DNA from: an uncultured Acidobacteriia bacterium
GTDB lineage: Bacteria; Acidobacteriota; Terriglobia; Bryobacterales; Bryobacteraceae
DNA: 55,149 nucleotides
Direction of reading: 5' to 3'
Assembly (NCBI GenBank): GCA_903882645.1
Contig: CAIRXZ010000275.1
Location: 1 to 55,149 of the forward strand
Positions 1 through 55,149 of the stretch are shown here, in pieces. Position numbers and translations under genes: made by a program. The notes beneath the pieces were generated by a model. The model saw only the letters and a list, made by a program, of their open reading frames with translations, had not been told where the DNA came from and ran no database searches. Every line of letters starts with the position of its first letter. Position 1 is the stretch's first letter.

Positions 1-38
1 CGGATCTGCTCCAGGCTGGTGGCTTCCGAATCGTCCAT
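1..38 (-). CDS. 5' end of a truncated gene, possibly a transposase
   Basis: Reading leftward from an ATG at 36-38 gives MDDSEATSLEQIR and then the window edge. The LEQIR stretch near the start resembles the N-termini of some integrase-type IS transposases, but 12 codons cannot prove this. Two near-identical 21-base direct repeats lie just upstream of the start, as expected for an IS end next to its transposase gene. The frame may also be chance. Confidence 0.25.
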   Translation of the reverse strand, partial: MDDSEATSLEQI

Positions 39-74
39 GCTGATGATCAATACCCAGCATCCCGATCTTTCCCC

Positions 75-130
75 TTCAGGCTCATCTTGTGTGAGAATCC
101 GGGCCTCGGTTCAGGCTCATCTTGCATGAG
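75..130. repeat. Tandem-spaced 21-bp direct repeat, possible IS end
   Basis: A 21-base sequence at 75-95 (starting TTCAGGCTCATCTTG) recurs at 110-130 with two mismatches. The copies are 35 bases apart, between a leftward partial gene and purC. They could be transposase binding sites at an IS terminus. No inverted partner is inside the window. Confidence 0.5.
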
Positions 131-187
131 ACAAGAGTCCTCATTGACATTGCCGCGCGACGGGGTATGATTTGAATTGCCCCCCCG

Positions 188-1105
188 ATGGAATCCCGAG
201 GCTCCGTGAACTCCACTCACAATCCAGTGGTTCTGGAAACCGACCTGCCCGGCGTCGAACTCCTGGCGCGCGGCAAGGTCCGCGATGTCTACAATCTGGG
301 CGGGCATTTGCTGATCGTAGCCACGGACCGCATCTCCGCATTCGATTACATCCTGCCCACGGGGATTCCCGAAAAAGGCAAGGTCCTGACGCAGCTTTCG
401 ATTTTCTGGTTCGACTATCTGCGCGAGGTCACGCCCACGCACTTCGTCACCGCGAACGTGGACGAGTATCCCGAACCGCTGCCGCGCTTCCGCGACCAAC
501 TCGAAGGCCGCTCGATGCTCGTGAAACGCGCGCGCATGGTCGAAATCGAGTGCGTCGCGCGGGGCTATCTGGCGGGCTCCGGCTGGAAGGAGTATCGCGA
601 AAAGGGATCGGTCTGCGGCATTCCGCTCCCGGCGGGCCTGCGCGAGAGCGGCCGGCTCCCCGAGCCTCTCTTCACCCCGTCCACCAAGGCCCAGACCGGC
701 CACGACGAGAACGTCTCCTTCGAGCGGGTTTGCGCGGTTGTTGGCGGCGGCCTCGCCCATCGCCTGTGCGACCTCACCCTGGCGATCTACAGCGCCGCCG
801 CGCGGTTCGCCGAGACCAAGGGCATCGTCATCGCCGACACCAAGTTCGAGTTCGGGTTCGTGGACGGCGAACTGGTGTTGGGCGATGAAGTGCTGACGCC
901 GGACTCCTCGCGCTTCTGGCCGGCCGCCACGTACGCCCCCGGCGGTCCGCAGTTTTCCTTCGACAAGCAATTCGTGCGCGACTACCTGGAGTCCATCCGC
1001 TGGGACAAGCGGCCGCCCGCGCCCCCGCTGCCCGCGGAAGTCGCCGCCAAGACCGGCGAGAAATACCGCCAGGCTTACGCCAGGCTGACTGGCCGCGAGT
1101 TATGA
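188..1105 (+). CDS. purC: Phosphoribosylaminoimidazole-succinocarboxamide (SAICAR) synthase
   Basis: This is the ATP-dependent ligase that joins CAIR and aspartate to form SAICAR in de novo purine synthesis, acting in the cytoplasm. The 305-residue product carries the family signatures: GKVRDVY near residue 30 (nucleotide binding), DRISAFD near 47, and DTKFEFG near 220. The length is that of the longer, yeast-like PurC form rather than the roughly 240-residue E. coli form. The ATG at 188 is used because homology begins soon after it; no clear Shine-Dalgarno precedes it. The stop codon overlaps the next start as ATGA, suggesting coupling with cvpA. Confidence 0.95.
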   Translation: MESRGSVNSTHNPVVLETDLPGVELLARGKVRDVYNLGGHLLIVATDRISAFDYILPTGIPEKGKVLTQLSIFWFDYLREVTPTHFVTANVDEYPEPLPRFRDQLEGRSMLVKRARMVEIECVARGYLAGSGWKEYREKGSVCGIPLPAGLRESGRLPEPLFTPSTKAQTGHDENVSFERVCAVVGGGLAHRLCDLTLAIYSAAARFAETKGIVIADTKFEFGFVDGELVLGDEVLTPDSSRFWPAATYAPGGPQFSFDKQFVRDYLESIRWDKRPPAPPLPAEVAAKTGEKYRQAYARLTGREL

Positions 1106-1644
1106 ACTGGCTCGATATCGTCCTGCTGCTGATTCTGGCGTGGTCTATCGCCGCGAGTTTGCGCGCGGGTCTCACGCGCGAGATTCTCGGGCTGGCGTCC
1201 GTGGTTCTGGCGTTGGTGCTGGGTCTGTGGTGCTACGGAACCGCGGGTTCCTACCTCGCCCCTTACGTCAGCTCGCGTTCGCTCGCCAATCTTCTCGGCT
1301 TTTTTGTGGTCTTCGCCGGCGTGATGCTGGCCGGAAGTCTGGCCAGCTTCATCCTCGGCAAGTTCCTCAAGGTGACGGGTCTTTCGATCGTCGATCACGC
1401 GCTCGGCGCGGCTTTCGGGGTTGTTCGCGGAATGCTGATCGCCATCGTGTTGATCATGGGTATCATGGCCTTCTCGCCGGGCGGCCGGGCGCCCGCATCC
1501 GTGGTGCATTCCCGGTTCGCTCCCTATGTGACGGGCGCGTCCCGCGTGTTCGTGGCCATGGCGCCGCACGAGATGAAAGAGGGTTTCCGGAAAACCTACG
1601 AGCAGGTGAAGGCGGCATGGGAGAAGGTTGTCGGGGCGCGCTAG
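1102..1644 (+). CDS. cvpA: CvpA family inner-membrane protein
   Basis: The 180-residue protein has four hydrophobic segments (about 5-22, 28-50, 62-88 and 105-126) and the CvpA-type opening MNWLDIVLL, followed by a charged C-terminal tail. CvpA was first described as needed for colicin V production in E. coli and is often linked to purine genes there; its molecular role is still poorly defined. The purC neighbour here fits that pattern. The start overlaps the purC stop by four bases, so translation is probably coupled. Confidence 0.85.
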   Translation: MNWLDIVLLLILAWSIAASLRAGLTREILGLASVVLALVLGLWCYGTAGSYLAPYVSSRSLANLLGFFVVFAGVMLAGSLASFILGKFLKVTGLSIVDHALGAAFGVVRGMLIAIVLIMGIMAFSPGGRAPASVVHSRFAPYVTGASRVFVAMAPHEMKEGFRKTYEQVKAAWEKVVGAR

Positions 1645-1662
1645 ACGCGCCGAAGGAAGAAC

Positions 1663-1938
1663 ATGAAAGAGAATTTTGACGCGCTTGTGCAGCATCTGCT
1701 GAATGGCGGCATCTCCCTGGGCCAGGCCATCGAGATTCTGGAGAAACGCATGATCGAGGGCGCGCTGGAACGCTCTCGCGGCAACCAGTGCGCCGCCAGC
1801 CAGCGTCTCGGAATTCACCGCAATACCCTCCAGCGAAAAATGACGGCCTACGAGCTGGCCAACGGCCGCATCCGGCCGCGCCGCAAACCCCTGGCCCGCG
1901 CGCCGGGCTCCCGCGGGAGAAAGGCCGGCGCCGCATAG
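1663..1938 (+). CDS. Fis-type helix-turn-helix protein
   Basis: This 91-residue protein has a Fis-family HTH at about residues 25-65: the segment ALERSRGNQCAASQRLGIHR followed by NTLQRKM matches the C-terminal DNA-binding helices of Fis and NtrC-type activators. The N-terminus is too short for an AAA+ or receiver domain, so it is a stand-alone DNA binder. The tail is rich in Arg, Lys and Pro. A GAAGGAAGA ribosome-binding site lies just before the ATG. It sits 18 bases after cvpA and likely shares its transcript. Targets are unknown. Confidence 0.8.
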   Translation: MKENFDALVQHLLNGGISLGQAIEILEKRMIEGALERSRGNQCAASQRLGIHRNTLQRKMTAYELANGRIRPRRKPLARAPGSRGRKAGAA

Positions 1939-1976
1939 ACGCCCGCGCACCCTTGCCAGCATCGAATTCCGGCTCC

Positions 1977-2636
1977 ATGGATCTTCTCATCTTCGATCTG
2001 GACGGCACCCTGATCGATTCCCGGCTCGACCTCGCGCAAGCCGTAAACGCCACGCGCCTGCACATGGGCATGCCGCCGCTCGAAAACGCGCAAGTCTGTT
2101 CCTACGTGGGCAACGGCGCGGCCGTGCTGATCCGCCGCGCCATGGGAGAACGCGCCGCCGAGGCGGAGATCCAGGAAGCGCTCGAGTTCTTCCTCGAGTA
2201 CTATCGGGAGCACGCTTTGGAGCGGACCACGCTCTACCCGGGCGTGCGGGAAGCGCTCGAGCTGCTCGACGGCGCCGGCAAGCGTCTTGCCGTCCTCACC
2301 AACAAGCCGGTCAAGATCAGCCGCGCCATCCTCGACGGCCTGGGCGTGGGCGGGCGCTTCTTCCAGGTCTACGGCGGCAACAGCTTCGAGTTCAAGAAGC
2401 CCAATCCCATCGGCGTGGAAGCCCTCATGAACGAGGCGCGCGTGGATCGCGCGCGCACGCTCATGATCGGCGACAGTTCCATAGATATCCAAACCGCCCG
2501 CAACGCCGGCGTGCGAAGCTGCGGCGTAACCTGGGGCTTTCAGCCCGAGACCCTCGCCGATCCAGCCCCCGACCTGCTCGCCGGCCGCATGGAAGAGCTG
2601 GCGCGCCGGGTCCTCGATCAAGGAGACAAATCATGA
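1977..2636 (+). CDS. gph: HAD-family phosphatase, phosphoglycolate phosphatase type
   Basis: The 219-residue product has the HAD motifs in order: DLDGTLID at residues 6-13 (nucleophile Asp and acid/base Asp), TNKP near 110 (motif II), the lysine in KKPNP near 140 (motif III) and GDSSIDIQTARNAG near 165 (motif IV). The helical cap between motifs I and II and the YVGNG sequence are typical of Gph, which removes phosphate from 2-phosphoglycolate formed during DNA repair. Other small phosphates are possible substrates. The frame is open upstream to 1788, but homology starts at the ATG at 1977, so that start is chosen. Confidence 0.85.
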   Translation: MDLLIFDLDGTLIDSRLDLAQAVNATRLHMGMPPLENAQVCSYVGNGAAVLIRRAMGERAAEAEIQEALEFFLEYYREHALERTTLYPGVREALELLDGAGKRLAVLTNKPVKISRAILDGLGVGGRFFQVYGGNSFEFKKPNPIGVEALMNEARVDRARTLMIGDSSIDIQTARNAGVRSCGVTWGFQPETLADPAPDLLAGRMEELARRVLDQGDKS

Positions 2637-2815
2637 CTCATCGTCCCGGCGCCACCGTCCCGGCAACCGGCATCTATTGGTGTACGGTCTGCAAACTGCC
2701 CGAGCGGTTCGCCGCCGGAGAGCCGTTCCCCGAGTGCAAGAACATGTGCGGCCGCGGTTCCTGGGTGCTGGTCCGCAAGGAGGGCGACGATCCACCGGCC
2801 CGGAAGGAGTTGTGA
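2633..2815 (+). CDS. Small zinc-ribbon-like protein
   Basis: This 60-residue protein starts inside the gph stop codon (ATGA). It has a CTVC pair at residues 17-20 and two further cysteines in CKNMC at 35-39, which together could hold one zinc ion. The layout recalls the small YjzC-like proteins of unknown function. Nothing indicates a catalytic role. The tight overlap with gph suggests a real, co-translated gene. Confidence 0.65.
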   Translation: MTHRPGATVPATGIYWCTVCKLPERFAAGEPFPECKNMCGRGSWVLVRKEGDDPPARKEL

Positions 2816-2942
2816 ACGGCTATTTGCCCAACGGCGACATCCCGTTGGAATTCAGCCGGGATCGTCCGGAGCCTCGCCCCGCGCAATGGCTCAAGGCACA
2901 GGCGCCCGGTGGCGCGCTCGGGAAGCGAGAAATCCGACGTTA

Positions 2943-3573
2943 GCCCGAAGGGCGTGAGATAATAGCCCACGGCGCAAGCCGTCGGGAACGCAACCTGCGC
3001 TTGAGTAGCCCCGTTCAGGGGCGTAAGAACATGCCGCACACTTTCGCTTGTCTGCTCGTGCACGTGGTTTTTTCCACCAAGGATCGCGTACGTGATCTAT
3101 CGCCCGAGCTCGCGAGCCGCCTTTTCCCTTACATGGGCGGCATTGTCAGAGAGCTGAAAGGGGCGCCGCTCATCATCAACGGGCCAGCCGATCATGTTCA
3201 CCTGCTGTTGTCGATTCCGGCGACAGCTTCGATAGCCGCTCTGCTGCGAGTGCTGAAGACCAACTCTTCCCGGTGGGTTCACGAGCAGTTTCTGGCGCGG
3301 AAGCGCTTCGCCTGGCAAGCCGGGTACGGCGCGTTCACGGTGAGCGGCTCGAAATCGGACGACGTGAGGAGCTACGTCGCTTCGCAGGAGGCGCGTCACC
3401 GCAGAGTGTCCTTCCAGGAGGAGTTCCTCACCCTGCTGAAGAAACACGGACTGGAACACGACGCGGCGGACATTTGGGGATGAAGCTCTTCCGCCCCTGA
3501 ACGGGGCTGCGCGGGAGCCGGGTCTGGTTCCCGACGGCTCACGCCGTGGGCTATTATCTTTCGCCCTTCGGGC
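2943..3573. mobile_element. RAYT element with long inverted repeats
   Basis: A left arm at 2943-3027 and a right arm at 3488-3573 are imperfect inverted repeats of about 85 bases around a Y1 transposase gene. Each arm holds three small palindromes: GCCCGAAGGGC, ACGGC-loop-GCCGT and GCCCC-loop-GGGGC, as seen around REP-associated tyrosine transposases. The motif AATAGCCCACGGCG and its complement mark the two arms. No clear target-site duplication is visible. Whether the unit still moves is not known. Confidence 0.75.
3031..3483 (+). CDS. REP-associated tyrosine transposase (IS200-like, Y1 family)
   Basis: The 150-residue protein belongs to the Y1 transposase family, single-strand nucleases that cut and join DNA through a tyrosine. 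The HUH metal site is visible as DHVHLLL near residue 54, and the likely catalytic tyrosine lies in VRSYVASQEARHR near 117. The start HTFACLLVHVVFSTKDR matches the family's N-terminal strand, so the ATG at 3031 is preferred to the in-frame TTG at 3001, which lies inside the left repeat. The gene fills the space between the two inverted repeats. The frame is intact, so it may be active. Confidence 0.85.
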   Translation: MPHTFACLLVHVVFSTKDRVRDLSPELASRLFPYMGGIVRELKGAPLIINGPADHVHLLLSIPATASIAALLRVLKTNSSRWVHEQFLARKRFAWQAGYGAFTVSGSKSDDVRSYVASQEARHRRVSFQEEFLTLLKKHGLEHDAADIWG

Positions 3574-3677
3574 TCGGCATGCGACGCCGCTTGCCAGAAA
3601 TGCAGGAACTCCAAGCCGACGCTGTTTATCAGCGTCGTCCCAATGGGCGAAACTCGCCATTGAGTGCGTAGGACGAG

Positions 3678-4202
3678 TCAATAACCAATGAGAAGGATAC
3701 CCTTCAGAGGAAGTTGGAGCCGCCCGCTAACGTAGAGCGTCTCAAGAAAGCTCTCAACCTTGGCGAAATCGTCCGAATTACGATACGTGTTGCGCACAGC
3801 TATCGCGAGATGAAGAACATCGTGCATCATGCACGCTTGAAAAATGTCCTTGAGAAACTGGTTGTTGTCAACGGCCCGGCCTGCCTCAACTTCAAGAACC
3901 CACCCCTTGCCGGCTGCGTGGGCGTCAGCGTTGAAACACTTCAGTACCTTGCCCTTGCGCCCAAAGAGCACGGGCACGATTATCTTGTCCTCGAGAGACT
4001 TTCCCTTTTCGACCCGAAATCCAAGCTTCTCTAGGCCTGGGCGGAGCCGTGCCATAACCGCATCGCTATGTTGGCCTGCTCTTGTACTCGAATCGATGGC
4101 GTCGGCCACCTCTTCGAAGAGCGCGACGACAAGGATCCCGAACTCTGGTGGAGGTGACGACTTTGGGAAGTAGACCCAGTTGATTCGCGTGGCGTCGCTC
4201 AT
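3678..4202 (-). CDS. Uncharacterised protein with possible PD-(D/E)XK nuclease-like fold
   Basis: The 174-residue protein is not one I recognise with certainty. The central part has a strand-rich pattern, KVLKCFNADAHAAGKGWVLE followed by VEAG and a long helix (QFLKDIFQACMMHDVLHLAI), which resembles the core of restriction-endonuclease-like folds such as the BglII type, with Asp and Glu residues at about 93 and 102-104. A canonical ExK is not seen. The ATG overlaps the stop of the upstream zinc-ribbon gene, so the two are probably made together. Its base composition is less GC-rich than that of its neighbours, which hints at horizontal origin. Confidence 0.6.
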   Translation of the reverse strand: MSDATRINWVYFPKSSPPPEFGILVVALFEEVADAIDSSTRAGQHSDAVMARLRPGLEKLGFRVEKGKSLEDKIIVPVLFGRKGKVLKCFNADAHAAGKGWVLEVEAGRAVDNNQFLKDIFQACMMHDVLHLAIAVRNTYRNSDDFAKVESFLETLYVSGRLQLPLKGILLIGY

Positions 4203-4453
4203 TGAACGTCGAAGTCCTCAAACTTCGCCTCGTACCGGCAGTCGTAACACATCGCAGGCGATTCGTCGCCGTATTCGATTGTGCCGTCGTCGGCGTCGCC
4301 GCAGCCGTCGTCATGCAGTCGAACTCGCATCGAAACTGCGATCTCAAATGGTCCAGACGATCCGCAATTTGGACATCGCTTTCCATAAAGACAATTGACG
4401 TTGGGATTCGCCCTTTCTTCACCGTGACCAGACTCAGCGGCATTATGACTCAT
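4199..4453 (-). CDS. Small zinc-ribbon protein
   Basis: The 84-residue product carries CPNCGSSGPF at about 27-36 and CYDC at about 69-72, two CxxC knuckles forming a probable zinc ribbon around an acidic segment. Proteins of this shape are common in phages and mobile regions and have no assigned function. It overlaps the next gene by four bases and likely forms a two-gene unit with it. Confidence 0.65.
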   Translation of the reverse strand: MSHNAAESGHGEERANPNVNCLYGKRCPNCGSSGPFEIAVSMRVRLHDDGCGDADDGTIEYGDESPAMCYDCRYEAKFEDFDVQ

Positions 4454-4509
4454 AACAACGGGCCTCCATGATCATCCCCTATTCGCGGTCTAACCGGTTC
4501 TCTCTCGGG

Positions 4510-4773
4510 TCATGTCTTCGATTGCCTGGCAAGCCAGTCCTGAAGCATGCTTTCCACAAGGCCGCTCATTTCCATTCCCCGTTCATAGAGCCTCGCCCGG
4601 ACCCGATTCCGCAACTCGATGGGCAAGTAGATCGAAGTCTGGGTGTAGCTCCGATCGCTGTGCTTGCCTGGCTTCCGCCCCGGCTTCTTCGACAGCGCCA
4701 CCCCGGCCTGATTCGACGCCTCCGCTTGCCGCTTCTGCGTCCGGCCACTCGGAGAAGGATGCCCTTTTGACAT
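4510..4773 (-). CDS. Ribbon-helix-helix (CopG-like) protein
   Basis: The 87-residue product has a basic, low-complexity N-terminal half (GRKPGKHSD) and then a ribbon-helix-helix pattern: the strand TQTSIYLPIELRNRV followed by two helices up to the C-terminus. This fold binds DNA as a dimer and is typical of antitoxins and small repressors. No toxin gene is adjacent. The ATG at 4773 is taken, but the frame also has GTG and TTG starts up to 4800. It lies upstream of the zinc-ribbon pair on the same strand and may regulate it. Confidence 0.65.
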   Translation of the reverse strand: MSKGHPSPSGRTQKRQAEASNQAGVALSKKPGRKPGKHSDRSYTQTSIYLPIELRNRVRARLYERGMEMSGLVESMLQDWLARQSKT

Positions 4774-4947
4774 TATGGTGTTTTGAGTACTCACGAACAA
4801 TATCGATCTTAAATGTCAATGACGCCAATGTCAACAGGGAACGCGGTTCTGCTCTGGACATTTCCCGCCCCTCGCTTCGCGCCATCCGGGCTCCTCTGCC
4901 CCGCCGGCGCAAATGCGGGGATAAGTTTAATTTATGTTGAGCCGCGC

Positions 4948-4976
4948 TTGCATTTAGGGAATTGCTAAGCTACACT
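4948..4976 (+). promoter_or_regulatory. Candidate promoter for the ilv operon
   Basis: TTGCAT at 4948-4953 and TACACT at 4971-4976 are 17 bases apart and resemble -35 and -10 boxes. They lie just upstream of the leader peptide ATG at 4994, which would leave a very short untranslated region. This is pattern matching only; Acidobacteriota promoters are not well defined. Confidence 0.35.
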
Positions 4977-4993
4977 ATCCTTGAAGTTCTTCG

Positions 4994-5080
4994 ATGTTCG
5001 ACCTTCTTCCAATCCGGCCGGTTCGCAACGTCATTCCCATCGCTATTATTATCGTGGTCATCGTAGCCGGCCCCGCCTGA
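4994..5080 (+). CDS. ilvL: Ilv leader peptide (transcription attenuation)
   Basis: An open frame of 28 codons reads MFDLLPIRPVRN, then VIPIAIIIVVIVAGPA and a TGA stop. It contains seven isoleucine and five valine codons, with a run of eight consecutive Ile/Val codons near its end. The stop is followed by competing hairpins and a T-rich terminator before ilvB. This is the layout of ilv leader peptides in proteobacteria, where ribosome stalling at scarce Ile or Val codons lets transcription continue. No strong Shine-Dalgarno precedes the ATG. Function here is inferred from position, codon content and the hairpins. Confidence 0.85.
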   Translation: MFDLLPIRPVRNVIPIAIIIVVIVAGPA

Positions 5081-5117
5081 AGGCCAGCCGGAACCCAGGT
5101 TCCAAAGGCCATCGGCG
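5067..5117 (+). promoter_or_regulatory. Candidate antiterminator and pause structures of the ilv leader
   Basis: After the leader stop, CCGGC at about 5067 can pair with GCCGG near 5088 (pause-type hairpin). Alternatively GCCGGAACC near 5086-5094 can pair with GGTTCC near 5097-5102 and on to CGGC at 5113-5116, which would take away the left half of the terminator stem. The two options exclude each other, as an attenuator needs. The exact pairings need folding software. Confidence 0.55.
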
Positions 5118-5144
5118 GGGCGAAACCAGCCGATGGCCTTTTTT
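5105..5144 (+). terminator. Intrinsic terminator of the ilv attenuator
   Basis: AAGGCCATCGGC at 5105-5116 is perfectly complementary to GCCGATGGCCTT at 5129-5140. This makes a 12-bp stem with a 12-base loop, followed by a run of T to 5144 and further T-rich sequence. It lies between the leader peptide and ilvB, about 50 bases before the ilvB start, so it can only act as a regulated stop ahead of the operon. Confidence 0.88.
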
Positions 5145-5196
5145 GTTGTTTGGCGGCTTTCTTGGAGTGGAACGGAGTTTTGAGGGAAAACGGAAT

Positions 5197-6927
5197 ATGT
5201 CGGCGTTAATGAGCGGCGCGAGAATGCTGGTGGAGTGTCTGGTCCGGGAAGGCGTGGATTGCATGTTCGGGTATCCGGGCGGCGTGACGCTTCCCTTTTA
5301 CGACGTGCTTTACGACCGCCAGATCCGGCACATCCTGGTGCGCCACGAAGAGAACGCGGTTTTTGCCGCGGAAGGCTACGCGCGAGCCACGGGGAAGGTC
5401 GGGGTATGCTGCGCGACTTCGGGACCCGGCGCCACCAACCTGACCACCGGGCTGGTGGACGCGCTCATGGATTCCATTCCGATCGTCGCCATCACCGGGC
5501 AGGTCTCCACCATGCTGATCGGCAGCGACGCGTTTCAGGAGGCCGATACGTTCGGCATCACGCGCTCGGCCACCAAGCACAACTACCTGGTCAAGAACCT
5601 GGAAGACCTGCCGCGCATCGTCCATGAAGCGTTCTACGTGGCCTCGACCGGGCGGCCGGGACCGGTGCTGGTGGATATCGCCAAAGACGTCTTCCAGGGC
5701 CAGGGCCATTACCAGCCGGTGAGCTCGATTCACCTGCCCGGCTACAAGGTCTTCACCGAGGGCCACGCCGGGCAGGTCAAGCGCGCGGTCCAGTTGCTCC
5801 GGGAGTCTTCGCGCCCGCTGGTTTACGCGGGGGGCGGCATCCTGGCGGCGGGCGCCGCGGGGGAGTTTCGCGAGTTCGTGGAGCTGACCGACGCGCCCGT
5901 GGTGCAGACGCTGATGGGCTTGTCGGCGCTGCCCTCGGAGCACCCGAACTTCATCAGCATGCCTGGAATGCACGGCAGCTACGCAGCCAACATGGCCCTG
6001 ACCGAAACCGATCTGCTGATCGCCTTGGGCGTGCGCTTCGACGACCGGGTGACCGGGCGGCTGGCCGGCTTCGCTCCCCACGCCAAGGTGATTCACGTCG
6101 ATATCGACCCCGCCGAAATCGGCAAGAACCGCGCGCCCGAAGTGCCGATAGTCGGCGACCTGAAACGCGTCCTCCCGAAGCTGAACAAACTGCTATCCGA
6201 GGCCCCCTCCGCCGGCGAACGGATTTCCGAGGAGCGGCGCGCCTGGCGGCGGCGGATCCGGCAGTGGAAAGACGAGCACCCCTTTTCCGCGGAAACGTCC
6301 GATTCCGAAATCAAGCCGCAGAGCCTAATGCGCGAAATCGACCGCCTCTCCGGAGGCCAGGCCATCGTCACCACCGACGTGGGGCAGCACCAGATGTGGG
6401 CGGCGCAATTGATCCGCTTCAACGAGCCGCGTTTGTGGATCACCTCGGGCGGCCTGGGGTCCATGGGCTTTGGCGTACCGTCCGCCATCGGAGCGCAGTT
6501 CGCGCGGCCCGATAAGCTGGTTTTCGCCATCGTCGGCGACGGCGGTTTCCAAATGTCCATCCCCGAGCTTTCCACCATCGCCGCGAACGGCCTGCCGATC
6601 AAGATCGTCGTGATGAACAACGGATATCTCGGCATGGTCCGCCAGTGGCAGACCCTGTTCTTCAACAACCGGCTCTGCGGGGTCCAGCTCGATTGCTTCC
6701 CCGACGCGGAGAAATTGGCCGCCGCGTACGGATTCCAGGGCGCCGTCGTCGAGAAGCCTTCCGAGCTGGCGGCGGCGCTCGAGCGCGCCGTCAGGCATCC
6801 GGGCCCGTATCTGCTGAACGTGAAGGTCTCGCCGATGGAATGCGTGTACCCCATGGTGCCGGCCGGCGGCGCGATCAGCGAGATGGTTCTGGGACCGCCC
6901 CAAGCGGAGGCGGCGGCCGCGATATGA
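5197..6927 (+). CDS. ilvB: Acetolactate synthase, large (catalytic) subunit
   Basis: This thiamine-diphosphate enzyme condenses two pyruvates to acetolactate, or pyruvate with 2-ketobutyrate to acetohydroxybutyrate, the first shared step of valine, leucine and isoleucine synthesis. The 576-residue product has the catalytic Glu in RHEENAVFAAEGYARATGK near 50, the central FAD-type domain, and the ThDP motif GDGGFQMS ending in NNGYLGMVRQWQ near 445-480. The frame is open back to 4981, but the ATG at 5197 follows a GAGGGAAAA ribosome-binding site and starts the homology. The upstream part of the frame is the attenuator. ilvN follows after 13 bases. Confidence 0.95.
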   Translation: MSALMSGARMLVECLVREGVDCMFGYPGGVTLPFYDVLYDRQIRHILVRHEENAVFAAEGYARATGKVGVCCATSGPGATNLTTGLVDALMDSIPIVAITGQVSTMLIGSDAFQEADTFGITRSATKHNYLVKNLEDLPRIVHEAFYVASTGRPGPVLVDIAKDVFQGQGHYQPVSSIHLPGYKVFTEGHAGQVKRAVQLLRESSRPLVYAGGGILAAGAAGEFREFVELTDAPVVQTLMGLSALPSEHPNFISMPGMHGSYAANMALTETDLLIALGVRFDDRVTGRLAGFAPHAKVIHVDIDPAEIGKNRAPEVPIVGDLKRVLPKLNKLLSEAPSAGERISEERRAWRRRIRQWKDEHPFSAETSDSEIKPQSLMREIDRLSGGQAIVTTDVGQHQMWAAQLIRFNEPRLWITSGGLGSMGFGVPSAIGAQFARPDKLVFAIVGDGGFQMSIPELSTIAANGLPIKIVVMNNGYLGMVRQWQTLFFNNRLCGVQLDCFPDAEKLAAAYGFQGAVVEKPSELAAALERAVRHPGPYLLNVKVSPMECVYPMVPAGGAISEMVLGPPQAEAAAAI

Positions 6928-6940
6928 CGAGGGGGAAGAC

Positions 6941-7513
6941 ATGCGTCAAGTGATTTCACTGCTGCTCGAAAACAAGCCCGGCTCGCTGATGCGCGTCACC
7001 GGAGTGCTGAGCCAGCGAGGCTACAACATCGAGAGCCTCACGGTCGGCCGCACGCTCGATCCCGAGGTGTCGCGCATGACCATCGTGGTCGACGTGGATA
7101 GCGCGCTCTGCCAGCAGGTGATCAAGCAGATCAACAAGCCCGTCAACGTGCTCCAGGCGACCGACCTGACCGATGCGCCGAAGGTGGTCCGCGAATTGGC
7201 GCTGGTGCGCGTCCGCACGGCGCAGGGGTCGCGCGGGGCGCTGCTGAAGGAAGCCGAGATCTTCGGCGGGCGCGTGGTGGATTCCTCCACCGAGGGCTTC
7301 GCCATCGAGGTGACCGGCGCCCCGGAGAAACTCAACGAGTTCATCGATGTCATGGGAACCTATGGGGAGATCGACGTCACGCGCTCGGGCGCGGTGGCGA
7401 TCGCGCTGGAGGCGCGAAAACTCAGGTTGCAGCCGCCGGTGGAAAGACAGCTTTCAGCGGTCAGCGTTCAGCTTTCAGCTAACCCGTCTGAGGCTGAGGG
7501 AGTTGGCGGCTGA
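6941..7513 (+). CDS. ilvN: Acetolactate synthase, small (regulatory) subunit
   Basis: The 190-residue regulatory subunit binds valine through its N-terminal ACT domain (residues 1-75, with NKPGSLMRVTGVLSQRGYNI) and activates the large subunit; a second domain follows to about 165. Family members usually end near 160-175 residues. Here the last 25 or so residues (RQLSAVSVQLSANPSEAE) are encoded by a palindromic intergenic repeat that has run into the reading frame, so the tail is probably not functional. GGGGGAAGAC precedes the ATG. Confidence 0.93.
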   Translation: MRQVISLLLENKPGSLMRVTGVLSQRGYNIESLTVGRTLDPEVSRMTIVVDVDSALCQQVIKQINKPVNVLQATDLTDAPKVVRELALVRVRTAQGSRGALLKEAEIFGGRVVDSSTEGFAIEVTGAPEKLNEFIDVMGTYGEIDVTRSGAVAIALEARKLRLQPPVERQLSAVSVQLSANPSEAEGVGG

Positions 7514-7589
7514 TTGCTAACGGAAGAAGGGCTATCAGCCATGAGCCCATGCGTTCGAGGCTGATCGCTGAAAGCTGAGAGCTGAAGGC
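7448..7589. repeat. Inverted repeat of CAGCTTTCAGC units
   Basis: A left arm at 7448-7480 made of TCAGC/TTTCAGC units and a right arm at 7559-7589 made of the complementary GCTGA units flank about 80 bases. The left arm encodes the C-terminal extension of IlvN; the right arm ends just before the ilvC ribosome-binding site (TTAGGAGCAC). It could form a large hairpin between ilvN and ilvC. Confidence 0.7.
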
Positions 7590-7603
7590 TATTAGGAGCA
7601 CAC

Positions 7604-8644
7604 ATGTCGAAACGTTATTACGAAGCGAACGGAAATCTAGACTATCTGAAAGGGCGGACCGTCGCCATCGTCGGATACGGAAGCCAGGGCCACGCGCACG
7701 CGCTGAACCTGCGCGATTCCGGCGTGGACGTGGTGGTCAGCGAGGCGCCCGGCAGCCCGTCGTGGGCCAAGGCCGAAGCGGCCGGACTGAAAGTCATGAC
7801 CACGCCCGAGGCCGCCAAGGCCGGCAACGTCATCATGATCCTGGTTCCGGATCATGTCCAGGCCGCCGTGTACAACCGCGACATCGCCCCGCACATGACC
7901 GCGGGCAAGACCCTGATGTTCGCCCACGGCTTCAACGTCCACTTCAAACAGATCGCGCCTCCGCCGGACATCGACGTGTCGATGATCGCCCCCAAGGCGC
8001 CCGGCCACCGCGTTCGCGAGTTGTTCATCGAGGGCGTGGGCGTGCCGGCGCTGGTGGCGGTCGAGCAGAACGCCACCGGAGAGGCCCTCGAGCGCGCGCT
8101 GGCTTACGCGCTGGCCCTGGGCTGCCTGAAGGCGGGCGTGATCGAGACCACCTTCCGCGAAGAGACCGAAAGCGACCTGTTCGGCGAGCAGGCCGTGCTC
8201 TGCGGCGGCGCGAGCGAGCTGATCCGGGCCGGCTTCGAGACCCTGGTGGCGGCCGGCTACGCGCCGGAAATCGCCTATTTCGAGTGTCTCCACGAGTTGA
8301 AGCTGATTGTGGACCTCATCCAGGAAGGCGGCCTCGCGTACATGCGCTTTTCGGTCTCGGATACCGCCGAATACGGCGACTACACGCGCGGACCGCGCAT
8401 CGTCAACCAGCAGACCCGCGCCGAGATGCGCAAGATTCTCTCGGAAATCCAGTCCGGCGCGTTCGCCAAGGAGTGGATTGAAGAGAACCGGTCGGGCCGG
8501 AAGAACTTCCTGGCCATGCGCGAAGCCGCGCGCCATCAGCCCGTCGAAGAGGTGGGCCGCGAGCTGCGCGAGATGATGCCCTTCCTCAAGAAGAAGAAGG
8601 AAGTGGGCGTGCCGCAGGACGTGGAAGCGGCCGCCAAGAAGTAG
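7604..8644 (+). CDS. ilvC: Ketol-acid reductoisomerase
   Basis: This enzyme isomerises and reduces acetolactate or acetohydroxybutyrate with Mg2+ and NAD(P)H. The 346-residue length marks the short class I form. Residues 22-35 hold the Rossmann motif [14 protein letters not shown]. The cofactor loop reads SEAPGSPSW and keeps two serines, which fits NADPH use. The C-terminal knotted domain holds the metal-binding acids, with [11 protein letters not shown] near 185 and the ECLHELKLI helix. The ATG at 7604 follows TTAGGAGCACAC. It lies between ilvN and cimA in the same operon. Confidence 0.96.
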
Positions 8645-8650
8645 TCACAA

Positions 8651-8726
8651 GACCGCTCCCTTACGGTCGCGGCTCCGATTGATGCACGGGACTCCGGTCG
8701 GAGCCGCGACCGTAAGGGAGCGGTTC
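8651..8726. repeat. Dispersed hairpin repeat, copy A
   Basis: Bases 8651-8678 and 8698-8726 are inverted repeats (27 of 28 match, core CTCCCTTACGGTCGCGGCTC) around a 19-base loop. A second copy is at 52206-52262, 43 kb away. It fills the gap between ilvC and cimA. It lacks a T-run, so it is more likely a REP-like mobile repeat than a terminator, though it could slow transcription or protect RNA ends. Confidence 0.85.
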
Positions 8727-8757
8727 CCGGTTCGGACGAAACTGGCGCGGGAGCCGC

Positions 8758-10371
8758 ATGAGAATCTTCACCTTCGATACGACGCTCCGGGACGGGACGC
8801 AAGGCGAGCTCGTCTCTTTTTCCGTGGAGGACAAGCTTCTCATCGCGCGGAAGCTCGACGAGCTGGGCATCGACTACATCGAAGGCGGCTGGCCCGGCTC
8901 CAATCCGAAGGACAAGGAATTCTTCGCCCGGGCCGCGGAGTTGAAGCTCGGCCACGCCAGGCTGACCGCGTTCGGCTCGACGCGCCTCGCCAAGAACCCG
9001 GTGGAAGAGGACCGCAGCGTGCTGGCGCTGGTGGAGGCGGGCACGCCGGCGGTCTCGGTTTTCGGCAAGTCGTGGGACCTTCACGTCCACCGCGCGCTGG
9101 GCATCTCGAACGATCTGAACCTGGCGCTGATTTCCGAAACGGTGCGGTTTCTCAAGCGTCACGGCAAGGAAGTGATCTACGACGCCGAGCATTTCTTCGA
9201 CGGTTACCTGGCCAATCCGGATTACGCGCTGCGCACTCTCGAAGCCGCGCGCGCCTCCGGAGCGGACGTGCTATGCCTCTGCGACACCAACGGCGGCACG
9301 CTCACCAACCGGGTGGCGGAAATCGTGGCCGCGGTGCGCGGCCGCTTCGGCGGGGCAATCGGCATCCACCCGCACAACGATTCGGACCTGGCGGTGGCCA
9401 ACGCCCTGGCGGCGGTGGAGGCGGGCGCCACCCACGTGCAAGGCTGTCTGAACGGATACGGCGAGCGAACCGGCAACGCCAACCTGGCGTCCATCATCGC
9501 CAATCTGGAATTGAAGCTCGGCCACGAAACCATCGGTCCCGGGAAGCTGGCGACGCTGGCTTCGGCTTGCCGGTTCATCGCGGAGCTGGCCAACCTGCCG
9601 CTGCCGAACGACCGGCCCTTCGTGGGCAAGAGCGCCTTCGCGCACAAGGGCGGCATCCATGTCAGCGCGGTGCTGAAGGATGCGGCGACCTACGAACACA
9701 TCCGGCCGGAGACCGTGGGCAATCGCCAGCGGGTGCTGGTAAGCGATCTCTCGGGCCGCGGCAACGTTCTGTTCAAGCTGCAACAGCACGGCCTGGCGGA
9801 CCGTCTCGACGAGAACGCGCGCCGCGACCTGCTCGAGCGCATCAAGCAGATGGAATACGAGGGCTACGAGCTGGAAGCCGCCGAGGGTTCCTTCGAGCTG
9901 CTGGTGCGCGAGGCGCTGCATCCGGGCGCGCATTTCTTCGAGGTGGAGAGCTACGAAGTCTCGTCGCGCGCCGGCGGCGCGGAGGGCGAATCGCACACCC
10001 TGGCCACCGTCACGCTGCGCGCGCAGGGCGTGGTTCAGTGGGCCACGGCCACCGGGCACGGCCCGTTCCATGCGCTGCATCAATGCCTGCGGAAGTGCCT
10101 GTCCAAGCTTTACCCGGAGGTCGCCGGCGTGCATCTGACGGACTACAAAGTCCGCGTGCTCGACTCGCGCAAGGGCACGGCCGCCAAGGTGCGGGTGTTG
10201 ATCGAATGGAGCGATCACCGCCGGAGCTGGTCCACCGCCGGCGTGTCGGATAACGTGATCGAGGCGAGTTGGAAGGCGCTGGTCGACGCGATCCGGCTGG
10301 AGCTGATGCGCCTGATGGAGCGCGACGGCGCCGTGGAGACACTCGCGGAAGATACGGCTTTGGGAGTGTAG
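8758..10371 (+). CDS. cimA: (R)-citramalate synthase
   Basis: CimA condenses pyruvate and acetyl-CoA to citramalate, the first step of a threonine-independent route to 2-ketobutyrate and isoleucine. The 537-residue protein has the DRE-TIM catalytic start DTTLRDGTQGE at 7-17, the metal-binding HPHND near 204, and a C-terminal LeuA-type allosteric dimer domain from about 385. The TTLRDGTQGE form and the length are those of citramalate synthase rather than LeuA (2-isopropylmalate synthase). Placement after ilvBNC supports a role in isoleucine supply. The stop lies 8 bases from the stop of the convergent res gene. Confidence 0.92.
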   Translation: MRIFTFDTTLRDGTQGELVSFSVEDKLLIARKLDELGIDYIEGGWPGSNPKDKEFFARAAELKLGHARLTAFGSTRLAKNPVEEDRSVLALVEAGTPAVSVFGKSWDLHVHRALGISNDLNLALISETVRFLKRHGKEVIYDAEHFFDGYLANPDYALRTLEAARASGADVLCLCDTNGGTLTNRVAEIVAAVRGRFGGAIGIHPHNDSDLAVANALAAVEAGATHVQGCLNGYGERTGNANLASIIANLELKLGHETIGPGKLATLASACRFIAELANLPLPNDRPFVGKSAFAHKGGIHVSAVLKDAATYEHIRPETVGNRQRVLVSDLSGRGNVLFKLQQHGLADRLDENARRDLLERIKQMEYEGYELEAAEGSFELLVREALHPGAHFFEVESYEVSSRAGGAEGESHTLATVTLRAQGVVQWATATGHGPFHALHQCLRKCLSKLYPEVAGVHLTDYKVRVLDSRKGTAAKVRVLIEWSDHRRSWSTAGVSDNVIEASWKALVDAIRLELMRLMERDGAVETLAEDTALGV

Positions 10372-10379
10372 GGCCGGCG

Positions 10380-13124
10380 TTAAGCGATCAGTTCGCGGAG
10401 GCTCTTGACGACCTTGAAACTGACTTGCTCGAACTGGTTGAAATGGCGCTTGCCGCACTCAATCTTGAGCCGTTCCAGGGGCCGCAGAAGCGAGAGGCTG
10501 ACGGGGCCCTTAACGCCCGTGTCCTTGGTTTCGGCCACAAAGTAGAGCGTCCGGTCGTTCCTGTAAACCAACGCCCAATCCGGGGTATATCGGCCAACCG
10601 GCGTTTCGATCTCGAACCATCGCGGCAACTTGATGTAGAAGTGAACGTCGTCGTTGTTCTCGCAAGCCTGGGCGAAAGCCTTTTCCGGCCCGGACGCGGA
10701 ATCAATCGCGATGTGGCTGAACAGGGTCTTTTCCTGCTTGTGAACGGCAACCACGTTCGCCTCGAACAACTCCGTCAGGTCGGCCTCTTCGAAGCGGCGC
10801 ATCTCGTAGACAAGGTCGTCCACCTTCACGTACTCCACGCCCTCGACGAGCAGCGCGCGCTTGGTGTCGTTGATCGCTCCGGCCGCTTGATCGATGAACG
10901 CTTGTGGGTTGTTGATGGCGTCTTGCAGTCGGCCGGATTTCAGCAGGATGAATGCCACCGTTGACTTGGACAGCGATGTCTTGCCCTGAACCTGCGCGAT
11001 GAAGTCGGGCATGACATAGTGCGAATCGGCAACCTGGGTTCGCCGTCTAACCTCGACGCCGGCGACGCCCTGGCCCGTAATCCGAAGATCCGCCCGCGCG
11101 ATCACCACCTTTGGGCGCTCGATTGGGGGCAGCCCGCGGATGGCGGCGACGGCGTCGTCGATCAACTCGCCGGTGGCGTACCTCACCCCGTAGCGAGTGC
11201 GTTCGCGGATGCGCTCCCACAAATCCAGGAAGTTCCGATCCGCCTCGTAGCCCTTCTTCAGCCGGACGGTGACCTTATTCCGCTCGTTGTGGACCATCTC
11301 CTTCTTGAAGGCAATGCCTTGTTCTTCCATCTCGGTCTGGAGCTCCCGCGCGAAATCCTCGAAGCTCTCGTTGGCGACGATGGTTAACTGGTTGATCGTG
11401 CCGTCGAGGATGCGCTCGCCTTTGTCGTTCACGCACAGCCGCAAGCCCCGGCCGATTTCCTGACGCTTCTTCAACTGGGAGGAGATTTCGGCCAGCGTGC
11501 AGATCTGGAAGACATTCGGATTATCCCAACCTTCGCGCAGCGCGGAATGGCTAAAGATGAACCGCAGAGGCTCCGCCGGATCGAGCAGACGCTCCTTGTC
11601 GCGCATGATTAGCGCGTAGGTGTCGTTGTCGTCCTGGCTCCCCTTTTCGGTCGAATCCTTGAGGCGCCCCTGCTTGTCCTGGGAGAAATAGCCGTTGTGG
11701 GCCTGCGCGGCGTCGAACGGATACAACCCGGCATATTCCGGCTTCGCCCGGTAGTGCTCGAAAACCTCTTCGAACCACAGCGCGAACTTGCCCTTGACGG
11801 GGGAGCCGCCCGCGGCATAGGCGCGGTAATTGGCCACCCGGTCGACGAACAGCACCGACAACACCTTGATGCCAAGGGGCTTGAGCCGCGCTTCTTTCTC
11901 GAAGTGCCGCTGCACTGTTTCGCGGATCTGCAAGCGGAGAAGCGTTTCGGCCGGCGTCCCATGAGGTTGGCCGGAGCGAACTTTCACGTCGTTAGCGAAC
12001 TCGACATACTCTTCGCCCGCGTCGATTGCGTTAACGATGAAGCCGTCTTTGTACGTCTCGCGCTCGCCCGAGAGCCGGTAAAGGTCGTCGCCGTTCCTGA
12101 TAACCACGCTCTTCTTGGCGGGACCGCTTGCGGTGTTGACCCAGATTTTGATACGGGCGGAAATGGCCCTCCTGCTGGTCCGGAAGCCCTCCAGTTCCAC
12201 GAAAGCCTGATTGGCGTCGAACTCGTCCGACACACCGATCACGCCGATCTGCTTGACCCGCCCTTCCCTCAAGGCCCGGACCGGATCGAGCCGGTAAATC
12301 AGGTTGTAGGCGTTGCGCGGCGTCGCCGAGTAGCGCAGCGTGCAAAGCGGGTTGAGGCGGGCCAATGCCTGCTTGCGAATATCCGTCTCGAAGTTCTGCG
12401 GCTCATCGACAATCACGATTGGGTTAGCGGCCTGAATGAACTCGATAGGACGCAAGCCGGTTTCCCGAAGCTGGTTGATAACGTTGCCCTTGGATTTCTT
12501 CCCCTTCCTCCCGCCATTTCCATTGCCGCCGTTGGCGCCGTTCCCGTTCGCCCCGTTGCTGTCCTTGGAGAAGGAGTCGATGTTGATGACCAGGATTTCG
12601 ATGGCGTTGGACAGGGCGAAATTCCGAAGCGCGGTCACCTTCCCGGAGTCATAGACCGAGAAGGCGCAAGACTCGTGGTTGTAGAGGCCCTGGAGGTGAG
12701 CGTGGGTGATCTTGAGGTTCTTGAGCACGCCTTCCCGGATGGCGACGCTGGGCACGACGACGACGAATTTCTTGAAGCCGTACTGCTTGCTCAACTCGTA
12801 GATCGTGCGCAGGTAGACGTAGGTTTTGCCAGTGCCGGTCTCCATTTCCACGGTGAAGTTCGGAAACCCGAATGCCTCGCCGGTGTCCACCGCAAGGGGG
12901 ACCAGCGCCTCGGACCGCGGCAGGGAATTCGCCGCCTGCACCTTGCGGCAGTTCTCCAGCAACTGCTCCTCAGTGAGCAAGAGACGGTTGGCCAAACCCT
13001 TCTCGGTGAGATTGAGGCCGAAAAAATCGGTTCCGGCCGCCTGCGGTTGCCCTTCGAATAATTCCACCACGCTGGCGATTGCGTCAAGCTGGTACTGTTG
13101 GTTGGCGGAGAATTGCAGTTCCAT
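10380..13124 (-). CDS. res: Type III restriction enzyme, Res (helicase/nuclease) subunit
   Basis: Res subunits move along DNA using ATP and cut when two unmodified sites meet. The 914-residue protein has a superfamily 2 helicase core: Walker A METGTGKT near 94-101, DEPQ at 240-243, and RYSATP near 264-269 (motif III). The C-terminal region holds a PD-(D/E)XK nuclease: PDWALVY, then AETK about 20 residues later. A Gly/Asn-rich low-complexity insert at about 189-212 (NGANGNGANGG) lies in a loop between helicase motifs. It follows mod by 9 bases, so the two form an operon. Confidence 0.93.
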   Translation of the reverse strand: MELQFSANQQYQLDAIASVVELFEGQPQAAGTDFFGLNLTEKGLANRLLLTEEQLLENCRKVQAANSLPRSEALVPLAVDTGEAFGFPNFTVEMETGTGKTYVYLRTIYELSKQYGFKKFVVVVPSVAIREGVLKNLKITHAHLQGLYNHESCAFSVYDSGKVTALRNFALSNAIEILVINIDSFSKDSNGANGNGANGGNGNGGRKGKKSKGNVINQLRETGLRPIEFIQAANPIVIVDEPQNFETDIRKQALARLNPLCTLRYSATPRNAYNLIYRLDPVRALREGRVKQIGVIGVSDEFDANQAFVELEGFRTSRRAISARIKIWVNTASGPAKKSVVIRNGDDLYRLSGERETYKDGFIVNAIDAGEEYVEFANDVKVRSGQPHGTPAETLLRLQIRETVQRHFEKEARLKPLGIKVLSVLFVDRVANYRAYAAGGSPVKGKFALWFEEVFEHYRAKPEYAGLYPFDAAQAHNGYFSQDKQGRLKDSTEKGSQDDNDTYALIMRDKERLLDPAEPLRFIFSHSALREGWDNPNVFQICTLAEISSQLKKRQEIGRGLRLCVNDKGERILDGTINQLTIVANESFEDFARELQTEMEEQGIAFKKEMVHNERNKVTVRLKKGYEADRNFLDLWERIRERTRYGVRYATGELIDDAVAAIRGLPPIERPKVVIARADLRITGQGVAGVEVRRRTQVADSHYVMPDFIAQVQGKTSLSKSTVAFILLKSGRLQDAINNPQAFIDQAAGAINDTKRALLVEGVEYVKVDDLVYEMRRFEEADLTELFEANVVAVHKQEKTLFSHIAIDSASGPEKAFAQACENNDDVHFYIKLPRWFEIETPVGRYTPDWALVYRNDRTLYFVAETKDTGVKGPVSLSLLRPLERLKIECGKRHFNQFEQVSFKVVKSLRELIA

Positions 13125-13133
13125 GATCGACTT

Positions 13134-15095
13134 CTAGATGCAGGTGAACCGCACCTCGGCATCGCGGCAATGCAAGTCCAGGTTGGTCTTCAGCTCATCG
13201 CTGTCATGGAAGACGGCGTCGATGGCCACCACTTCGCGGGGCTTGAGGGCGAGAAGCGGCTCGATCATCTCGAGGGTGAACCGCTCCAGGATGAAAACCA
13301 TGGCCCGATGATCGATCGCATAGACGGGCGCCCCGCCGATATCGAGCCTTTCAATGGGAACGGTGAGCGGCTGGCCGAATTTCAGAAGAAGCTCGAACAG
13401 CATATCTTCCGGCGCGGCGCCCGGCTTCTCCCCGGTTACGAACATCTGGAGTTGCGCCGCCAACGCTTCAGCGTCCTCAATGCCGTCGCCGCGCCACTGT
13501 TTGAAGTTGGAGGGGGCAAGGAGGAAGGACTTGAAGCCGAGGCCAATTGGCGCCGGGTTCGCCAGGTTGGCTGAAGAAACTGTGCGATTGACGACTCCGC
13601 GAATGCGCTCGCGGCCAATCTCGGAAATCAGCTTATGGCCGGTCTTGAAGCCCTCGGAGTCAGGGTCGCAAGCTTCCGGAAGCTGGATACAGATTACCTG
13701 CCGCCGCTTGTGGTCCCTGCTGTTCAGCGATTCGACAGCCTCGAAGGTAGTACAGGAGCCCGCAAAGAAGTCGAAGACTGCTTCACCATCCTTAAGCACG
13801 AAATCGAAGATCCCAGCCAGTAGGTCCACCGGCTTTGGATTTGTGAAAACCTGACGCTGGTCGAAGATCGTCGCTAGGTCATTGGCGCCAGTGCGGCTGT
13901 CCAGGTGAACGACGCTGGAAAGCTTCCCTTCGTAGTCATCAAGGTACTCCTTTATCTGGATGATTTGGGTTTCGTCCTCGCCATAAAGGATCTGGTCGGC
14001 GGCGATGAGTTCTTGCATTCGATCTTTCGGGTAGCGGTACCCGTTCGCTGGCCGGACACACGCCTGGTTCGTCTTAGGGTGGATCACGTCGTACTGATAT
14101 CCGCCGGGCTTGGGATTGTGCACCTTCCTGCTTCCGGTGTACACGCCGCGCGTGTCCACCCGGTTGTAGTGAGTGATCGGCTGCAAGCTTTCTTCGTTGC
14201 CCTTGATAAAGCGGCGAAGATCGGCTTGAATTCGATCAACATCCTCACCAAAGTTACTCGCTAGCCGGTTGTACTCGGCAAGAATCAACAGCTTCGCTGC
14301 GGATGAATTGTCCTTCCAAACAGGATCGGCGGCTGCTTTCTGACGGCAATAGCAAACGAGGTACTCATGCTCGACAGCGATCTGGGTCGGATTGTTGTCA
14401 GTGGCTCCCTTCCACACGATAACGCCCAGGAAGTTCTCCTCGCCAAACACCTCGTTCATGAGCGAACGCAAATTGTGCATCTCGTTGTCGTCGCAGGAAA
14501 CGAAGATCACACCGTCCTCGCGCAAGAGGTTTCGCGCGATATACAGCCGGGGCAGCATCATCGAGAGCCAGTTGCTGTGATAATGGCCGTTTTCCTTGGC
14601 ATTCTTGCGGAAGAAGCCTTCGCGCATGAGGCTGCCGTCGTCCATCAGGTCGTTGATGCGCCTCAGGTAGTCTTCCTTGCTCTCCTGGAACCGGTCGGGG
14701 TAGATGAAGCTGTCGGAACCCGTGTTGTAGGGCGGGTCGATGTAGATGAGCTTGACCTTGCCGAAATACGCCTTCTGCAGGACCTTCAACGCCTCCAGGT
14801 TCTCCCCCTCGATGAAGACATGCTCCGCCTCATCGAAGTTGACGGACAGATCGCGCTGCGGCCGAAGGGTCGCCGTCGTCGGGGTTTGAAGCACCTTGTA
14901 GGCATCTGCCTTGCCCGCCCAGGTCAGGGCATACCGCTCACCGGCCTCGACAACGCTCTCCTCTCCCACCACCCGTCTCAGGGCGGCAATATCGAGTCTG
15001 CCCTCGGTAAAGGCCTCCGGCACAACGGCCATCAACTCCCGGCGCTTTTCCGAGACCACGTTGAAGGATCGTCCAAGCTCGGTGTTCTCGTTCAT
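13134..15095 (-). CDS. mod: Type III DNA methyltransferase, Mod subunit
   Basis: Mod recognises the target site and methylates adenine at N6; it also directs Res. The 653-residue product has the beta-class order: DPPYNTGSD (motif IV) at 120-128, and later DFFAGSCTT (motif I, AdoMet binding) at 442-450. The usual motif I sequence is DFFAGSGTT; here the second Gly is Cys, which may lower AdoMet binding. The target-recognition region is between the two motifs. The DNA sequence it recognises cannot be read from the protein. Confidence 0.92.
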   Translation of the reverse strand: MNENTELGRSFNVVSEKRRELMAVVPEAFTEGRLDIAALRRVVGEESVVEAGERYALTWAGKADAYKVLQTPTTATLRPQRDLSVNFDEAEHVFIEGENLEALKVLQKAYFGKVKLIYIDPPYNTGSDSFIYPDRFQESKEDYLRRINDLMDDGSLMREGFFRKNAKENGHYHSNWLSMMLPRLYIARNLLREDGVIFVSCDDNEMHNLRSLMNEVFGEENFLGVIVWKGATDNNPTQIAVEHEYLVCYCRQKAAADPVWKDNSSAAKLLILAEYNRLASNFGEDVDRIQADLRRFIKGNEESLQPITHYNRVDTRGVYTGSRKVHNPKPGGYQYDVIHPKTNQACVRPANGYRYPKDRMQELIAADQILYGEDETQIIQIKEYLDDYEGKLSSVVHLDSRTGANDLATIFDQRQVFTNPKPVDLLAGIFDFVLKDGEAVFDFFAGSCTTFEAVESLNSRDHKRRQVICIQLPEACDPDSEGFKTGHKLISEIGRERIRGVVNRTVSSANLANPAPIGLGFKSFLLAPSNFKQWRGDGIEDAEALAAQLQMFVTGEKPGAAPEDMLFELLLKFGQPLTVPIERLDIGGAPVYAIDHRAMVFILERFTLEMIEPLLALKPREVVAIDAVFHDSDELKTNLDLHCRDAEVRFTCI

Positions 15096-15307
15096 TTCTC
15101 AGATCCCTGCCAAACACGGCCGTTCGCCGGCCCAGCGAAGACCGCCCGCGCAGGCGCGCCGTGACGTTGTCCAGGGTACCTCATGATTGTATCTGCTGTC
15201 CGGAGCTCGCGCTTCGCCGTTGGCGCTGGCAGGGCGCGTGGAAATCCTCTCACCGGCGAAATGGGCTAATATACCTGACGGCTCGCGTGAAAGGAGGATG
15301 GACGATC

Positions 15308-17614
15308 GTGAGATGGATGCGCCTGTTCGCCGCCGCGGCTCTCGTGTGCGGCTTCCTCTGCCACCCGACTCTCTCCCAAAGGCCCGAAACGCCTCTGTAC
15401 CGGGACCCCGGCCAGCCGGTGGAGAAGCGGATCGAAGATCTGCTCGGCCGCATGACTTTGAAGGAAAAAGTCGGGCAGATGAACATGCCCTGCGTCTACA
15501 TCAACTCGCTCGGCAGGGACGCGGCGGCCAAGCAGGAGGGCTGCCGCCGGTTCACGCTGGGCGACCTGACCGAAGACATCGGACCCGGCGGCGGCTTCTT
15601 CACCCTGGCCGACAATGCTCTTCAAGTGGGCGCGCGCGAGCAGGCGGCCTACTTCAACGAGTTGCAGAAACTCGCCCTGGAAAAGACCAGGCTGGGCATT
15701 CCGCTGCTTCAGAGCGAGGAAGGCACGCACGGGGTGATGTGCTCGGACAAGACCATCTTCCCGGAGGGCCTGGCCATCGGCAGCACGTTCGATATGGACC
15801 TGGTGCGCCAGATCTGGGCGGCGGAGGCGCGCGAGGCCCGCTCGGTGGGCATCCATCAGCTCTACACGCTGGTGGTGGAGCCTAACCGCGACCCGCGGTT
15901 GGGCCGCAACGAGGAAGGCTTCAGCGAAGACCCGTACCTCTGCGCGCGCATCGCCGAATCCATCGTGCGCGGAGCGCAGGGCTACGATGTGTCGGCGAAG
16001 GATAAGGTCGTGACCGGGCTGTGCCACTATCCGGGGCAGAGCCAGCCGGCCGGCGGCCTGGAGCGCGGCGCCATGACCGTCTCCGACCGGATGCTGTGGG
16101 AAGTTTTCCTGCCGTCCTGGGCCGCGGGCATCAAGGCCGGCGCGCTCGGCGTGATGGCCACCTATCCGGCCATCGACGGCGTGCTCACGCACGCTTCGGC
16201 GAAGATCCTGACGCACATTCTGCGGGAGCAGTTGGGCTTCGAGGGACTGGTGCTCAGCGAAGGCGGCGGCATCGGCACGCTGGTGTATGAGCGCGTGGCG
16301 GCGTCGCAGAAAGAGGCCGGCCAGATCGCGCTGCGGGCGGGCGTGGACGTGGGCATTTCCTACGAATCGGGCTATATGAGGTCGCTCGTCGAGAGCGTGG
16401 AGGAGGGCAAAGCCTCCATGTCGGATATCGACCGCGCTGTGGGACGCATTCTGCGGCAGAAGATGCGGCTGGGGTTGTTCGAACACCCGTACGTGGATCC
16501 AGAGGAGGCTGCCCGTGCGGCGCACGCGGAAGCGCACCAGGAGCTCGCTTTGCGGGCCGCGCGCGAGGGCATTGTCCTGCTCAGAAACGAGGGGAACCTG
16601 CTGCCTTTGAGCAAGAGCGTCAGGTCCATTGCGGTGATCGGCCCCAACGCGGACGATAAGCGCGAACAGCTTGGCGATTACGTCCCCAGGCGCATTTTGC
16701 AGGACATTACTACTGTGCTGGCGGGCGTGCGCGCCAAAGTCCCCAACGCGAAAGTCACCTACGTTCAGGGCTGCGACGGTCTGGCCGCGGAGCCGGACCA
16801 GATCGCCGACGCGCGGAAAGCCGCCAGCGATGCGGACGTGGCCATCGTAGTTTTGGGCGAACGCCACATGGGGACGCCGCGGGCCACCGACGGCGAGGGG
16901 AGCGACGTGGCCAGCCTGGACTTGCAAGGACGCCAGGAAGAACTGCTTGAAGCCGTGGCGGCCGCCGGCAAGCCGACGGTCCTGGTGCTCAGCAACGGAC
17001 GGCCGCTCTCGATCCGCTGGGCCGCCGAGCACGTGCCCGCCATCGTGGAGGCCTGGAACTCCGGAGAGCGGGGCGGGGCAGCGGTGGCCGACGTGCTTTT
17101 CGGCGACTACAATCCCAGCGGCCGGCTGCCGATCACCGTCCCGCGCCACTCCGGGCAACTGCCGATGTACTACAACTACATGCCGTCGAAATCGGGCCGG
17201 CGCTACGTGGATATGCCCATCACGCCCCTATGGGAGTTCGGTTACGGCCTGAGTTACACGAAGTTCGAATACGCCAATCTGACCCTGAGCGCCAAAGTGA
17301 TCGGAACTCGGGGCAGCGTGGATGTGACCGCCGAGGTTAGCAACGCGGGCAGCCGCGCCGGAGACGAGTTAGTGCAGCTTTATGTCAACGACCCGGTCGC
17401 CTCAGTCACGCGCCCGGTCAAGGAGTTGAAGGGTTTCCAAAAGGTATCCCTGCAACCCGGCGAGAAGAAGACCGTGAAGTTCACGTTGGGTCCCGACGAT
17501 CTGGCGCTCTACGATCAAAGCATGGTTCGCCGCGTGGAGCCGGGCGCATTCAACGTGATGGTGGGGAGCTCGTCGGAGCAGATCAGGTTGAGGGGGAGCT
17601 TCGAGGTCAGGTGA
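15308..17614 (+). CDS. Secreted glycoside hydrolase family 3 protein
   Basis: The 768-residue protein begins with a signal peptide (LFAAAALVCGFLCHPTLSQ). It then has the GH3 N-terminal barrel, the GH3 C-terminal alpha/beta domain (REGIVLLRNEGNLLPL near 420) and a fibronectin-III-like domain at the end (ELVQLYVNDPVASVTRPVKE). GH3 enzymes release terminal beta-glucose, xylose or arabinose units. Where most members have the nucleophile Asp in a VVSDWG-like sequence, this one reads VLSEGGG, placing Glu at residue 318. The KHF motif is also changed, to CHY. GTG 15308 is 10 bases from AAGGAGG; ATG 15317 is an alternative. Confidence 0.88.
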   Translation: MRWMRLFAAAALVCGFLCHPTLSQRPETPLYRDPGQPVEKRIEDLLGRMTLKEKVGQMNMPCVYINSLGRDAAAKQEGCRRFTLGDLTEDIGPGGGFFTLADNALQVGAREQAAYFNELQKLALEKTRLGIPLLQSEEGTHGVMCSDKTIFPEGLAIGSTFDMDLVRQIWAAEAREARSVGIHQLYTLVVEPNRDPRLGRNEEGFSEDPYLCARIAESIVRGAQGYDVSAKDKVVTGLCHYPGQSQPAGGLERGAMTVSDRMLWEVFLPSWAAGIKAGALGVMATYPAIDGVLTHASAKILTHILREQLGFEGLVLSEGGGIGTLVYERVAASQKEAGQIALRAGVDVGISYESGYMRSLVESVEEGKASMSDIDRAVGRILRQKMRLGLFEHPYVDPEEAARAAHAEAHQELALRAAREGIVLLRNEGNLLPLSKSVRSIAVIGPNADDKREQLGDYVPRRILQDITTVLAGVRAKVPNAKVTYVQGCDGLAAEPDQIADARKAASDADVAIVVLGERHMGTPRATDGEGSDVASLDLQGRQEELLEAVAAAGKPTVLVLSNGRPLSIRWAAEHVPAIVEAWNSGERGGAAVADVLFGDYNPSGRLPITVPRHSGQLPMYYNYMPSKSGRRYVDMPITPLWEFGYGLSYTKFEYANLTLSAKVIGTRGSVDVTAEVSNAGSRAGDELVQLYVNDPVASVTRPVKELKGFQKVSLQPGEKKTVKFTLGPDDLALYDQSMVRRVEPGAFNVMVGSSSEQIRLRGSFEVR

Positions 17615-17687
17615 GGGCGGCGCGCCTGGAGAGCGGTTCCCCCCGGGGCTCTTCCTGGCGTTCCGGCGTTTCCGTGTCAGGTCTAAG

Positions 17688-19478
17688 CTACGGCTTGAGC
17701 AGCCAGACGCGGTAGACGCGGGCATCGGCGAAGGGTACCAAGGTCAGGTCGCCGGGCTTGCCGGCGACTACGCCATCGATGCGGTAGGCTTGGGCGCCCC
17801 GCCAGTTGCGCGGCAGGCTCGCGCGCGCATCGGCCAGCTTCACTTGAGCGGAGCGAGGGCCCGCGGCCTGCAGATCCAGAACGCCCGGATTCACGGCCTG
17901 CTCGAGAGCGAGCACTTGCGGACCGCGCGCGATGGCGGCGCCGTAAGGATAACTCGGCCCGCCGGGCAGCAATCGCGCCGTCAGGTCCATGTCTATCTCG
18001 ACTTGGTCGCCGGGCTTCCATTCGCGTTCGATGGTTAGGAACTGGCCCGGCGCGCCCTGGTAAGCGCGCCCGCCGGCGGTCGCCGAAAAGCGGGCGGTCC
18101 ATTCGGGAACGCGCAGGTAGAGCGCGAACCGCGCGGTCTTCTCCGGGCTTACGGTCAGCGCGGCGCTCCCCTCGGCGGGGTAGTTCGTCTTGACATCGAT
18201 GGCGACGGCGCCGGAAGCGGTGGACACGTTCACGCGGCCCGGAACGTAGAACAACACGGCCGCGCCCGCCGCGCGCGATCCCCAGGCCAGTTGGGGGATC
18301 ATGGAGATGCCGCGCGGCTCGCTCGACACGCAACAGTTGATTCCGGGGGTCGGGGATTTCCTGCCGTTCAGGGGCGTGAAGTAGCAAATGTCGCCGGTCC
18401 TGGGGTCCTGCGCGCCCAGCAGCGCGTTGTAAACCGTATGTTCGAGCTGTTCGGCGTACTGAGGCTCTCCGGTGAGCCGGAGCAGTTGCCAGGTGAGCTG
18501 CAACCAGGTCACGGTCGCGCAACCTTCGCCCACGTTGGAGGCCTCCTCGCCGGGGAGCACGCCGTCGCCGGCGAAGTGCTCGCTCGAACTGGTGGTTCCG
18601 GTGACGTAGAGCCGGTGCGTGGCTATGTCCTTCCACGCGATCTGGGCGGTCCGCAGGTAGGCTGGGTTTCCGGTGGCCCGATACAACTCGGCCAACCCGA
18701 CCAGGTTCGACATCATCTCGTACGCCTTGGCATTGGCGGTTCGGAAGACGCTGCCCGAGGCGTTCAAGGATTCGATGATTCCAGGCCCATTCGGCTGGCT
18801 CCAGGACCGCACCAGGTACTCGCAGAAATCGAGATACTTGCGATCGCCGGTAAACCGGTACAGGTTCACCATGGGTTCGAGGATGCTGGTGGCGGCCATG
18901 CCCACGTGCGTGCCGGACTTGACGATGTCGCGCTGGCCGGGGCCGGTTCCGAAGGTGCGGCAAAGGAGATCGCCGATTTTCCTGGAGGCGTCGAGCGCGG
19001 GCCCGAACCCGGTGGCCTGGTAGTAGGCGATGAGGCCAATCAGATCGTACTTATGCACCCAGACGTCCCAACTGGTCCAGCGCTGCTCGTCGAGGTACGT
19101 GCCGAGATAGCCGTCGGGCAGTTGCGCGGCGACCAGCGCGCGGGCCACGCGGTCCATCAGGGTCTTGATGCGCCCGTCGCCGGTATAGAGCCAGGTATTG
19201 GCGGCGGCGTGGAGGAACTTGCCGGCGTGCTCGCCGGCCCACTCCTGGGCTCCGGGCCGATGTTCGAAGCACTCGAGGATGCCTTTCTCGTCGACATGCA
19301 GCAGGCGGCCCTCCAGGTTGACGCGCATGCGTTCGCCCAGGATGCCTTCGATGCGCTGACCGCCATACGGGGCCGGCGCGAACTGGTCGGCGACCTTGTC
19401 CGGGACGACGGGGGCTTTTAGGGGTTGCGCCGCCATGCAGGGCAAGGCGCAGACGAGGGCGGCAAGGAACAGTTTCAT
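17688..19478 (-). CDS. Secreted GH127 beta-L-arabinofuranosidase family protein
   Basis: The 596-residue protein has a signal peptide (MKLFLAALVCALPCMAAQ) and an (alpha/alpha)6 barrel of the DUF1680/GH127 family, which removes beta-L-arabinofuranose from plant hydroxyproline-rich glycoproteins. The zinc-cysteine active site of the type enzyme HypBA1 seems kept: EGC at about 318-320 and the adjacent cysteines of NCC at 382-383, the nucleophile being one of them, plus a Glu near 300. Plant-material degradation is the likely role. AAGGAG lies 12 bases before the chosen ATG; the frame is open further upstream. It converges with the GH3 gene across a 73-base gap. Confidence 0.88.
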   Translation of the reverse strand: MKLFLAALVCALPCMAAQPLKAPVVPDKVADQFAPAPYGGQRIEGILGERMRVNLEGRLLHVDEKGILECFEHRPGAQEWAGEHAGKFLHAAANTWLYTGDGRIKTLMDRVARALVAAQLPDGYLGTYLDEQRWTSWDVWVHKYDLIGLIAYYQATGFGPALDASRKIGDLLCRTFGTGPGQRDIVKSGTHVGMAATSILEPMVNLYRFTGDRKYLDFCEYLVRSWSQPNGPGIIESLNASGSVFRTANAKAYEMMSNLVGLAELYRATGNPAYLRTAQIAWKDIATHRLYVTGTTSSSEHFAGDGVLPGEEASNVGEGCATVTWLQLTWQLLRLTGEPQYAEQLEHTVYNALLGAQDPRTGDICYFTPLNGRKSPTPGINCCVSSEPRGISMIPQLAWGSRAAGAAVLFYVPGRVNVSTASGAVAIDVKTNYPAEGSAALTVSPEKTARFALYLRVPEWTARFSATAGGRAYQGAPGQFLTIEREWKPGDQVEIDMDLTARLLPGGPSYPYGAAIARGPQVLALEQAVNPGVLDLQAAGPRSAQVKLADARASLPRNWRGAQAYRIDGVVAGKPGDLTLVPFADARVYRVWLLKP

Positions 19479-19553
19479 GAGCCGTCGGAACTCCTTACGA
19501 CTCAGATTCTGGCCCGCGGCGGCGGGCAAGTCAAGCGGGGAAGCCGAGGCGCG

Positions 19554-19629
<76 letters not shown>

Positions 19630-19898
19630 TAAGTGTTTACGCTTCTGTGGATTACGAGCAATTCTCTGTTCCGAGGGATACCCGCCCTTTCCATGTTGCG
19701 GATCGCGCCGCGCAACTTCAGCGAGCCCGTGCCGCGCGTACGCTTCATTCGGTTCATTGTACCGCCGTGGTTTCCCTCAAGGAGTCGATTTGACGATCCG
19801 GATCGCGCCTGTCGACGAAGACGCGGCTGCCGCGGCGCACCACCGGCGGTCGCGGAAGCTCACGGGACCGATCCGCCTGGCGGTGGACAAAACCGGGG

Positions 19899-19988
19899 GA
19901 GCTGCTCGGGGTCGAGGTGGATATCGTGACGCCGAACAGCCTGCGTTACCTGCGGGACGGTGTTCCGGCTGAAGCCAAGGCCATATAG
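19899..19988 (+). pseudogene. C-terminal remnant of a MNT-type nucleotidyltransferase
   Basis: The frame reads ELLGVEVDIVTPNSLRYLRD and on to a stop at 19988. This matches the C-terminal strand and tail of MNT-type minimal nucleotidyltransferases, the antitoxin partners of HEPN toxins. No start or N-terminal GSxxxG(D/E)xD motif is present upstream in frame. The rest of the 19630-20024 gap shows no convincing gene; an AAGGAG with a TTG at 19790 leads into another frame only. Confidence 0.5.
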
Positions 19989-20024
19989 CCTACTACGTGC
20001 CCGGGATCGGCGGCGCGATCCTGG

Positions 20025-21158
20025 TTAGCGGTATTTCCAAAATATCCTCAGTGGGCGGCGGAGCGCAAGCAGCGGCAATGGGGCGTGGCCGGCCTCCCAG
20101 TCCCCGACGCTTGGACAGAAGAGGATCATCGCGCATTGGCGCAGCTTCTGGTAGGCTCCCGCTTTTCTGGCCATGTGGAACCGGGCGATTTCCAGGATTC
20201 CCGGCTTGGCCAAGGTTTCCAGCCTTTCGACGATATCGGCGATGACGGGGGCGAAGCCTGGGCAGCCTTCCACGCGGCTTCGTACCCAGGCGGGCAGACC
20301 GGCGCCGAGCAGGCGCTGGGCGAGCGCCAGCCCGATAAGCAGGGTGCGCTCATTGCGCACAAGAGCGGCCTGGTGAAACGCGAGGCGCCAATCGAGGTTT
20401 GGGGACGCGCGGATGTGTTCGGCGACGTCGCACACCCAATTGAGGCTGGACCAGACGTGCCTGGCGCCGTGGACGCACAGGAAAAGCAGTTGATCTTCGG
20501 GCGGGAAGGCCAGGATGCGGCAACCCTCGAGTTCCGTTTCGACCAAGCTCTCCCATCGGGATTCCAGCGGAAATGGGAAATCGAAGTAGCGATGCGCCAG
20601 CCGCCAGTGAATCTCGACCAGGGTGGAATCGCGAGGGCCCCAGAAGTGGAACTGACACTCATTGCGGAGGAACTCGGGACTTAGAGCATGGGGGCCTCTT
20701 TCGCGCGGCTCGGGCTCGTAGCCCCGCTCCTGGAGCATTCTGGTTACGGGCGCGAGGTCCCGCTGGCGGACCATGATATCGAGGTCCGTAAACTCGCGAA
20801 GGGCGATATCGCCGTAGGCGGAAGCCGCCAGGGCGGGGCCTTTGAACGGAACGGCCCCGATCCCGGCGCTCTCGAAGGCCTGCAGCAAACCAATCAGCTC
20901 GGCGGTGAGGAAACGGCTTCTGCCGGCGTTGGCGGTTACATGCCCGGCGAGTTCCGCCCGAAAGCCGGCGGGCAGATCGTTCCAGCAAGTCGCCTTCAGG
21001 TTGCGATATACGAGCGGAGTGACGGCGTGCTCGGTGGCCAGGGAGAGGAAACGCGCGTGGTCGAACCGGGCGCGGACGGCGGACTCGATGGAGGAAGCGT
21101 GGGTGGGTTCCGGACGCGTCCGGGCGCAGGCCAGGAGGGCTTGGAGTTCGGGGGTCAT
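20025..21158 (-). CDS. Nucleotidyltransferase family protein of EPS clusters
   Basis: The 377-residue protein belongs to the uncharacterised NTP_transf_5 type nucleotidyltransferases, often found in exopolysaccharide and exosortase gene clusters. The polymerase-beta-like core is seen at about 95-135: PFKGPALAASAYGDIALREF followed by TDLDIMV, in which DLD supplies the metal-binding acids. The C-terminal half is helical. The substrate is unknown; modification of a sugar or protein with a nucleotide is possible. It is the last gene of the EPS locus before the tRNA. Confidence 0.8.
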   Translation of the reverse strand: MTPELQALLACARTRPEPTHASSIESAVRARFDHARFLSLATEHAVTPLVYRNLKATCWNDLPAGFRAELAGHVTANAGRSRFLTAELIGLLQAFESAGIGAVPFKGPALAASAYGDIALREFTDLDIMVRQRDLAPVTRMLQERGYEPEPRERGPHALSPEFLRNECQFHFWGPRDSTLVEIHWRLAHRYFDFPFPLESRWESLVETELEGCRILAFPPEDQLLFLCVHGARHVWSSLNWVCDVAEHIRASPNLDWRLAFHQAALVRNERTLLIGLALAQRLLGAGLPAWVRSRVEGCPGFAPVIADIVERLETLAKPGILEIARFHMARKAGAYQKLRQCAMILFCPSVGDWEAGHAPLPLLALRRPLRIFWKYR

Positions 21159-21241
21159 GCTTCACTATCAGGGTGGAGCGGTGATTTGAAGCAGTGGAGC
21201 GTAGCGAGCGGATTACGCCAGGCGATTACGGTAGCCGGCGG

Positions 21242-21466
21242 TCAGCTTCCAAAGACCGACTGCGGAGTGGAAACTGGCAGTTCGGAGGTCCGAGGGAGCG
21301 GCGAAAGGGAGTTGGCCGCCGACGAATTCCGAAAAACGCCGGTCTTCACGCGAGCAGGCTCTACGTCGAGCGTCCGAAACAGGGCGTGCACTTCATCTCC
21401 GGCCAGCTTGATGCGGCAGACGCACAGGACCAGCACGACGGCAAGAATGGCAATGGCAGGCGGCAT
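21242..21466 (-). CDS. Hypothetical small protein with one membrane segment
   Basis: This 74-residue frame starts with a strong hydrophobic helix (PPAIAILAVVLVLCVC) followed by a polar tail. GAGAGGG precedes the ATG at a good distance. It lies between the VanZ-like gene and the nucleotidyltransferase on the same strand. I do not recognise it. It could be a real small membrane protein or chance. Confidence 0.4.
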   Translation of the reverse strand: MPPAIAILAVVLVLCVCRIKLAGDEVHALFRTLDVEPARVKTGVFRNSSAANSLSPLPRTSELPVSTPQSVFGS

Positions 21467-21530
21467 ATACCCTCTCTATCGGCATGAGATGCGAAAACTT
21501 GAGGGTTGGTTGCGCGAGCCATGACGGACG

Positions 21531-21887
21531 TTACCGGACGAGGATTTCGCGCAGGGGGCGGCGCCGGGCGAGGAGGAAGGCGAAGAGGGCGGCGCAGGCG
21601 TCGTTCGCAAGGTCGCGCCATTCGAACGGGCCGCGATAGAGGAGGCGCTGGGCATACTCGAGGGCGAGGCCCAGGGCGACGACGGCGAGCGGCGCGTAGA
21701 TGCGCTGCCGGGCGCTGCGAGCGATGAGGATCAGCAGGAGCGCCGCTGAGAAGAAGGCGAGGAAGTGGGGGACGTCGTGCGCGGCCCCGCCGTGGCGGAA
21801 TGCCTTCGGCCGCCACGGTTGTAGCGACACGACAACGAGGCCGTAGACCCAGAGGACCGCGAGCCGTGCCAGGATGGCGCGTTTCAC
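21531..21887 (-). CDS. VanZ-like membrane protein
   Basis: The 118-residue protein has three or four hydrophobic segments and VanZ-family features: a DVPHFLAFFSAALLL segment near 38-52 and GLALEYAQ near 73, with a conserved Glu in a membrane helix, then DLANDACAALFAF. VanZ-like proteins often sit in EPS and exosortase clusters; their biochemical role is not established. Its start overlaps the stop of the GDP-mannose epimerase gene by four bases. Confidence 0.8.
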   Translation of the reverse strand: MKRAILARLAVLWVYGLVVVSLQPWRPKAFRHGGAAHDVPHFLAFFSAALLLILIARSARQRIYAPLAVVALGLALEYAQRLLYRGPFEWRDLANDACAALFAFLLARRRPLREILVR

Positions 21888-22870
21888 GCGGCCGAGCCGC
21901 CGAGGCTGGCCGCCCTTTCCACCTGGGCGGCGATCCAGGAGTACGTCTTTTCGAGACCCTCGCGGAGCGGGCGCGAGGGCTTCCAGCCGAGTTCTCGTGC
22001 GATCAAGCGGTTATCGGAATTCCGGCCGCGGACGCCGAGTGGGCCGGGAATGTGACGGATGGTAAGCCGCTTGCCGGCGATCTCCATGACCAGCCCGGCC
22101 AACTGGTTGATGGTGACCATTTCCTCGGAGCCGATGTTCACGGGGCCGGTGAAATCGGATTCCACGAGGCGGCGGATGCCTTCGAGGCACTCGTCGATGT
22201 AGAGGAAAGAACGGGTCTGGAGGCCATCGCCCCAGATTTCGATCTCGCCGCCGCTGGCGGTCTGGGCCACTTTGCGGCAGAGGGCGGCGGGGGCCTTTTC
22301 GCGGCCGCCATCCCACGTGCCCTCCGGACCGAAGATGTTGTGGAACCGCGCGATCCGCGCCTGAAGGCCGTAATTCCGCATGTAGGCCAGGTAGAGGCGC
22401 TCGGAGAAGAGCTTTTCCCAGCCGTACTCGCTATCGGGCGCCGCGGGGTAGGCGGAATCCTCGGAGCACTTGGGGTTGTCCGGATCGAGCTGGTTGTACT
22501 CCGGGTACATGCATGCGGACGAAGAGTAGAAGAGTTTCTTCACGCCGGCGAGGCGTCCGAATTCGAGGGTGTTCAGGTTGATGGTGGCGGAGTTGTGCAT
22601 GACGGCGGCGTCATGCTCGCCCGTGAAGATGTAGCCCGCGCCGCCCATATCGGCGGCAAGCTGGTAGACCTCGTCGATACCCTCGACCACGGCCCGCGCC
22701 AGATCCTGATCGCGCAGGTCTCCGACAATGAACTCGTCGGCGGGCGATTCGGAGTATTCATGGCGCTTCAGGTCCACCGCCCGTACCCGGAATCCTTCCG
22801 CCTTGAGCCGCTTCACCAGGTGGCCGCCGATGAACCCGCCGGCCCCGTTCACAAGAATGCGTTTTGTCAT
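21884..22870 (-). CDS. GDP-mannose 3,5-epimerase-like NAD-dependent epimerase
   Basis: This extended short-chain dehydrogenase (328 residues) opens with the NAD motif NGAGGFIGGHL. The combination SSSACMYPEYNQ near 116-127, YGWEK near 150 and GGREKAPAALCRK near 190 closely matches plant GDP-mannose 3,5-epimerase, where Cys and Lys residues at these places carry out the epimerisations and Tyr/Lys the redox step. The likely product is GDP-L-galactose (and GDP-L-gulose) for the EPS. The gene has a tight overlap with vanZ downstream. Confidence 0.85.
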   Translation of the reverse strand: MTKRILVNGAGGFIGGHLVKRLKAEGFRVRAVDLKRHEYSESPADEFIVGDLRDQDLARAVVEGIDEVYQLAADMGGAGYIFTGEHDAAVMHNSATINLNTLEFGRLAGVKKLFYSSSACMYPEYNQLDPDNPKCSEDSAYPAAPDSEYGWEKLFSERLYLAYMRNYGLQARIARFHNIFGPEGTWDGGREKAPAALCRKVAQTASGGEIEIWGDGLQTRSFLYIDECLEGIRRLVESDFTGPVNIGSEEMVTINQLAGLVMEIAGKRLTIRHIPGPLGVRGRNSDNRLIARELGWKPSRPLREGLEKTYSWIAAQVERAASLGGSAA

Positions 22871-22904
22871 GCCGGTCTCCTATCCCACCCGATTCCAGGG
22901 CCGC

Positions 22905-22975
22905 CGATGAACACCGATGAACACGGATGGAAACAAGGATCTTATCGGCGTTCATCCGCGTTCATCGGCGGATCT
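22905..22975. repeat. Dispersed GATGAACRCSGAT repeat, inverted pair
   Basis: GATGAACACCGATGAACAC and, about 30 bases on, the inverted form GTTCATCCGCGTTCATCGGCGG make a foldback. Related copies lie at 23797-23832, 52568-52606 and 53622-53711, all in gaps of the EPS locus. This copy touches the broken end of a nucleotidyltransferase gene. Confidence 0.75.
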
Positions 22976-22985
22976 GCAAAGAAGC

Positions 22986-23132
22986 GGAAGGGGATACCGG
23001 GCTATTCGTGACATTGGAGTCCCGCGGGACATTTTCGTCTCCACGGCTCGGGACTTCCACATGCAGTTGCATCTGAAGGCTTCGTTCCCTTCCACTGTCG
23101 TCCGCGAAGGCATGCTCCTTTATGCCGGTTGA
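22986..23132 (+). pseudogene. N-terminally truncated MNT nucleotidyltransferase (antitoxin remnant)
   Basis: The frame reads YRAIRDIGVPRDIFVS and ends REGMLLYAG, matching the C-terminal third of MNT nucleotidyltransferases that AMPylate HEPN toxins. The N-terminal GSxxxG(D/E)xD half is missing: homology stops at the dispersed repeat ending near 22975. The stop overlaps the start of the HEPN remnant by 11 bases, the normal order for such pairs. So it is a decayed antitoxin. Confidence 0.65.
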
Positions 23133-23265
23133 TCCCATTTTGCTTCGGAATACGGCAGCATGGCTGCGGAAGGCTCGGCAGGACGTCGAGCGAGTCGAGA
23201 GATGCCTCGCGCCTGAATCGTCCGACGTGGAGGACGCCATGTTCCATTGCCAGCGCTTTGCCATC
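23122..23265 (+). pseudogene. C-terminally truncated HEPN toxin remnant
   Basis: From ATG 23122 the frame reads LLRNTAAWLRKARQDVERVE and DAMFHCQRF, matching the N-terminal half of HEPN RNases and HEPN-domain proteins (usually followed by AEKALKA). Similarity ends near 23250, within about 15 bases of the stop codon of relE on the other strand. The catalytic RxxxxH motif of the second half is lost, so the toxin cannot work. Confidence 0.6.
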
Positions 23266-23509
23266 AGTACGCCTGTCCGCGATTGTCGATACCGTGAATC
23301 CGCACTGTGTCAGGCGAGTCCAGATCGAAGAAGAGACGCCATTTCCCCACCCGAAGCCGGTACAGGCCGTCGCGATCCGTGAGGGTCTTGACGTCTCCTT
23401 CGCCCGTGTTGCCGTAGCGCGTGAGAGTGAACAGGATTCGCATTGCCGTTTCTCTGTCCAGCTTGCGCAAGTCGGCGCGCGCCGCCGGTTCCCATAGGAA
23501 CCGCTTCAT
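23264..23509 (-). CDS. relE: RelE/ParE family toxin
   Basis: The 81-residue protein has the RelE fold pattern: MKRFLWEPAARADLRKL at the start, then GLYRLRVGKWRLFFDLD at about 48-64 and the C-terminal strand IDNRGQAY. RelE toxins cut mRNA in the ribosome. The central arginines (RLR) are kept. Its ATG overlaps the stop of the antitoxin gene, the usual order. It lies between EPS genes and abuts a broken HEPN gene. Confidence 0.85.
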   Translation of the reverse strand: MKRFLWEPAARADLRKLDRETAMRILFTLTRYGNTGEGDVKTLTDRDGLYRLRVGKWRLFFDLDSPDTVRIHGIDNRGQAY

Positions 23510-23709
23510 GCGCCAAATTCCCGGAGAATCTCCGCATGGGGGATGCCGGCGCCCTGCTGCGCGCGGGCCGCATCTATGCGCTGGAGCATCTCCGGATCGA
23601 TGGGAGCTTCATTTTGCGCGAGAAGGAATTCCAGGTAGCGCGCCGCGGCGCCTGTTTCCGATTCCGGGAGCCGGTCAACCAGTTCGTGAATCTGCCGCTT
23701 GGTCTGCAT
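23506..23709 (-). CDS. Antitoxin of the RelE pair
   Basis: The 67-residue acidic protein (QIHELVDRLPESETGAAARY, ending EILREFGA) precedes and overlaps relE by four bases. Its DRLPE helix and short length are typical of the antitoxins found with RelE toxins in many genomes, in which an N-terminal region and a C-terminal toxin-wrapping helix can be seen. AGGG precedes the ATG. It should bind and neutralise the toxin and repress the operon. Confidence 0.78.
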   Translation of the reverse strand: MQTKRQIHELVDRLPESETGAAARYLEFLLAQNEAPIDPEMLQRIDAARAQQGAGIPHAEILREFGA

Positions 23710-23796
23710 TTGCCCTACTATATATCAATACTGGCTGAGTTGGCGAATAGGTTGCGATGAACGGGGGTGAAACCAGTTCCTTTTCAAGCCAATTCT

Positions 23797-23832
23797 TCCT
23801 ATCCGCGTTCATCCGCGTTCATCCGCGGCTGA
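23797..23832. repeat. Dispersed CGCGTTCATCCGCG repeat, second copy
   Basis: ATCCGCGTTCATCCGCGTTC followed by ATCCGCGGCTGATAACG lies between the antitoxin gene and wbaP. It is the same family as the foldback at 22905-22975 and flanks the toxin-antitoxin region on its other side. Confidence 0.7.
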
Positions 23833-23854
23833 TAACGATGTTGCCCCGCCCCCC

Positions 23855-25300
23855 TCAATACGCCCCGTTCGGAAACAGCACCGCCCGCACCGTCCGCGAC
23901 AGAATGTAAAGATCCAGCCAGACGGACCAGTTCTTGATGTAGTAGGTGTCGAGCTGCGCCTGGACCTCCAGATCCCCATTGGACCTGGCCGAGATCTGCC
24001 ACAATCCGGTGAGCCCGGGGGTGACCTGCGTGCGCAGGCTGCGGAATTCGGCCGGGAACCGCTCGTTGTGGTAGCTGGGGAATGGCCGCGGACCGACAAG
24101 GCTCATCTCGCCCTTGAGGACGTTCCACAACTGGGGCAGCTCATCGAGGCTGGTCTTGCGGAGAAAGCGCCCGATGCCGGGCAGGATGCGGGGATCGCGC
24201 TTCAGCTTGCAGAACCGGGCCCACTCCCGCGCGGCTTCCGGGTCTTCGGCCAGGCGCCGGTGGAGCATTTGCTCCGCCCCGGGGAACATGGTGCGCAGCT
24301 TGAGGATTCGTATCGGCCGGCCGCCTTCGCCCTCCCGCTCCTGCGCGTAGAATGCGGGGCCGGGGCTTGCCCGCTTGATCCATATAGCGGCGGCCGCGAA
24401 TAATGGGGCGGACGCCACCAACGCGATGGCCGAAAGGACTATGTCCATGGCCCGCTTGATGAACCTGTTGAGCGGGATCAGCAAATTGCAGCGGATGCGC
24501 AAAGCCAGCACGCCGCCGAGGTCGCGCGGTTCGGTCCAAAGGGAGGCGACGCCGAAGAGGTCGGGCACGATGAGGATACTCGGGAAAATGCCCGACCAGA
24601 GCTGAAGATTGGCAACCAGCCTCTCCCTGGGAATCCCGGGCATGGCGACGATGGCGCGGCGCGTGCGATACCTGTCCGCGAAATACGCGACGTCCTGAAG
24701 AGACCCGGGGACCGGCACTCCCAGGCACTCGCCGTGCAAGGCGGGATTGTCATCGAGACACACCACCGGACGGTACCCCAGCACCTGGTTGCTCCGAAGA
24801 TTTTGGATGACGACGCGCGCCGTCTTGCCCGCCCCGAGGATCATAACGGGAACGCCCCACCACGGCCGGGAACGGAGGAGGTGGCTGGCTATCGCCCGGC
24901 CAAAAGGGACCAGGACCAGGGATAGCGCCCACGAAACCATGAACCCCCCGCGGGAGTTTGCCCACCAGTCCTTCACCAGGAACATGGAGGCGGTCAGCAG
25001 GAGGTACACCAGGGTGACGCTGTGGCCGATGCGGCGCATGTGCTCCACGGCGGTCATGCCGATGCCGGGGTACAGGCCGTAGAACGCAAACGCCGCGGTG
25101 GAGAAGCCGACGGCGAGCAACATGCTGGCGTGATGGGGGGGAATACGCGGGTTGATGAGCGACCAAACCCAGAATCCGGCGAACACGGCGCACGAGAGGG
25201 TGAAGATATCCACCAGGGCCGTGCCGGCGCCCATCAGCAGGGCGGGGTCGGCGGTTCGATGCTGACGTTCGAGAGCGAGGCTCGTGGTGGCGGTGGTCAT
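23855..25300 (-). CDS. wbaP: Undecaprenyl-phosphate sugar-1-phosphate transferase (WbaP type)
   Basis: This enzyme starts each EPS repeat unit by moving a hexose-1-phosphate, often galactose, from UDP-sugar to undecaprenyl phosphate at the inner membrane. The 481-residue protein has four N-terminal membrane helices, a cytoplasmic Rossmann-like domain (VPVMILGAGKTARVV near 150), and the C-terminal catalytic domain with its re-entrant helix (KRAMDIVLSAIALVASAP). The motifs KLRTMF, KTSLDELPQLWNVLKGEMS and VGPRP are all present. The full five-part WbaP architecture suggests galactose as first sugar. Confidence 0.92.
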   Translation of the reverse strand: MTTATTSLALERQHRTADPALLMGAGTALVDIFTLSCAVFAGFWVWSLINPRIPPHHASMLLAVGFSTAAFAFYGLYPGIGMTAVEHMRRIGHSVTLVYLLLTASMFLVKDWWANSRGGFMVSWALSLVLVPFGRAIASHLLRSRPWWGVPVMILGAGKTARVVIQNLRSNQVLGYRPVVCLDDNPALHGECLGVPVPGSLQDVAYFADRYRTRRAIVAMPGIPRERLVANLQLWSGIFPSILIVPDLFGVASLWTEPRDLGGVLALRIRCNLLIPLNRFIKRAMDIVLSAIALVASAPLFAAAAIWIKRASPGPAFYAQEREGEGGRPIRILKLRTMFPGAEQMLHRRLAEDPEAAREWARFCKLKRDPRILPGIGRFLRKTSLDELPQLWNVLKGEMSLVGPRPFPSYHNERFPAEFRSLRTQVTPGLTGLWQISARSNGDLEVQAQLDTYYIKNWSVWLDLYILSRTVRAVLFPNGAY

Positions 25301-25340
25301 GGGAGTAGGACGGGAAGCAAGATCCGGGCTAGTGTGCTGT

Positions 25341-25483
25341 CCCTTCTAATTCTTGACAGTCCCAGGTGGGGCCGTGGGGCAGCCCTTTCAGGCTGCGGAC
25401 CCGCTTTCCAGCGGGTCCATCCGGCTGAAAGCCGGTGCAGGCGAGATTGCGCGACCCACGCTCACTGTCAATTCTTACAAGGG
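25341..25483. repeat. MITE-like palindromic element
   Basis: About 143 bases are bounded by imperfect 20-base inverted ends (CCCTTCTAATTCTTGACAGT against its counterpart at 25464-25483, about 16 of 20 matching). Inside are three hairpins: GCAGCC/GGCTGC, GGACCCGC/GCGGGTCC and CCGGCTGAAAGCCGG. No coding capacity. It fills the gap between wecG and wbaP. Confidence 0.6.
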
Positions 25484-25491
25484 GCGGCACA

Positions 25492-26277
25492 CTAGACCTG
25501 CGACGCTTTTCCGCTCGGGAATCTCTTCAGCCCAAGAAGTTGCAGGGCAAAGAGCACGACGAACCGCGGGTTCTGTTTGAGGTATCGCTTCCACAGGCGG
25601 CGGGGTTCCGTGACGAGGCGGAAGAACCATTCCATTCCGATCCGCATCATCCAGCGCGGCGCCTGGCGTTTCGTTCCCGCCATAAAGTCGAATGCCGCGC
25701 CGACGCCGACCATGACCGCCTGGACACGCCCCTTGTGCGCCGCCATCCAGTAGTCCTGCTTGGGTGTGTTGAGGCCGATGAAGAGAATCCGGGCGTCGGA
25801 GCGGTTGATGTCACCGACCACCTGCTCGTCCTCTTCGGGCGTGAGGGGACGAAAAGGAGGCGAGAACGCGTAGGCCACTTGGAGGCGAGGGAAGCGTTGG
25901 GCGACGACCTCAACGAGCCGGTGGAGGACTTCGGGCGCGCCGCCGTAAAAGCCGACGGGAAGCCCTTCCGCGGCAGCCTTTTCAAGGAGAATGGGGGTCA
26001 GGTCGGGACCATAGACGCGGGTGGCGTTCCTGTAGCCGAGGAGTCTGAGGGCCCAGACCAGCGGCATGCCATCTGGCGTAACGAGGTCGGCGTTGTTCAT
26101 GACGCGCCGGAAATCGGGGGAGTCGTAGGACTCCATCACGTTGTTGACGGTGGCGATGCACACGTACTTCGACGAGTGGCGAGCAGCCCACCCCGGCAGC
26201 AGGCCGGCAGCCTGAGCGTAGCTGGTGGGATGAACCTGCATGCCGAGGATGAAGGCTCCGCTAGGGATGGTTCCCAT
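25492..26277 (-). CDS. WecG/TagA/CpsF family glycosyltransferase
   Basis: The 261-residue protein belongs to the GT26 family, which adds an N-acetylmannosaminuronic acid, ManNAc or glucose unit to a lipid-linked sugar, often as the second step after the initiating transferase. The family features are TVNNVMES at about 37, a DGMPLVWA site (catalytic Asp) near 70, PVGFYGG near 105 and LFIGLNTPKQDYWM near 165. The ATG at 26277 overlaps the end of the sulfatase-fold gene by 17 bases; homology does not extend further up. It precedes wbaP in the transcript. Confidence 0.88.
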   Translation of the reverse strand: MGTIPSGAFILGMQVHPTSYAQAAGLLPGWAARHSSKYVCIATVNNVMESYDSPDFRRVMNNADLVTPDGMPLVWALRLLGYRNATRVYGPDLTPILLEKAAAEGLPVGFYGGAPEVLHRLVEVVAQRFPRLQVAYAFSPPFRPLTPEEDEQVVGDINRSDARILFIGLNTPKQDYWMAAHKGRVQAVMVGVGAAFDFMAGTKRQAPRWMMRIGMEWFFRLVTEPRRLWKRYLKQNPRFVVLFALQLLGLKRFPSGKASQV

Positions 26278-27820
26278 GGCCGGCCAGCCAGGCGCCAATC
26301 TCCTCATGGGTACGCACGTCTCCCTGGAGAATTGAGAGGACCAGGTCCGACGTCGCGACACTGTTAAACTGCCGGTCCCAGGTGACGGGCTTCGAACACC
26401 CCGCAAGCTTCACGATGAAGGGAATCCTGGGGTCCTTTTTTCCGTCGACGAGGCCGCGCATGGGATGATCGCTCGACAGAATCAAGGTAGTATCGTCCCA
26501 GCGTCCGGCCGCTTCCAGCTCTTTGCGGACTTGACCAATGGACGTGTCAACGAGCGATAGCGCGTCGTAGTAGAGGGACGGTTTCGCTCCGCCGTTGTAA
26601 ACCCCGGGGCTCGTGCGGATGAAGAAGTAGGGGCCGTGAGCGCCGAAGAGGTGTAGGAAAAGCAACGGCGCGCGCGAGGTTCTCACAAAGCGCAGGGCCT
26701 CCTTCATCAGGGAGGCGTGTAACCCGGCCGCATAGTAGCGCCCCCTTGTAGCGGTCAGGTCTTCGAATGTGAGAGGCCCCAGCCCCTCCTGTTGGACGAG
26801 GTCGGCAATACCTCCCTGGTAGACCACGTAGCCCTGCCCCATCGGAAGCCAACTGCAAGCCGAAATGTCACGGCTCAACATCCGGCAATACGGCAGATAC
26901 CACCCAACCACCGCCGAGTCGATTCCCATCGCCCTGGCGCGGGAGAAAACGTTGGGGCAGCTCGAGAAGTCGACCGGCTGCCGCCCCCCCTCGAACTTGA
27001 CGTCCAGGGCGCTGGGCCCCCGGGGAGAGGACTTCTCGACGGCGGCGCCCGTCAGAAGAGAAGGAATCGACTCCAGGGTGTTGGCGGCGGGGGGCCGGGC
27101 CTCGGTTGCGAAGAAGGCCTCGCCGCGCAATCGCGCCAACTCGGGTAGGGACAGGTCGGCGGGGTGCTTCTCGAACGTCAGCCGGTAATCCCATTCATCG
27201 AACACGATCCAGATCAACGAAGCCGAACCACTTTCGCGGGCGCGCACCGGAGCGGCCATGGTCTTGTCGGTGAGCGTGCCCCCGCGCAAGCTGAACGCTC
27301 CCCACGCCGCTTGCGTCATGAGCAGAGCCCCGACCGGCGAGAGCAGAAGCAGAACGCCATAGATGATACGCAGGGTTCCGCGAGCGCCACGCAGAAAGAC
27401 AAGGAGCCCCAGTACGCCGGCTGCGGCGCCGACCCATAACCAGGCGTGCCGGTCGGGGGCCGCGGACGACCCGAGAGGGATTCTCCGGATAAAATGAACG
27501 GCCTCGGAAGCGATGACGCACGCCACAACGGCGAAAGCCGCGAGCCCCAGCCTATAAGCCTCGAAACGGCGCACCAGCCTGAATCCCAGCAGAAAAAGGC
27601 CGGCGACGGCCAGGGTGTCGATCGCGGCAGCGAAATAGTGAGCGCCGCTGGGGAGGGTCTTCATGAAGTAGCTCAGGCGCACAACGGTATAGGAGAGCCC
27701 CGCCCATAAGCGCACATAGAATAGAAACGCCAGAGAAAGAGCGGCGATGAAATCCGTTCTCCAATGGCGTGTTGCGCGCGGGTTAGGTCGGGTGACTTGA
27801 ATTCCTTCAGCGAGGGTCAT
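26261..27820 (-). CDS. Membrane sulfatase-fold (alkaline phosphatase superfamily) enzyme
   Basis: The 519-residue protein has five or so N-terminal membrane helices to about 190, then a periplasmic sulfatase-like domain: IVFDEWDY (first metal Asp), a Thr in ANTLESIPSLLTG (likely nucleophile near 265), and SSDHPMRG near 455 (metal Asp and His). This plan is that of lipid phosphoethanolamine and phosphoglycerol transferases (EptA, LtaS, OpgB types). It may place a phospho-substituent on the EPS. True sulfatases carry Cys or Ser for formylglycine; none is seen there. ATGA overlap with the glycosyltransferase gene upstream. Confidence 0.78.
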   Translation of the reverse strand: MTLAEGIQVTRPNPRATRHWRTDFIAALSLAFLFYVRLWAGLSYTVVRLSYFMKTLPSGAHYFAAAIDTLAVAGLFLLGFRLVRRFEAYRLGLAAFAVVACVIASEAVHFIRRIPLGSSAAPDRHAWLWVGAAAGVLGLLVFLRGARGTLRIIYGVLLLLSPVGALLMTQAAWGAFSLRGGTLTDKTMAAPVRARESGSASLIWIVFDEWDYRLTFEKHPADLSLPELARLRGEAFFATEARPPAANTLESIPSLLTGAAVEKSSPRGPSALDVKFEGGRQPVDFSSCPNVFSRARAMGIDSAVVGWYLPYCRMLSRDISACSWLPMGQGYVVYQGGIADLVQQEGLGPLTFEDLTATRGRYYAAGLHASLMKEALRFVRTSRAPLLFLHLFGAHGPYFFIRTSPGVYNGGAKPSLYYDALSLVDTSIGQVRKELEAAGRWDDTTLILSSDHPMRGLVDGKKDPRIPFIVKLAGCSKPVTWDRQFNSVATSDLVLSILQGDVRTHEEIGAWLAGHGNHP

Positions 27821-29013
27821 AATGTCCAGGCGAAAGCATCTCGGCGTCCCTGTCGGGTGGCGATTGCCTTCTCATAGATCTCGATAATCATCTGGTAGTT
27901 CCGCTCGGCGGTATACTTACGTTCGTATTCGAGGCGGGCTTCCGTCCGCATGCCGGCGAGTCCATCTCCGCTCACGAACGCGCGATCGATTGCGCGGGCA
28001 AGGTCTTGCGGGTCTCCCGTGCGGTAGTGGAATCCCGTGCGGCCATCGTCCACGATTTCCGCAACGGCTCCGATTCGTGAGGCGATTACCGGGGTGCCTT
28101 TTGAAAAAGATTCCGCCGCAACCCGCCCAAAGGTCTCATACCATTCGGACGGGAAAACCACACATCGGGATGTGCCCATCGCGTCGAGCACCTGCCGTTG
28201 CGGCAGCCTTCCCACGTACCGAATACGGGGGTTTCGCTCCGCGGCGGCCCTAACTTCCGCAGCCAGCGGGCCGTCGCCAACGATCTTAAGTCGGACCGCC
28301 GGATCCACGAGTTCCAGGGCCTTCAACATTGTCCGGATGCCTTTTTCAACGGCGAGCCGGCCAACGAATAGGAAGTCGTCGCCGCCCGCGCCCGGAGGGC
28401 CTGGATCGAGAACAAAGTTTGGCTTAACCACGATCCGTGACGCTGGAAATCCTTGCTCCCCGAACTTTTGCCTTTCAAACTCGGAAACCGCGATGAATGT
28501 CGTGACCGTTCGCCTCCAGGTGCGGAGGAGCCGATGAAGGACGATCATTGCCGCTACGGCGGAGCTCCCCAGTACGCTCTCGCGATAGCAGCCATGCAAC
28601 ACGCCGGGCCACGGTATCGGGCGCCGCGTGCAATCCTCGCATATCGTGCCGTTCCGGTAGAATGTTCCGCCCGGACACAGCAGCCGGTAGTTGTGAAGTG
28701 TCTGAACAACCGGTATGCCCAGGCTATATGCGGCATGATGGATGGCGGGGGACGCCAGGGGGAAGAAATTGTGTATATCCACAATGTCCGGCTTCCATTC
28801 CACAATCCGCTCCCGCACGCGGTTGTAAGCAGCTTGACGCCACAGGGTTTGAAGCCCCGTCCGCATGAGGTTTCCCCGGTGAATCGCCTCATTGTCAAAA
28901 GCTAACTGGCTGAATTCATGGCCCCGTGCGGCCAGGATGGCGTCCTCGGATTCCCGGCATTCATCCTCCCCTCCCCGGAACTTGTACTTGTTGTGGACTG
29001 TGAGGATTCTCAT
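27817..29013 (-). CDS. Glycosyltransferase family 4
   Basis: The 398-residue GT-B fold protein starts with RILTVHNKYKFRGGEDE, a hallmark of one GT4 group in EPS clusters. It has HNFFPLASPA and TLHNYRLLCPGG in the N-terminal acceptor domain, and the donor domain shows FVGRLAVEKGIRTMLKA and the EX7E-type site PSEWYETFGRVAAESF near 300. It likely adds a sugar from a nucleotide donor to the lipid-linked unit in the cytoplasm. The frame is open upstream; the ATG at 29013 is where homology begins, just past the end of the next upstream gene. Confidence 0.88.
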   Translation of the reverse strand: MRILTVHNKYKFRGGEDECRESEDAILAARGHEFSQLAFDNEAIHRGNLMRTGLQTLWRQAAYNRVRERIVEWKPDIVDIHNFFPLASPAIHHAAYSLGIPVVQTLHNYRLLCPGGTFYRNGTICEDCTRRPIPWPGVLHGCYRESVLGSSAVAAMIVLHRLLRTWRRTVTTFIAVSEFERQKFGEQGFPASRIVVKPNFVLDPGPPGAGGDDFLFVGRLAVEKGIRTMLKALELVDPAVRLKIVGDGPLAAEVRAAAERNPRIRYVGRLPQRQVLDAMGTSRCVVFPSEWYETFGRVAAESFSKGTPVIASRIGAVAEIVDDGRTGFHYRTGDPQDLARAIDRAFVSGDGLAGMRTEARLEYERKYTAERNYQMIIEIYEKAIATRQGRRDAFAWTL

Positions 29014-29032
29014 CGGGTCCGGAGCCGCAAGC

Positions 29033-30214
29033 TCAGGCCGCATCAGGCCCCAGAAGCCGCGCATACAGACTCTCCCAGGCGGAAACGAACTCCTGGATGC
29101 CGTAACGCGACACCGCCGCGCGCGCATTCTCTCCGAGTTGGGCGCGCTGAGCCGGCGACAGAGCCAGGAACTCGTGGACCGCGTCCGCGATGGCTACCGC
29201 AGATGGTTCGCGAATGAAAAACCCCGTTTCACCCGCCTTCGCAAATTCCTCGACGCCGTTAAGGTGGGTCGTGATGAGCGGAAGTCCACTTGCAGCCGCT
29301 TCCAGCGCTACCAGCGGAAACACCTCGTAGCGCGAGGGCAGGACAAACGCATCCGCCGCCCAGAAAAACCTCCTTGGGTCTCTGTGCGTGCCGCGGAAGT
29401 CGATCCGGTTCGTCAGTCCAAGTTCTTCGGCCTGGATCCGGTACCGGCGCGTTGCGTTCGCCGCGCCTCCGACTACCAGCAGGTGAACTTCCCGCAGCCG
29501 CCGGTCGGCCAGCGCCTCTATCAGCGGCCCAAGTCCCTTACGCTCAAAGTGACCCAGCGCAACGAAGACGAGTACAGGTCCGTCTCCCTTGAGGTCCAGA
29601 TCCAGCTTAGCCGCCCGTCGCTGGCCGGCGTCCGCGGCGTAGCGTTCCAGGTCAACCGGATTCGATATTAGCGCCAGTTGCTGGCTCTGGATCGCGTGAG
29701 TCTCGGCCAGCTCTCGCCACAGCCCTTTCGAAGGCACGACAACAAACCTCGCCCGGCGGTAGATGCGACCCTCCATCGCGCTTTGCAAAAGGTGGTTGAC
29801 TGCGCGCGTCAATCCGCGAGGGCTAAGCAAATCAACGGCTCGAAGCCATCGGCGCACGTAGACGCGATGGCAGAACTGAACGTACACGCCGTCCGTGAAC
29901 CCCACGCAGCTATCGCTTCCCTGCGTCAGATCGAACGGCCAACGCCCGGTACATTTGCGCCAGGCGTATATGGCAAATGCGAAAGCGCGAAACAAAACGT
30001 ACGACAGGAACATGGGCGTGAGAGGACACGGAATTCTCACCCACCTTATTCTGTCGGGGCGGGGGTTGTCGAAGCGGGCGGAGAACACCGTGAAGTCGTA
30101 ATGCTCGCAAAGATGCTCCAAGATAATGCGATTGCACCTTCCGATGGCGTTGCTCTCTACAACCGTGTAGTAAAAGAGCGCTATTTGTTTCCTCTGTCCG
30201 GTCATCTCCAACAC
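29033..30214 (-). CDS. Glycosyltransferase family 4
   Basis: The 393-residue GT-B protein has an N-terminal domain with ALFYYTVVESNAIGRCN, a middle linker PSKGLWRELAE and a donor domain with VALGHFERKGLGPLIEA and the GT4 site PSRYEVFPLVALEAAASGLP (about 300-320). Donor and acceptor are unknown. GTG at 30214 or ATG at 30205 may be the start; neither has a strong ribosome-binding site. About 20 bases separate it from the next gene. Confidence 0.87.
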   Translation of the reverse strand: MLEMTGQRKQIALFYYTVVESNAIGRCNRIILEHLCEHYDFTVFSARFDNPRPDRIRWVRIPCPLTPMFLSYVLFRAFAFAIYAWRKCTGRWPFDLTQGSDSCVGFTDGVYVQFCHRVYVRRWLRAVDLLSPRGLTRAVNHLLQSAMEGRIYRRARFVVVPSKGLWRELAETHAIQSQQLALISNPVDLERYAADAGQRRAAKLDLDLKGDGPVLVFVALGHFERKGLGPLIEALADRRLREVHLLVVGGAANATRRYRIQAEELGLTNRIDFRGTHRDPRRFFWAADAFVLPSRYEVFPLVALEAAASGLPLITTHLNGVEEFAKAGETGFFIREPSAVAIADAVHEFLALSPAQRAQLGENARAAVSRYGIQEFVSAWESLYARLLGPDAA

Positions 30215-30324
30215 CAGCCCTAATGGTTATCCGCAACACTCGCGCGGGGGTCCCTCTTGATTCCAGTTGCTCCAGACCATGCCCTGCATTCTCGAATCCG
30301 GCCGCCCCGCCTCGCGGCTCGAGG

Positions 30325-31182
30325 CTAGATCTTCCTCATCACCGCACAGATCTCATCCCCTGGCAGGTCGCCCGCGTCGGCGGCGTTGGCGATGCCGTCG
30401 AAATCGTAAGGGTTCGAGTATGTCCTAACCGTAAAACCAGCGACAGCACACGCATGTTGTAGAAATGCAGGCGTTATTACGGAAGGATGGTGTTTGCCCC
30501 AAAGATCCGCGTAATGACTCGACCAACTGCTTGAAGGATCGCCGTTGGGGCAGAACGTAATCCCCACTCCGCCTGTTTTTAGCGCTTTTCGCGCCGTATC
30601 CAATATGATCGCAGGATTTGGGAGGTGTTCAATGACGTGAGCAGAGAAGAAACAATCGACTTTGCCATCCAGGCTACTCAGGTTATCAACCATCTCACAG
30701 TGTAGCGAATTCCTTGCATATTCCGCCCTTGGACGGCTTACCTCGAATGAAAACACTCGGAAGCCAGCTTGCCTAAGCTGCCAACTTCCATAGCCCCACG
30801 AACACCCGAAGTCGAGAATCACAGCTCCGGGCGGTAAGCCTACCGCCCGGCAGACCGCAATATACGTCGAAAAGTCCCGATCCGAGCCGGTGAACCTCTT
30901 CTCAAGGAGCCCTGCAAGGGCAGGGGCGGAAGGCATCTCAGTTGTAAAGCCCTCCTTGTACGTCTCTTGGTAGAAGTTCACTGCGGCAACAGAATCTTCT
31001 TTGGGCACTCTAAATTTCAGTTTGCAGTCCGGGCATTCAAATAACAACATAACCAGGTATTTGCTACCGATCCGGTTCGTCCTTGTGCCTCCGCACGCAG
31101 GGCAAGATCTGTCTGCGCCCTTCAGCAGTTGACCAACAGCCCAGGTGAGGTAAGAGACTCGCTGGAGATTAGACTGGGGCAA
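30325..31182 (-). CDS. SAM-dependent methyltransferase with zinc-ribbon N-terminus
   Basis: The 285-residue protein starts with a zinc ribbon (CPACGG near 27 and CPDC near 50), as in methyltransferases of sugar-modifying clusters. The Rossmann core has ILDFGCSWGYGSWQL near 117 (motif I), an acidic FEVSRPRAEYA (motif II) and the FFSAHVIEHLPNP segment near 165. It probably methylates a sugar of the EPS. Codon use is visibly less GC-rich than in its neighbours, which suggests separate arrival. The start ATG is 136 bases downstream of the beta-helix gene. Confidence 0.85.
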   Translation of the reverse strand: MPQSNLQRVSYLTWAVGQLLKGADRSCPACGGTRTNRIGSKYLVMLLFECPDCKLKFRVPKEDSVAAVNFYQETYKEGFTTEMPSAPALAGLLEKRFTGSDRDFSTYIAVCRAVGLPPGAVILDFGCSWGYGSWQLRQAGFRVFSFEVSRPRAEYARNSLHCEMVDNLSSLDGKVDCFFSAHVIEHLPNPAIILDTARKALKTGGVGITFCPNGDPSSSWSSHYADLWGKHHPSVITPAFLQHACAVAGFTVRTYSNPYDFDGIANAADAGDLPGDEICAVMRKI

Positions 31183-31318
31183 TGGGGGACCGGCTCCTTA
31201 TCCTATTAGGTGTCATGGTTCTCTACGGGCGGGAGGTCCTTCGTGGAAATGCCGAGAGTGCCTGCCGATGGCAAGCCATCGAGAAGGTCCGGCCCAAGAG
31301 AGTGCCGGGGCTCTTCGG

Positions 31319-32830
31319 TCATTTCAAACCATCGGGTGGGCGGGTCGTTGCACCGCCGAAAGCCCCCAGCAGGTTGTGAAACGAATTTCCTTCAAAGCTG
31401 GCGCCGTTCAGCGAATTAGCTTGAGGTGAGTAGAACCCGTATCCGAAAGGCGCGGAGGAGCGGGAAGAGATATCGTTGCCTTCATAGCGGTCGCCGGCGT
31501 AGCTGCCATAGACAAGAATTGCGCGAAATGAGAAGCCCGGCGGAGGGGACGCGGCCGTTTGCTCTATCACGTTCCCGATGAAGGTAAGTGGACCTTTGGC
31601 ATACAGGGAAGTCGTCTGGAATCCGTTAAAGACCCCGGAGGCGTCGCCTGCCCAATGCCCCCCTGACCGGGAAATCCGATTGTCCGTAAAGACGCTCCCA
31701 GCCCAGTTTGTCGAGTCGTTCAGTATTCCGAAATACCGCGGGTTCTCGATTGTGTTCTCTTGGACCCTGGTTTCCAGTTCGGCCCCGGCGTTGCTGAACA
31801 GAATTCCTTCGCTGGTCTGATCGATAAGGCGATTGTTCGAGATCGTTGCGAATGGTGCCCCTTGCACGACGATGCCGATTTGGAAGCCCCGGATCGTGTT
31901 ACCTTCGATGACGGAATGGTCCCCGCCGACTTCGATGCCGTACGCAAATTCGCCGCCTGTGCCCAGGGAGGTTTCAGTGATGGTATTATTCCGGACGAGT
32001 GCCCCGGCGCCGGCGATCGCCAGACTGATCCCCCATGGGCCGTTCGTGGAGTGATTTACGGCCCAGCTCAGGATTTGATTGTCCGTAACCTTTAGCCTGC
32101 CCCAAGGCCCCTGTTGTAGCTCGATACCCATTCTGTAGAGGTTCGAGAGCGTATTGCCGGAGATCGTGACGTCATCGCCGCCGCCGAAGTTGGTAATGTG
32201 CAACCAGTCTCCGTCGGTGAGGGTGTCGGCTACGTTGTGTGCGATGGTTAGGTGCGTAACCGAGTACAGTTCGATGCCTACGGCGCCATTCTCAAAGTGG
32301 TTATTCTCAATCCTGGAGTTATTCGGACCCCGTGATGCGTATATCGCGCGGTCGGTTGGGTACCGGTTTGAGGCCGGGATGTTTTCGAATCGGCAGTTTC
32401 TGATTATGGCCCCGGTAATGGGCAGATCGAGACCGCCGCCGATCCCGGCGCCCCTGAAGGTAATGCCGTCCACCGTGAAATCGCGCACTCTGCTGAAGTC
32501 CATCGCGAAGATGTTAGGGGTTTCGACCAGGATAATGGCCGCGTTGTTTCCCTGGTAGGTGCAGTAGGATTGAAGCTTCAGGCCTTTCACGAGGTAAGTA
32601 TTCCGGCCAAAATCCACAATCCCGCCTCCTAAGCATGCATTGATGGCCCTTTGGATTGGCCGGGTGTCATCCGCGCGACCATCCCCTACTGCCCCGTACT
32701 CCGCTACTGTAACCACGGGGCGCGGGCTTGGAAGCCTACCGGCATTTTCCTGGCTTTGGCCAGGCTCAGCCCCGGATCGCAAGCTGACCGCTGAAAGGAA
32801 CGCCGCAAGAAAAACAGTGCGAATTAGCAT
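31319..32830 (-). CDS. Secreted right-handed beta-helix protein (pectate-lyase fold)
   Basis: The 503-residue protein has a signal peptide (MLIRTVFLAAFLSAVSLRSG) and then the pectate-lyase-3 start VAEYGAVGDGRADDTRPIQRA at about 40-60. It continues as many beta-helix rungs of the type RIENNHFENGAVGIEL and NTIRGFQIGIVV. Such proteins in EPS loci can be lyases, hydrolases or epimerases that trim or free the polymer in the periplasm or outside. No catalytic set could be assigned. The ATG at 32830 is chosen because the signal peptide starts there. Confidence 0.85.
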   Translation of the reverse strand: MLIRTVFLAAFLSAVSLRSGAEPGQSQENAGRLPSPRPVVTVAEYGAVGDGRADDTRPIQRAINACLGGGIVDFGRNTYLVKGLKLQSYCTYQGNNAAIILVETPNIFAMDFSRVRDFTVDGITFRGAGIGGGLDLPITGAIIRNCRFENIPASNRYPTDRAIYASRGPNNSRIENNHFENGAVGIELYSVTHLTIAHNVADTLTDGDWLHITNFGGGDDVTISGNTLSNLYRMGIELQQGPWGRLKVTDNQILSWAVNHSTNGPWGISLAIAGAGALVRNNTITETSLGTGGEFAYGIEVGGDHSVIEGNTIRGFQIGIVVQGAPFATISNNRLIDQTSEGILFSNAGAELETRVQENTIENPRYFGILNDSTNWAGSVFTDNRISRSGGHWAGDASGVFNGFQTTSLYAKGPLTFIGNVIEQTAASPPPGFSFRAILVYGSYAGDRYEGNDISSRSSAPFGYGFYSPQANSLNGASFEGNSFHNLLGAFGGATTRPPDGLK

Positions 32831-32912
32831 AGTATTGTTCACAAAGAGGCTGAAGGCACTAGTAGCAAGACCGCGTGATTTCTTCCCCGGCGGTGGGAAG
32901 CAGGCGGCGCGA

Positions 32913-33142
32913 GGGCGAGGCACGCCTCGCCCCTACAAGGGCGCTGTGTAGGGGCCGGGCATGCCCGGCCCGTGCGTTGAGGAACAAATCAAGCGGTCGC
33001 GGCGCTAGTGGAGTGCGGCGCAAGGAATGCGGCTTATCGATTGCCCGGCTTTCATCGCGTCTTGGCCGTGGAGCGGCCTTTCAGGTTGCCACGTCGGCGT
33101 CCTTGCCGACGTTCCTTCCCAAATGCCGGGAAGGACGCCGAC
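32913..33142. repeat. Cluster of palindromes in the 32831-33201 gap
   Basis: Perfect or near-perfect palindromes follow one another: GGGCGAGGCACGCCTCGCCC (32913-32932), CCCCTACA/TGTAGGGG (32930-32954), GGGCCGGGCATGCCCGGCCC (32952-32971), and a larger stem GTCGGCGTCCTT/AAGGACGCCGAC (33093-33104 with 33131-33142). No gene is seen in this 371-base gap between the beta-helix gene and wzy. Confidence 0.75.
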
Positions 33143-33201
33143 ATGGCAGGCGGGACGCCCACTCCACAGGGCACTGGATAATCGTTGATCTGCTCGCCGC
33201 A

Positions 33202-34674
33202 CTACCGTGGGACCTGGAAATTCCAGCCACGTGGCGCGTCGGCGCTCAGGTGGAGTGGTGCGCGCCGGCCGGATGCGAGACTTCGCGGCCAACGTCCGGG
33301 CGCGGCCGGTCTCCACTGCCTCGCGAGACCGAGGAGGATTCCGAACATGAGATAAGTCGGAACAGCTCCGAAGGGAGTTTCAAGGACGTTACCACTGAGC
33401 GCCGACAGCATTACGCTCAGCCCTCCGGCTATGATGCCATCCCTGACAGGAGAGCCTGGACATCGGGCTACTTCCGCAATGAAGGCCAGAAGGAGGCAGG
33501 CGTAAAGCGCGCATCCAACCAGCCCCGTATACCCGAGCAGGTAGATAGCGAAATTGTGCGGCGTTCTGAGGGTATCGTTGAATCCGGCGATCCCGGTGAG
33601 CAGACTTCCCAGCGAGAAGCCATATCCATGACCGATCATCCAGTCGCTGCGCGTCGCCATCGAATCGATGACGGCATTCCAAAACTCTTTCCGCCAGTCG
33701 GCCGTTCCGGCTTCGCTCGCGACAAAGGAGTCGTCTTCGCCGGCCCCGGATGCTATTCTGCTGGCGAGGTCCCGATCGAAGATTGCGGTCACCCGGGCGG
33801 TCACTCTAGCCGGCGTGAGGGCGCCAACGCGGCCGCCAAAATCCGGAAGAAGGCCTGGCAGGAAAGCCGCCACGAATGCGTATGTCACTGCGGTTCCCGC
33901 GAGTAATGCGGCGGTCAGGGCGCGGCGCTTGCGCCGGCACAGGAGAAAGAGCACCCCGACCATGGCGCCCAATATCGAGGAACGCGGCCCGAGCAGCATC
34001 GCGAGCATCGCGAAGGAGGATGAGATCACGAAACGGGTATCCATCCTGCGGGCGAAAGCCACGGCGAACAGGAGGCACCCGCCGACTGGTACGCCAGGCA
34101 AGAACACATCTTGCTTCCAGGGGAGAGAGAATCCGGCGTGGTAGCGGCCAACGACCAGCGTACTTGCCGCGACGGCGAGACCGACGAGCACGTTCACGTT
34201 GTTGAAATACTTTCGCATCAGATCGAACGAAACATAGCGGGCCGCGGACAAGCCGACGAAAAGGAGCAATGGGTAGTAGTGCGTCGCAAGGCCCCGGAGA
34301 CTATCTCCGAGTGAATAGCCGCCGCCGAATCCTCTCAGGGTTTCGATCGCGCCCCATGCGAGAAACGAAATCACAGCCAGCGGTAGCAGGGGTTTCGCCC
34401 GGAGTTCGGACCGGAATGTATCCAGCCAGCCCCCTTTGCCCTTCAGGGCCGTCCACAGGAGGAGGGCCTCCCCCGGGTAAAATCCCGGTACGCCAAGATA
34501 GGCGAAGGTGCGCCCCTGGACCTGATATCCCGCGCACACGAACAGCACGAAAAACCGTAATCGCCTTGCGGAAGCGAGGGCTGACCGGAGTTGCTTCGGC
34601 GAGTTGCGCCAAAGGGGGCTTATCCGGACGCTCGGCCGCGGCGCCGCGTTGCTCAGATCAATGGTATTGTTCAT
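33202..34674 (-). CDS. wzy: O-antigen ligase/polymerase family protein (Wzy)
   Basis: The 490-residue protein has about 10-12 hydrophobic helices and the family's large periplasmic loop, ending with RTPHNFAIYLLGYTGLVG near 385, the signature of Wzy_C proteins. It should join undecaprenyl-linked repeat units into polymer on the periplasmic side. It is the only such gene in the locus, so polymerase rather than ligase is the simplest reading. The ATG at 34674 overlaps the preceding glycosyltransferase gene by 17 bases. Confidence 0.85.
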   Translation of the reverse strand: MNNTIDLSNAAPRPSVRISPLWRNSPKQLRSALASARRLRFFVLFVCAGYQVQGRTFAYLGVPGFYPGEALLLWTALKGKGGWLDTFRSELRAKPLLPLAVISFLAWGAIETLRGFGGGYSLGDSLRGLATHYYPLLLFVGLSAARYVSFDLMRKYFNNVNVLVGLAVAASTLVVGRYHAGFSLPWKQDVFLPGVPVGGCLLFAVAFARRMDTRFVISSSFAMLAMLLGPRSSILGAMVGVLFLLCRRKRRALTAALLAGTAVTYAFVAAFLPGLLPDFGGRVGALTPARVTARVTAIFDRDLASRIASGAGEDDSFVASEAGTADWRKEFWNAVIDSMATRSDWMIGHGYGFSLGSLLTGIAGFNDTLRTPHNFAIYLLGYTGLVGCALYACLLLAFIAEVARCPGSPVRDGIIAGGLSVMLSALSGNVLETPFGAVPTYLMFGILLGLARQWRPAAPGRWPRSLASGRRAPLHLSADAPRGWNFQVPR

Positions 34675-35869
34675 ACCAGGCTTCCATCTGACGGGCGCGC
34701 TGGTCCCAGGTGTTCGACCTTGCAAACTGCAGCGCGGCGGCGCCTCGCTCGAGTCGGGCTTTCGGATTACGCACCGCTTCGCGAATTGCCTCCGCGAGCG
34801 CCGCGACCGTTGCGCGAGGGTTGGTTACGGGCACCTTCCAACCCGCGTTGCCTGGCAGCAGCGCCCCAATCGCCTGATGGTCCAGGGCTATGATGGGAAG
34901 GCCCTGGGCGGCCGCTTCCAACGTAATGGAGCCAAATGCATCGCGCAAGGTCGTTACGAGCAGAGCGTCGGCCTGGCGAAGGTGATTTTGGACGGCCTCC
35001 TGCGTTAGAAATCCGAGGAATTTCACCTTGTGGGCCACCCCAAGGTTGCTCGCAAGCTTCGCGCACTTGTCGCGCTCGGGACCTCGCCCGCTCACCTCGA
35101 GCTGAACGTCGGCGTCTCCTGCCGCGGCCAGCGCCTCAATCGCCAGGGCCAAGCCCTTCCTTGGCTCAAGCCTCCCACTCCAGTGCAATACGACTGTCGC
35201 GCGTCTGCCTTTCTCCTGAAGAGAATCGGCTAACCACTCTTCCCGGACCCCGCTCTCAAGGAATAGCTTTACCGACTTTGCGCCTGCCGCTTCAAGCAGT
35301 TCCTTCGCTTCGTTGGTTGTAGCCAGGATCAGCGCGCAGTTGCGAACAGCCCGGCGAAAGTGAGGGCTGGCGCCGGTTAGGCGCAGCCGTGCGGTTCTTG
35401 CGACCTGCTTTAGCCGATCTCTCCCGAAGTACTTGCGAAACTGGCGGGGAGCGACTTGCGCCCCGCCAACGGGACCCCAGAAGAATGGGATAGGCAGCTT
35501 CCAGAGCAGGGGAACAACGCCGACTGTCCCCCAACTCACGTGATGCGAAAGGTCGAATCCGACCTGCCGATGCAGCCGCTGAGCTGCCCGCAAGGCGGCA
35601 TGCTGCCATAAAATGTAATGCAGCCGCAGCCCCTTCTCCCCCCTTTCAGGACGCCAGGGGTCGAGGTAGCGCGGTAGCGTGACATACTCGAAAGTCAGGT
35701 TTGGGATTGGCGAACAGCCAAGGTACTTCTCGATCTCAGCCCTATGCTCTGGGTGTACGATTGCCCAAACGCGGTGCCGCAGCGAAAGTTGCAGGGCCCA
35801 GTTCCACGTCAATCCTGGTTCAGACCCGAGATTTGGCCCGCAGGCATGGCCAACAAGCAAGATCTTCAT
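34658..35869 (-). CDS. Glycosyltransferase family 4
   Basis: The 403-residue GT-B protein starts KILLVGHACGPNLGSEPG. The N-terminal domain has HHVSWGTVGVVPLLW and PFFWGPVGGAQVAPR, the donor domain HWSGRLEPRKGLALAIEAL and LRDAFGSITLEAAAQGLP (the GT4 acidic site) near 325. The Gly-rich GSEPGL start is typical of GT4 enzymes in acidobacterial and cyanobacterial EPS clusters. The frame continues upstream, but ATG 35869 starts the fold. Confidence 0.87.
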   Translation of the reverse strand: MKILLVGHACGPNLGSEPGLTWNWALQLSLRHRVWAIVHPEHRAEIEKYLGCSPIPNLTFEYVTLPRYLDPWRPERGEKGLRLHYILWQHAALRAAQRLHRQVGFDLSHHVSWGTVGVVPLLWKLPIPFFWGPVGGAQVAPRQFRKYFGRDRLKQVARTARLRLTGASPHFRRAVRNCALILATTNEAKELLEAAGAKSVKLFLESGVREEWLADSLQEKGRRATVVLHWSGRLEPRKGLALAIEALAAAGDADVQLEVSGRGPERDKCAKLASNLGVAHKVKFLGFLTQEAVQNHLRQADALLVTTLRDAFGSITLEAAAQGLPIIALDHQAIGALLPGNAGWKVPVTNPRATVAALAEAIREAVRNPKARLERGAAALQFARSNTWDQRARQMEAWYEQYH

Positions 35870-36014
35870 TTTAGGTACGATTCCCTCGACGCTGAATGAC
35901 GGTCGGTAGGTCTCGGCTCGAAGCGCGGATGCTACTCCTAAGAATTGCAAATCAGAATCATGGCAAAGGACATGTTGGACCTACGTCAACGCCCGTTTAG
36001 ACAGGTTCTTCAAT

Positions 36015-36102
36015 GTGGGGCAGGTTGTCAACCTGCGGCGGGTTGGCAACCCGCCTGGAGCGCCGGTAAACAACCGGCGCGCAGCTTGACAAGCTGCCCC
36101 AC
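36015..36102. repeat. Cloverleaf-like palindrome cluster
   Basis: An outer 9-bp stem (GTGGGGCAG at 36015-36023 with CTGCCCCAC at 36094-36102) can enclose, or compete with, four head-to-tail hairpins: GCAGGTTGTCAACCTGC, GGCGGGTTGGCAACCCGCC, GCGCCGGTAAACAACCGGCGC and GCAGCTTGACAAGCTGC. It lies between a methyltransferase gene and a glycosyltransferase gene and has no reading frame of note. Confidence 0.8.
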
Positions 36103-36122
36103 CGGCGAACACTCTCCAGCGG

Positions 36123-36920
36123 TCACGGTACCAGCGAAGAAGGAATCTTGCGGAGGGCCGCGAGCCTCTGAATATTATACAGGCCGGTCTCAGGCTGGCC
36201 GGCTTCGCGGCAGAATTGAATCCAGCCTTCGTTCACGTCGTCGGAGACCAGTACTCCCCCGGCTCGCACCTTAGGCCAGACGAGGCGGTATTCCCACAGC
36301 ATATGCTCCGGCGTGTGAAGATCGTCGTGAAAGAAAAGGTCCACATGCGGAAGACGGTCCAGCAGGGCCGGAAGAGCCGTCCGCACGTCTTGAAGAATCA
36401 TCGTGTGCCGGGCGCTTATTGCCTCTCGGATCGATTCGGGGACGGCCCATCCGACCCCTTTTGCAGGCCAGTCGAAACAGACTCCGTCGGTTTGTGGAAC
36501 GTTCTCCACCTGCGTCGGGGGCAGTTCGATCGAATATAACTCGCCATGCGCGTTGTCGATCAGCGCCGCTGCCAGAAATGAGGTTGAAACACCGGCCGCA
36601 ATTCCTGTTTCGATGACGTGATCCGGAGAAATAGCTCTTGCCAGCGAGTAGAGGATGATTCCATCCTCGAGGCTACAACCTCCCTGCTGTCCAGGGGCTG
36701 CCGCCACTTGCGCAATAACGCCCTGAAGGACGCTCCGCCAGCGTTCGAAATCCCGAAGCGCGGAGGCGCAGTGGATTCCGGAGTGTTCCAACCATTGTGC
36801 GGGGGTTGCCGCTCTGTGCCGAGCGTACGTCCACTTTGCCTGCAGCAGGCGCGCAATCCTGTCCGACCGGCGGCGGTAGTACGAAGAGGAAACGACTCGG
36901 TATAACTGGTGAAGATCCAT
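36123..36920 (-). CDS. Class I SAM-dependent methyltransferase
   Basis: The 265-residue protein has a helical N-terminus and then a Methyltransf_24-like Rossmann domain: HVIETGIAAGVSTSFLAAAL near 102 (AdoMet site), LYSIELP near 128 (acidic residue), and DLFFHDDLHTPEHMLWEY near 188 with GGVLVSDDV (metal-type or catalytic acids). It probably methylates a sugar hydroxyl of the EPS unit. AAGGA lies just before the ATG at 36920; a second ATG six bases up is possible. Confidence 0.8.
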   Translation of the reverse strand: MDLHQLYRVVSSSYYRRRSDRIARLLQAKWTYARHRAATPAQWLEHSGIHCASALRDFERWRSVLQGVIAQVAAAPGQQGGCSLEDGIILYSLARAISPDHVIETGIAAGVSTSFLAAALIDNAHGELYSIELPPTQVENVPQTDGVCFDWPAKGVGWAVPESIREAISARHTMILQDVRTALPALLDRLPHVDLFFHDDLHTPEHMLWEYRLVWPKVRAGGVLVSDDVNEGWIQFCREAGQPETGLYNIQRLAALRKIPSSLVP

Positions 36921-37020
36921 TCTCATCCTTCGACAGACTGCCACATTGCGGGCTGGCGTAATATGAAACCTATCGCACAGCAGTTCTCTGAACTCGAGTG
37001 TTGCGTAGCGCTCTTCAAAG

Positions 37021-38214
37021 TCAGGCCCCTGCGAAGACCAAGGCGCGACTCCAGCCGGATCCAGGGTATTCTGCTGACCTGGAACGCGTGACTAATTTGA
37101 AATCCCAAACGGGCCCCTTATGATCGCGCGAGCGCCTTACCGGCCAGACGCTCGGGAACATGCGGACGAGCAACCACTTGAAAAAAGCAGCTTTCCTGGA
37201 TTGGCCCCAGTAAAGGTAGAGCAATTCTCTACCGAGGAGCCTCGGACAAGCAAAAACGAGGCGCCAAAGGCGCGCCCGCCCGCCTACCGTAATGCTCCGA
37301 AGAAGGGTTTCGTCGATGCCCTCGCCCCTGAGAAGCTGTTCCGCCAAGCGATTCTCCGCACACACTGTCTTCCCAACGGCCTCAGGTGATATCTTGACGC
37401 CGCGCTGGCGGAGCGCGAATTCGGCAAGATCGGCGCAGACCCGTTGCATGAGCAGTAGCCGCCTTTGCACATCGGCAACGTTCGGCCCAGCTAAGCCGGT
37501 GCTGAGGTTACGCCCGTGGATCCTGTACAAAGCCAGCGCCTGATCAATCGATGCTACTTGAGCAACACATAGGGCCCGGTAGGTTACAACGCTGTCTGCC
37601 CACTCACGGAATCGTTCATCAGCCGGAAATACCCGGTCGGCGACCTGTCTACGAAGCGAAACGCCCGAGCAGGTGGGCATTCGGTGGCCGATGCCTCGAA
37701 GGACCTCTGGCCCGAGCCATCCCTCGTTGATCGTTCTTGGAACGCGTCGTTGCAGAACCCTAAGATCGCTCGTAACGCACGTAACCGGGTGTACCACAAG
37801 ACCGGCGCCCGCGGAAGCCCGATAGCACGACACAAGTTTCGCGAGTTTGGAGGGTAGAAACACGTCGTCGGAATCGAGCAGCTCGAGAATCTGCCCGCCG
37901 GCAAGACGCCAGGCGGCATTCAGGGCCGAACCCTGCCCTCCGTTCTCCTGCACGATGAGCTTGATGCGAGGATCGCGGAACGCATAGCTTCGTACGACCT
38001 CCACAGAGTTGTCCTTCGACCCATCGTCACAGATGCAGACCTCGAAATTCCCGTAGGTCTGCGCAAGTACGCTATCAATCGCCTCACCGATGTATCGAGC
38101 GTAGTTGTAGTTGGCGATCAGAACGGGAACCAGCGGCCGCTCCGGTAGGGCCGGGAGATCCATCGGTCGAAGCTGATCGACCGTCTTAAGCGCTAACTGC
38201 GGTGAAACCGACAC
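37021..38214 (-). CDS. Glycosyltransferase family 2
   Basis: The 397-residue GT-A enzyme has the family 2 motifs: VPVLIANYNYARYIGEAIDS at the start, CICDDGSKDNS near 62 (nucleotide site), LLDSDDVFLPSKL near 110 (DxD metal site), and a C-terminal helical part. It transfers a sugar in the cytoplasm. The preferred start is GTG 38214, eight bases after AAGGAG, giving a 29-base overlap with glf. The second GT2 gene nearby (39528-40634) is related, with matching NYNYA.YIG.AI sequences, and may be an old duplicate. Confidence 0.86.
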   Translation of the reverse strand: MSVSPQLALKTVDQLRPMDLPALPERPLVPVLIANYNYARYIGEAIDSVLAQTYGNFEVCICDDGSKDNSVEVVRSYAFRDPRIKLIVQENGGQGSALNAAWRLAGGQILELLDSDDVFLPSKLAKLVSCYRASAGAGLVVHPVTCVTSDLRVLQRRVPRTINEGWLGPEVLRGIGHRMPTCSGVSLRRQVADRVFPADERFREWADSVVTYRALCVAQVASIDQALALYRIHGRNLSTGLAGPNVADVQRRLLLMQRVCADLAEFALRQRGVKISPEAVGKTVCAENRLAEQLLRGEGIDETLLRSITVGGRARLWRLVFACPRLLGRELLYLYWGQSRKAAFFKWLLVRMFPSVWPVRRSRDHKGPVWDFKLVTRSRSAEYPGSGWSRALVFAGA

Positions 38215-39343
38215 TCTTTTGGCTCCTTGCACAAATTTCCTCGAATAGTTTTAGCGCTCGCCCAACCGCCTGGTCCATGTTGTAGTACTTGTAGTCCGCC
38301 AACCGGCCGGCGAACATCACCCCATCGTTTATGCGCTGCGCCTCGCGCAAATACTTGTCATGCCGCTCACGATGCTCGGTCTTCGGCACCGGGTAGTAGG
38401 GTTCATTGATACCCGGCTCGTGTGCCTCCGGATACTCGTACGCGATCGTCGTCCTAGGAGATTGCTGGCCGGTGAGCTGCTTGAACTCCGTGATACGCGT
38501 GAAGCCATGCTCGTTAGGATAGTTCACCTGCGCGGTTTGCTGGAAGCTGCTCGTCGGCTCGTTTCGAAACTCGAAACGCAGACTCCGGTACGGCAGGGCT
38601 CCGTGAAGGTAGTCGAAGTATTCGTCGATTGGTCCCGTGAAGACCATCCCACTGAAAGCAATCTCTTCCGCAACGCCCCGATAATCCGTTTTCAGGAGAA
38701 TCCGAATGTTGGGATGCGAGAGCATTCTGCGAAACATCTCGGTATAGCCCAGCCGCGGGATTGCCTGAAAACAGTCCTGGAAGTAACTATCGTCGCGACT
38801 GATGAAGACGGGCACGCGTCCGGTCACGGAAGGGTCAAGTTCCTCGGGTTTCAGCCCCCACTGTTTTGTTGTATAGCCTTCGAAGATGTTACGGTAGACG
38901 TACGTCGCGAGCTCCTTCAAATCCGCATCTGATTCGTCGAGCATTTTCAGAACTGGAACTTTCGCGCCGAATCCGAAGCGTTCGATGAGCCTGCGCTCGA
39001 CACGTTCCGCCAGTGTTTTCGGGAAAAGCGCCTCCAGCGAATTGAGATTGAAGGGTACAGGCGCCAGCCTTCCCTCGACGAAGGCTTGTACATGATGGTA
39101 ATAAGGACGCCAGGAGGTGAACCGTGAGAGGTACTCCCATATGTTCTGCGAATTCGTATGGAAAATGTGCGGGCCGTACTTGTGGACCAGAATCCCGTGT
39201 TCATCGTAGTGGTCGTACGCGTTGCCGCCGATGTGATCGCGGCGGTCGACGACCAGAACTTTCTGGTTTAACTGGGAAGCGATGCGCTCCGCCAGGACCG
39301 CTCCGGTAAACCCGGCCCCTACGATGAGCCAGTCGACTTTCAT
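38186..39343 (-). CDS. glf: UDP-galactopyranose mutase
   Basis: This flavoenzyme turns UDP-galactopyranose into UDP-galactofuranose. The 385-residue protein has the FAD motif VGAGFTGAVLAERIA at 8-22, VVDRRDHIGGNAYD near 34-47, HKYGPHIFHT near 58-67, and the conserved NIFEGYTTKQWG near 150 and RLADYKYYNMDQAV near 350, which hold the active-site Arg and Tyr residues. Its presence implies galactofuranose in the EPS. ATG 39343 overlaps the stop of the small upstream gene. Confidence 0.95.
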   Translation of the reverse strand: MKVDWLIVGAGFTGAVLAERIASQLNQKVLVVDRRDHIGGNAYDHYDEHGILVHKYGPHIFHTNSQNIWEYLSRFTSWRPYYHHVQAFVEGRLAPVPFNLNSLEALFPKTLAERVERRLIERFGFGAKVPVLKMLDESDADLKELATYVYRNIFEGYTTKQWGLKPEELDPSVTGRVPVFISRDDSYFQDCFQAIPRLGYTEMFRRMLSHPNIRILLKTDYRGVAEEIAFSGMVFTGPIDEYFDYLHGALPYRSLRFEFRNEPTSSFQQTAQVNYPNEHGFTRITEFKQLTGQQSPRTTIAYEYPEAHEPGINEPYYPVPKTEHRERHDKYLREAQRINDGVMFAGRLADYKYYNMDQAVGRALKLFEEICARSQKSVGFTAVSA

Positions 39344-39531
39344 GCGACGGCCTCTTTCACTTCGGGCACAACGCCCCACGGGTCAAGTTTGCGGCGGCGC
39401 AGAAGGAGGACAATCGATCCCATGACCAAAATCTCCCCGAGCACGACGCTTACCGCGATTCCCATCTGCTGGTAGTGGCGTGTGAGCAGCAAAGCAAATA
39501 CAGATCCCCCAAAAACCGGCCATGGCTTCAC
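39340..39531 (-). CDS. Small membrane protein like the C-terminus of a flippase
   Basis: The 63-residue product is one amphipathic start, two hydrophobic stretches and a basic stop-transfer end. The segment RHYQQMGIAVSVVLGEILVM is like the last helices of Wzx-type flippases, where a Gly-rich turn is followed by a Glu-containing helix. It overlaps both neighbours by four bases (ATGA), so it is translated if they are. It may be a leftover of an older wzx gene, kept for its place in the coupled chain; a full Wzx gene lies upstream. Confidence 0.6.
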   Translation of the reverse strand: MKPWPVFGGSVFALLLTRHYQQMGIAVSVVLGEILVMGSIVLLLRRRKLDPWGVVPEVKEAVA

Positions 39532-40634
39532 TTGTCATACACATGGCGAATTATCAGCCATAGCACTCTCTTGAGTCGCCCGGTCTCAAGCAACAGCCGG
39601 ACCGCAAAGCGAAACGCCGGCAGAGGCAGATACACAGAATACCTCCAAAATAAATAGTAGGTGGTCCTCGTTTTCACCGCTGCCTCACTCCTTGCAACCA
39701 GTGTTGCATGGACTGCGCGGTAATCGTCGTTCCGTGCAAATCGCAGGCAGATGTACTCAATGGTCAGTTGCCTGAGAGAAGGTGGGCGTTCACGGATAAA
39801 CCGATGCAATTCCGGGTGCATTGTCGCGATGTAACGTCTCTGGGCCTCGTTCCCGTAGGCCATTAGAGTCGACATGTGGACAAAAGAGTCGAGCGTCAGT
39901 CCGGGCCGATTGTAGTCATTGCGTGAGTGTGTCCGATAAGAAGAGAGGGGCTCATTCACCCCGGCTACGCAAGTTAATAACGGGGCAATCCCCACGATGA
40001 AGACGTCCGCCGCGCAGAATGGGTGCTCCGGGAGCGGGAATATGCGCTGCGCCACCTCTCTGCGCAGACACAAGGCGGTTTCCGGAACCGCGAATGACGG
40101 AATGCTTCCCTGGCAAATGGCTTCGGGACCAAACCAACCGGAGTTGATTCGTCCCAGCAAAGGGGTAGCGCCGATTAGTCGCCCGGCGGAATCGATGCGC
40201 AATTCGCGATGCATTAGAAAGCCCGCATCCGCGTTCCTGCGAAGGTTCTCGAGGACACGCTCGAGCTTGTATGGGAGGTAGGTATCGTCGGAATCGAGAA
40301 TACAAACGATGTGGCCGGCAGAGGCGCGGTATCCCCGGTTCAACCCGCCGACGCCGAGACCGTGCAATTGTCGAATCAGACGAATGCGAGGGTCGCTTTG
40401 GGCGTACGGCTCGACCACGTCGCACGATCGGTCGGTGGACCCATTGTCGACGATGATTAATTCCCAGTGCGTATATGTTTGCTGCTGGACGCTTTCGATC
40501 GCCTGACCGATGTATTCCGCATAATTGTAGTTGGTCATAAGGATTGAGAAGAGCGGCCGCTCCGGCAGAGGGACCAAGGGCATAGGCTGAAGCCTTGCAA
40601 CGAAGTCTTCAACAGTCGTCATGGAGTTAGTCAT
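39528..40634 (-). CDS. Glycosyltransferase family 2
   Basis: The 368-residue GT-A enzyme shows FSILMTNYNYAEYIGQAIES near 28-47, IIVDNGSTDRS near 62, ILDSDDTYLPYKL near 110 (DxD) and a helical C-terminal part with RLKRVLWLIIRHVYDK. Donor and acceptor are unknown. The ATG at 40634 overlaps the wzx stop (ATGACTAA); an internal ATG at 40622 is an alternative. Related in sequence to the GT2 at 37021-38214. Confidence 0.86.
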   Translation of the reverse strand: MTNSMTTVEDFVARLQPMPLVPLPERPLFSILMTNYNYAEYIGQAIESVQQQTYTHWELIIVDNGSTDRSCDVVEPYAQSDPRIRLIRQLHGLGVGGLNRGYRASAGHIVCILDSDDTYLPYKLERVLENLRRNADAGFLMHRELRIDSAGRLIGATPLLGRINSGWFGPEAICQGSIPSFAVPETALCLRREVAQRIFPLPEHPFCAADVFIVGIAPLLTCVAGVNEPLSSYRTHSRNDYNRPGLTLDSFVHMSTLMAYGNEAQRRYIATMHPELHRFIRERPPSLRQLTIEYICLRFARNDDYRAVHATLVARSEAAVKTRTTYYLFWRYSVYLPLPAFRFAVRLLLETGRLKRVLWLIIRHVYDK

Positions 40635-42057
40635 CGGATGAACAGACCACGAGGGGATCCGCGGGAAAGTCGATGTGCGCGTCGCTGTGCCACTCCCGGC
40701 GCCTGGCGAAGAATACCCACGTGCTAGGGCCGAGACCGTAGAGAGAGCCGATCGCCAGATTGCCAAGAACGATTCCGGCGGCGCCAAAGCTCCTGCCTAA
40801 TACTACGGTTGACAGCGCCATGAGCGCCGCGCCGCCCATGGAGAGGAACAGGAAGGGCTCTTTCTTGTGCGCGCGCAAATACGTGGCTTCGGCATAGATG
40901 ATGTACTGGATCAGCGTCGCCAGCGCAAGGAAGACTACCGGAAGAGGGTTGAGAACCCTTTGCGCGAAGGGATGCCCTTGACGGTTCAGCCAGTAAACAA
41001 CGCCCACGAACGCTGTCAATCCGGTCAGCAGCGGCACGAGGGAATGCGCGACAGCCCGGGCAAAGAGCCGGTCGAGTTTGCCATACTCCCGTTTGGCGAT
41101 GAGCATACCGAACGCCGGTGCTTTTGTCGTGAGCCATATCATCGATGTCCATAGGATGGCGTTGAAGGCGCTCACAGTGAGGCCCATCCGCCCGGCCTCG
41201 GCGGCGCCTCGAAACATGAAGAGTACCGGATTGAAGAGCTGGAATATCAAGAAGCCGCTCATGCTGCTCAGCGCCATCCGCCACTGGAAGGGCCAGACCT
41301 CCGCCCGCCAGTGCAACTCGCATCCGGACCATCGAGGGTCGAGCAAATCCAGGAAGTATTTGCGGCGCGTGGTGATCACCCACAGGACCGTCCAGGCAAG
41401 ACCGGCGCTCTGACCGACTGGCATCGCCAGCAAGCCCAACCGGGAGTGAAGCCCGAACCAGAGGGCCAAACTGCCCAGCACGACCTCGACGAATCGCACT
41501 CGCCCGACGAGCGCAACCAGCCCACACCCTTCCAGCAGGGCCAAGGCGGGCGCCACCAGGAGGTTTCCACCCGCGAGCAAAGCCACAGCCACCCATGCCG
41601 TACGCCAGTTGACGGCCCCGCCTCTCGACTGATAGTGACCGAAGAAAACAGTGCCGGCCGTGAGCAGGACGGCGATGAAGGCCACGGAAGCCACCGAATA
41701 CCACCGCAGGGCCCCGCGCCACAGGCCCGAAAGGCGCGCCTTCGCGCGCGGGTCGCCAATCACTACGCCACCCGCCGCCCACCTCAAGTGGGCCATCTCG
41801 TGGCTGGCGCACTGGAGCAGCACGAAGGAAAAGGACATATCGAAGAAGACGCGCAGGCCCAATACGCTCAAGAAGGTGAAGTAGTAACCCTGCTCGGCAG
41901 GGGTCACGTATACCACGAGCAAAGCGGCTGTAATGGCATTTGCGGCAAAAGCCGACGCTCTGCCGGCGAGCACGCTAAGAACTGCGGAGTCAACCCCGAG
42001 CAGTGCAAGAATCGAGACAAATGGCCGGGACGATTTCTGCCATAAAGTCTTCTGCAT
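40627..42057 (-). CDS. wzx: Polysaccharide flippase-like membrane protein (Wzx type)
   Basis: The 476-residue protein has about 12 hydrophobic helices arranged like the MOP superfamily flippases that move undecaprenyl-linked repeat units across the inner membrane. Examples are SAFAANAITAALLVVYVTPA near 35, a central GRMGLTVSAFNAILWTS region, and IVLGNLAIGSLYGLGPS near the end. It is the only full flippase candidate in the locus. The sequence is far from characterised Wzx proteins. ATG 42057 directly follows the stop of a gene remnant (TAAAATG); ATG 42069 is also possible. Confidence 0.75.
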   Translation of the reverse strand: MQKTLWQKSSRPFVSILALLGVDSAVLSVLAGRASAFAANAITAALLVVYVTPAEQGYYFTFLSVLGLRVFFDMSFSFVLLQCASHEMAHLRWAAGGVVIGDPRAKARLSGLWRGALRWYSVASVAFIAVLLTAGTVFFGHYQSRGGAVNWRTAWVAVALLAGGNLLVAPALALLEGCGLVALVGRVRFVEVVLGSLALWFGLHSRLGLLAMPVGQSAGLAWTVLWVITTRRKYFLDLLDPRWSGCELHWRAEVWPFQWRMALSSMSGFLIFQLFNPVLFMFRGAAEAGRMGLTVSAFNAILWTSMIWLTTKAPAFGMLIAKREYGKLDRLFARAVAHSLVPLLTGLTAFVGVVYWLNRQGHPFAQRVLNPLPVVFLALATLIQYIIYAEATYLRAHKKEPFLFLSMGGAALMALSTVVLGRSFGAAGIVLGNLAIGSLYGLGPSTWVFFARRREWHSDAHIDFPADPLVVCSSDD

Positions 42058-42058
42058 T

Positions 42059-42281
42059 TTATGCGGCATCCGCCCAGTCGGTCTCCATATCTCGTTGGCC
42101 GGCCGCCGGCCCGGGCGACTTCTCGTAACCCCCATAAACCACCAAGCCGGCCAGATGGAGATGCGGCCGGATGGCGTGGTCGGTGGCTTGCGCGCGTAAG
42201 CCCTGGGCGCGCATGAGGTTGATGCAGTGCTTAGGGGGATACGTGACTGAAATAGGTTCGCCGCGCGCAACTTTGACGTGG
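42059..42281 (-). pseudogene. C-terminal coding remnant, family unknown
   Basis: Between the SDR gene and wzx one frame reads like protein: DHVKVARGEPISVTYPPKHC, then LRPHLHLAGLVVYGGYEKSPG-like sequence, ending with a stop right before wzx. No normal start codon exists before an internal ATG at 42214, which would give only 51 residues. It is best read as the tail of a lost gene that was coupled to wzx. I do not recognise the family. Confidence 0.35.
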
Positions 42282-43340
42282 TCAGGCGGCGCCCGCCTCC
42301 GCCTGGCATTGCGAATACCATAGTGCAGTACGTCGGATGGCTGCCTGGAGATCGACTGTTTGTTTCAATCTCAGTTCTTTGCGCGCCCTGTCCGTCGAAG
42401 GCACGTATCGCTCAGCGGAAGCGCCTGGTAGGGGCGCCTGGGCTGCCGGGACTTCGATGTCTGGTCCGAGGGCGCCTGCCACGATGCGCGCCAGCTCGGC
42501 GATGGAGACGGCATTCTCCGAGCCGACATTGTAGGGCCTCAGCGGCTCGCCGCGGAAGAGAATGGTCCAAAGCCAGACCGCCAGATCCGCCGCGTAGAGG
42601 TAAGAACGGAAAGGAGTACCGTCTCCACTAATACGAATGGGTTCGCCCGCCATTGCGTCGCGGATAAAATTACCGATCGCGAAGTGGATGCCCAGCGGCA
42701 GATACGGTCCAACAAACGCAAAACAGCGTGCGATTTTGCATTCGAAACCGTATCGGGAGGCGTAAATAGCGCACAGCAGTTCGGCAGTTCTCTTGCCCTC
42801 TCCATACACGGAGCCGGAATTCAGCGGGTCTGGGCCTCCGAGGTAATCTTCGGGCACGTGGCTTAGGTTCGGCGGCTGCTTCCCGTAGACGGCGCCCGAA
42901 CTCGTCAAGAGGAACTTGCGGGCGCCGCATCGGCGGGTGAACTCGAGTGTGCGCCTGGTACCACACATGATCGTATCCAGCATCGCGAGCGGCTCCAAAC
43001 GGGCCAGACTTGCGCTTGCTTCCGTGGCGGCATGGATCAGTATTGGGAATTCGCCATCCGGGAACTCGAAATTGCGCACATCGTTCCGGAACAACCGCAG
43101 AGCCGGGTGACCCGCCAAATGAGGCGCCTTGCGGGCAAAGCTCTCGGGATCGCGAGTCAGCACCGTGGCGGAGGCGTTCAACCCGAGCCGGTCGTTGGCC
43201 CAGAGGAAACTCTCCACCAGCCAGCAGCCAACAAAACCGGTGCCGCCGGTGAGAAATAGGTTGTTGCCACGCAACTCCGGCCACAGGTCGCGCGTGTGCG
43301 TGAGAATGTGGTCGAGGTCCTCTGGGGCCAGTGGCGGCAT
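42282..43340 (-). CDS. NAD-dependent epimerase/dehydratase (extended SDR)
   Basis: The 352-residue protein has the NAD motif FLTGGTGFVGCWLVES near 30, LLTSSGAVYG near 140 (catalytic Ser/Thr) and a YGEGK sequence (YxxxK) near 178. It resembles dTDP-glucose and UDP-glucose type dehydratases and epimerases, and also the 4-ketoreductases that finish CDP-dideoxyhexoses. Position after the YerE-like gene and the ddhABC set makes a reductase (YerF-like role) or epimerase for the same sugar likely. ATG 43340 is used. Confidence 0.8.
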   Translation of the reverse strand: MPPLAPEDLDHILTHTRDLWPELRGNNLFLTGGTGFVGCWLVESFLWANDRLGLNASATVLTRDPESFARKAPHLAGHPALRLFRNDVRNFEFPDGEFPILIHAATEASASLARLEPLAMLDTIMCGTRRTLEFTRRCGARKFLLTSSGAVYGKQPPNLSHVPEDYLGGPDPLNSGSVYGEGKRTAELLCAIYASRYGFECKIARCFAFVGPYLPLGIHFAIGNFIRDAMAGEPIRISGDGTPFRSYLYAADLAVWLWTILFRGEPLRPYNVGSENAVSIAELARIVAGALGPDIEVPAAQAPLPGASAERYVPSTDRARKELRLKQTVDLQAAIRRTALWYSQCQAEAGAA

Positions 43341-43416
43341 AAGCAGCGGGGTCGTGCCCTCTATGTCTCCAGCGTCAGTAGAGGAAATCAACTTGCTCGG
43401 CGGCTGCACTAGAGAT

Positions 43417-45255
43417 TCAGATGTGAAACTCAGCGCGCAGTTGCTCGAAGCCGGTGGCCAAAGGCGGCGCCATTTCGTGAAGCGCTTTGGAGCGCATGGA
43501 GCCATCGGGCAGCAAGAAGGAGGGCACGGCGGGCAGGATGCGCTGATCCACCTGCGCCATCACTTCGCAGACTACCGGCCCCTTCGCGTCGAGCGCTTCG
43601 CGCAGGCGCTGCGGCAGCACGCTGCGATTTTCACAGCGGAGATAGAGTAGCCCGTAGGCCTCGCAAATCCTGCGCAGATCCGGGAAAGTGACGCCGCTCT
43701 CGGGGGTGGAGCCGACGAAGAAGCCCTGGAAGAAGCTCTTTTGGGTGTTGCGGATGGAGGCGTAGCCGTTGTTGTTGATGATGAACGTCTTGATGTTGAA
43801 CTGGTGGTGCGCCAGGGTCTGCAGTTCCTGGATGTTGGTTTGCAGAGAGCCGTCGCCGAAGACGGAAACCACTTGTTTCCGCGGGGCGGCCGCCGCGACG
43901 CCGAGCGAGGCGGGCAAAGCCCAACCCATCTCCGCCAGGGAGCCGGGATTGAGATAGCGCTGGCCGGCCTTCAGCCGGAAGGCTTGGGCGAGGATCGGGT
44001 GTGGCTGGCCGGCATCGGTGAGGATGGTTTCGTCACCGGAAAGCGCGTCGCTGAGCTGGTCGACGAACTCATACAGGTTCACGGGATCGCCAGGCTCGCC
44101 GAAGACGTGCGGTTCGTTGCGGGAAGAGTAGTTCCGCTTCCATGAGCGGCAAGCGGCCTGCCAGCCGGCGCCGCCCCACCGCGTGGCCTCACGGGCGAGC
44201 ACGGGCAGGTATTCGCGAAGATCCCAGGCGAGCTTCCATTGCGCACCAGTAGAATCGCGTTGAAACAGGGCCCGGTCGAGATCGACTTGAATCTTCAGCG
44301 CCTTTGGGGCGAAGAGGTCGCCTTCATAGCCAACGGTTTGTAGGTGGAGGCTGCATCCCATAATGAGGATGACGTCGGCGGACTGGACGGCGAAGTTGGC
44401 GCCGCGGTTGCCGCGCGGGCCGGGATGGCCGACGAAGAGCGGGTGCTCATCGGGAACGAGATCCTTCGCCATGAACGTGGTGGCCACAGGGATCTGCCAG
44501 CGGTCGATGAGTTGCCGGAACTCCTCGGCCAGACCCGCGCAGCGAACACCGTGACCGGCCAGCAGCAGCGGGCGCTCAGCCTTCTGCACCGCCTCAACCA
44601 CCTGCTGCAACGCGCTGAGAGAAAAATCGCCGGCCGGCGCCGCGGGCTCGGGTACGTAGGGGCGCATCCGATCCGGATCGACTGACGCGCCTTGCACATC
44701 CAGCGGAACATCGAGCAACACGGGACCTGGGCGGCCGGTGGTGGCCAGGTGGATCGCCTTTTCCAGGTGATAGCGGATGTCGAGCGGCTCATCGACAAAA
44801 GCCGCGTACTTGGTTACGGACTCGACAATGGGGACGATGTCCACTTCGAGGAAGCCGCACTGCCGCAGCCCTTCGATGCCGCGCCAGCGCACGGTTTCTT
44901 TGCGCTTGCACTGGCCAGTGAGGAAGAGCACGGGTGTGGAGTCCAGATAGGCCCCGACGAGGCCGGTGAGCAGGTTTGTGGCGCCGGGTCCGCTGGTGGC
45001 GAGACAAACGCCGAGCTTGCCGGTCTCTCGCGCGTAGGCATCGGCGGCCATGGCGGAGGCCTGCTCGTGGTGGTTGCAGTAGTAGCGCATGTTGGTGCGC
45101 CCGAAAGCATCCATCAGGTGCATCATCATCCCGCCGCTGACCAGGAAGAACGAGCCGGTGCCCAAACTCTCCACGGTTTTGGCGGTATAGTCGGCAACGC
45201 GCACGGCCTTGGTATCTTGGCTCTGCGCCGCAGGCTGCGTAGTGGTTCCTGTCAT
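43417..45255 (-). CDS. Thiamine-diphosphate enzyme, YerE/acetolactate-synthase-like
   Basis: The 612-residue protein has the AHAS fold: catalytic Glu in NHHEQASAMAADAYARETGK near 62-81, central FAD-like domain, and the ThDP site GDGSLQTNIQEL with NNNGYASIRNTQ near 475-505. It is not a second biosynthetic IlvB: it lies inside the CDP-sugar set and has its own tail. In Yersinia, YerE joins an acetyl-derived two-carbon unit from pyruvate to CDP-3,6-dideoxy-4-ketohexose to build yersiniose. The same role is proposed here; it is inference from context. Confidence 0.8.
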   Translation of the reverse strand: MTGTTTQPAAQSQDTKAVRVADYTAKTVESLGTGSFFLVSGGMMMHLMDAFGRTNMRYYCNHHEQASAMAADAYARETGKLGVCLATSGPGATNLLTGLVGAYLDSTPVLFLTGQCKRKETVRWRGIEGLRQCGFLEVDIVPIVESVTKYAAFVDEPLDIRYHLEKAIHLATTGRPGPVLLDVPLDVQGASVDPDRMRPYVPEPAAPAGDFSLSALQQVVEAVQKAERPLLLAGHGVRCAGLAEEFRQLIDRWQIPVATTFMAKDLVPDEHPLFVGHPGPRGNRGANFAVQSADVILIMGCSLHLQTVGYEGDLFAPKALKIQVDLDRALFQRDSTGAQWKLAWDLREYLPVLAREATRWGGAGWQAACRSWKRNYSSRNEPHVFGEPGDPVNLYEFVDQLSDALSGDETILTDAGQPHPILAQAFRLKAGQRYLNPGSLAEMGWALPASLGVAAAAPRKQVVSVFGDGSLQTNIQELQTLAHHQFNIKTFIINNNGYASIRNTQKSFFQGFFVGSTPESGVTFPDLRRICEAYGLLYLRCENRSVLPQRLREALDAKGPVVCEVMAQVDQRILPAVPSFLLPDGSMRSKALHEMAPPLATGFEQLRAEFHI

Positions 45256-45450
45256 CGAATGGTCTCTTTCGTCGCCCGGCCCCCGCAGGGCATCGGATGT
45301 TCTCGCCGCGATGCGTTACGCACGATCGAGGAAGGTCGGCTGGAGCACGATGTTTCCGGTAAACTCGACTCTCACGCCTGAGCCATGCAGCCCGCGACGC
45401 TCATTACCGCTGGACTCCCTGGGAACGCGCGCTTTGTACCTGAGAACTCG

Positions 45451-46536
45451 TTAACGATCTGCAAATCCGTACATGACGGTTTCGAAGCCGTTATATCCAT
45501 GGCTTCGCAGGAAGAACCTAAAATCAGGGTTGATCCTGCCCAGCAGATTTGGAATCTGCCACATATGCTCCGGTCGATGGTAGACAGAAATCGCCAAATC
45601 CGGACGATACCTGCGAATTAACCTCTGCGCGCCGCACAAAGCCTCGAACTCCGCACCTTCGATGTCCATTTTCAGGAATGTTGGGGCGAAGTTCGGCATC
45701 GACTCATCCAAGGCAACGCACTGTACCATAACGGCTCCCTCTTCGCTGAGCGAGCTGCCTTCCCCCCCTGTCTTGGAAAACCGCGCCAGTCCGTGCCGAT
45801 TGGACAAGCCGCAAGGCCAAAGATAAAGCGCGGCTCCCAAGAGACTCTGATTCCCAGTCACTGCTGCCGCTACTAACCTACTGAAGTTCTCGCTATCGGG
45901 TTCAAATGCCGCTACGGCTTCAGTCTTGTTCACCGCGGAGGTCAGCTTTCTGATGGTGTCGCCGTCGAACGCCCCTCCGTCGATGAGGCGCATTGGGTCA
46001 CGTGGCGCAGGCAGATCCGCAGGGATATAGTGGCTATCAGGATCGGGGCAGGGAAGGAGTCGGAGGTCCAACTGCCGACGGCACCGGACGTGCTCCCGAA
46101 AAAGCGCCCTGCTGGCTTCGTCCGCCCAGAGCCGGTCACAAAGCTCGATGTCCTCTTGCCACCCGTCGTAATGGACCGGTGACGTCGCCCAATACCTATC
46201 GCCCAGCGGGATACTCGGATCCCCATATAGTTGCAGGAACGAGATCGTGCGGGTGAACCCGATCTCCTTGAGATTCCGCTGAATGGCAGGCACTGAGGCG
46301 CCGCCATTGAACACCGCGACAATAACCAGAGTGGACGATCTAAAATCGGCAGAGAGATCGGGAGACTCGGGATGGAAGACTCGTACACCCTCGCACACGG
46401 GGCCGGCGCCCGCCTCAATATCGAGAAAGCAGGCAACCTCAAAACCGCTGCCCCGCAGAGCCTTGGAAACGAATTTTCCGGTACTCCCTGCACCATAAAT
46501 CGCCAGGGGGCTGCCGCGCACCGGTTTCTCGATCAT
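45451..46536 (-). CDS. FkbM family methyltransferase with N-terminal Rossmann-like domain
   Basis: The 361-residue protein has two parts. The first (LAIYGAGSTGKFVSKAL near 11-27) looks like the nucleotide-binding domain found before FkbM domains in O-antigen clusters. The second is the FkbM methyltransferase: RLIDGGAFDGDTIRKLTSA near 182 (AdoMet), AFEPDSENFSRL, and FLKMDIEGAEFEAL near 290 (family signature). It likely O-methylates a sugar, perhaps the CDP-derived one, being placed between ddhC and the YerE-like gene. The roughly 195-base gap downstream has no clear gene. Confidence 0.85.
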   Translation of the reverse strand: MIEKPVRGSPLAIYGAGSTGKFVSKALRGSGFEVACFLDIEAGAGPVCEGVRVFHPESPDLSADFRSSTLVIVAVFNGGASVPAIQRNLKEIGFTRTISFLQLYGDPSIPLGDRYWATSPVHYDGWQEDIELCDRLWADEASRALFREHVRCRRQLDLRLLPCPDPDSHYIPADLPAPRDPMRLIDGGAFDGDTIRKLTSAVNKTEAVAAFEPDSENFSRLVAAAVTGNQSLLGAALYLWPCGLSNRHGLARFSKTGGEGSSLSEEGAVMVQCVALDESMPNFAPTFLKMDIEGAEFEALCGAQRLIRRYRPDLAISVYHRPEHMWQIPNLLGRINPDFRFFLRSHGYNGFETVMYGFADR

Positions 46537-46551
46537 GTGTTTCGCATCCTC

Positions 46552-47931
46552 TTACAAGACTTCTTGCCTTCGACGCTGTCGGGCGCCTTCAGCCACATCC
46601 GCCTTCGGTCGTTGGCGGCGGCTCAATGCAAAGCGGCGGAGCACCATCGTGAGGTAGTCCAGATGGGCGCCTGAAAGTCCTGGGTATAGCCCGACCCAAA
46701 ATACGTTGTCCATCGCGAAGTCGGAGCGCTCTAGAGTGCTGGCCACGCGGAACTGCGCCTCGCGATATGCGGGTTGGTGGACCAGGTTCCCCCCAAACAG
46801 CAGACGCGTGCCAATCTTGTGCCCGTCTAAATGCCGTACCACCTCGTCTCGCGTGAACGGCGCGCCGCGACGGACGGCCAGCAGGAACCCGAACCAGCTT
46901 GGCTGGGACCATAATGTCGCTTGGGGCAGCATGAAGAACTCTTCCAGATCCTTCAGGCCCTCGTACAACCTACAAAAGTTCTCCTGCCGCCGCTGAATGA
47001 ACTCGGGCAGTTTTTCAAGTTGCGACACGCCGACCGCGGCCTGCATGTCTGTCAGTTTCAAGTTGTAGCCGATGTGCGAATAAGTGTACTTGTGGTCGTA
47101 CCCGCAAGGCAAGTCTCCCAACTGCCATTCAAACCGCTTGCCGCACGTGTTGTCCTTGCCTGGGTCGCACCAGCAGTCCCGTCCCCAGTCCCGGAACGAC
47201 TCGACCAGCGTCTTGAGCTGCGGCGAGTTCGTCATCACGCAACCGCCCTCACCCATGGTGATGTGATGCGCCGGGTAGAAGCTCGCCGTGGCGAGGTCGC
47301 CGAAAGTCCCTACTTTCCTGCCCCTGTACTCCGAGCCGATCGCGTCGCAGCAGTCTTCAATCAGCCAGAGATCGTGCTTCTTTGCGAAGGCCGCCACTGC
47401 ATCCACGTCGAACGGGTTCCCCAGCGTGTGCGCCAGCACGATCGCGCGTGTCCTGCCGGAAAGGGCCGCGTCAAGTTGCGTAACGTCCACATTGTAGGTC
47501 GGGATCGCGATGTCCACGAACACCGGTATCAGGCCGTTCTGGATGATGGGGTTGACCGTGGTGGGAAACCCAGCGGCAACCGTGATCACCTCGTCTCCCG
47601 GCTTCAGACGCCGGTCGCCCAGCTTCGGTGAAGTCAGGCACGACACCGCCAAGAGGTTCGCCGACGAGCCCGAATTCACGAGGGTCGCGTAGCGGACCCC
47701 AAGAAAACGGGCGAAATCCCGTTCGAACTGCTCGGCGAAGCGTCCCGTGGTCAGCCAGAAGTCCAGAGAGGCATCAACCAGATACTGCAATTCCGTGGCA
47801 TCGAAGACGCGCCCACTCACCGGCACAGGCGTCTCACCAGCCACAAACGGCTTCTGTGCAAAAGCCTCGGCGTGGTACTCCGCCACCAGTCGCAACACCT
47901 GCCTTCTCAACTGATCGGCCTTTTCACTCAT
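46552..47931 (-). CDS. rfbH: CDP-4-keto-6-deoxy-glucose-3-dehydrase (E1)
   Basis: This PMP- and iron-sulfur-dependent enzyme removes the 3-hydroxyl of CDP-4-keto-6-deoxyglucose. The 459-residue protein is of the DegT aminotransferase fold, but the PLP lysine is replaced by His ([13 protein letters not shown]), the E1 hallmark. The cluster cysteines match the family spacing C-X57-C-X-C-X7-C exactly, from IEDCCD to [13 protein letters not shown] reductase partner (ddhD/E3) is not in the window. The start ATG overlaps the rfbG stop by four bases. Confidence 0.95.
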
Positions 47932-48905
47932 GCTGTCAGAAACTCGCGGTACCACGCGATGGTCTTGGCGAGACCGTCACCGAGCGTGTAAAGAGGCTGC
48001 CACCCGAGGACCTTTCGCGCCTTCCCGGCACTCAGGTATTGGCGCCGGATCTCGTTGTTCGCTTCGTTGCGAACGTCGGGTTCGAGGGTGCTGCCCATTT
48101 GGTTCAGAATCCGCTGCGCAAAATCGAGGACGGAGATTTGCAGTTCGTTCGAGAAATTGAAAGCCTCGCCGCCAAGGTCGGGGCGCTTTGCCAACGCCTC
48201 GGCCAGGGTCATATACGCCGCCGCGCCGTCTTCCACATAGAAATAGTCGCGAACGTAGTTGCCGTCGGAGCGGATGATGGGGCGTTCCCCTCTAAGCGCT
48301 GACCGGATCGTCCCCGGGACAATTCGGTTCCAGTTCAGGTCGCCTCCGCCGTAGAAGTTCCCGCAACGGGTAATCGCCGCCGGGAGTCGATAGCTCACCG
48401 CGTAGGTATGGGCGATGAGGTCCGCGCAGGACTTGCTCACGTCATACGGATGCCGACCCTGTAGTGGCGTATGTTCCGAGTAAGGAAGAACCGCCTGATC
48501 GCCATAAGCCTTGTCCGAAGAGGCCACTACGATCGATTTCACTGCGGGCGAACGACGGCAGGCTTCCAACAGGTTCCAGGTCCCTTGGATGTTGCTTTCG
48601 AACGTCGAGACTGGATTGCGGTTGGCGATGCCGACAATGGTTTGCGCAGCCAAATGGAAGACGGTGTCGATCTCGTATTCGCCGAGCGACCGCTCCAGGC
48701 AGTCGCGGTCCCGCGCATCGCCCCGGACCACCTTCACCCGCTCGATATCCCGCGAACGGACCAGCTCGGATTGCGGCACCCAATCCCGCACGAGGCAGAC
48801 GACGTCAGCGCCGGCGGCCAGCAGCCGTTTGACGAGCCAGCCGCCAACCAGCCCCGTGGCCCCTGTGACGAACACCGGCCGGTCCTGCCAAAACCTGTCG
48901 GTCAC
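47928..48905 (-). CDS. rfbG: CDP-glucose 4,6-dehydratase
   Basis: The 325-residue extended SDR makes CDP-4-keto-6-deoxyglucose. It shows the NAD motif [17 protein letters not shown] near 12, [16 protein letters not shown] near 83, [10 protein letters not shown] near 125 (in place of the usual TSDK), YDVSKSCAD near 148 (YxxxK) and [16 protein letters not shown] near 175, all as in RfbG/DdhB. GTG 48905 overlaps the rfbF stop (GTGA) and is the likely start; the frame is open to 48941. Confidence 0.95.
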
Positions 48906-49678
48906 CCCCACACCCGCCAAGGAGCCTTGCCGGACTGCCACAGTTCATTCAGATACAGATACTCGCGGTAGGTGTCCATCGCAAAGAAGAAGCCCTCGTG
49001 ACGATAAGCCATCAATTGGCCCTCTGCTGCCAGGCGCTCCAACGGCGCGCCCTCCAAAATACAGTCGTCGGCCTCGATGTACCCGAAGACCTTTCGTTCG
49101 AACACCAGGAATCCCGCGCTTGCCCAGCCATCGAGCTGCGGCTTCTCGCTGAATTCAAGAACGGCGCCGTCATTCGCGATTTCCAGAATGCCGAAGCGGG
49201 AGTTTGGACGAACCGTGGTGACGGTCGCGAGCCTTCCGTGGCTCTTATGGAACGCCACGAGCTGCGAGATATCGACGTCCGCGACGCCGTCGCCGTACGC
49301 CACCAGGAAAGTATCGCCATCCACGTACTTCTCGATCCGCTTGATCCGCCCGCCGGTCATTGTGTCCTGTCCGGTATCTGCCAACGTAACGCAGAAGTTC
49401 TGTTCCTTGTGCGCGCCACTAAAATCAAGGTGAGATTTCTGGCCGAGGCGGATCGTGAAGTCGTTGTTCATCGCCTCGTAGTTCAGGAAATACTCCTTGA
49501 TCATGTTGCCGCGGTAGCCAAGACAGAGGACGAACTCACTGAAGCCGTAATGGGCATACGACTTCATAATGTGCCAGAGTATCGGCCGGCCGCCGACCTC
49601 AACCAAGGGCTTTGGGCGGTACTCGGTTTCTTCGCGAAGCCGCGTGCCTTGCCCACCGCAAAGAATGACGACTTTCAT
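48902..49678 (-). CDS. rfbF: Glucose-1-phosphate cytidylyltransferase
   Basis: The 258-residue enzyme makes CDP-glucose from CTP and glucose-1-phosphate. It has the nucleotidyltransferase start [28 protein letters not shown] (residues 3-28), the acidic site YGDGVADVD near 130, and [16 protein letters not shown] at the C-terminus, typical of RfbF/DdhA. It is the first gene of the CDP-sugar set, 111 bases downstream of wzc. Confidence 0.96.
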
Positions 49679-49789
49679 ATAATCTCGGCGCTCAGAGAGC
49701 GATCATTCCCCGAATTCCGTTTGCGACACTTGGGATTTCGTTGGCCTGTAACACTATCGTCCGCCCCATAAGGGCCCATTGCGCCGTGT

Positions 49790-52117
49790 CTACGTCGCAT
49801 CCCCCCCGCGCGAACCCCCGTAATAGTGCTTGTACTTATCGTAGTACCGGTAGTAGCCGTAGTGGCTGGAGTGCTTCGGGTCCCAGCAGTTCAAGACAAC
49901 ACCCAGCACCTTGATACCGTCCTCGGTCAGGCGCTGGCAGGCGTCCTGAAGGGAATCGCGCGAGGTCTGGTGGGCGCGCGCGACCATGACGACGCCATCG
50001 GCATGACGGGCGACGACGCGCGCATCGGCCATGGTCAGCATGGGCGGGGTGTCGATGATGACCATGTCGTAGGAATCGCGGGCCGCGTCCATTAGCTCGG
50101 CGAGGCGCTGGGAGTGGAGCAGGGTGGGGTTGCCCTTGCCTGATCCGCCGCTAGTGATAATCGAAAGGTTGGGCACGCCGCTGGGGCGCGCGTGACCGTT
50201 GAGCAGGGCGATGGGCTTGGCGTCGTTCGAATCGTTCAAGAGGTCGGCCAGACCTGCTTCATTGTCCACCTCGAAGATGCTGTGGACGCGGGGCCGGCGG
50301 AAATCGGCATCGATAAGGAGCACCCGCCGATGGATTTCGGCCAGCGCCAGGGCCAGGTTGGTGGCGATGGTGGTCTTGCCCTCGCCGGGGCTGGCGCTCG
50401 AAAGAACCAGGACGCGGGGCCGGTCGCCATTGCGGCCGGAGAACATGATCGACGTCAGGGTGGCGCGGAAGGATTCGGCCACGGCGGATCGGTTGCGCTG
50501 GAGGACGGCGAGCGCCAGGCCGCGGCCGCCGGAGGATTCGGTGCGGCCTATCGGGGCCAGCGCGGCGCGCTCGTGGCGGGTTTGGGGGTCCGCCGAGGCG
50601 ACCGGGATGATGCCCAGCTCGGGGACGCCGAGATAGAAGGTGGCATCGCCGGGCTCTTGGATGGTTTGATCGGCGCGATCGCGGAAGACGACGAAGACAA
50701 CGCCCAGGAGAAGGCCGGCCATAAGACCGGCGGACGCGTTCATGGGCATGCTGGGCTTGTAGGGCGCGCCGGGGACCTTGGCAAGGTCCACAACGCGGAT
50801 GTTCGAGGCGCGGAGGGCTCCGGCGATGCCGGCCTCCTTGACGCGCTGGAGCATGCTGTCGTAGACCTGGCGGTTGGTATCGGCGTCGCGCTTGAGGAGG
50901 TTGTATCGGGAGACCTTATCGGCCTGGCCGAAGGCGAGACCCGCGAGGGCGGCGTAATCGGCCGTGAGGAGGTCCTCGCGGCGGCGGGCGGATTCGTAGT
51001 CGTTCCGGATGCGGCCGAGGATATTGGCGCGCTGGTTATCGAAATCGGTTTGGAGGGTGGCGATCTGGGCCTTCACTTTCTGCACCCCGGGGTAGGAAGG
51101 AGTGTAGGAAGCGGCCAGATCGGCGAGCTGGCGGCGGAGGTCGGTGAGCTTGTTCTTGATGTCCTTCAGGTTGGCGTCGTCCAGGACTTCGCCGATGGAA
51201 TCCGCGGAGGCGCTGGAGGCCAACTCATAACGGGACTGGCGGGCGACGCGCTCCGCCTGGGCTTGGGAGAGCTGGTCCTGGAGGGTCCTGAGCTTCTGCT
51301 CGGAGAGGTTGTCTTTTTCCTGCGTGAAGAGAAGGCTCTGGCTGGCGGCGTAGGCCTGCAAGGCGTCCTCGGATTTCTTGAGCTTGACGCGGACATCTTC
51401 CATCTCGTGGGCCAGCCATTCGCCGGTGTGCTGGGCGGTCTGCCAGCGGGCTTCGAGGTTCTGTTCGATAAACTCGGAGGCGACGGCGTTGGCGAACTCG
51501 GCGGCCAGTTGCGGATTGGTGGAATCGCAGGAGACGTCGACCAGGCGGGTGCCGGGGCGGGCGCGCACCGTGATGCCGGCGGCGGCCTGCTCGATGACCT
51601 GGCCGGTCGAGACGGGTTTGGCGGCGGGGAGGCGGAAGGCGCGGCGCCAGGCGCTTTGGCCGGGGACGAAGGACTTGCCTTCCAGTTGGAGCTTGCTGAC
51701 GGCGCGTTCGAGGACCATGCGGCTCTGGAGGATGTCGGCCTCGGTCTTCATTTCGTTTTCGGGGTAGTAGCCTCCGGAGGGGTCGGTCGTGGGATTGACG
51801 TTCCGCATGTTGAGGAAGTCTTCGTTCAGGCTCTGGATTTCGATGACGGTAGAGGCCCGGTAGACGGGCGTCTGCGGGATGGTGGAGAGGAAGCCGGCGA
51901 GGAGGCCGAGGAAGGCGATGAGGATGACGGCGCCCTTGCGGCGCTGGATGATGCGCCAGTATTCGAGGAGTGTGCCGGGGGAGGCATTGAAATCGGCCTG
52001 CTCGCCGAAGTATTCGAACTGGCTGGCGCGCTCCACAGGCATGCCGCGGGGGGCGGGGATGGGGGTGAGGCTGTTGTTGGGGTCGCCGGGCGGTGGGGGA
52101 TGATTTGTGAAATTCAT
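49790..52117 (-). CDS. wzc: Wzc-type polysaccharide co-polymerase and tyrosine autokinase
   Basis: The 775-residue inner-membrane protein controls chain length and export. It has a cytoplasmic N-tail, a Wzz domain with membrane helices at about 60-80 and 470-490, a long periplasmic coiled-coil part (DNLSEQKLRTLQDQLSQAQA), and a BY-kinase domain: Walker A SASPGEGKTT near 585, Walker A' LLIDADFRRP near 610, Walker B MVIIDTPP near 690. The last 25 residues are a tyrosine cluster (HYGYYRYYDKYKHYYGG), the autophosphorylation site. ATG 52117 is preferred over an earlier in-frame start. The protein pairs with Wza just upstream. Confidence 0.94.
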   Translation of the reverse strand: MNFTNHPPPPGDPNNSLTPIPAPRGMPVERASQFEYFGEQADFNASPGTLLEYWRIIQRRKGAVILIAFLGLLAGFLSTIPQTPVYRASTVIEIQSLNEDFLNMRNVNPTTDPSGGYYPENEMKTEADILQSRMVLERAVSKLQLEGKSFVPGQSAWRRAFRLPAAKPVSTGQVIEQAAAGITVRARPGTRLVDVSCDSTNPQLAAEFANAVASEFIEQNLEARWQTAQHTGEWLAHEMEDVRVKLKKSEDALQAYAASQSLLFTQEKDNLSEQKLRTLQDQLSQAQAERVARQSRYELASSASADSIGEVLDDANLKDIKNKLTDLRRQLADLAASYTPSYPGVQKVKAQIATLQTDFDNQRANILGRIRNDYESARRREDLLTADYAALAGLAFGQADKVSRYNLLKRDADTNRQVYDSMLQRVKEAGIAGALRASNIRVVDLAKVPGAPYKPSMPMNASAGLMAGLLLGVVFVVFRDRADQTIQEPGDATFYLGVPELGIIPVASADPQTRHERAALAPIGRTESSGGRGLALAVLQRNRSAVAESFRATLTSIMFSGRNGDRPRVLVLSSASPGEGKTTIATNLALALAEIHRRVLLIDADFRRPRVHSIFEVDNEAGLADLLNDSNDAKPIALLNGHARPSGVPNLSIITSGGSGKGNPTLLHSQRLAELMDAARDSYDMVIIDTPPMLTMADARVVARHADGVVMVARAHQTSRDSLQDACQRLTEDGIKVLGVVLNCWDPKHSSHYGYYRYYDKYKHYYGGSRGGDAT

Positions 52118-52205
52118 GGTTTCGGGAACTCCCGGGTATGAAAAAGGCTGGAAAATGGCCGGTCGCACAGGAACGCTAAGGAACGCCGAAATAACCGTGC
52201 CGGCC

Positions 52206-52268
52206 GCCCCCTTGCGGTCGCGGCTCCGATGCCCGTTCAGAGCCGCGACCGTAAGGGAGCGGTTGCCG
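52206..52268. repeat. Dispersed hairpin repeat, copy B
   Basis: Left arm CCCCCTTGCGGTCGCGGCTC and right arm GAGCCGCGACCGTAAGGGAG (52240-52259) form a stem of about 20 bp with a short loop. It is the same family as the 8651-8726 hairpin, with the left arm changed at two places. One change keeps a G-T pair in RNA. Confidence 0.82.
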
Positions 52269-52567
52269 GCGATTGGACTGGTTACTCCCTGACGATCCCT
52301 AAGATCGGCCTTTCACGTCTTTCAATGGGGCGGATGCCAGGCGTTCACAACATATTTCGACAATGAAATCAATCACTTACATGCATTACCCTGGCCCCCG
52401 GGTGGTATCCTGTAGGCGGGATCGTCTCCAGCCCGCCGATGACGTCGAGTTCGGTTTCATCATCCGGCGTCCCCCGGGATACCAAACGAACCTAATCCCA
52501 TTTCCGAACACTAAGCCCATGGCTGCAAATGAACGTAGATCGACGCCGCTTGAAAAAGCAACTGGTG

Positions 52568-52606
52568 TATCCGTGTTCATCGGCGTTAATCCGCGGCTGA
52601 GAATTG
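52568..52606. repeat. Dispersed GTTCATCGGCG repeat, third copy
   Basis: ATCCGTGTTCATCGGCGTTAATCCGCGGCTGAGAA is a single copy of the family seen at 22905, 23797 and 53622. It lies about 40 bases after the 3' end of wza in the direction of transcription. Confidence 0.65.
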
Positions 52607-52644
52607 GGTTGCCGGCCGGCAGGCGAAGGCGCCCGCCCCACGGC

Positions 52645-53574
52645 TCAGTAAGGGTGATAGATGATGACGCCGGTGGTCACTTGGATGGCTGCTTCTACTG
52701 CGCGGGCCAGGGCTTTCTTTGGCCCGCTTGGGGGAATGAAGAGGATGTCTTCGGACTGGAGGGGGACATCGCTCGATTGGCTGGCTAGGATCTTCTTGAG
52801 ATTGACGGCGATTTCGGCGCGATTGCCGCCGGCGGGGGCGGGGCGGAGGATGCGCGCGTTCTGGGGCGCCGCGGAGGGGCCGAGGCCGCCGGCGAGGGAG
52901 AGGGCCTTGAGGGCGGAGAGGGTGTCGCGGTCCTGGAGGGCGAAGCCGCCGGCCCTGGCGACCTGGCCGACGACGTAGACCATTTTGGCGCGGGGGACGG
53001 AGACAACGTCATCGGCGAGGATGACGATGTTTTCGGCGGGGCGGGCGCCGTCCATGATCTGGGGCAGTGCGACTTCGGCGATGTAGAACGCGCCGGAGGG
53101 GTCGGGGGCGGCGTTGGCGAGGGGGATTTTGCCATGCTCGACGCGGCGGGTGATCTTGACGGTGTAGCCGGCCTCGGGGGCGAGGCCGCCGGCGAGGGAG
53201 AGGATCTCGATGAGGGTCTTGCTGCCCTGGAGCTGGTAGATGCCGGGGTTCCTGACGGCGCCGATGACCGAGACGGGCTGGCTGCGGAACTCGACGATGG
53301 AGACGGACACATCGGGTGAGAGGACGAACTGGCCGAGGCGCTCGGACAACTGAGCTTCGAGCTGCTGGACGGTCAGGCCGGCGGCCTTGAGGCGGCCGAT
53401 GAGCGGGAGACGGATGAAGCCATCGACGTCGATGCGGTAGGGCCTATCGCCGAACTCCTGCACACCCACGGCCTGGATGGAGATCTGGTCCTGGGGGCCG
53501 AGGATGTAGGCCGGGGTCTGCGCGGGCAGGAAGGGGGCCGCGCAGAGGAGGGCTAAGAAGAGAGCGAGTTTCAT
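52645..53574 (-). CDS. wza: Polysaccharide export protein (Wza type)
   Basis: The 309-residue periplasmic/outer-membrane protein has a signal peptide (MKLALFLALLCAAPFLPAQ), a Poly_export domain (YILGPQDQISIQAVG near 23, then RIDVDGFIRLPLIGRL) and two SLBB domains (VSVIGAVRNPGIYQL near 112 and VYVVGQVARAGGFAL near 205). It forms or feeds the export channel for the polymer. It is shorter than E. coli Wza (379) and lacks its C-terminal amphipathic helix, and the signal peptide has no clear lipobox, so anchoring may differ. ATG 53574 starts the signal peptide. Confidence 0.9.
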   Translation of the reverse strand: MKLALFLALLCAAPFLPAQTPAYILGPQDQISIQAVGVQEFGDRPYRIDVDGFIRLPLIGRLKAAGLTVQQLEAQLSERLGQFVLSPDVSVSIVEFRSQPVSVIGAVRNPGIYQLQGSKTLIEILSLAGGLAPEAGYTVKITRRVEHGKIPLANAAPDPSGAFYIAEVALPQIMDGARPAENIVILADDVVSVPRAKMVYVVGQVARAGGFALQDRDTLSALKALSLAGGLGPSAAPQNARILRPAPAGGNRAEIAVNLKKILASQSSDVPLQSEDILFIPPSGPKKALARAVEAAIQVTTGVIIYHPY

Positions 53575-53621
53575 GGGTGCTCCGGGAATGCCGAAAAAGT
53601 TCGGGAAAACGATTCCTGGCC

Positions 53622-53711
53622 GCGGATTAAAGCCGATGAACGCGGATAAGAACCAATTCATTTCAATCGGTTGTTTTCCATCGGCGTTCATCCGCGTTCA
53701 TCGGCGGCTAA
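53622..53711. repeat. Dispersed GATGAACGCGGAT repeat, inverted pair, fourth copy
   Basis: CCGCGGATTAAAGCCGATGA and the inverse form GTTCATCCGCGTTCATCGGCGGC lie about 40 bases apart and can fold back. It occupies the gap between the RHH gene and wza, with no frame of note. Confidence 0.75.
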
Positions 53712-53960
53712 TTATCTGGCCGTGGACAGAATCTGGACGATGCGGGTGACTTCCCGGTCGAGCCGTGCGACGCGGTTATCGAGGGCGCCGACGCGGGTGT
53801 GGAGCTCCTGGAGGTCGGGATCCAGGAGCGAGGATGCGCCATTGCTCAGGAGGGCCTGCATGGCTTTGCGGGCGACTTCGGAGACGCTGCCGGCATCGCG
53901 GATGGCGCAGAGGGTTTTGAGTCCGTGGTATTCGTCTTCGGAGAGACGAACGGAGATCAT
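53712..53960 (-). CDS. Ribbon-helix-helix protein with coiled-coil tail
   Basis: The 82-residue protein starts with a strand and two helices of RHH type (MISVRLSEDEYHGLKTLC, then SVSEVARKAMQALL) and ends in a heptad-like coiled coil (LHTRVGALDNRVARLDREVTRIVQIL). It follows the antiterminator gene by one base and precedes wza. It may be a DNA-binding regulator of the EPS locus. Similar small RHH proteins are not well studied. Confidence 0.75.
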   Translation of the reverse strand: MISVRLSEDEYHGLKTLCAIRDAGSVSEVARKAMQALLSNGASSLLDPDLQELHTRVGALDNRVARLDREVTRIVQILSTAR

Positions 53961-53961
53961 T

Positions 53962-54651
53962 TTAGACCGCGGTCTTAGCGCTGGCATAGGAATCCTTGGG
54001 CTCGATGCAGTCGCGGTCCACTTCGACGGCGACGGAACGCTGAAGCATGTTAACGGATAGGACGATTTTGAACTCTTTTCTTACGGCGATCAAAATACCT
54101 TCGACGTCGCGGAGCGCTCCGCGGGTTACGCGGACCGCTTGGCCGACGCGGAGGTAGGGCCAGGGGACGGCGGGGGCGCCCGCGCGGGCGACCGCCTGGA
54201 TGGCTTCGATTTCGCAGTCGGGGATGGGCGCGGGGATCTTGCCGAGGCCGACGATCCCGATCACGCCGGGGGTGACGAGGACGGGCAGGCGGCGGGCGAC
54301 GTCGAGGCGGCAGAAGACGTAGCTGGGGAAGAGCGGAACCTCGACGCGCTGGAGCCGGTCCGACCATCGGTTGCGGACGGCGTAGGTGGGGAGAAAACCG
54401 TGGTAGCCCTTGCCCCGGAGGGCGTCCGCTACGAGCTTCTCCCATCGCGATCTGACCCGAAGGGCGTACCAAGGGAGAATACGCTCGTATGGCACGGGAT
54501 CGGAGCCGGAAACCGCCTGGAGGAGGTTAGATGGGTTCGTCAATGCGCCCGCCTGGGGAGAGAATACGGCCGAATCGGCGATTTTGGGTAAGCTACCGCC
54601 TATTCGGTCCCATCCGGGGATATCCGAAAGAAAAAAGAGACAGATCACCAT
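53962..54651 (-). CDS. NusG-like transcription antiterminator (UpxY/LoaP type)
   Basis: The 229-residue protein has a NGN domain (WYALRVRSRWEKLVADALRGK near 60-80, FLPTYAVRNRWSDR, VEVPLFPSYVFCRLD) and a C-terminal KOW domain (LRVGQAVRVTRGALRDVEGIL near 165). Specialised NusG proteins of this class keep RNA polymerase running through long EPS or antibiotic operons. It is the first gene of the EPS locus, as expected. The start is uncertain: ATG 54651 and TTG 54678 both lie before a poorly conserved stretch of about 50 residues, so the true start may be further in. Confidence 0.88.
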   Translation of the reverse strand: MVICLFFLSDIPGWDRIGGSLPKIADSAVFSPQAGALTNPSNLLQAVSGSDPVPYERILPWYALRVRSRWEKLVADALRGKGYHGFLPTYAVRNRWSDRLQRVEVPLFPSYVFCRLDVARRLPVLVTPGVIGIVGLGKIPAPIPDCEIEAIQAVARAGAPAVPWPYLRVGQAVRVTRGALRDVEGILIAVRKEFKIVLSVNMLQRSVAVEVDRDCIEPKDSYASAKTAV

Positions 54652-54806
54652 TCTAGGGCGTGTCGCGGGAATATTCAAGAGGTTGTATGACGAAAACAGT
54701 ACTACTAAGCGGGCTGGAATTGCGCGTATTCATGGACCGTCAGGGTTAACCAACTTTCGCAATTCGCGGCCGGAGCGGCACTTAAGTCCTGAAGAATCAG
54801 TAGAGG

Positions 54807-55149
54807 CTATGGAAAGGTCTTCACCACAAAACAGGGCTGCCGGCCAGCCGCCGCAGCGGCTCCGATGGCAGGATCTGCGGTGATGCGAGGGGGCGGTTGC
54901 GCGGGCAGGGCGAGCTTGAGCTTGCCGAGTACCAGACGGGCATCGGCTTCCGGTTGGGTGTAGCGGGGAAGGATCAGCCAGCGTCCATCGACGGCGCCTT
55001 CGAAATAGGTGCTCGTCAAATCGTAGAGCAGCACCTCGAAGTCGGCCTGAAACAGGTCGGCCCACTTCCCTCGCAACCACACGAACAGATCTTGCTTGTG
55101 CTCCAACACCCGGTCCAGGCAACGGTACAGCCGGTCCTTTTCCGCGACC
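54807..55149 (-). pseudogene. IS1634-family transposase fragment with internal deletion
   Basis: Read leftward from the window edge, the frame gives EKDRLYRCLDRVLEHKQDLF and LLYDLTSTYFEG, closely matching the catalytic region of IS1634-type (DDE) transposases. After TYFEG the usual continuation is missing and a different, Pro-rich tail (KLKLALPAQPPPRIT) follows to a stop. This looks like the true C-terminus joined by an internal deletion. The 5' part lies outside the window. Confidence 0.65.

Follow-up and report, generated by a model that had tools for sequence, protein, structure and literature searches.

A putative ribosome-mediated attenuator with two exclusive hairpins upstream of ilvBNC-cimA in Bryobacterales

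How does an acidobacterium control its ilv operon? Acidobacteriota are abundant soil bacteria whose gene control is, to our knowledge, little known. In Proteobacteria and Actinobacteria, some ilv operons are known to be attenuated through a leader peptide; for Acidobacteriota, we found no report of this in the open literature searched. Here, we study the region 5' of ilvB in a stretch of 55,149 nt from an uncultured member of the Bryobacteraceae (the whole stretch is called the window in the following), for which an earlier note, made from the letters alone, had proposed control by ribosome stalling. That reading is supported by conservation, by covarying helices and by control codons that follow the gene where cimA or leuA stands alone, such that we consider it very probable (about 0.92) that transcription of ilvBNC-cimA is attenuated by the ribosome through two mutually exclusive hairpins.

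Operon, promoter and leader frame

The region comprises the following features.

4948..4976, + strand: predicted promoter, -35 box TTGCAT (4948-4953), 17-nt spacer, -10 box TACACT (4971-4976)
4994..5080, + strand: leader peptide gene, 28 codons, stop codon TGA at 5078-5080 (from the sequence; same frame in relatives)
5045..5065, + strand: control codons IIIVVIV, whose amino acid identity shifts with the gene controlled
5197..6927, + strand: ilvB, acetolactate synthase large subunit (TIGR00118, above its cut-off)
6941..7513, + strand: ilvN, acetolactate synthase small subunit (TIGR00119, above its cut-off)
7604..8644, + strand: ilvC, ketol-acid reductoisomerase (TIGR00465, above its cut-off)
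8758..10371, + strand: cimA, citramalate synthase of the isoleucine branch (TIGR00977, above its cut-off)

Operon genes were named with curated NCBIfam models, with ATG 5197 as the start of ilvB; the resulting order ilvB-ilvN-ilvC-cimA agrees with the cimA-containing ilv operon that had been noted before. Past cimA, two large ORFs (10380-15095, - strand) resemble Res and Mod of a type III restriction-modification system, going solely by visual inspection of their translations. On the other side (3001-3574, + strand), an IS200-like Y1 transposase (Pfam Y1_Tnp) has an Acido-Lenti-1 RNA some 50 nt behind it, which scores exactly at the Rfam gathering score and may belong to the mobile element.

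The leader frame translates to MFDLLPIRPVRNVIPIAIIIVVIVAGPA and holds 7 Ile and 5 Val codons within 28, as the earlier note had described. Its count of eight consecutive Ile/Val codons is to be corrected, i.e., the longest unbroken run is seven (5045-5065), and 8/9 codons are Ile or Val if one Ala is counted across. Relatives have the same frame with a C-terminal stretch rich in Ile/Val. To assess chance, we generated 5000 dinucleotide shuffles of 4950-5196 and scored 9-codon windows of ATG-ORFs with 10-60 codons: the observed 8 Ile/Val codons compare with a maximum of 5 in any shuffle. A codon-position test of leader coding is marginal (p 0.053). Short ORFs are common, and thus ORF and hairpins could be taken for chance or merely for the terminator of an upstream gene; the shuffle test, the conservation given below and a conserved promoter directly 5' of the leader speak against this reading, and as the comparison refutes it, we give it next to no weight. 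The locus has, at the level of its sequence, the translatable frame with control codons for an operon product that is found in two-hairpin ribosome-mediated attenuators.

Selective tRNA charging theory predicts biased control codons (PMC1183508). Within the control stretch of the relatives' leaders, we count ATT 291 and ATC 167 times for Ile as well as GTA 197 and GTG 22 times for Val, compared to ATC 68 and ATT 9 (of 79) and GTG 80 and GTA 3 (of 145) in the window's operon. ATT and GTA are thus favoured in the leaders and both rare in the window's ilv genes; low leader folding could be an alternative cause of the A/T-ending codons, and related leaders also share ancestry.

The motif TTGCAT-N16..18-TANN[CA]T precedes 115 ilvB leaders of relatives, with a spacer of 17 nt in 106 of them. 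A simple promoter scan missed the window's copy because its sequence departs from TTGACA/TATAAT. From this promoter, the window's RNA is expected to start near 4984, which would make its 5' UTR roughly 10 nt long. Among the 115 leaders, the first in-frame ATG/GTG is located 6-7 nt past the -10 box in 46 and 11-19 nt past it in 51, while starts within 20 nt of the -10 box occur in just 9/230 cases for the other two frames. A Shine-Dalgarno-like word is present in 12/59 leaders whose start lies at least 10 nt past the -10 box. Because the promoter is usually 6-20 nt before the leader start, about half of the relatives' ilvB leaders appear to be leaderless, provided transcription begins as far from the -10 box as is usual.

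Terminator, antiterminator and their covariation

Downstream of the control codons, folding and comparison yield four further features.

5070..5077, + strand: antiterminator 5' strand GCCCCGCC, within the Gly-Pro-Ala codons, partner 5114-5121 (fold, covariation)
5082..5110, + strand: inner antiterminator stems 5082-5085/5107-5110 and 5090-5094/5099-5103 (fold of the window's genome only)
5104..5144, + strand: intrinsic terminator, 13-bp stem, 12-nt loop, T-run 5139-5144 (sequence, fold, covariation in relatives)
5016..5072, + strand: possible anti-antiterminator 5016-5023/5065-5072 (fold of the window's genome, without conservation)

The terminator stem pairs AAAGGCCATCGGC (5104-5116) perfectly with GCCGATGGCCTTT (5129-5141) and ends in six T (5139-5144). 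The perfect stem with T-run reported in the earlier note therefore stands, with its length extended from 12 to 13 bp; a simple terminator scan missed it because of the 12-nt loop. The antiterminator 3' strand is GGCGGGGC (5114-5121), and GGC 5114-5116 of the terminator's left arm is common to both hairpins.

Region 4990-5200, for which exclusive structures had been predicted, is more stable than 200/200 shuffles (z -3.2) and indeed provides them. RNA 5064-5127, the part up to the terminator loop that a ribosome stalled at about Ile20 would leave free, folds as antiterminator with -36.5 kcal/mol, which consumes most of the terminator's left arm. When the right arm is added, the terminator becomes the more stable form (-44.0), and with a ribosome at the stop codon just the terminator remains (-31.5 for 5091-5150). 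Since the terminator wins once its right arm exists, the choice depends on the ribosome position while the loop is transcribed. We also folded 142 elements (i.e., leader, antiterminator and terminator) in two ribosome positions and obtained the antiterminator in 139/142 and the terminator in 142/142. Folding thus gives an antiterminator and a terminator that exclude each other, the former with a 5' strand that is masked by a ribosome at the stop codon and free upon a stall at the control codons.

The terminator lies between leader and first gene, as in two-hairpin attenuators, and its distance to ilvB across elements has a median of 56 nt. This position, clear of the start codon, bears on the question whether the leader instead acts via ilvB translation or Rho-dependent termination, without a role for an intrinsic terminator. 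Such action is known for other leader peptides, e.g., the mycobacterial cys leaders (PMC1262725), but given a strong terminator with T-run in all 142 folded elements and its covarying stem, we regard it as improbable here.

A conserved anti-antiterminator, i.e., the 1:2 hairpin of the trp/his type, was sought over 132 leaders and is absent (mean z -0.03). The three-hairpin trp/his model should therefore not be assumed; in untranslated RNA of the family, read-through is the expected outcome.

For the terminator stem, 93% standard pairs and 20 two-sided changes are observed, which none of 500 shuffles reaches. The antiterminator is 91.5% paired in the first alignment with few changes, such that its covariation is hard to judge there because it is nearly invariant. 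We thus compared, for 145 elements, the leader tail with its own downstream segment. The mean longest helix is 6.99 bp, compared to 6.38 (sd 0.06; maximum 6.53 in 200 trials) for permuted partners, where the permutation leaves shared ancestry in place. Exact compensations are numerous, e.g., CGCCGCC/GGCGGCG, GCCTGCT/AGCAGGC, CCTCGCC/GGCGAGG and CTCCCGCC with GGCGGGAG, as well as GCCCCGGC with GCCGGGGC in the sister family.

Leaders often end in Gly-Pro-Ala because these codons form the antiterminator RNA strand. No other part of the peptide is as well conserved, which might also be expected if the peptide sensed something within the ribosome tunnel and arrested translation. Yet the RNA partner of these nucleotides co-changes while the amino acids vary (GPA, GPG, GAA, GPV, APA), and arrest at the very end of the peptide would mask the antiterminator strand; an arrest peptide is accordingly very unlikely.

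Distribution and re-coded copies

Some form of the arrangement is present at each of the 30 nearest ilvB loci, although one has Ns in the leader and another an altered tail. With 27 of these loci, we built a covariance model, which matches 134/150 genomes of the window's family and 73/76 genera, nearly always before ilvB; 107 of the 134 genomes lie outside the 27 used for the model. The absence of leader frame or hairpin in close relatives, which would have spoken against the earlier note, is thus not what we observe: leader and hairpins are present in about 90% of the family's genomes. Comparison thereby shows the leader frame with its bias in amino acids, the two helices, and the promoter with its spacing. 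At least some misses are contigs broken in or before ilvB, and a true absence before ilvB is found in genus g155 and in G224. In genus g155 (L257, L262, L263), ilvB lacks leader and terminator but still has a TTGCAT promoter; its short 5' UTR is a different one that contains an inverted repeat, and its control may have changed.

A draw over the whole class places the element in 63/67 genomes of the window's family, in three genomes from a second family within that order, and only rarely elsewhere. A phylum-wide search of 396 genomes gave nothing convincing outside the window's family, where the single match covered the terminator only. Most ilvB genes obtained from a scan of named genomes were distant, the records near the element being Acidobacteriia and Bryobacterales. 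One strong match (L046, G179:C36) is in a genome assigned to another family; its IlvB nests inside the window's family, and we treat it as lateral transfer or mixed assembly. Weak model matches before TPR-protein genes (L252-L255) cover the terminator part without a leader and were set aside. At these four loci, from several family genomes, a short ORF and the TPR-protein gene flank a terminator-like hairpin, upstream of which the same word (GGCTGACC..GCACT.GGAGGCC) recurs.

A natural test of codon sensing is provided by copies at other genes. In one clade, cimA is outside the operon, and each of six stand-alone cimA genes has an element copy 37-57 nt upstream. Within the last 18 codons, their leaders (e.g., MLTFLSIGIIIGAGITSPA, MLLIIQGILLISVAITGPA) have 3-5 Ile, 0-1 Val and 2-5 Leu codons. 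For four ilvB leaders from this clade, we count 0-1 Ile and 4-7 Val, compared to on average 3.6 Ile and 4.3 Val for 123 other ilvB leaders. This split matches the pathway, since citramalate synthase serves isoleucine alone, and is the best evidence for codon sensing that comparison of sequences offers. In an IlvB tree, the cimA-split genomes form one clade (support 0.996), i.e., the split represents one evolutionary event.

Further copies precede leuA (G401; seven Leu codons in the leader), ilvA, encoding threonine ammonia-lyase (G383; two Ile codons close to the tail), an ilvN paralogue (with five Ile codons, in genus g9) and an ACT-domain gene (G005). Among non-split genomes, eight leaders have a single Ile codon; the codon-to-gene rule is therefore a tendency. 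We lean towards one ancestral attenuator that spread in Bryobacterales as a portable module (ilvB, cimA, leuA, ilvA, ilvN paralogue), with Gly-Pro-Ala antiterminator tail and terminator kept, the control codons rewritten for the amino acid of each gene, and about half of the ilvB cases leaderless.

The same pattern bears on a metabolite- or tRNA-binding RNA (riboswitch or T-box) with a coincidental ORF, which would equally suit exclusive structures and a terminator. Here, the Ile/Val/Leu pattern tracks the downstream gene, the segment from stop codon to terminator is too variable for a conserved binding core, and Rfam searches for T-boxes and known riboswitches at the gathering as well as a relaxed threshold gave nothing credible at the locus. 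Such an RNA is thus highly improbable.

Proposed mechanism and known systems

For the attenuator, we propose the following course of events. The RNA would start about 10 nt before the leader ATG, judging from the promoter. With an ample supply of charged Ile- and Val-tRNA, translation would proceed to the stop codon (5078-5080), where the ribosome would mask 5070-5077, such that the terminator 5104-5144 could form and RNA polymerase would stop, i.e., premature termination is predicted near 5144. When Ile or Val is short, the ribosome would stall at about 5045-5059 (around Ile20). With its front about 13 nt past the A-site codon, it should leave 5070-5077 free to pair with 5114-5121 before the right arm of the terminator is made, and ilvBNC-cimA would be transcribed. 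Stalling and the amino acid response are our inference from this arrangement.

The work adds an acidobacterial element with a testable function, a covariance model able to detect it, and unannotated small genes in more than 100 genomes. The natural re-codings tie control codon to gene and bear on how attenuators change specificity.

The leader peptides of enterobacterial ilvGMEDA and ilvBN contain many control codons for the products of their operons, and exclusive hairpins plus a terminator come after them, as in the window. They differ in leader sequence and operon order, and the window's group has a very short or no 5' UTR. Both leaders are listed in PMC1183508. Likeness alone is no proof of function, since an ilvB leader of this type in Streptomyces coelicolor was unaffected by mutation of its presumed control codons, according to a citation in PMC1262725. 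The ilvB-OMG motif, an RNA before ilvB in several phyla, has a uORF rich in branched-chain amino acid and Thr codons (PMC10272879); the Rfam scan gave no ilvB-OMG match at the locus, where presence of that model in Rfam 15 is unconfirmed.

For the Mycobacterium tuberculosis ilvB1NC leader, a two-state model like the one proposed here has been described, with a ribosome at the stop codon that masks the antiterminator in favour of the terminator, and a stall on LVVI codons that permits the antiterminator (PMC13236596). Leader sequence and phylum are different, and the accessible part of that report mentions no Gly-Pro-Ala antiterminator strand (PMC13236596). The ilvBNC attenuator of Corynebacterium glutamicum (ilvB-II motif region) differs by its leader MTIIRLVVVTARRLP without a Gly-Pro-Ala end, by a third hairpin that is not conserved in the window's family, and by the window's operon including cimA. 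It is alike in the leader with Ile/Val/Leu codons before ilvBNC (PMC11857589; PMC10272879), its RNA starts one nucleotide from the leader start codon, i.e., it is near-leaderless (PMC11857589), and three nucleotides at the boundary belong to its antiterminator as well as its terminator (PMC11857589; PMC10272879), which corresponds to GGC 5114-5116 in the window.
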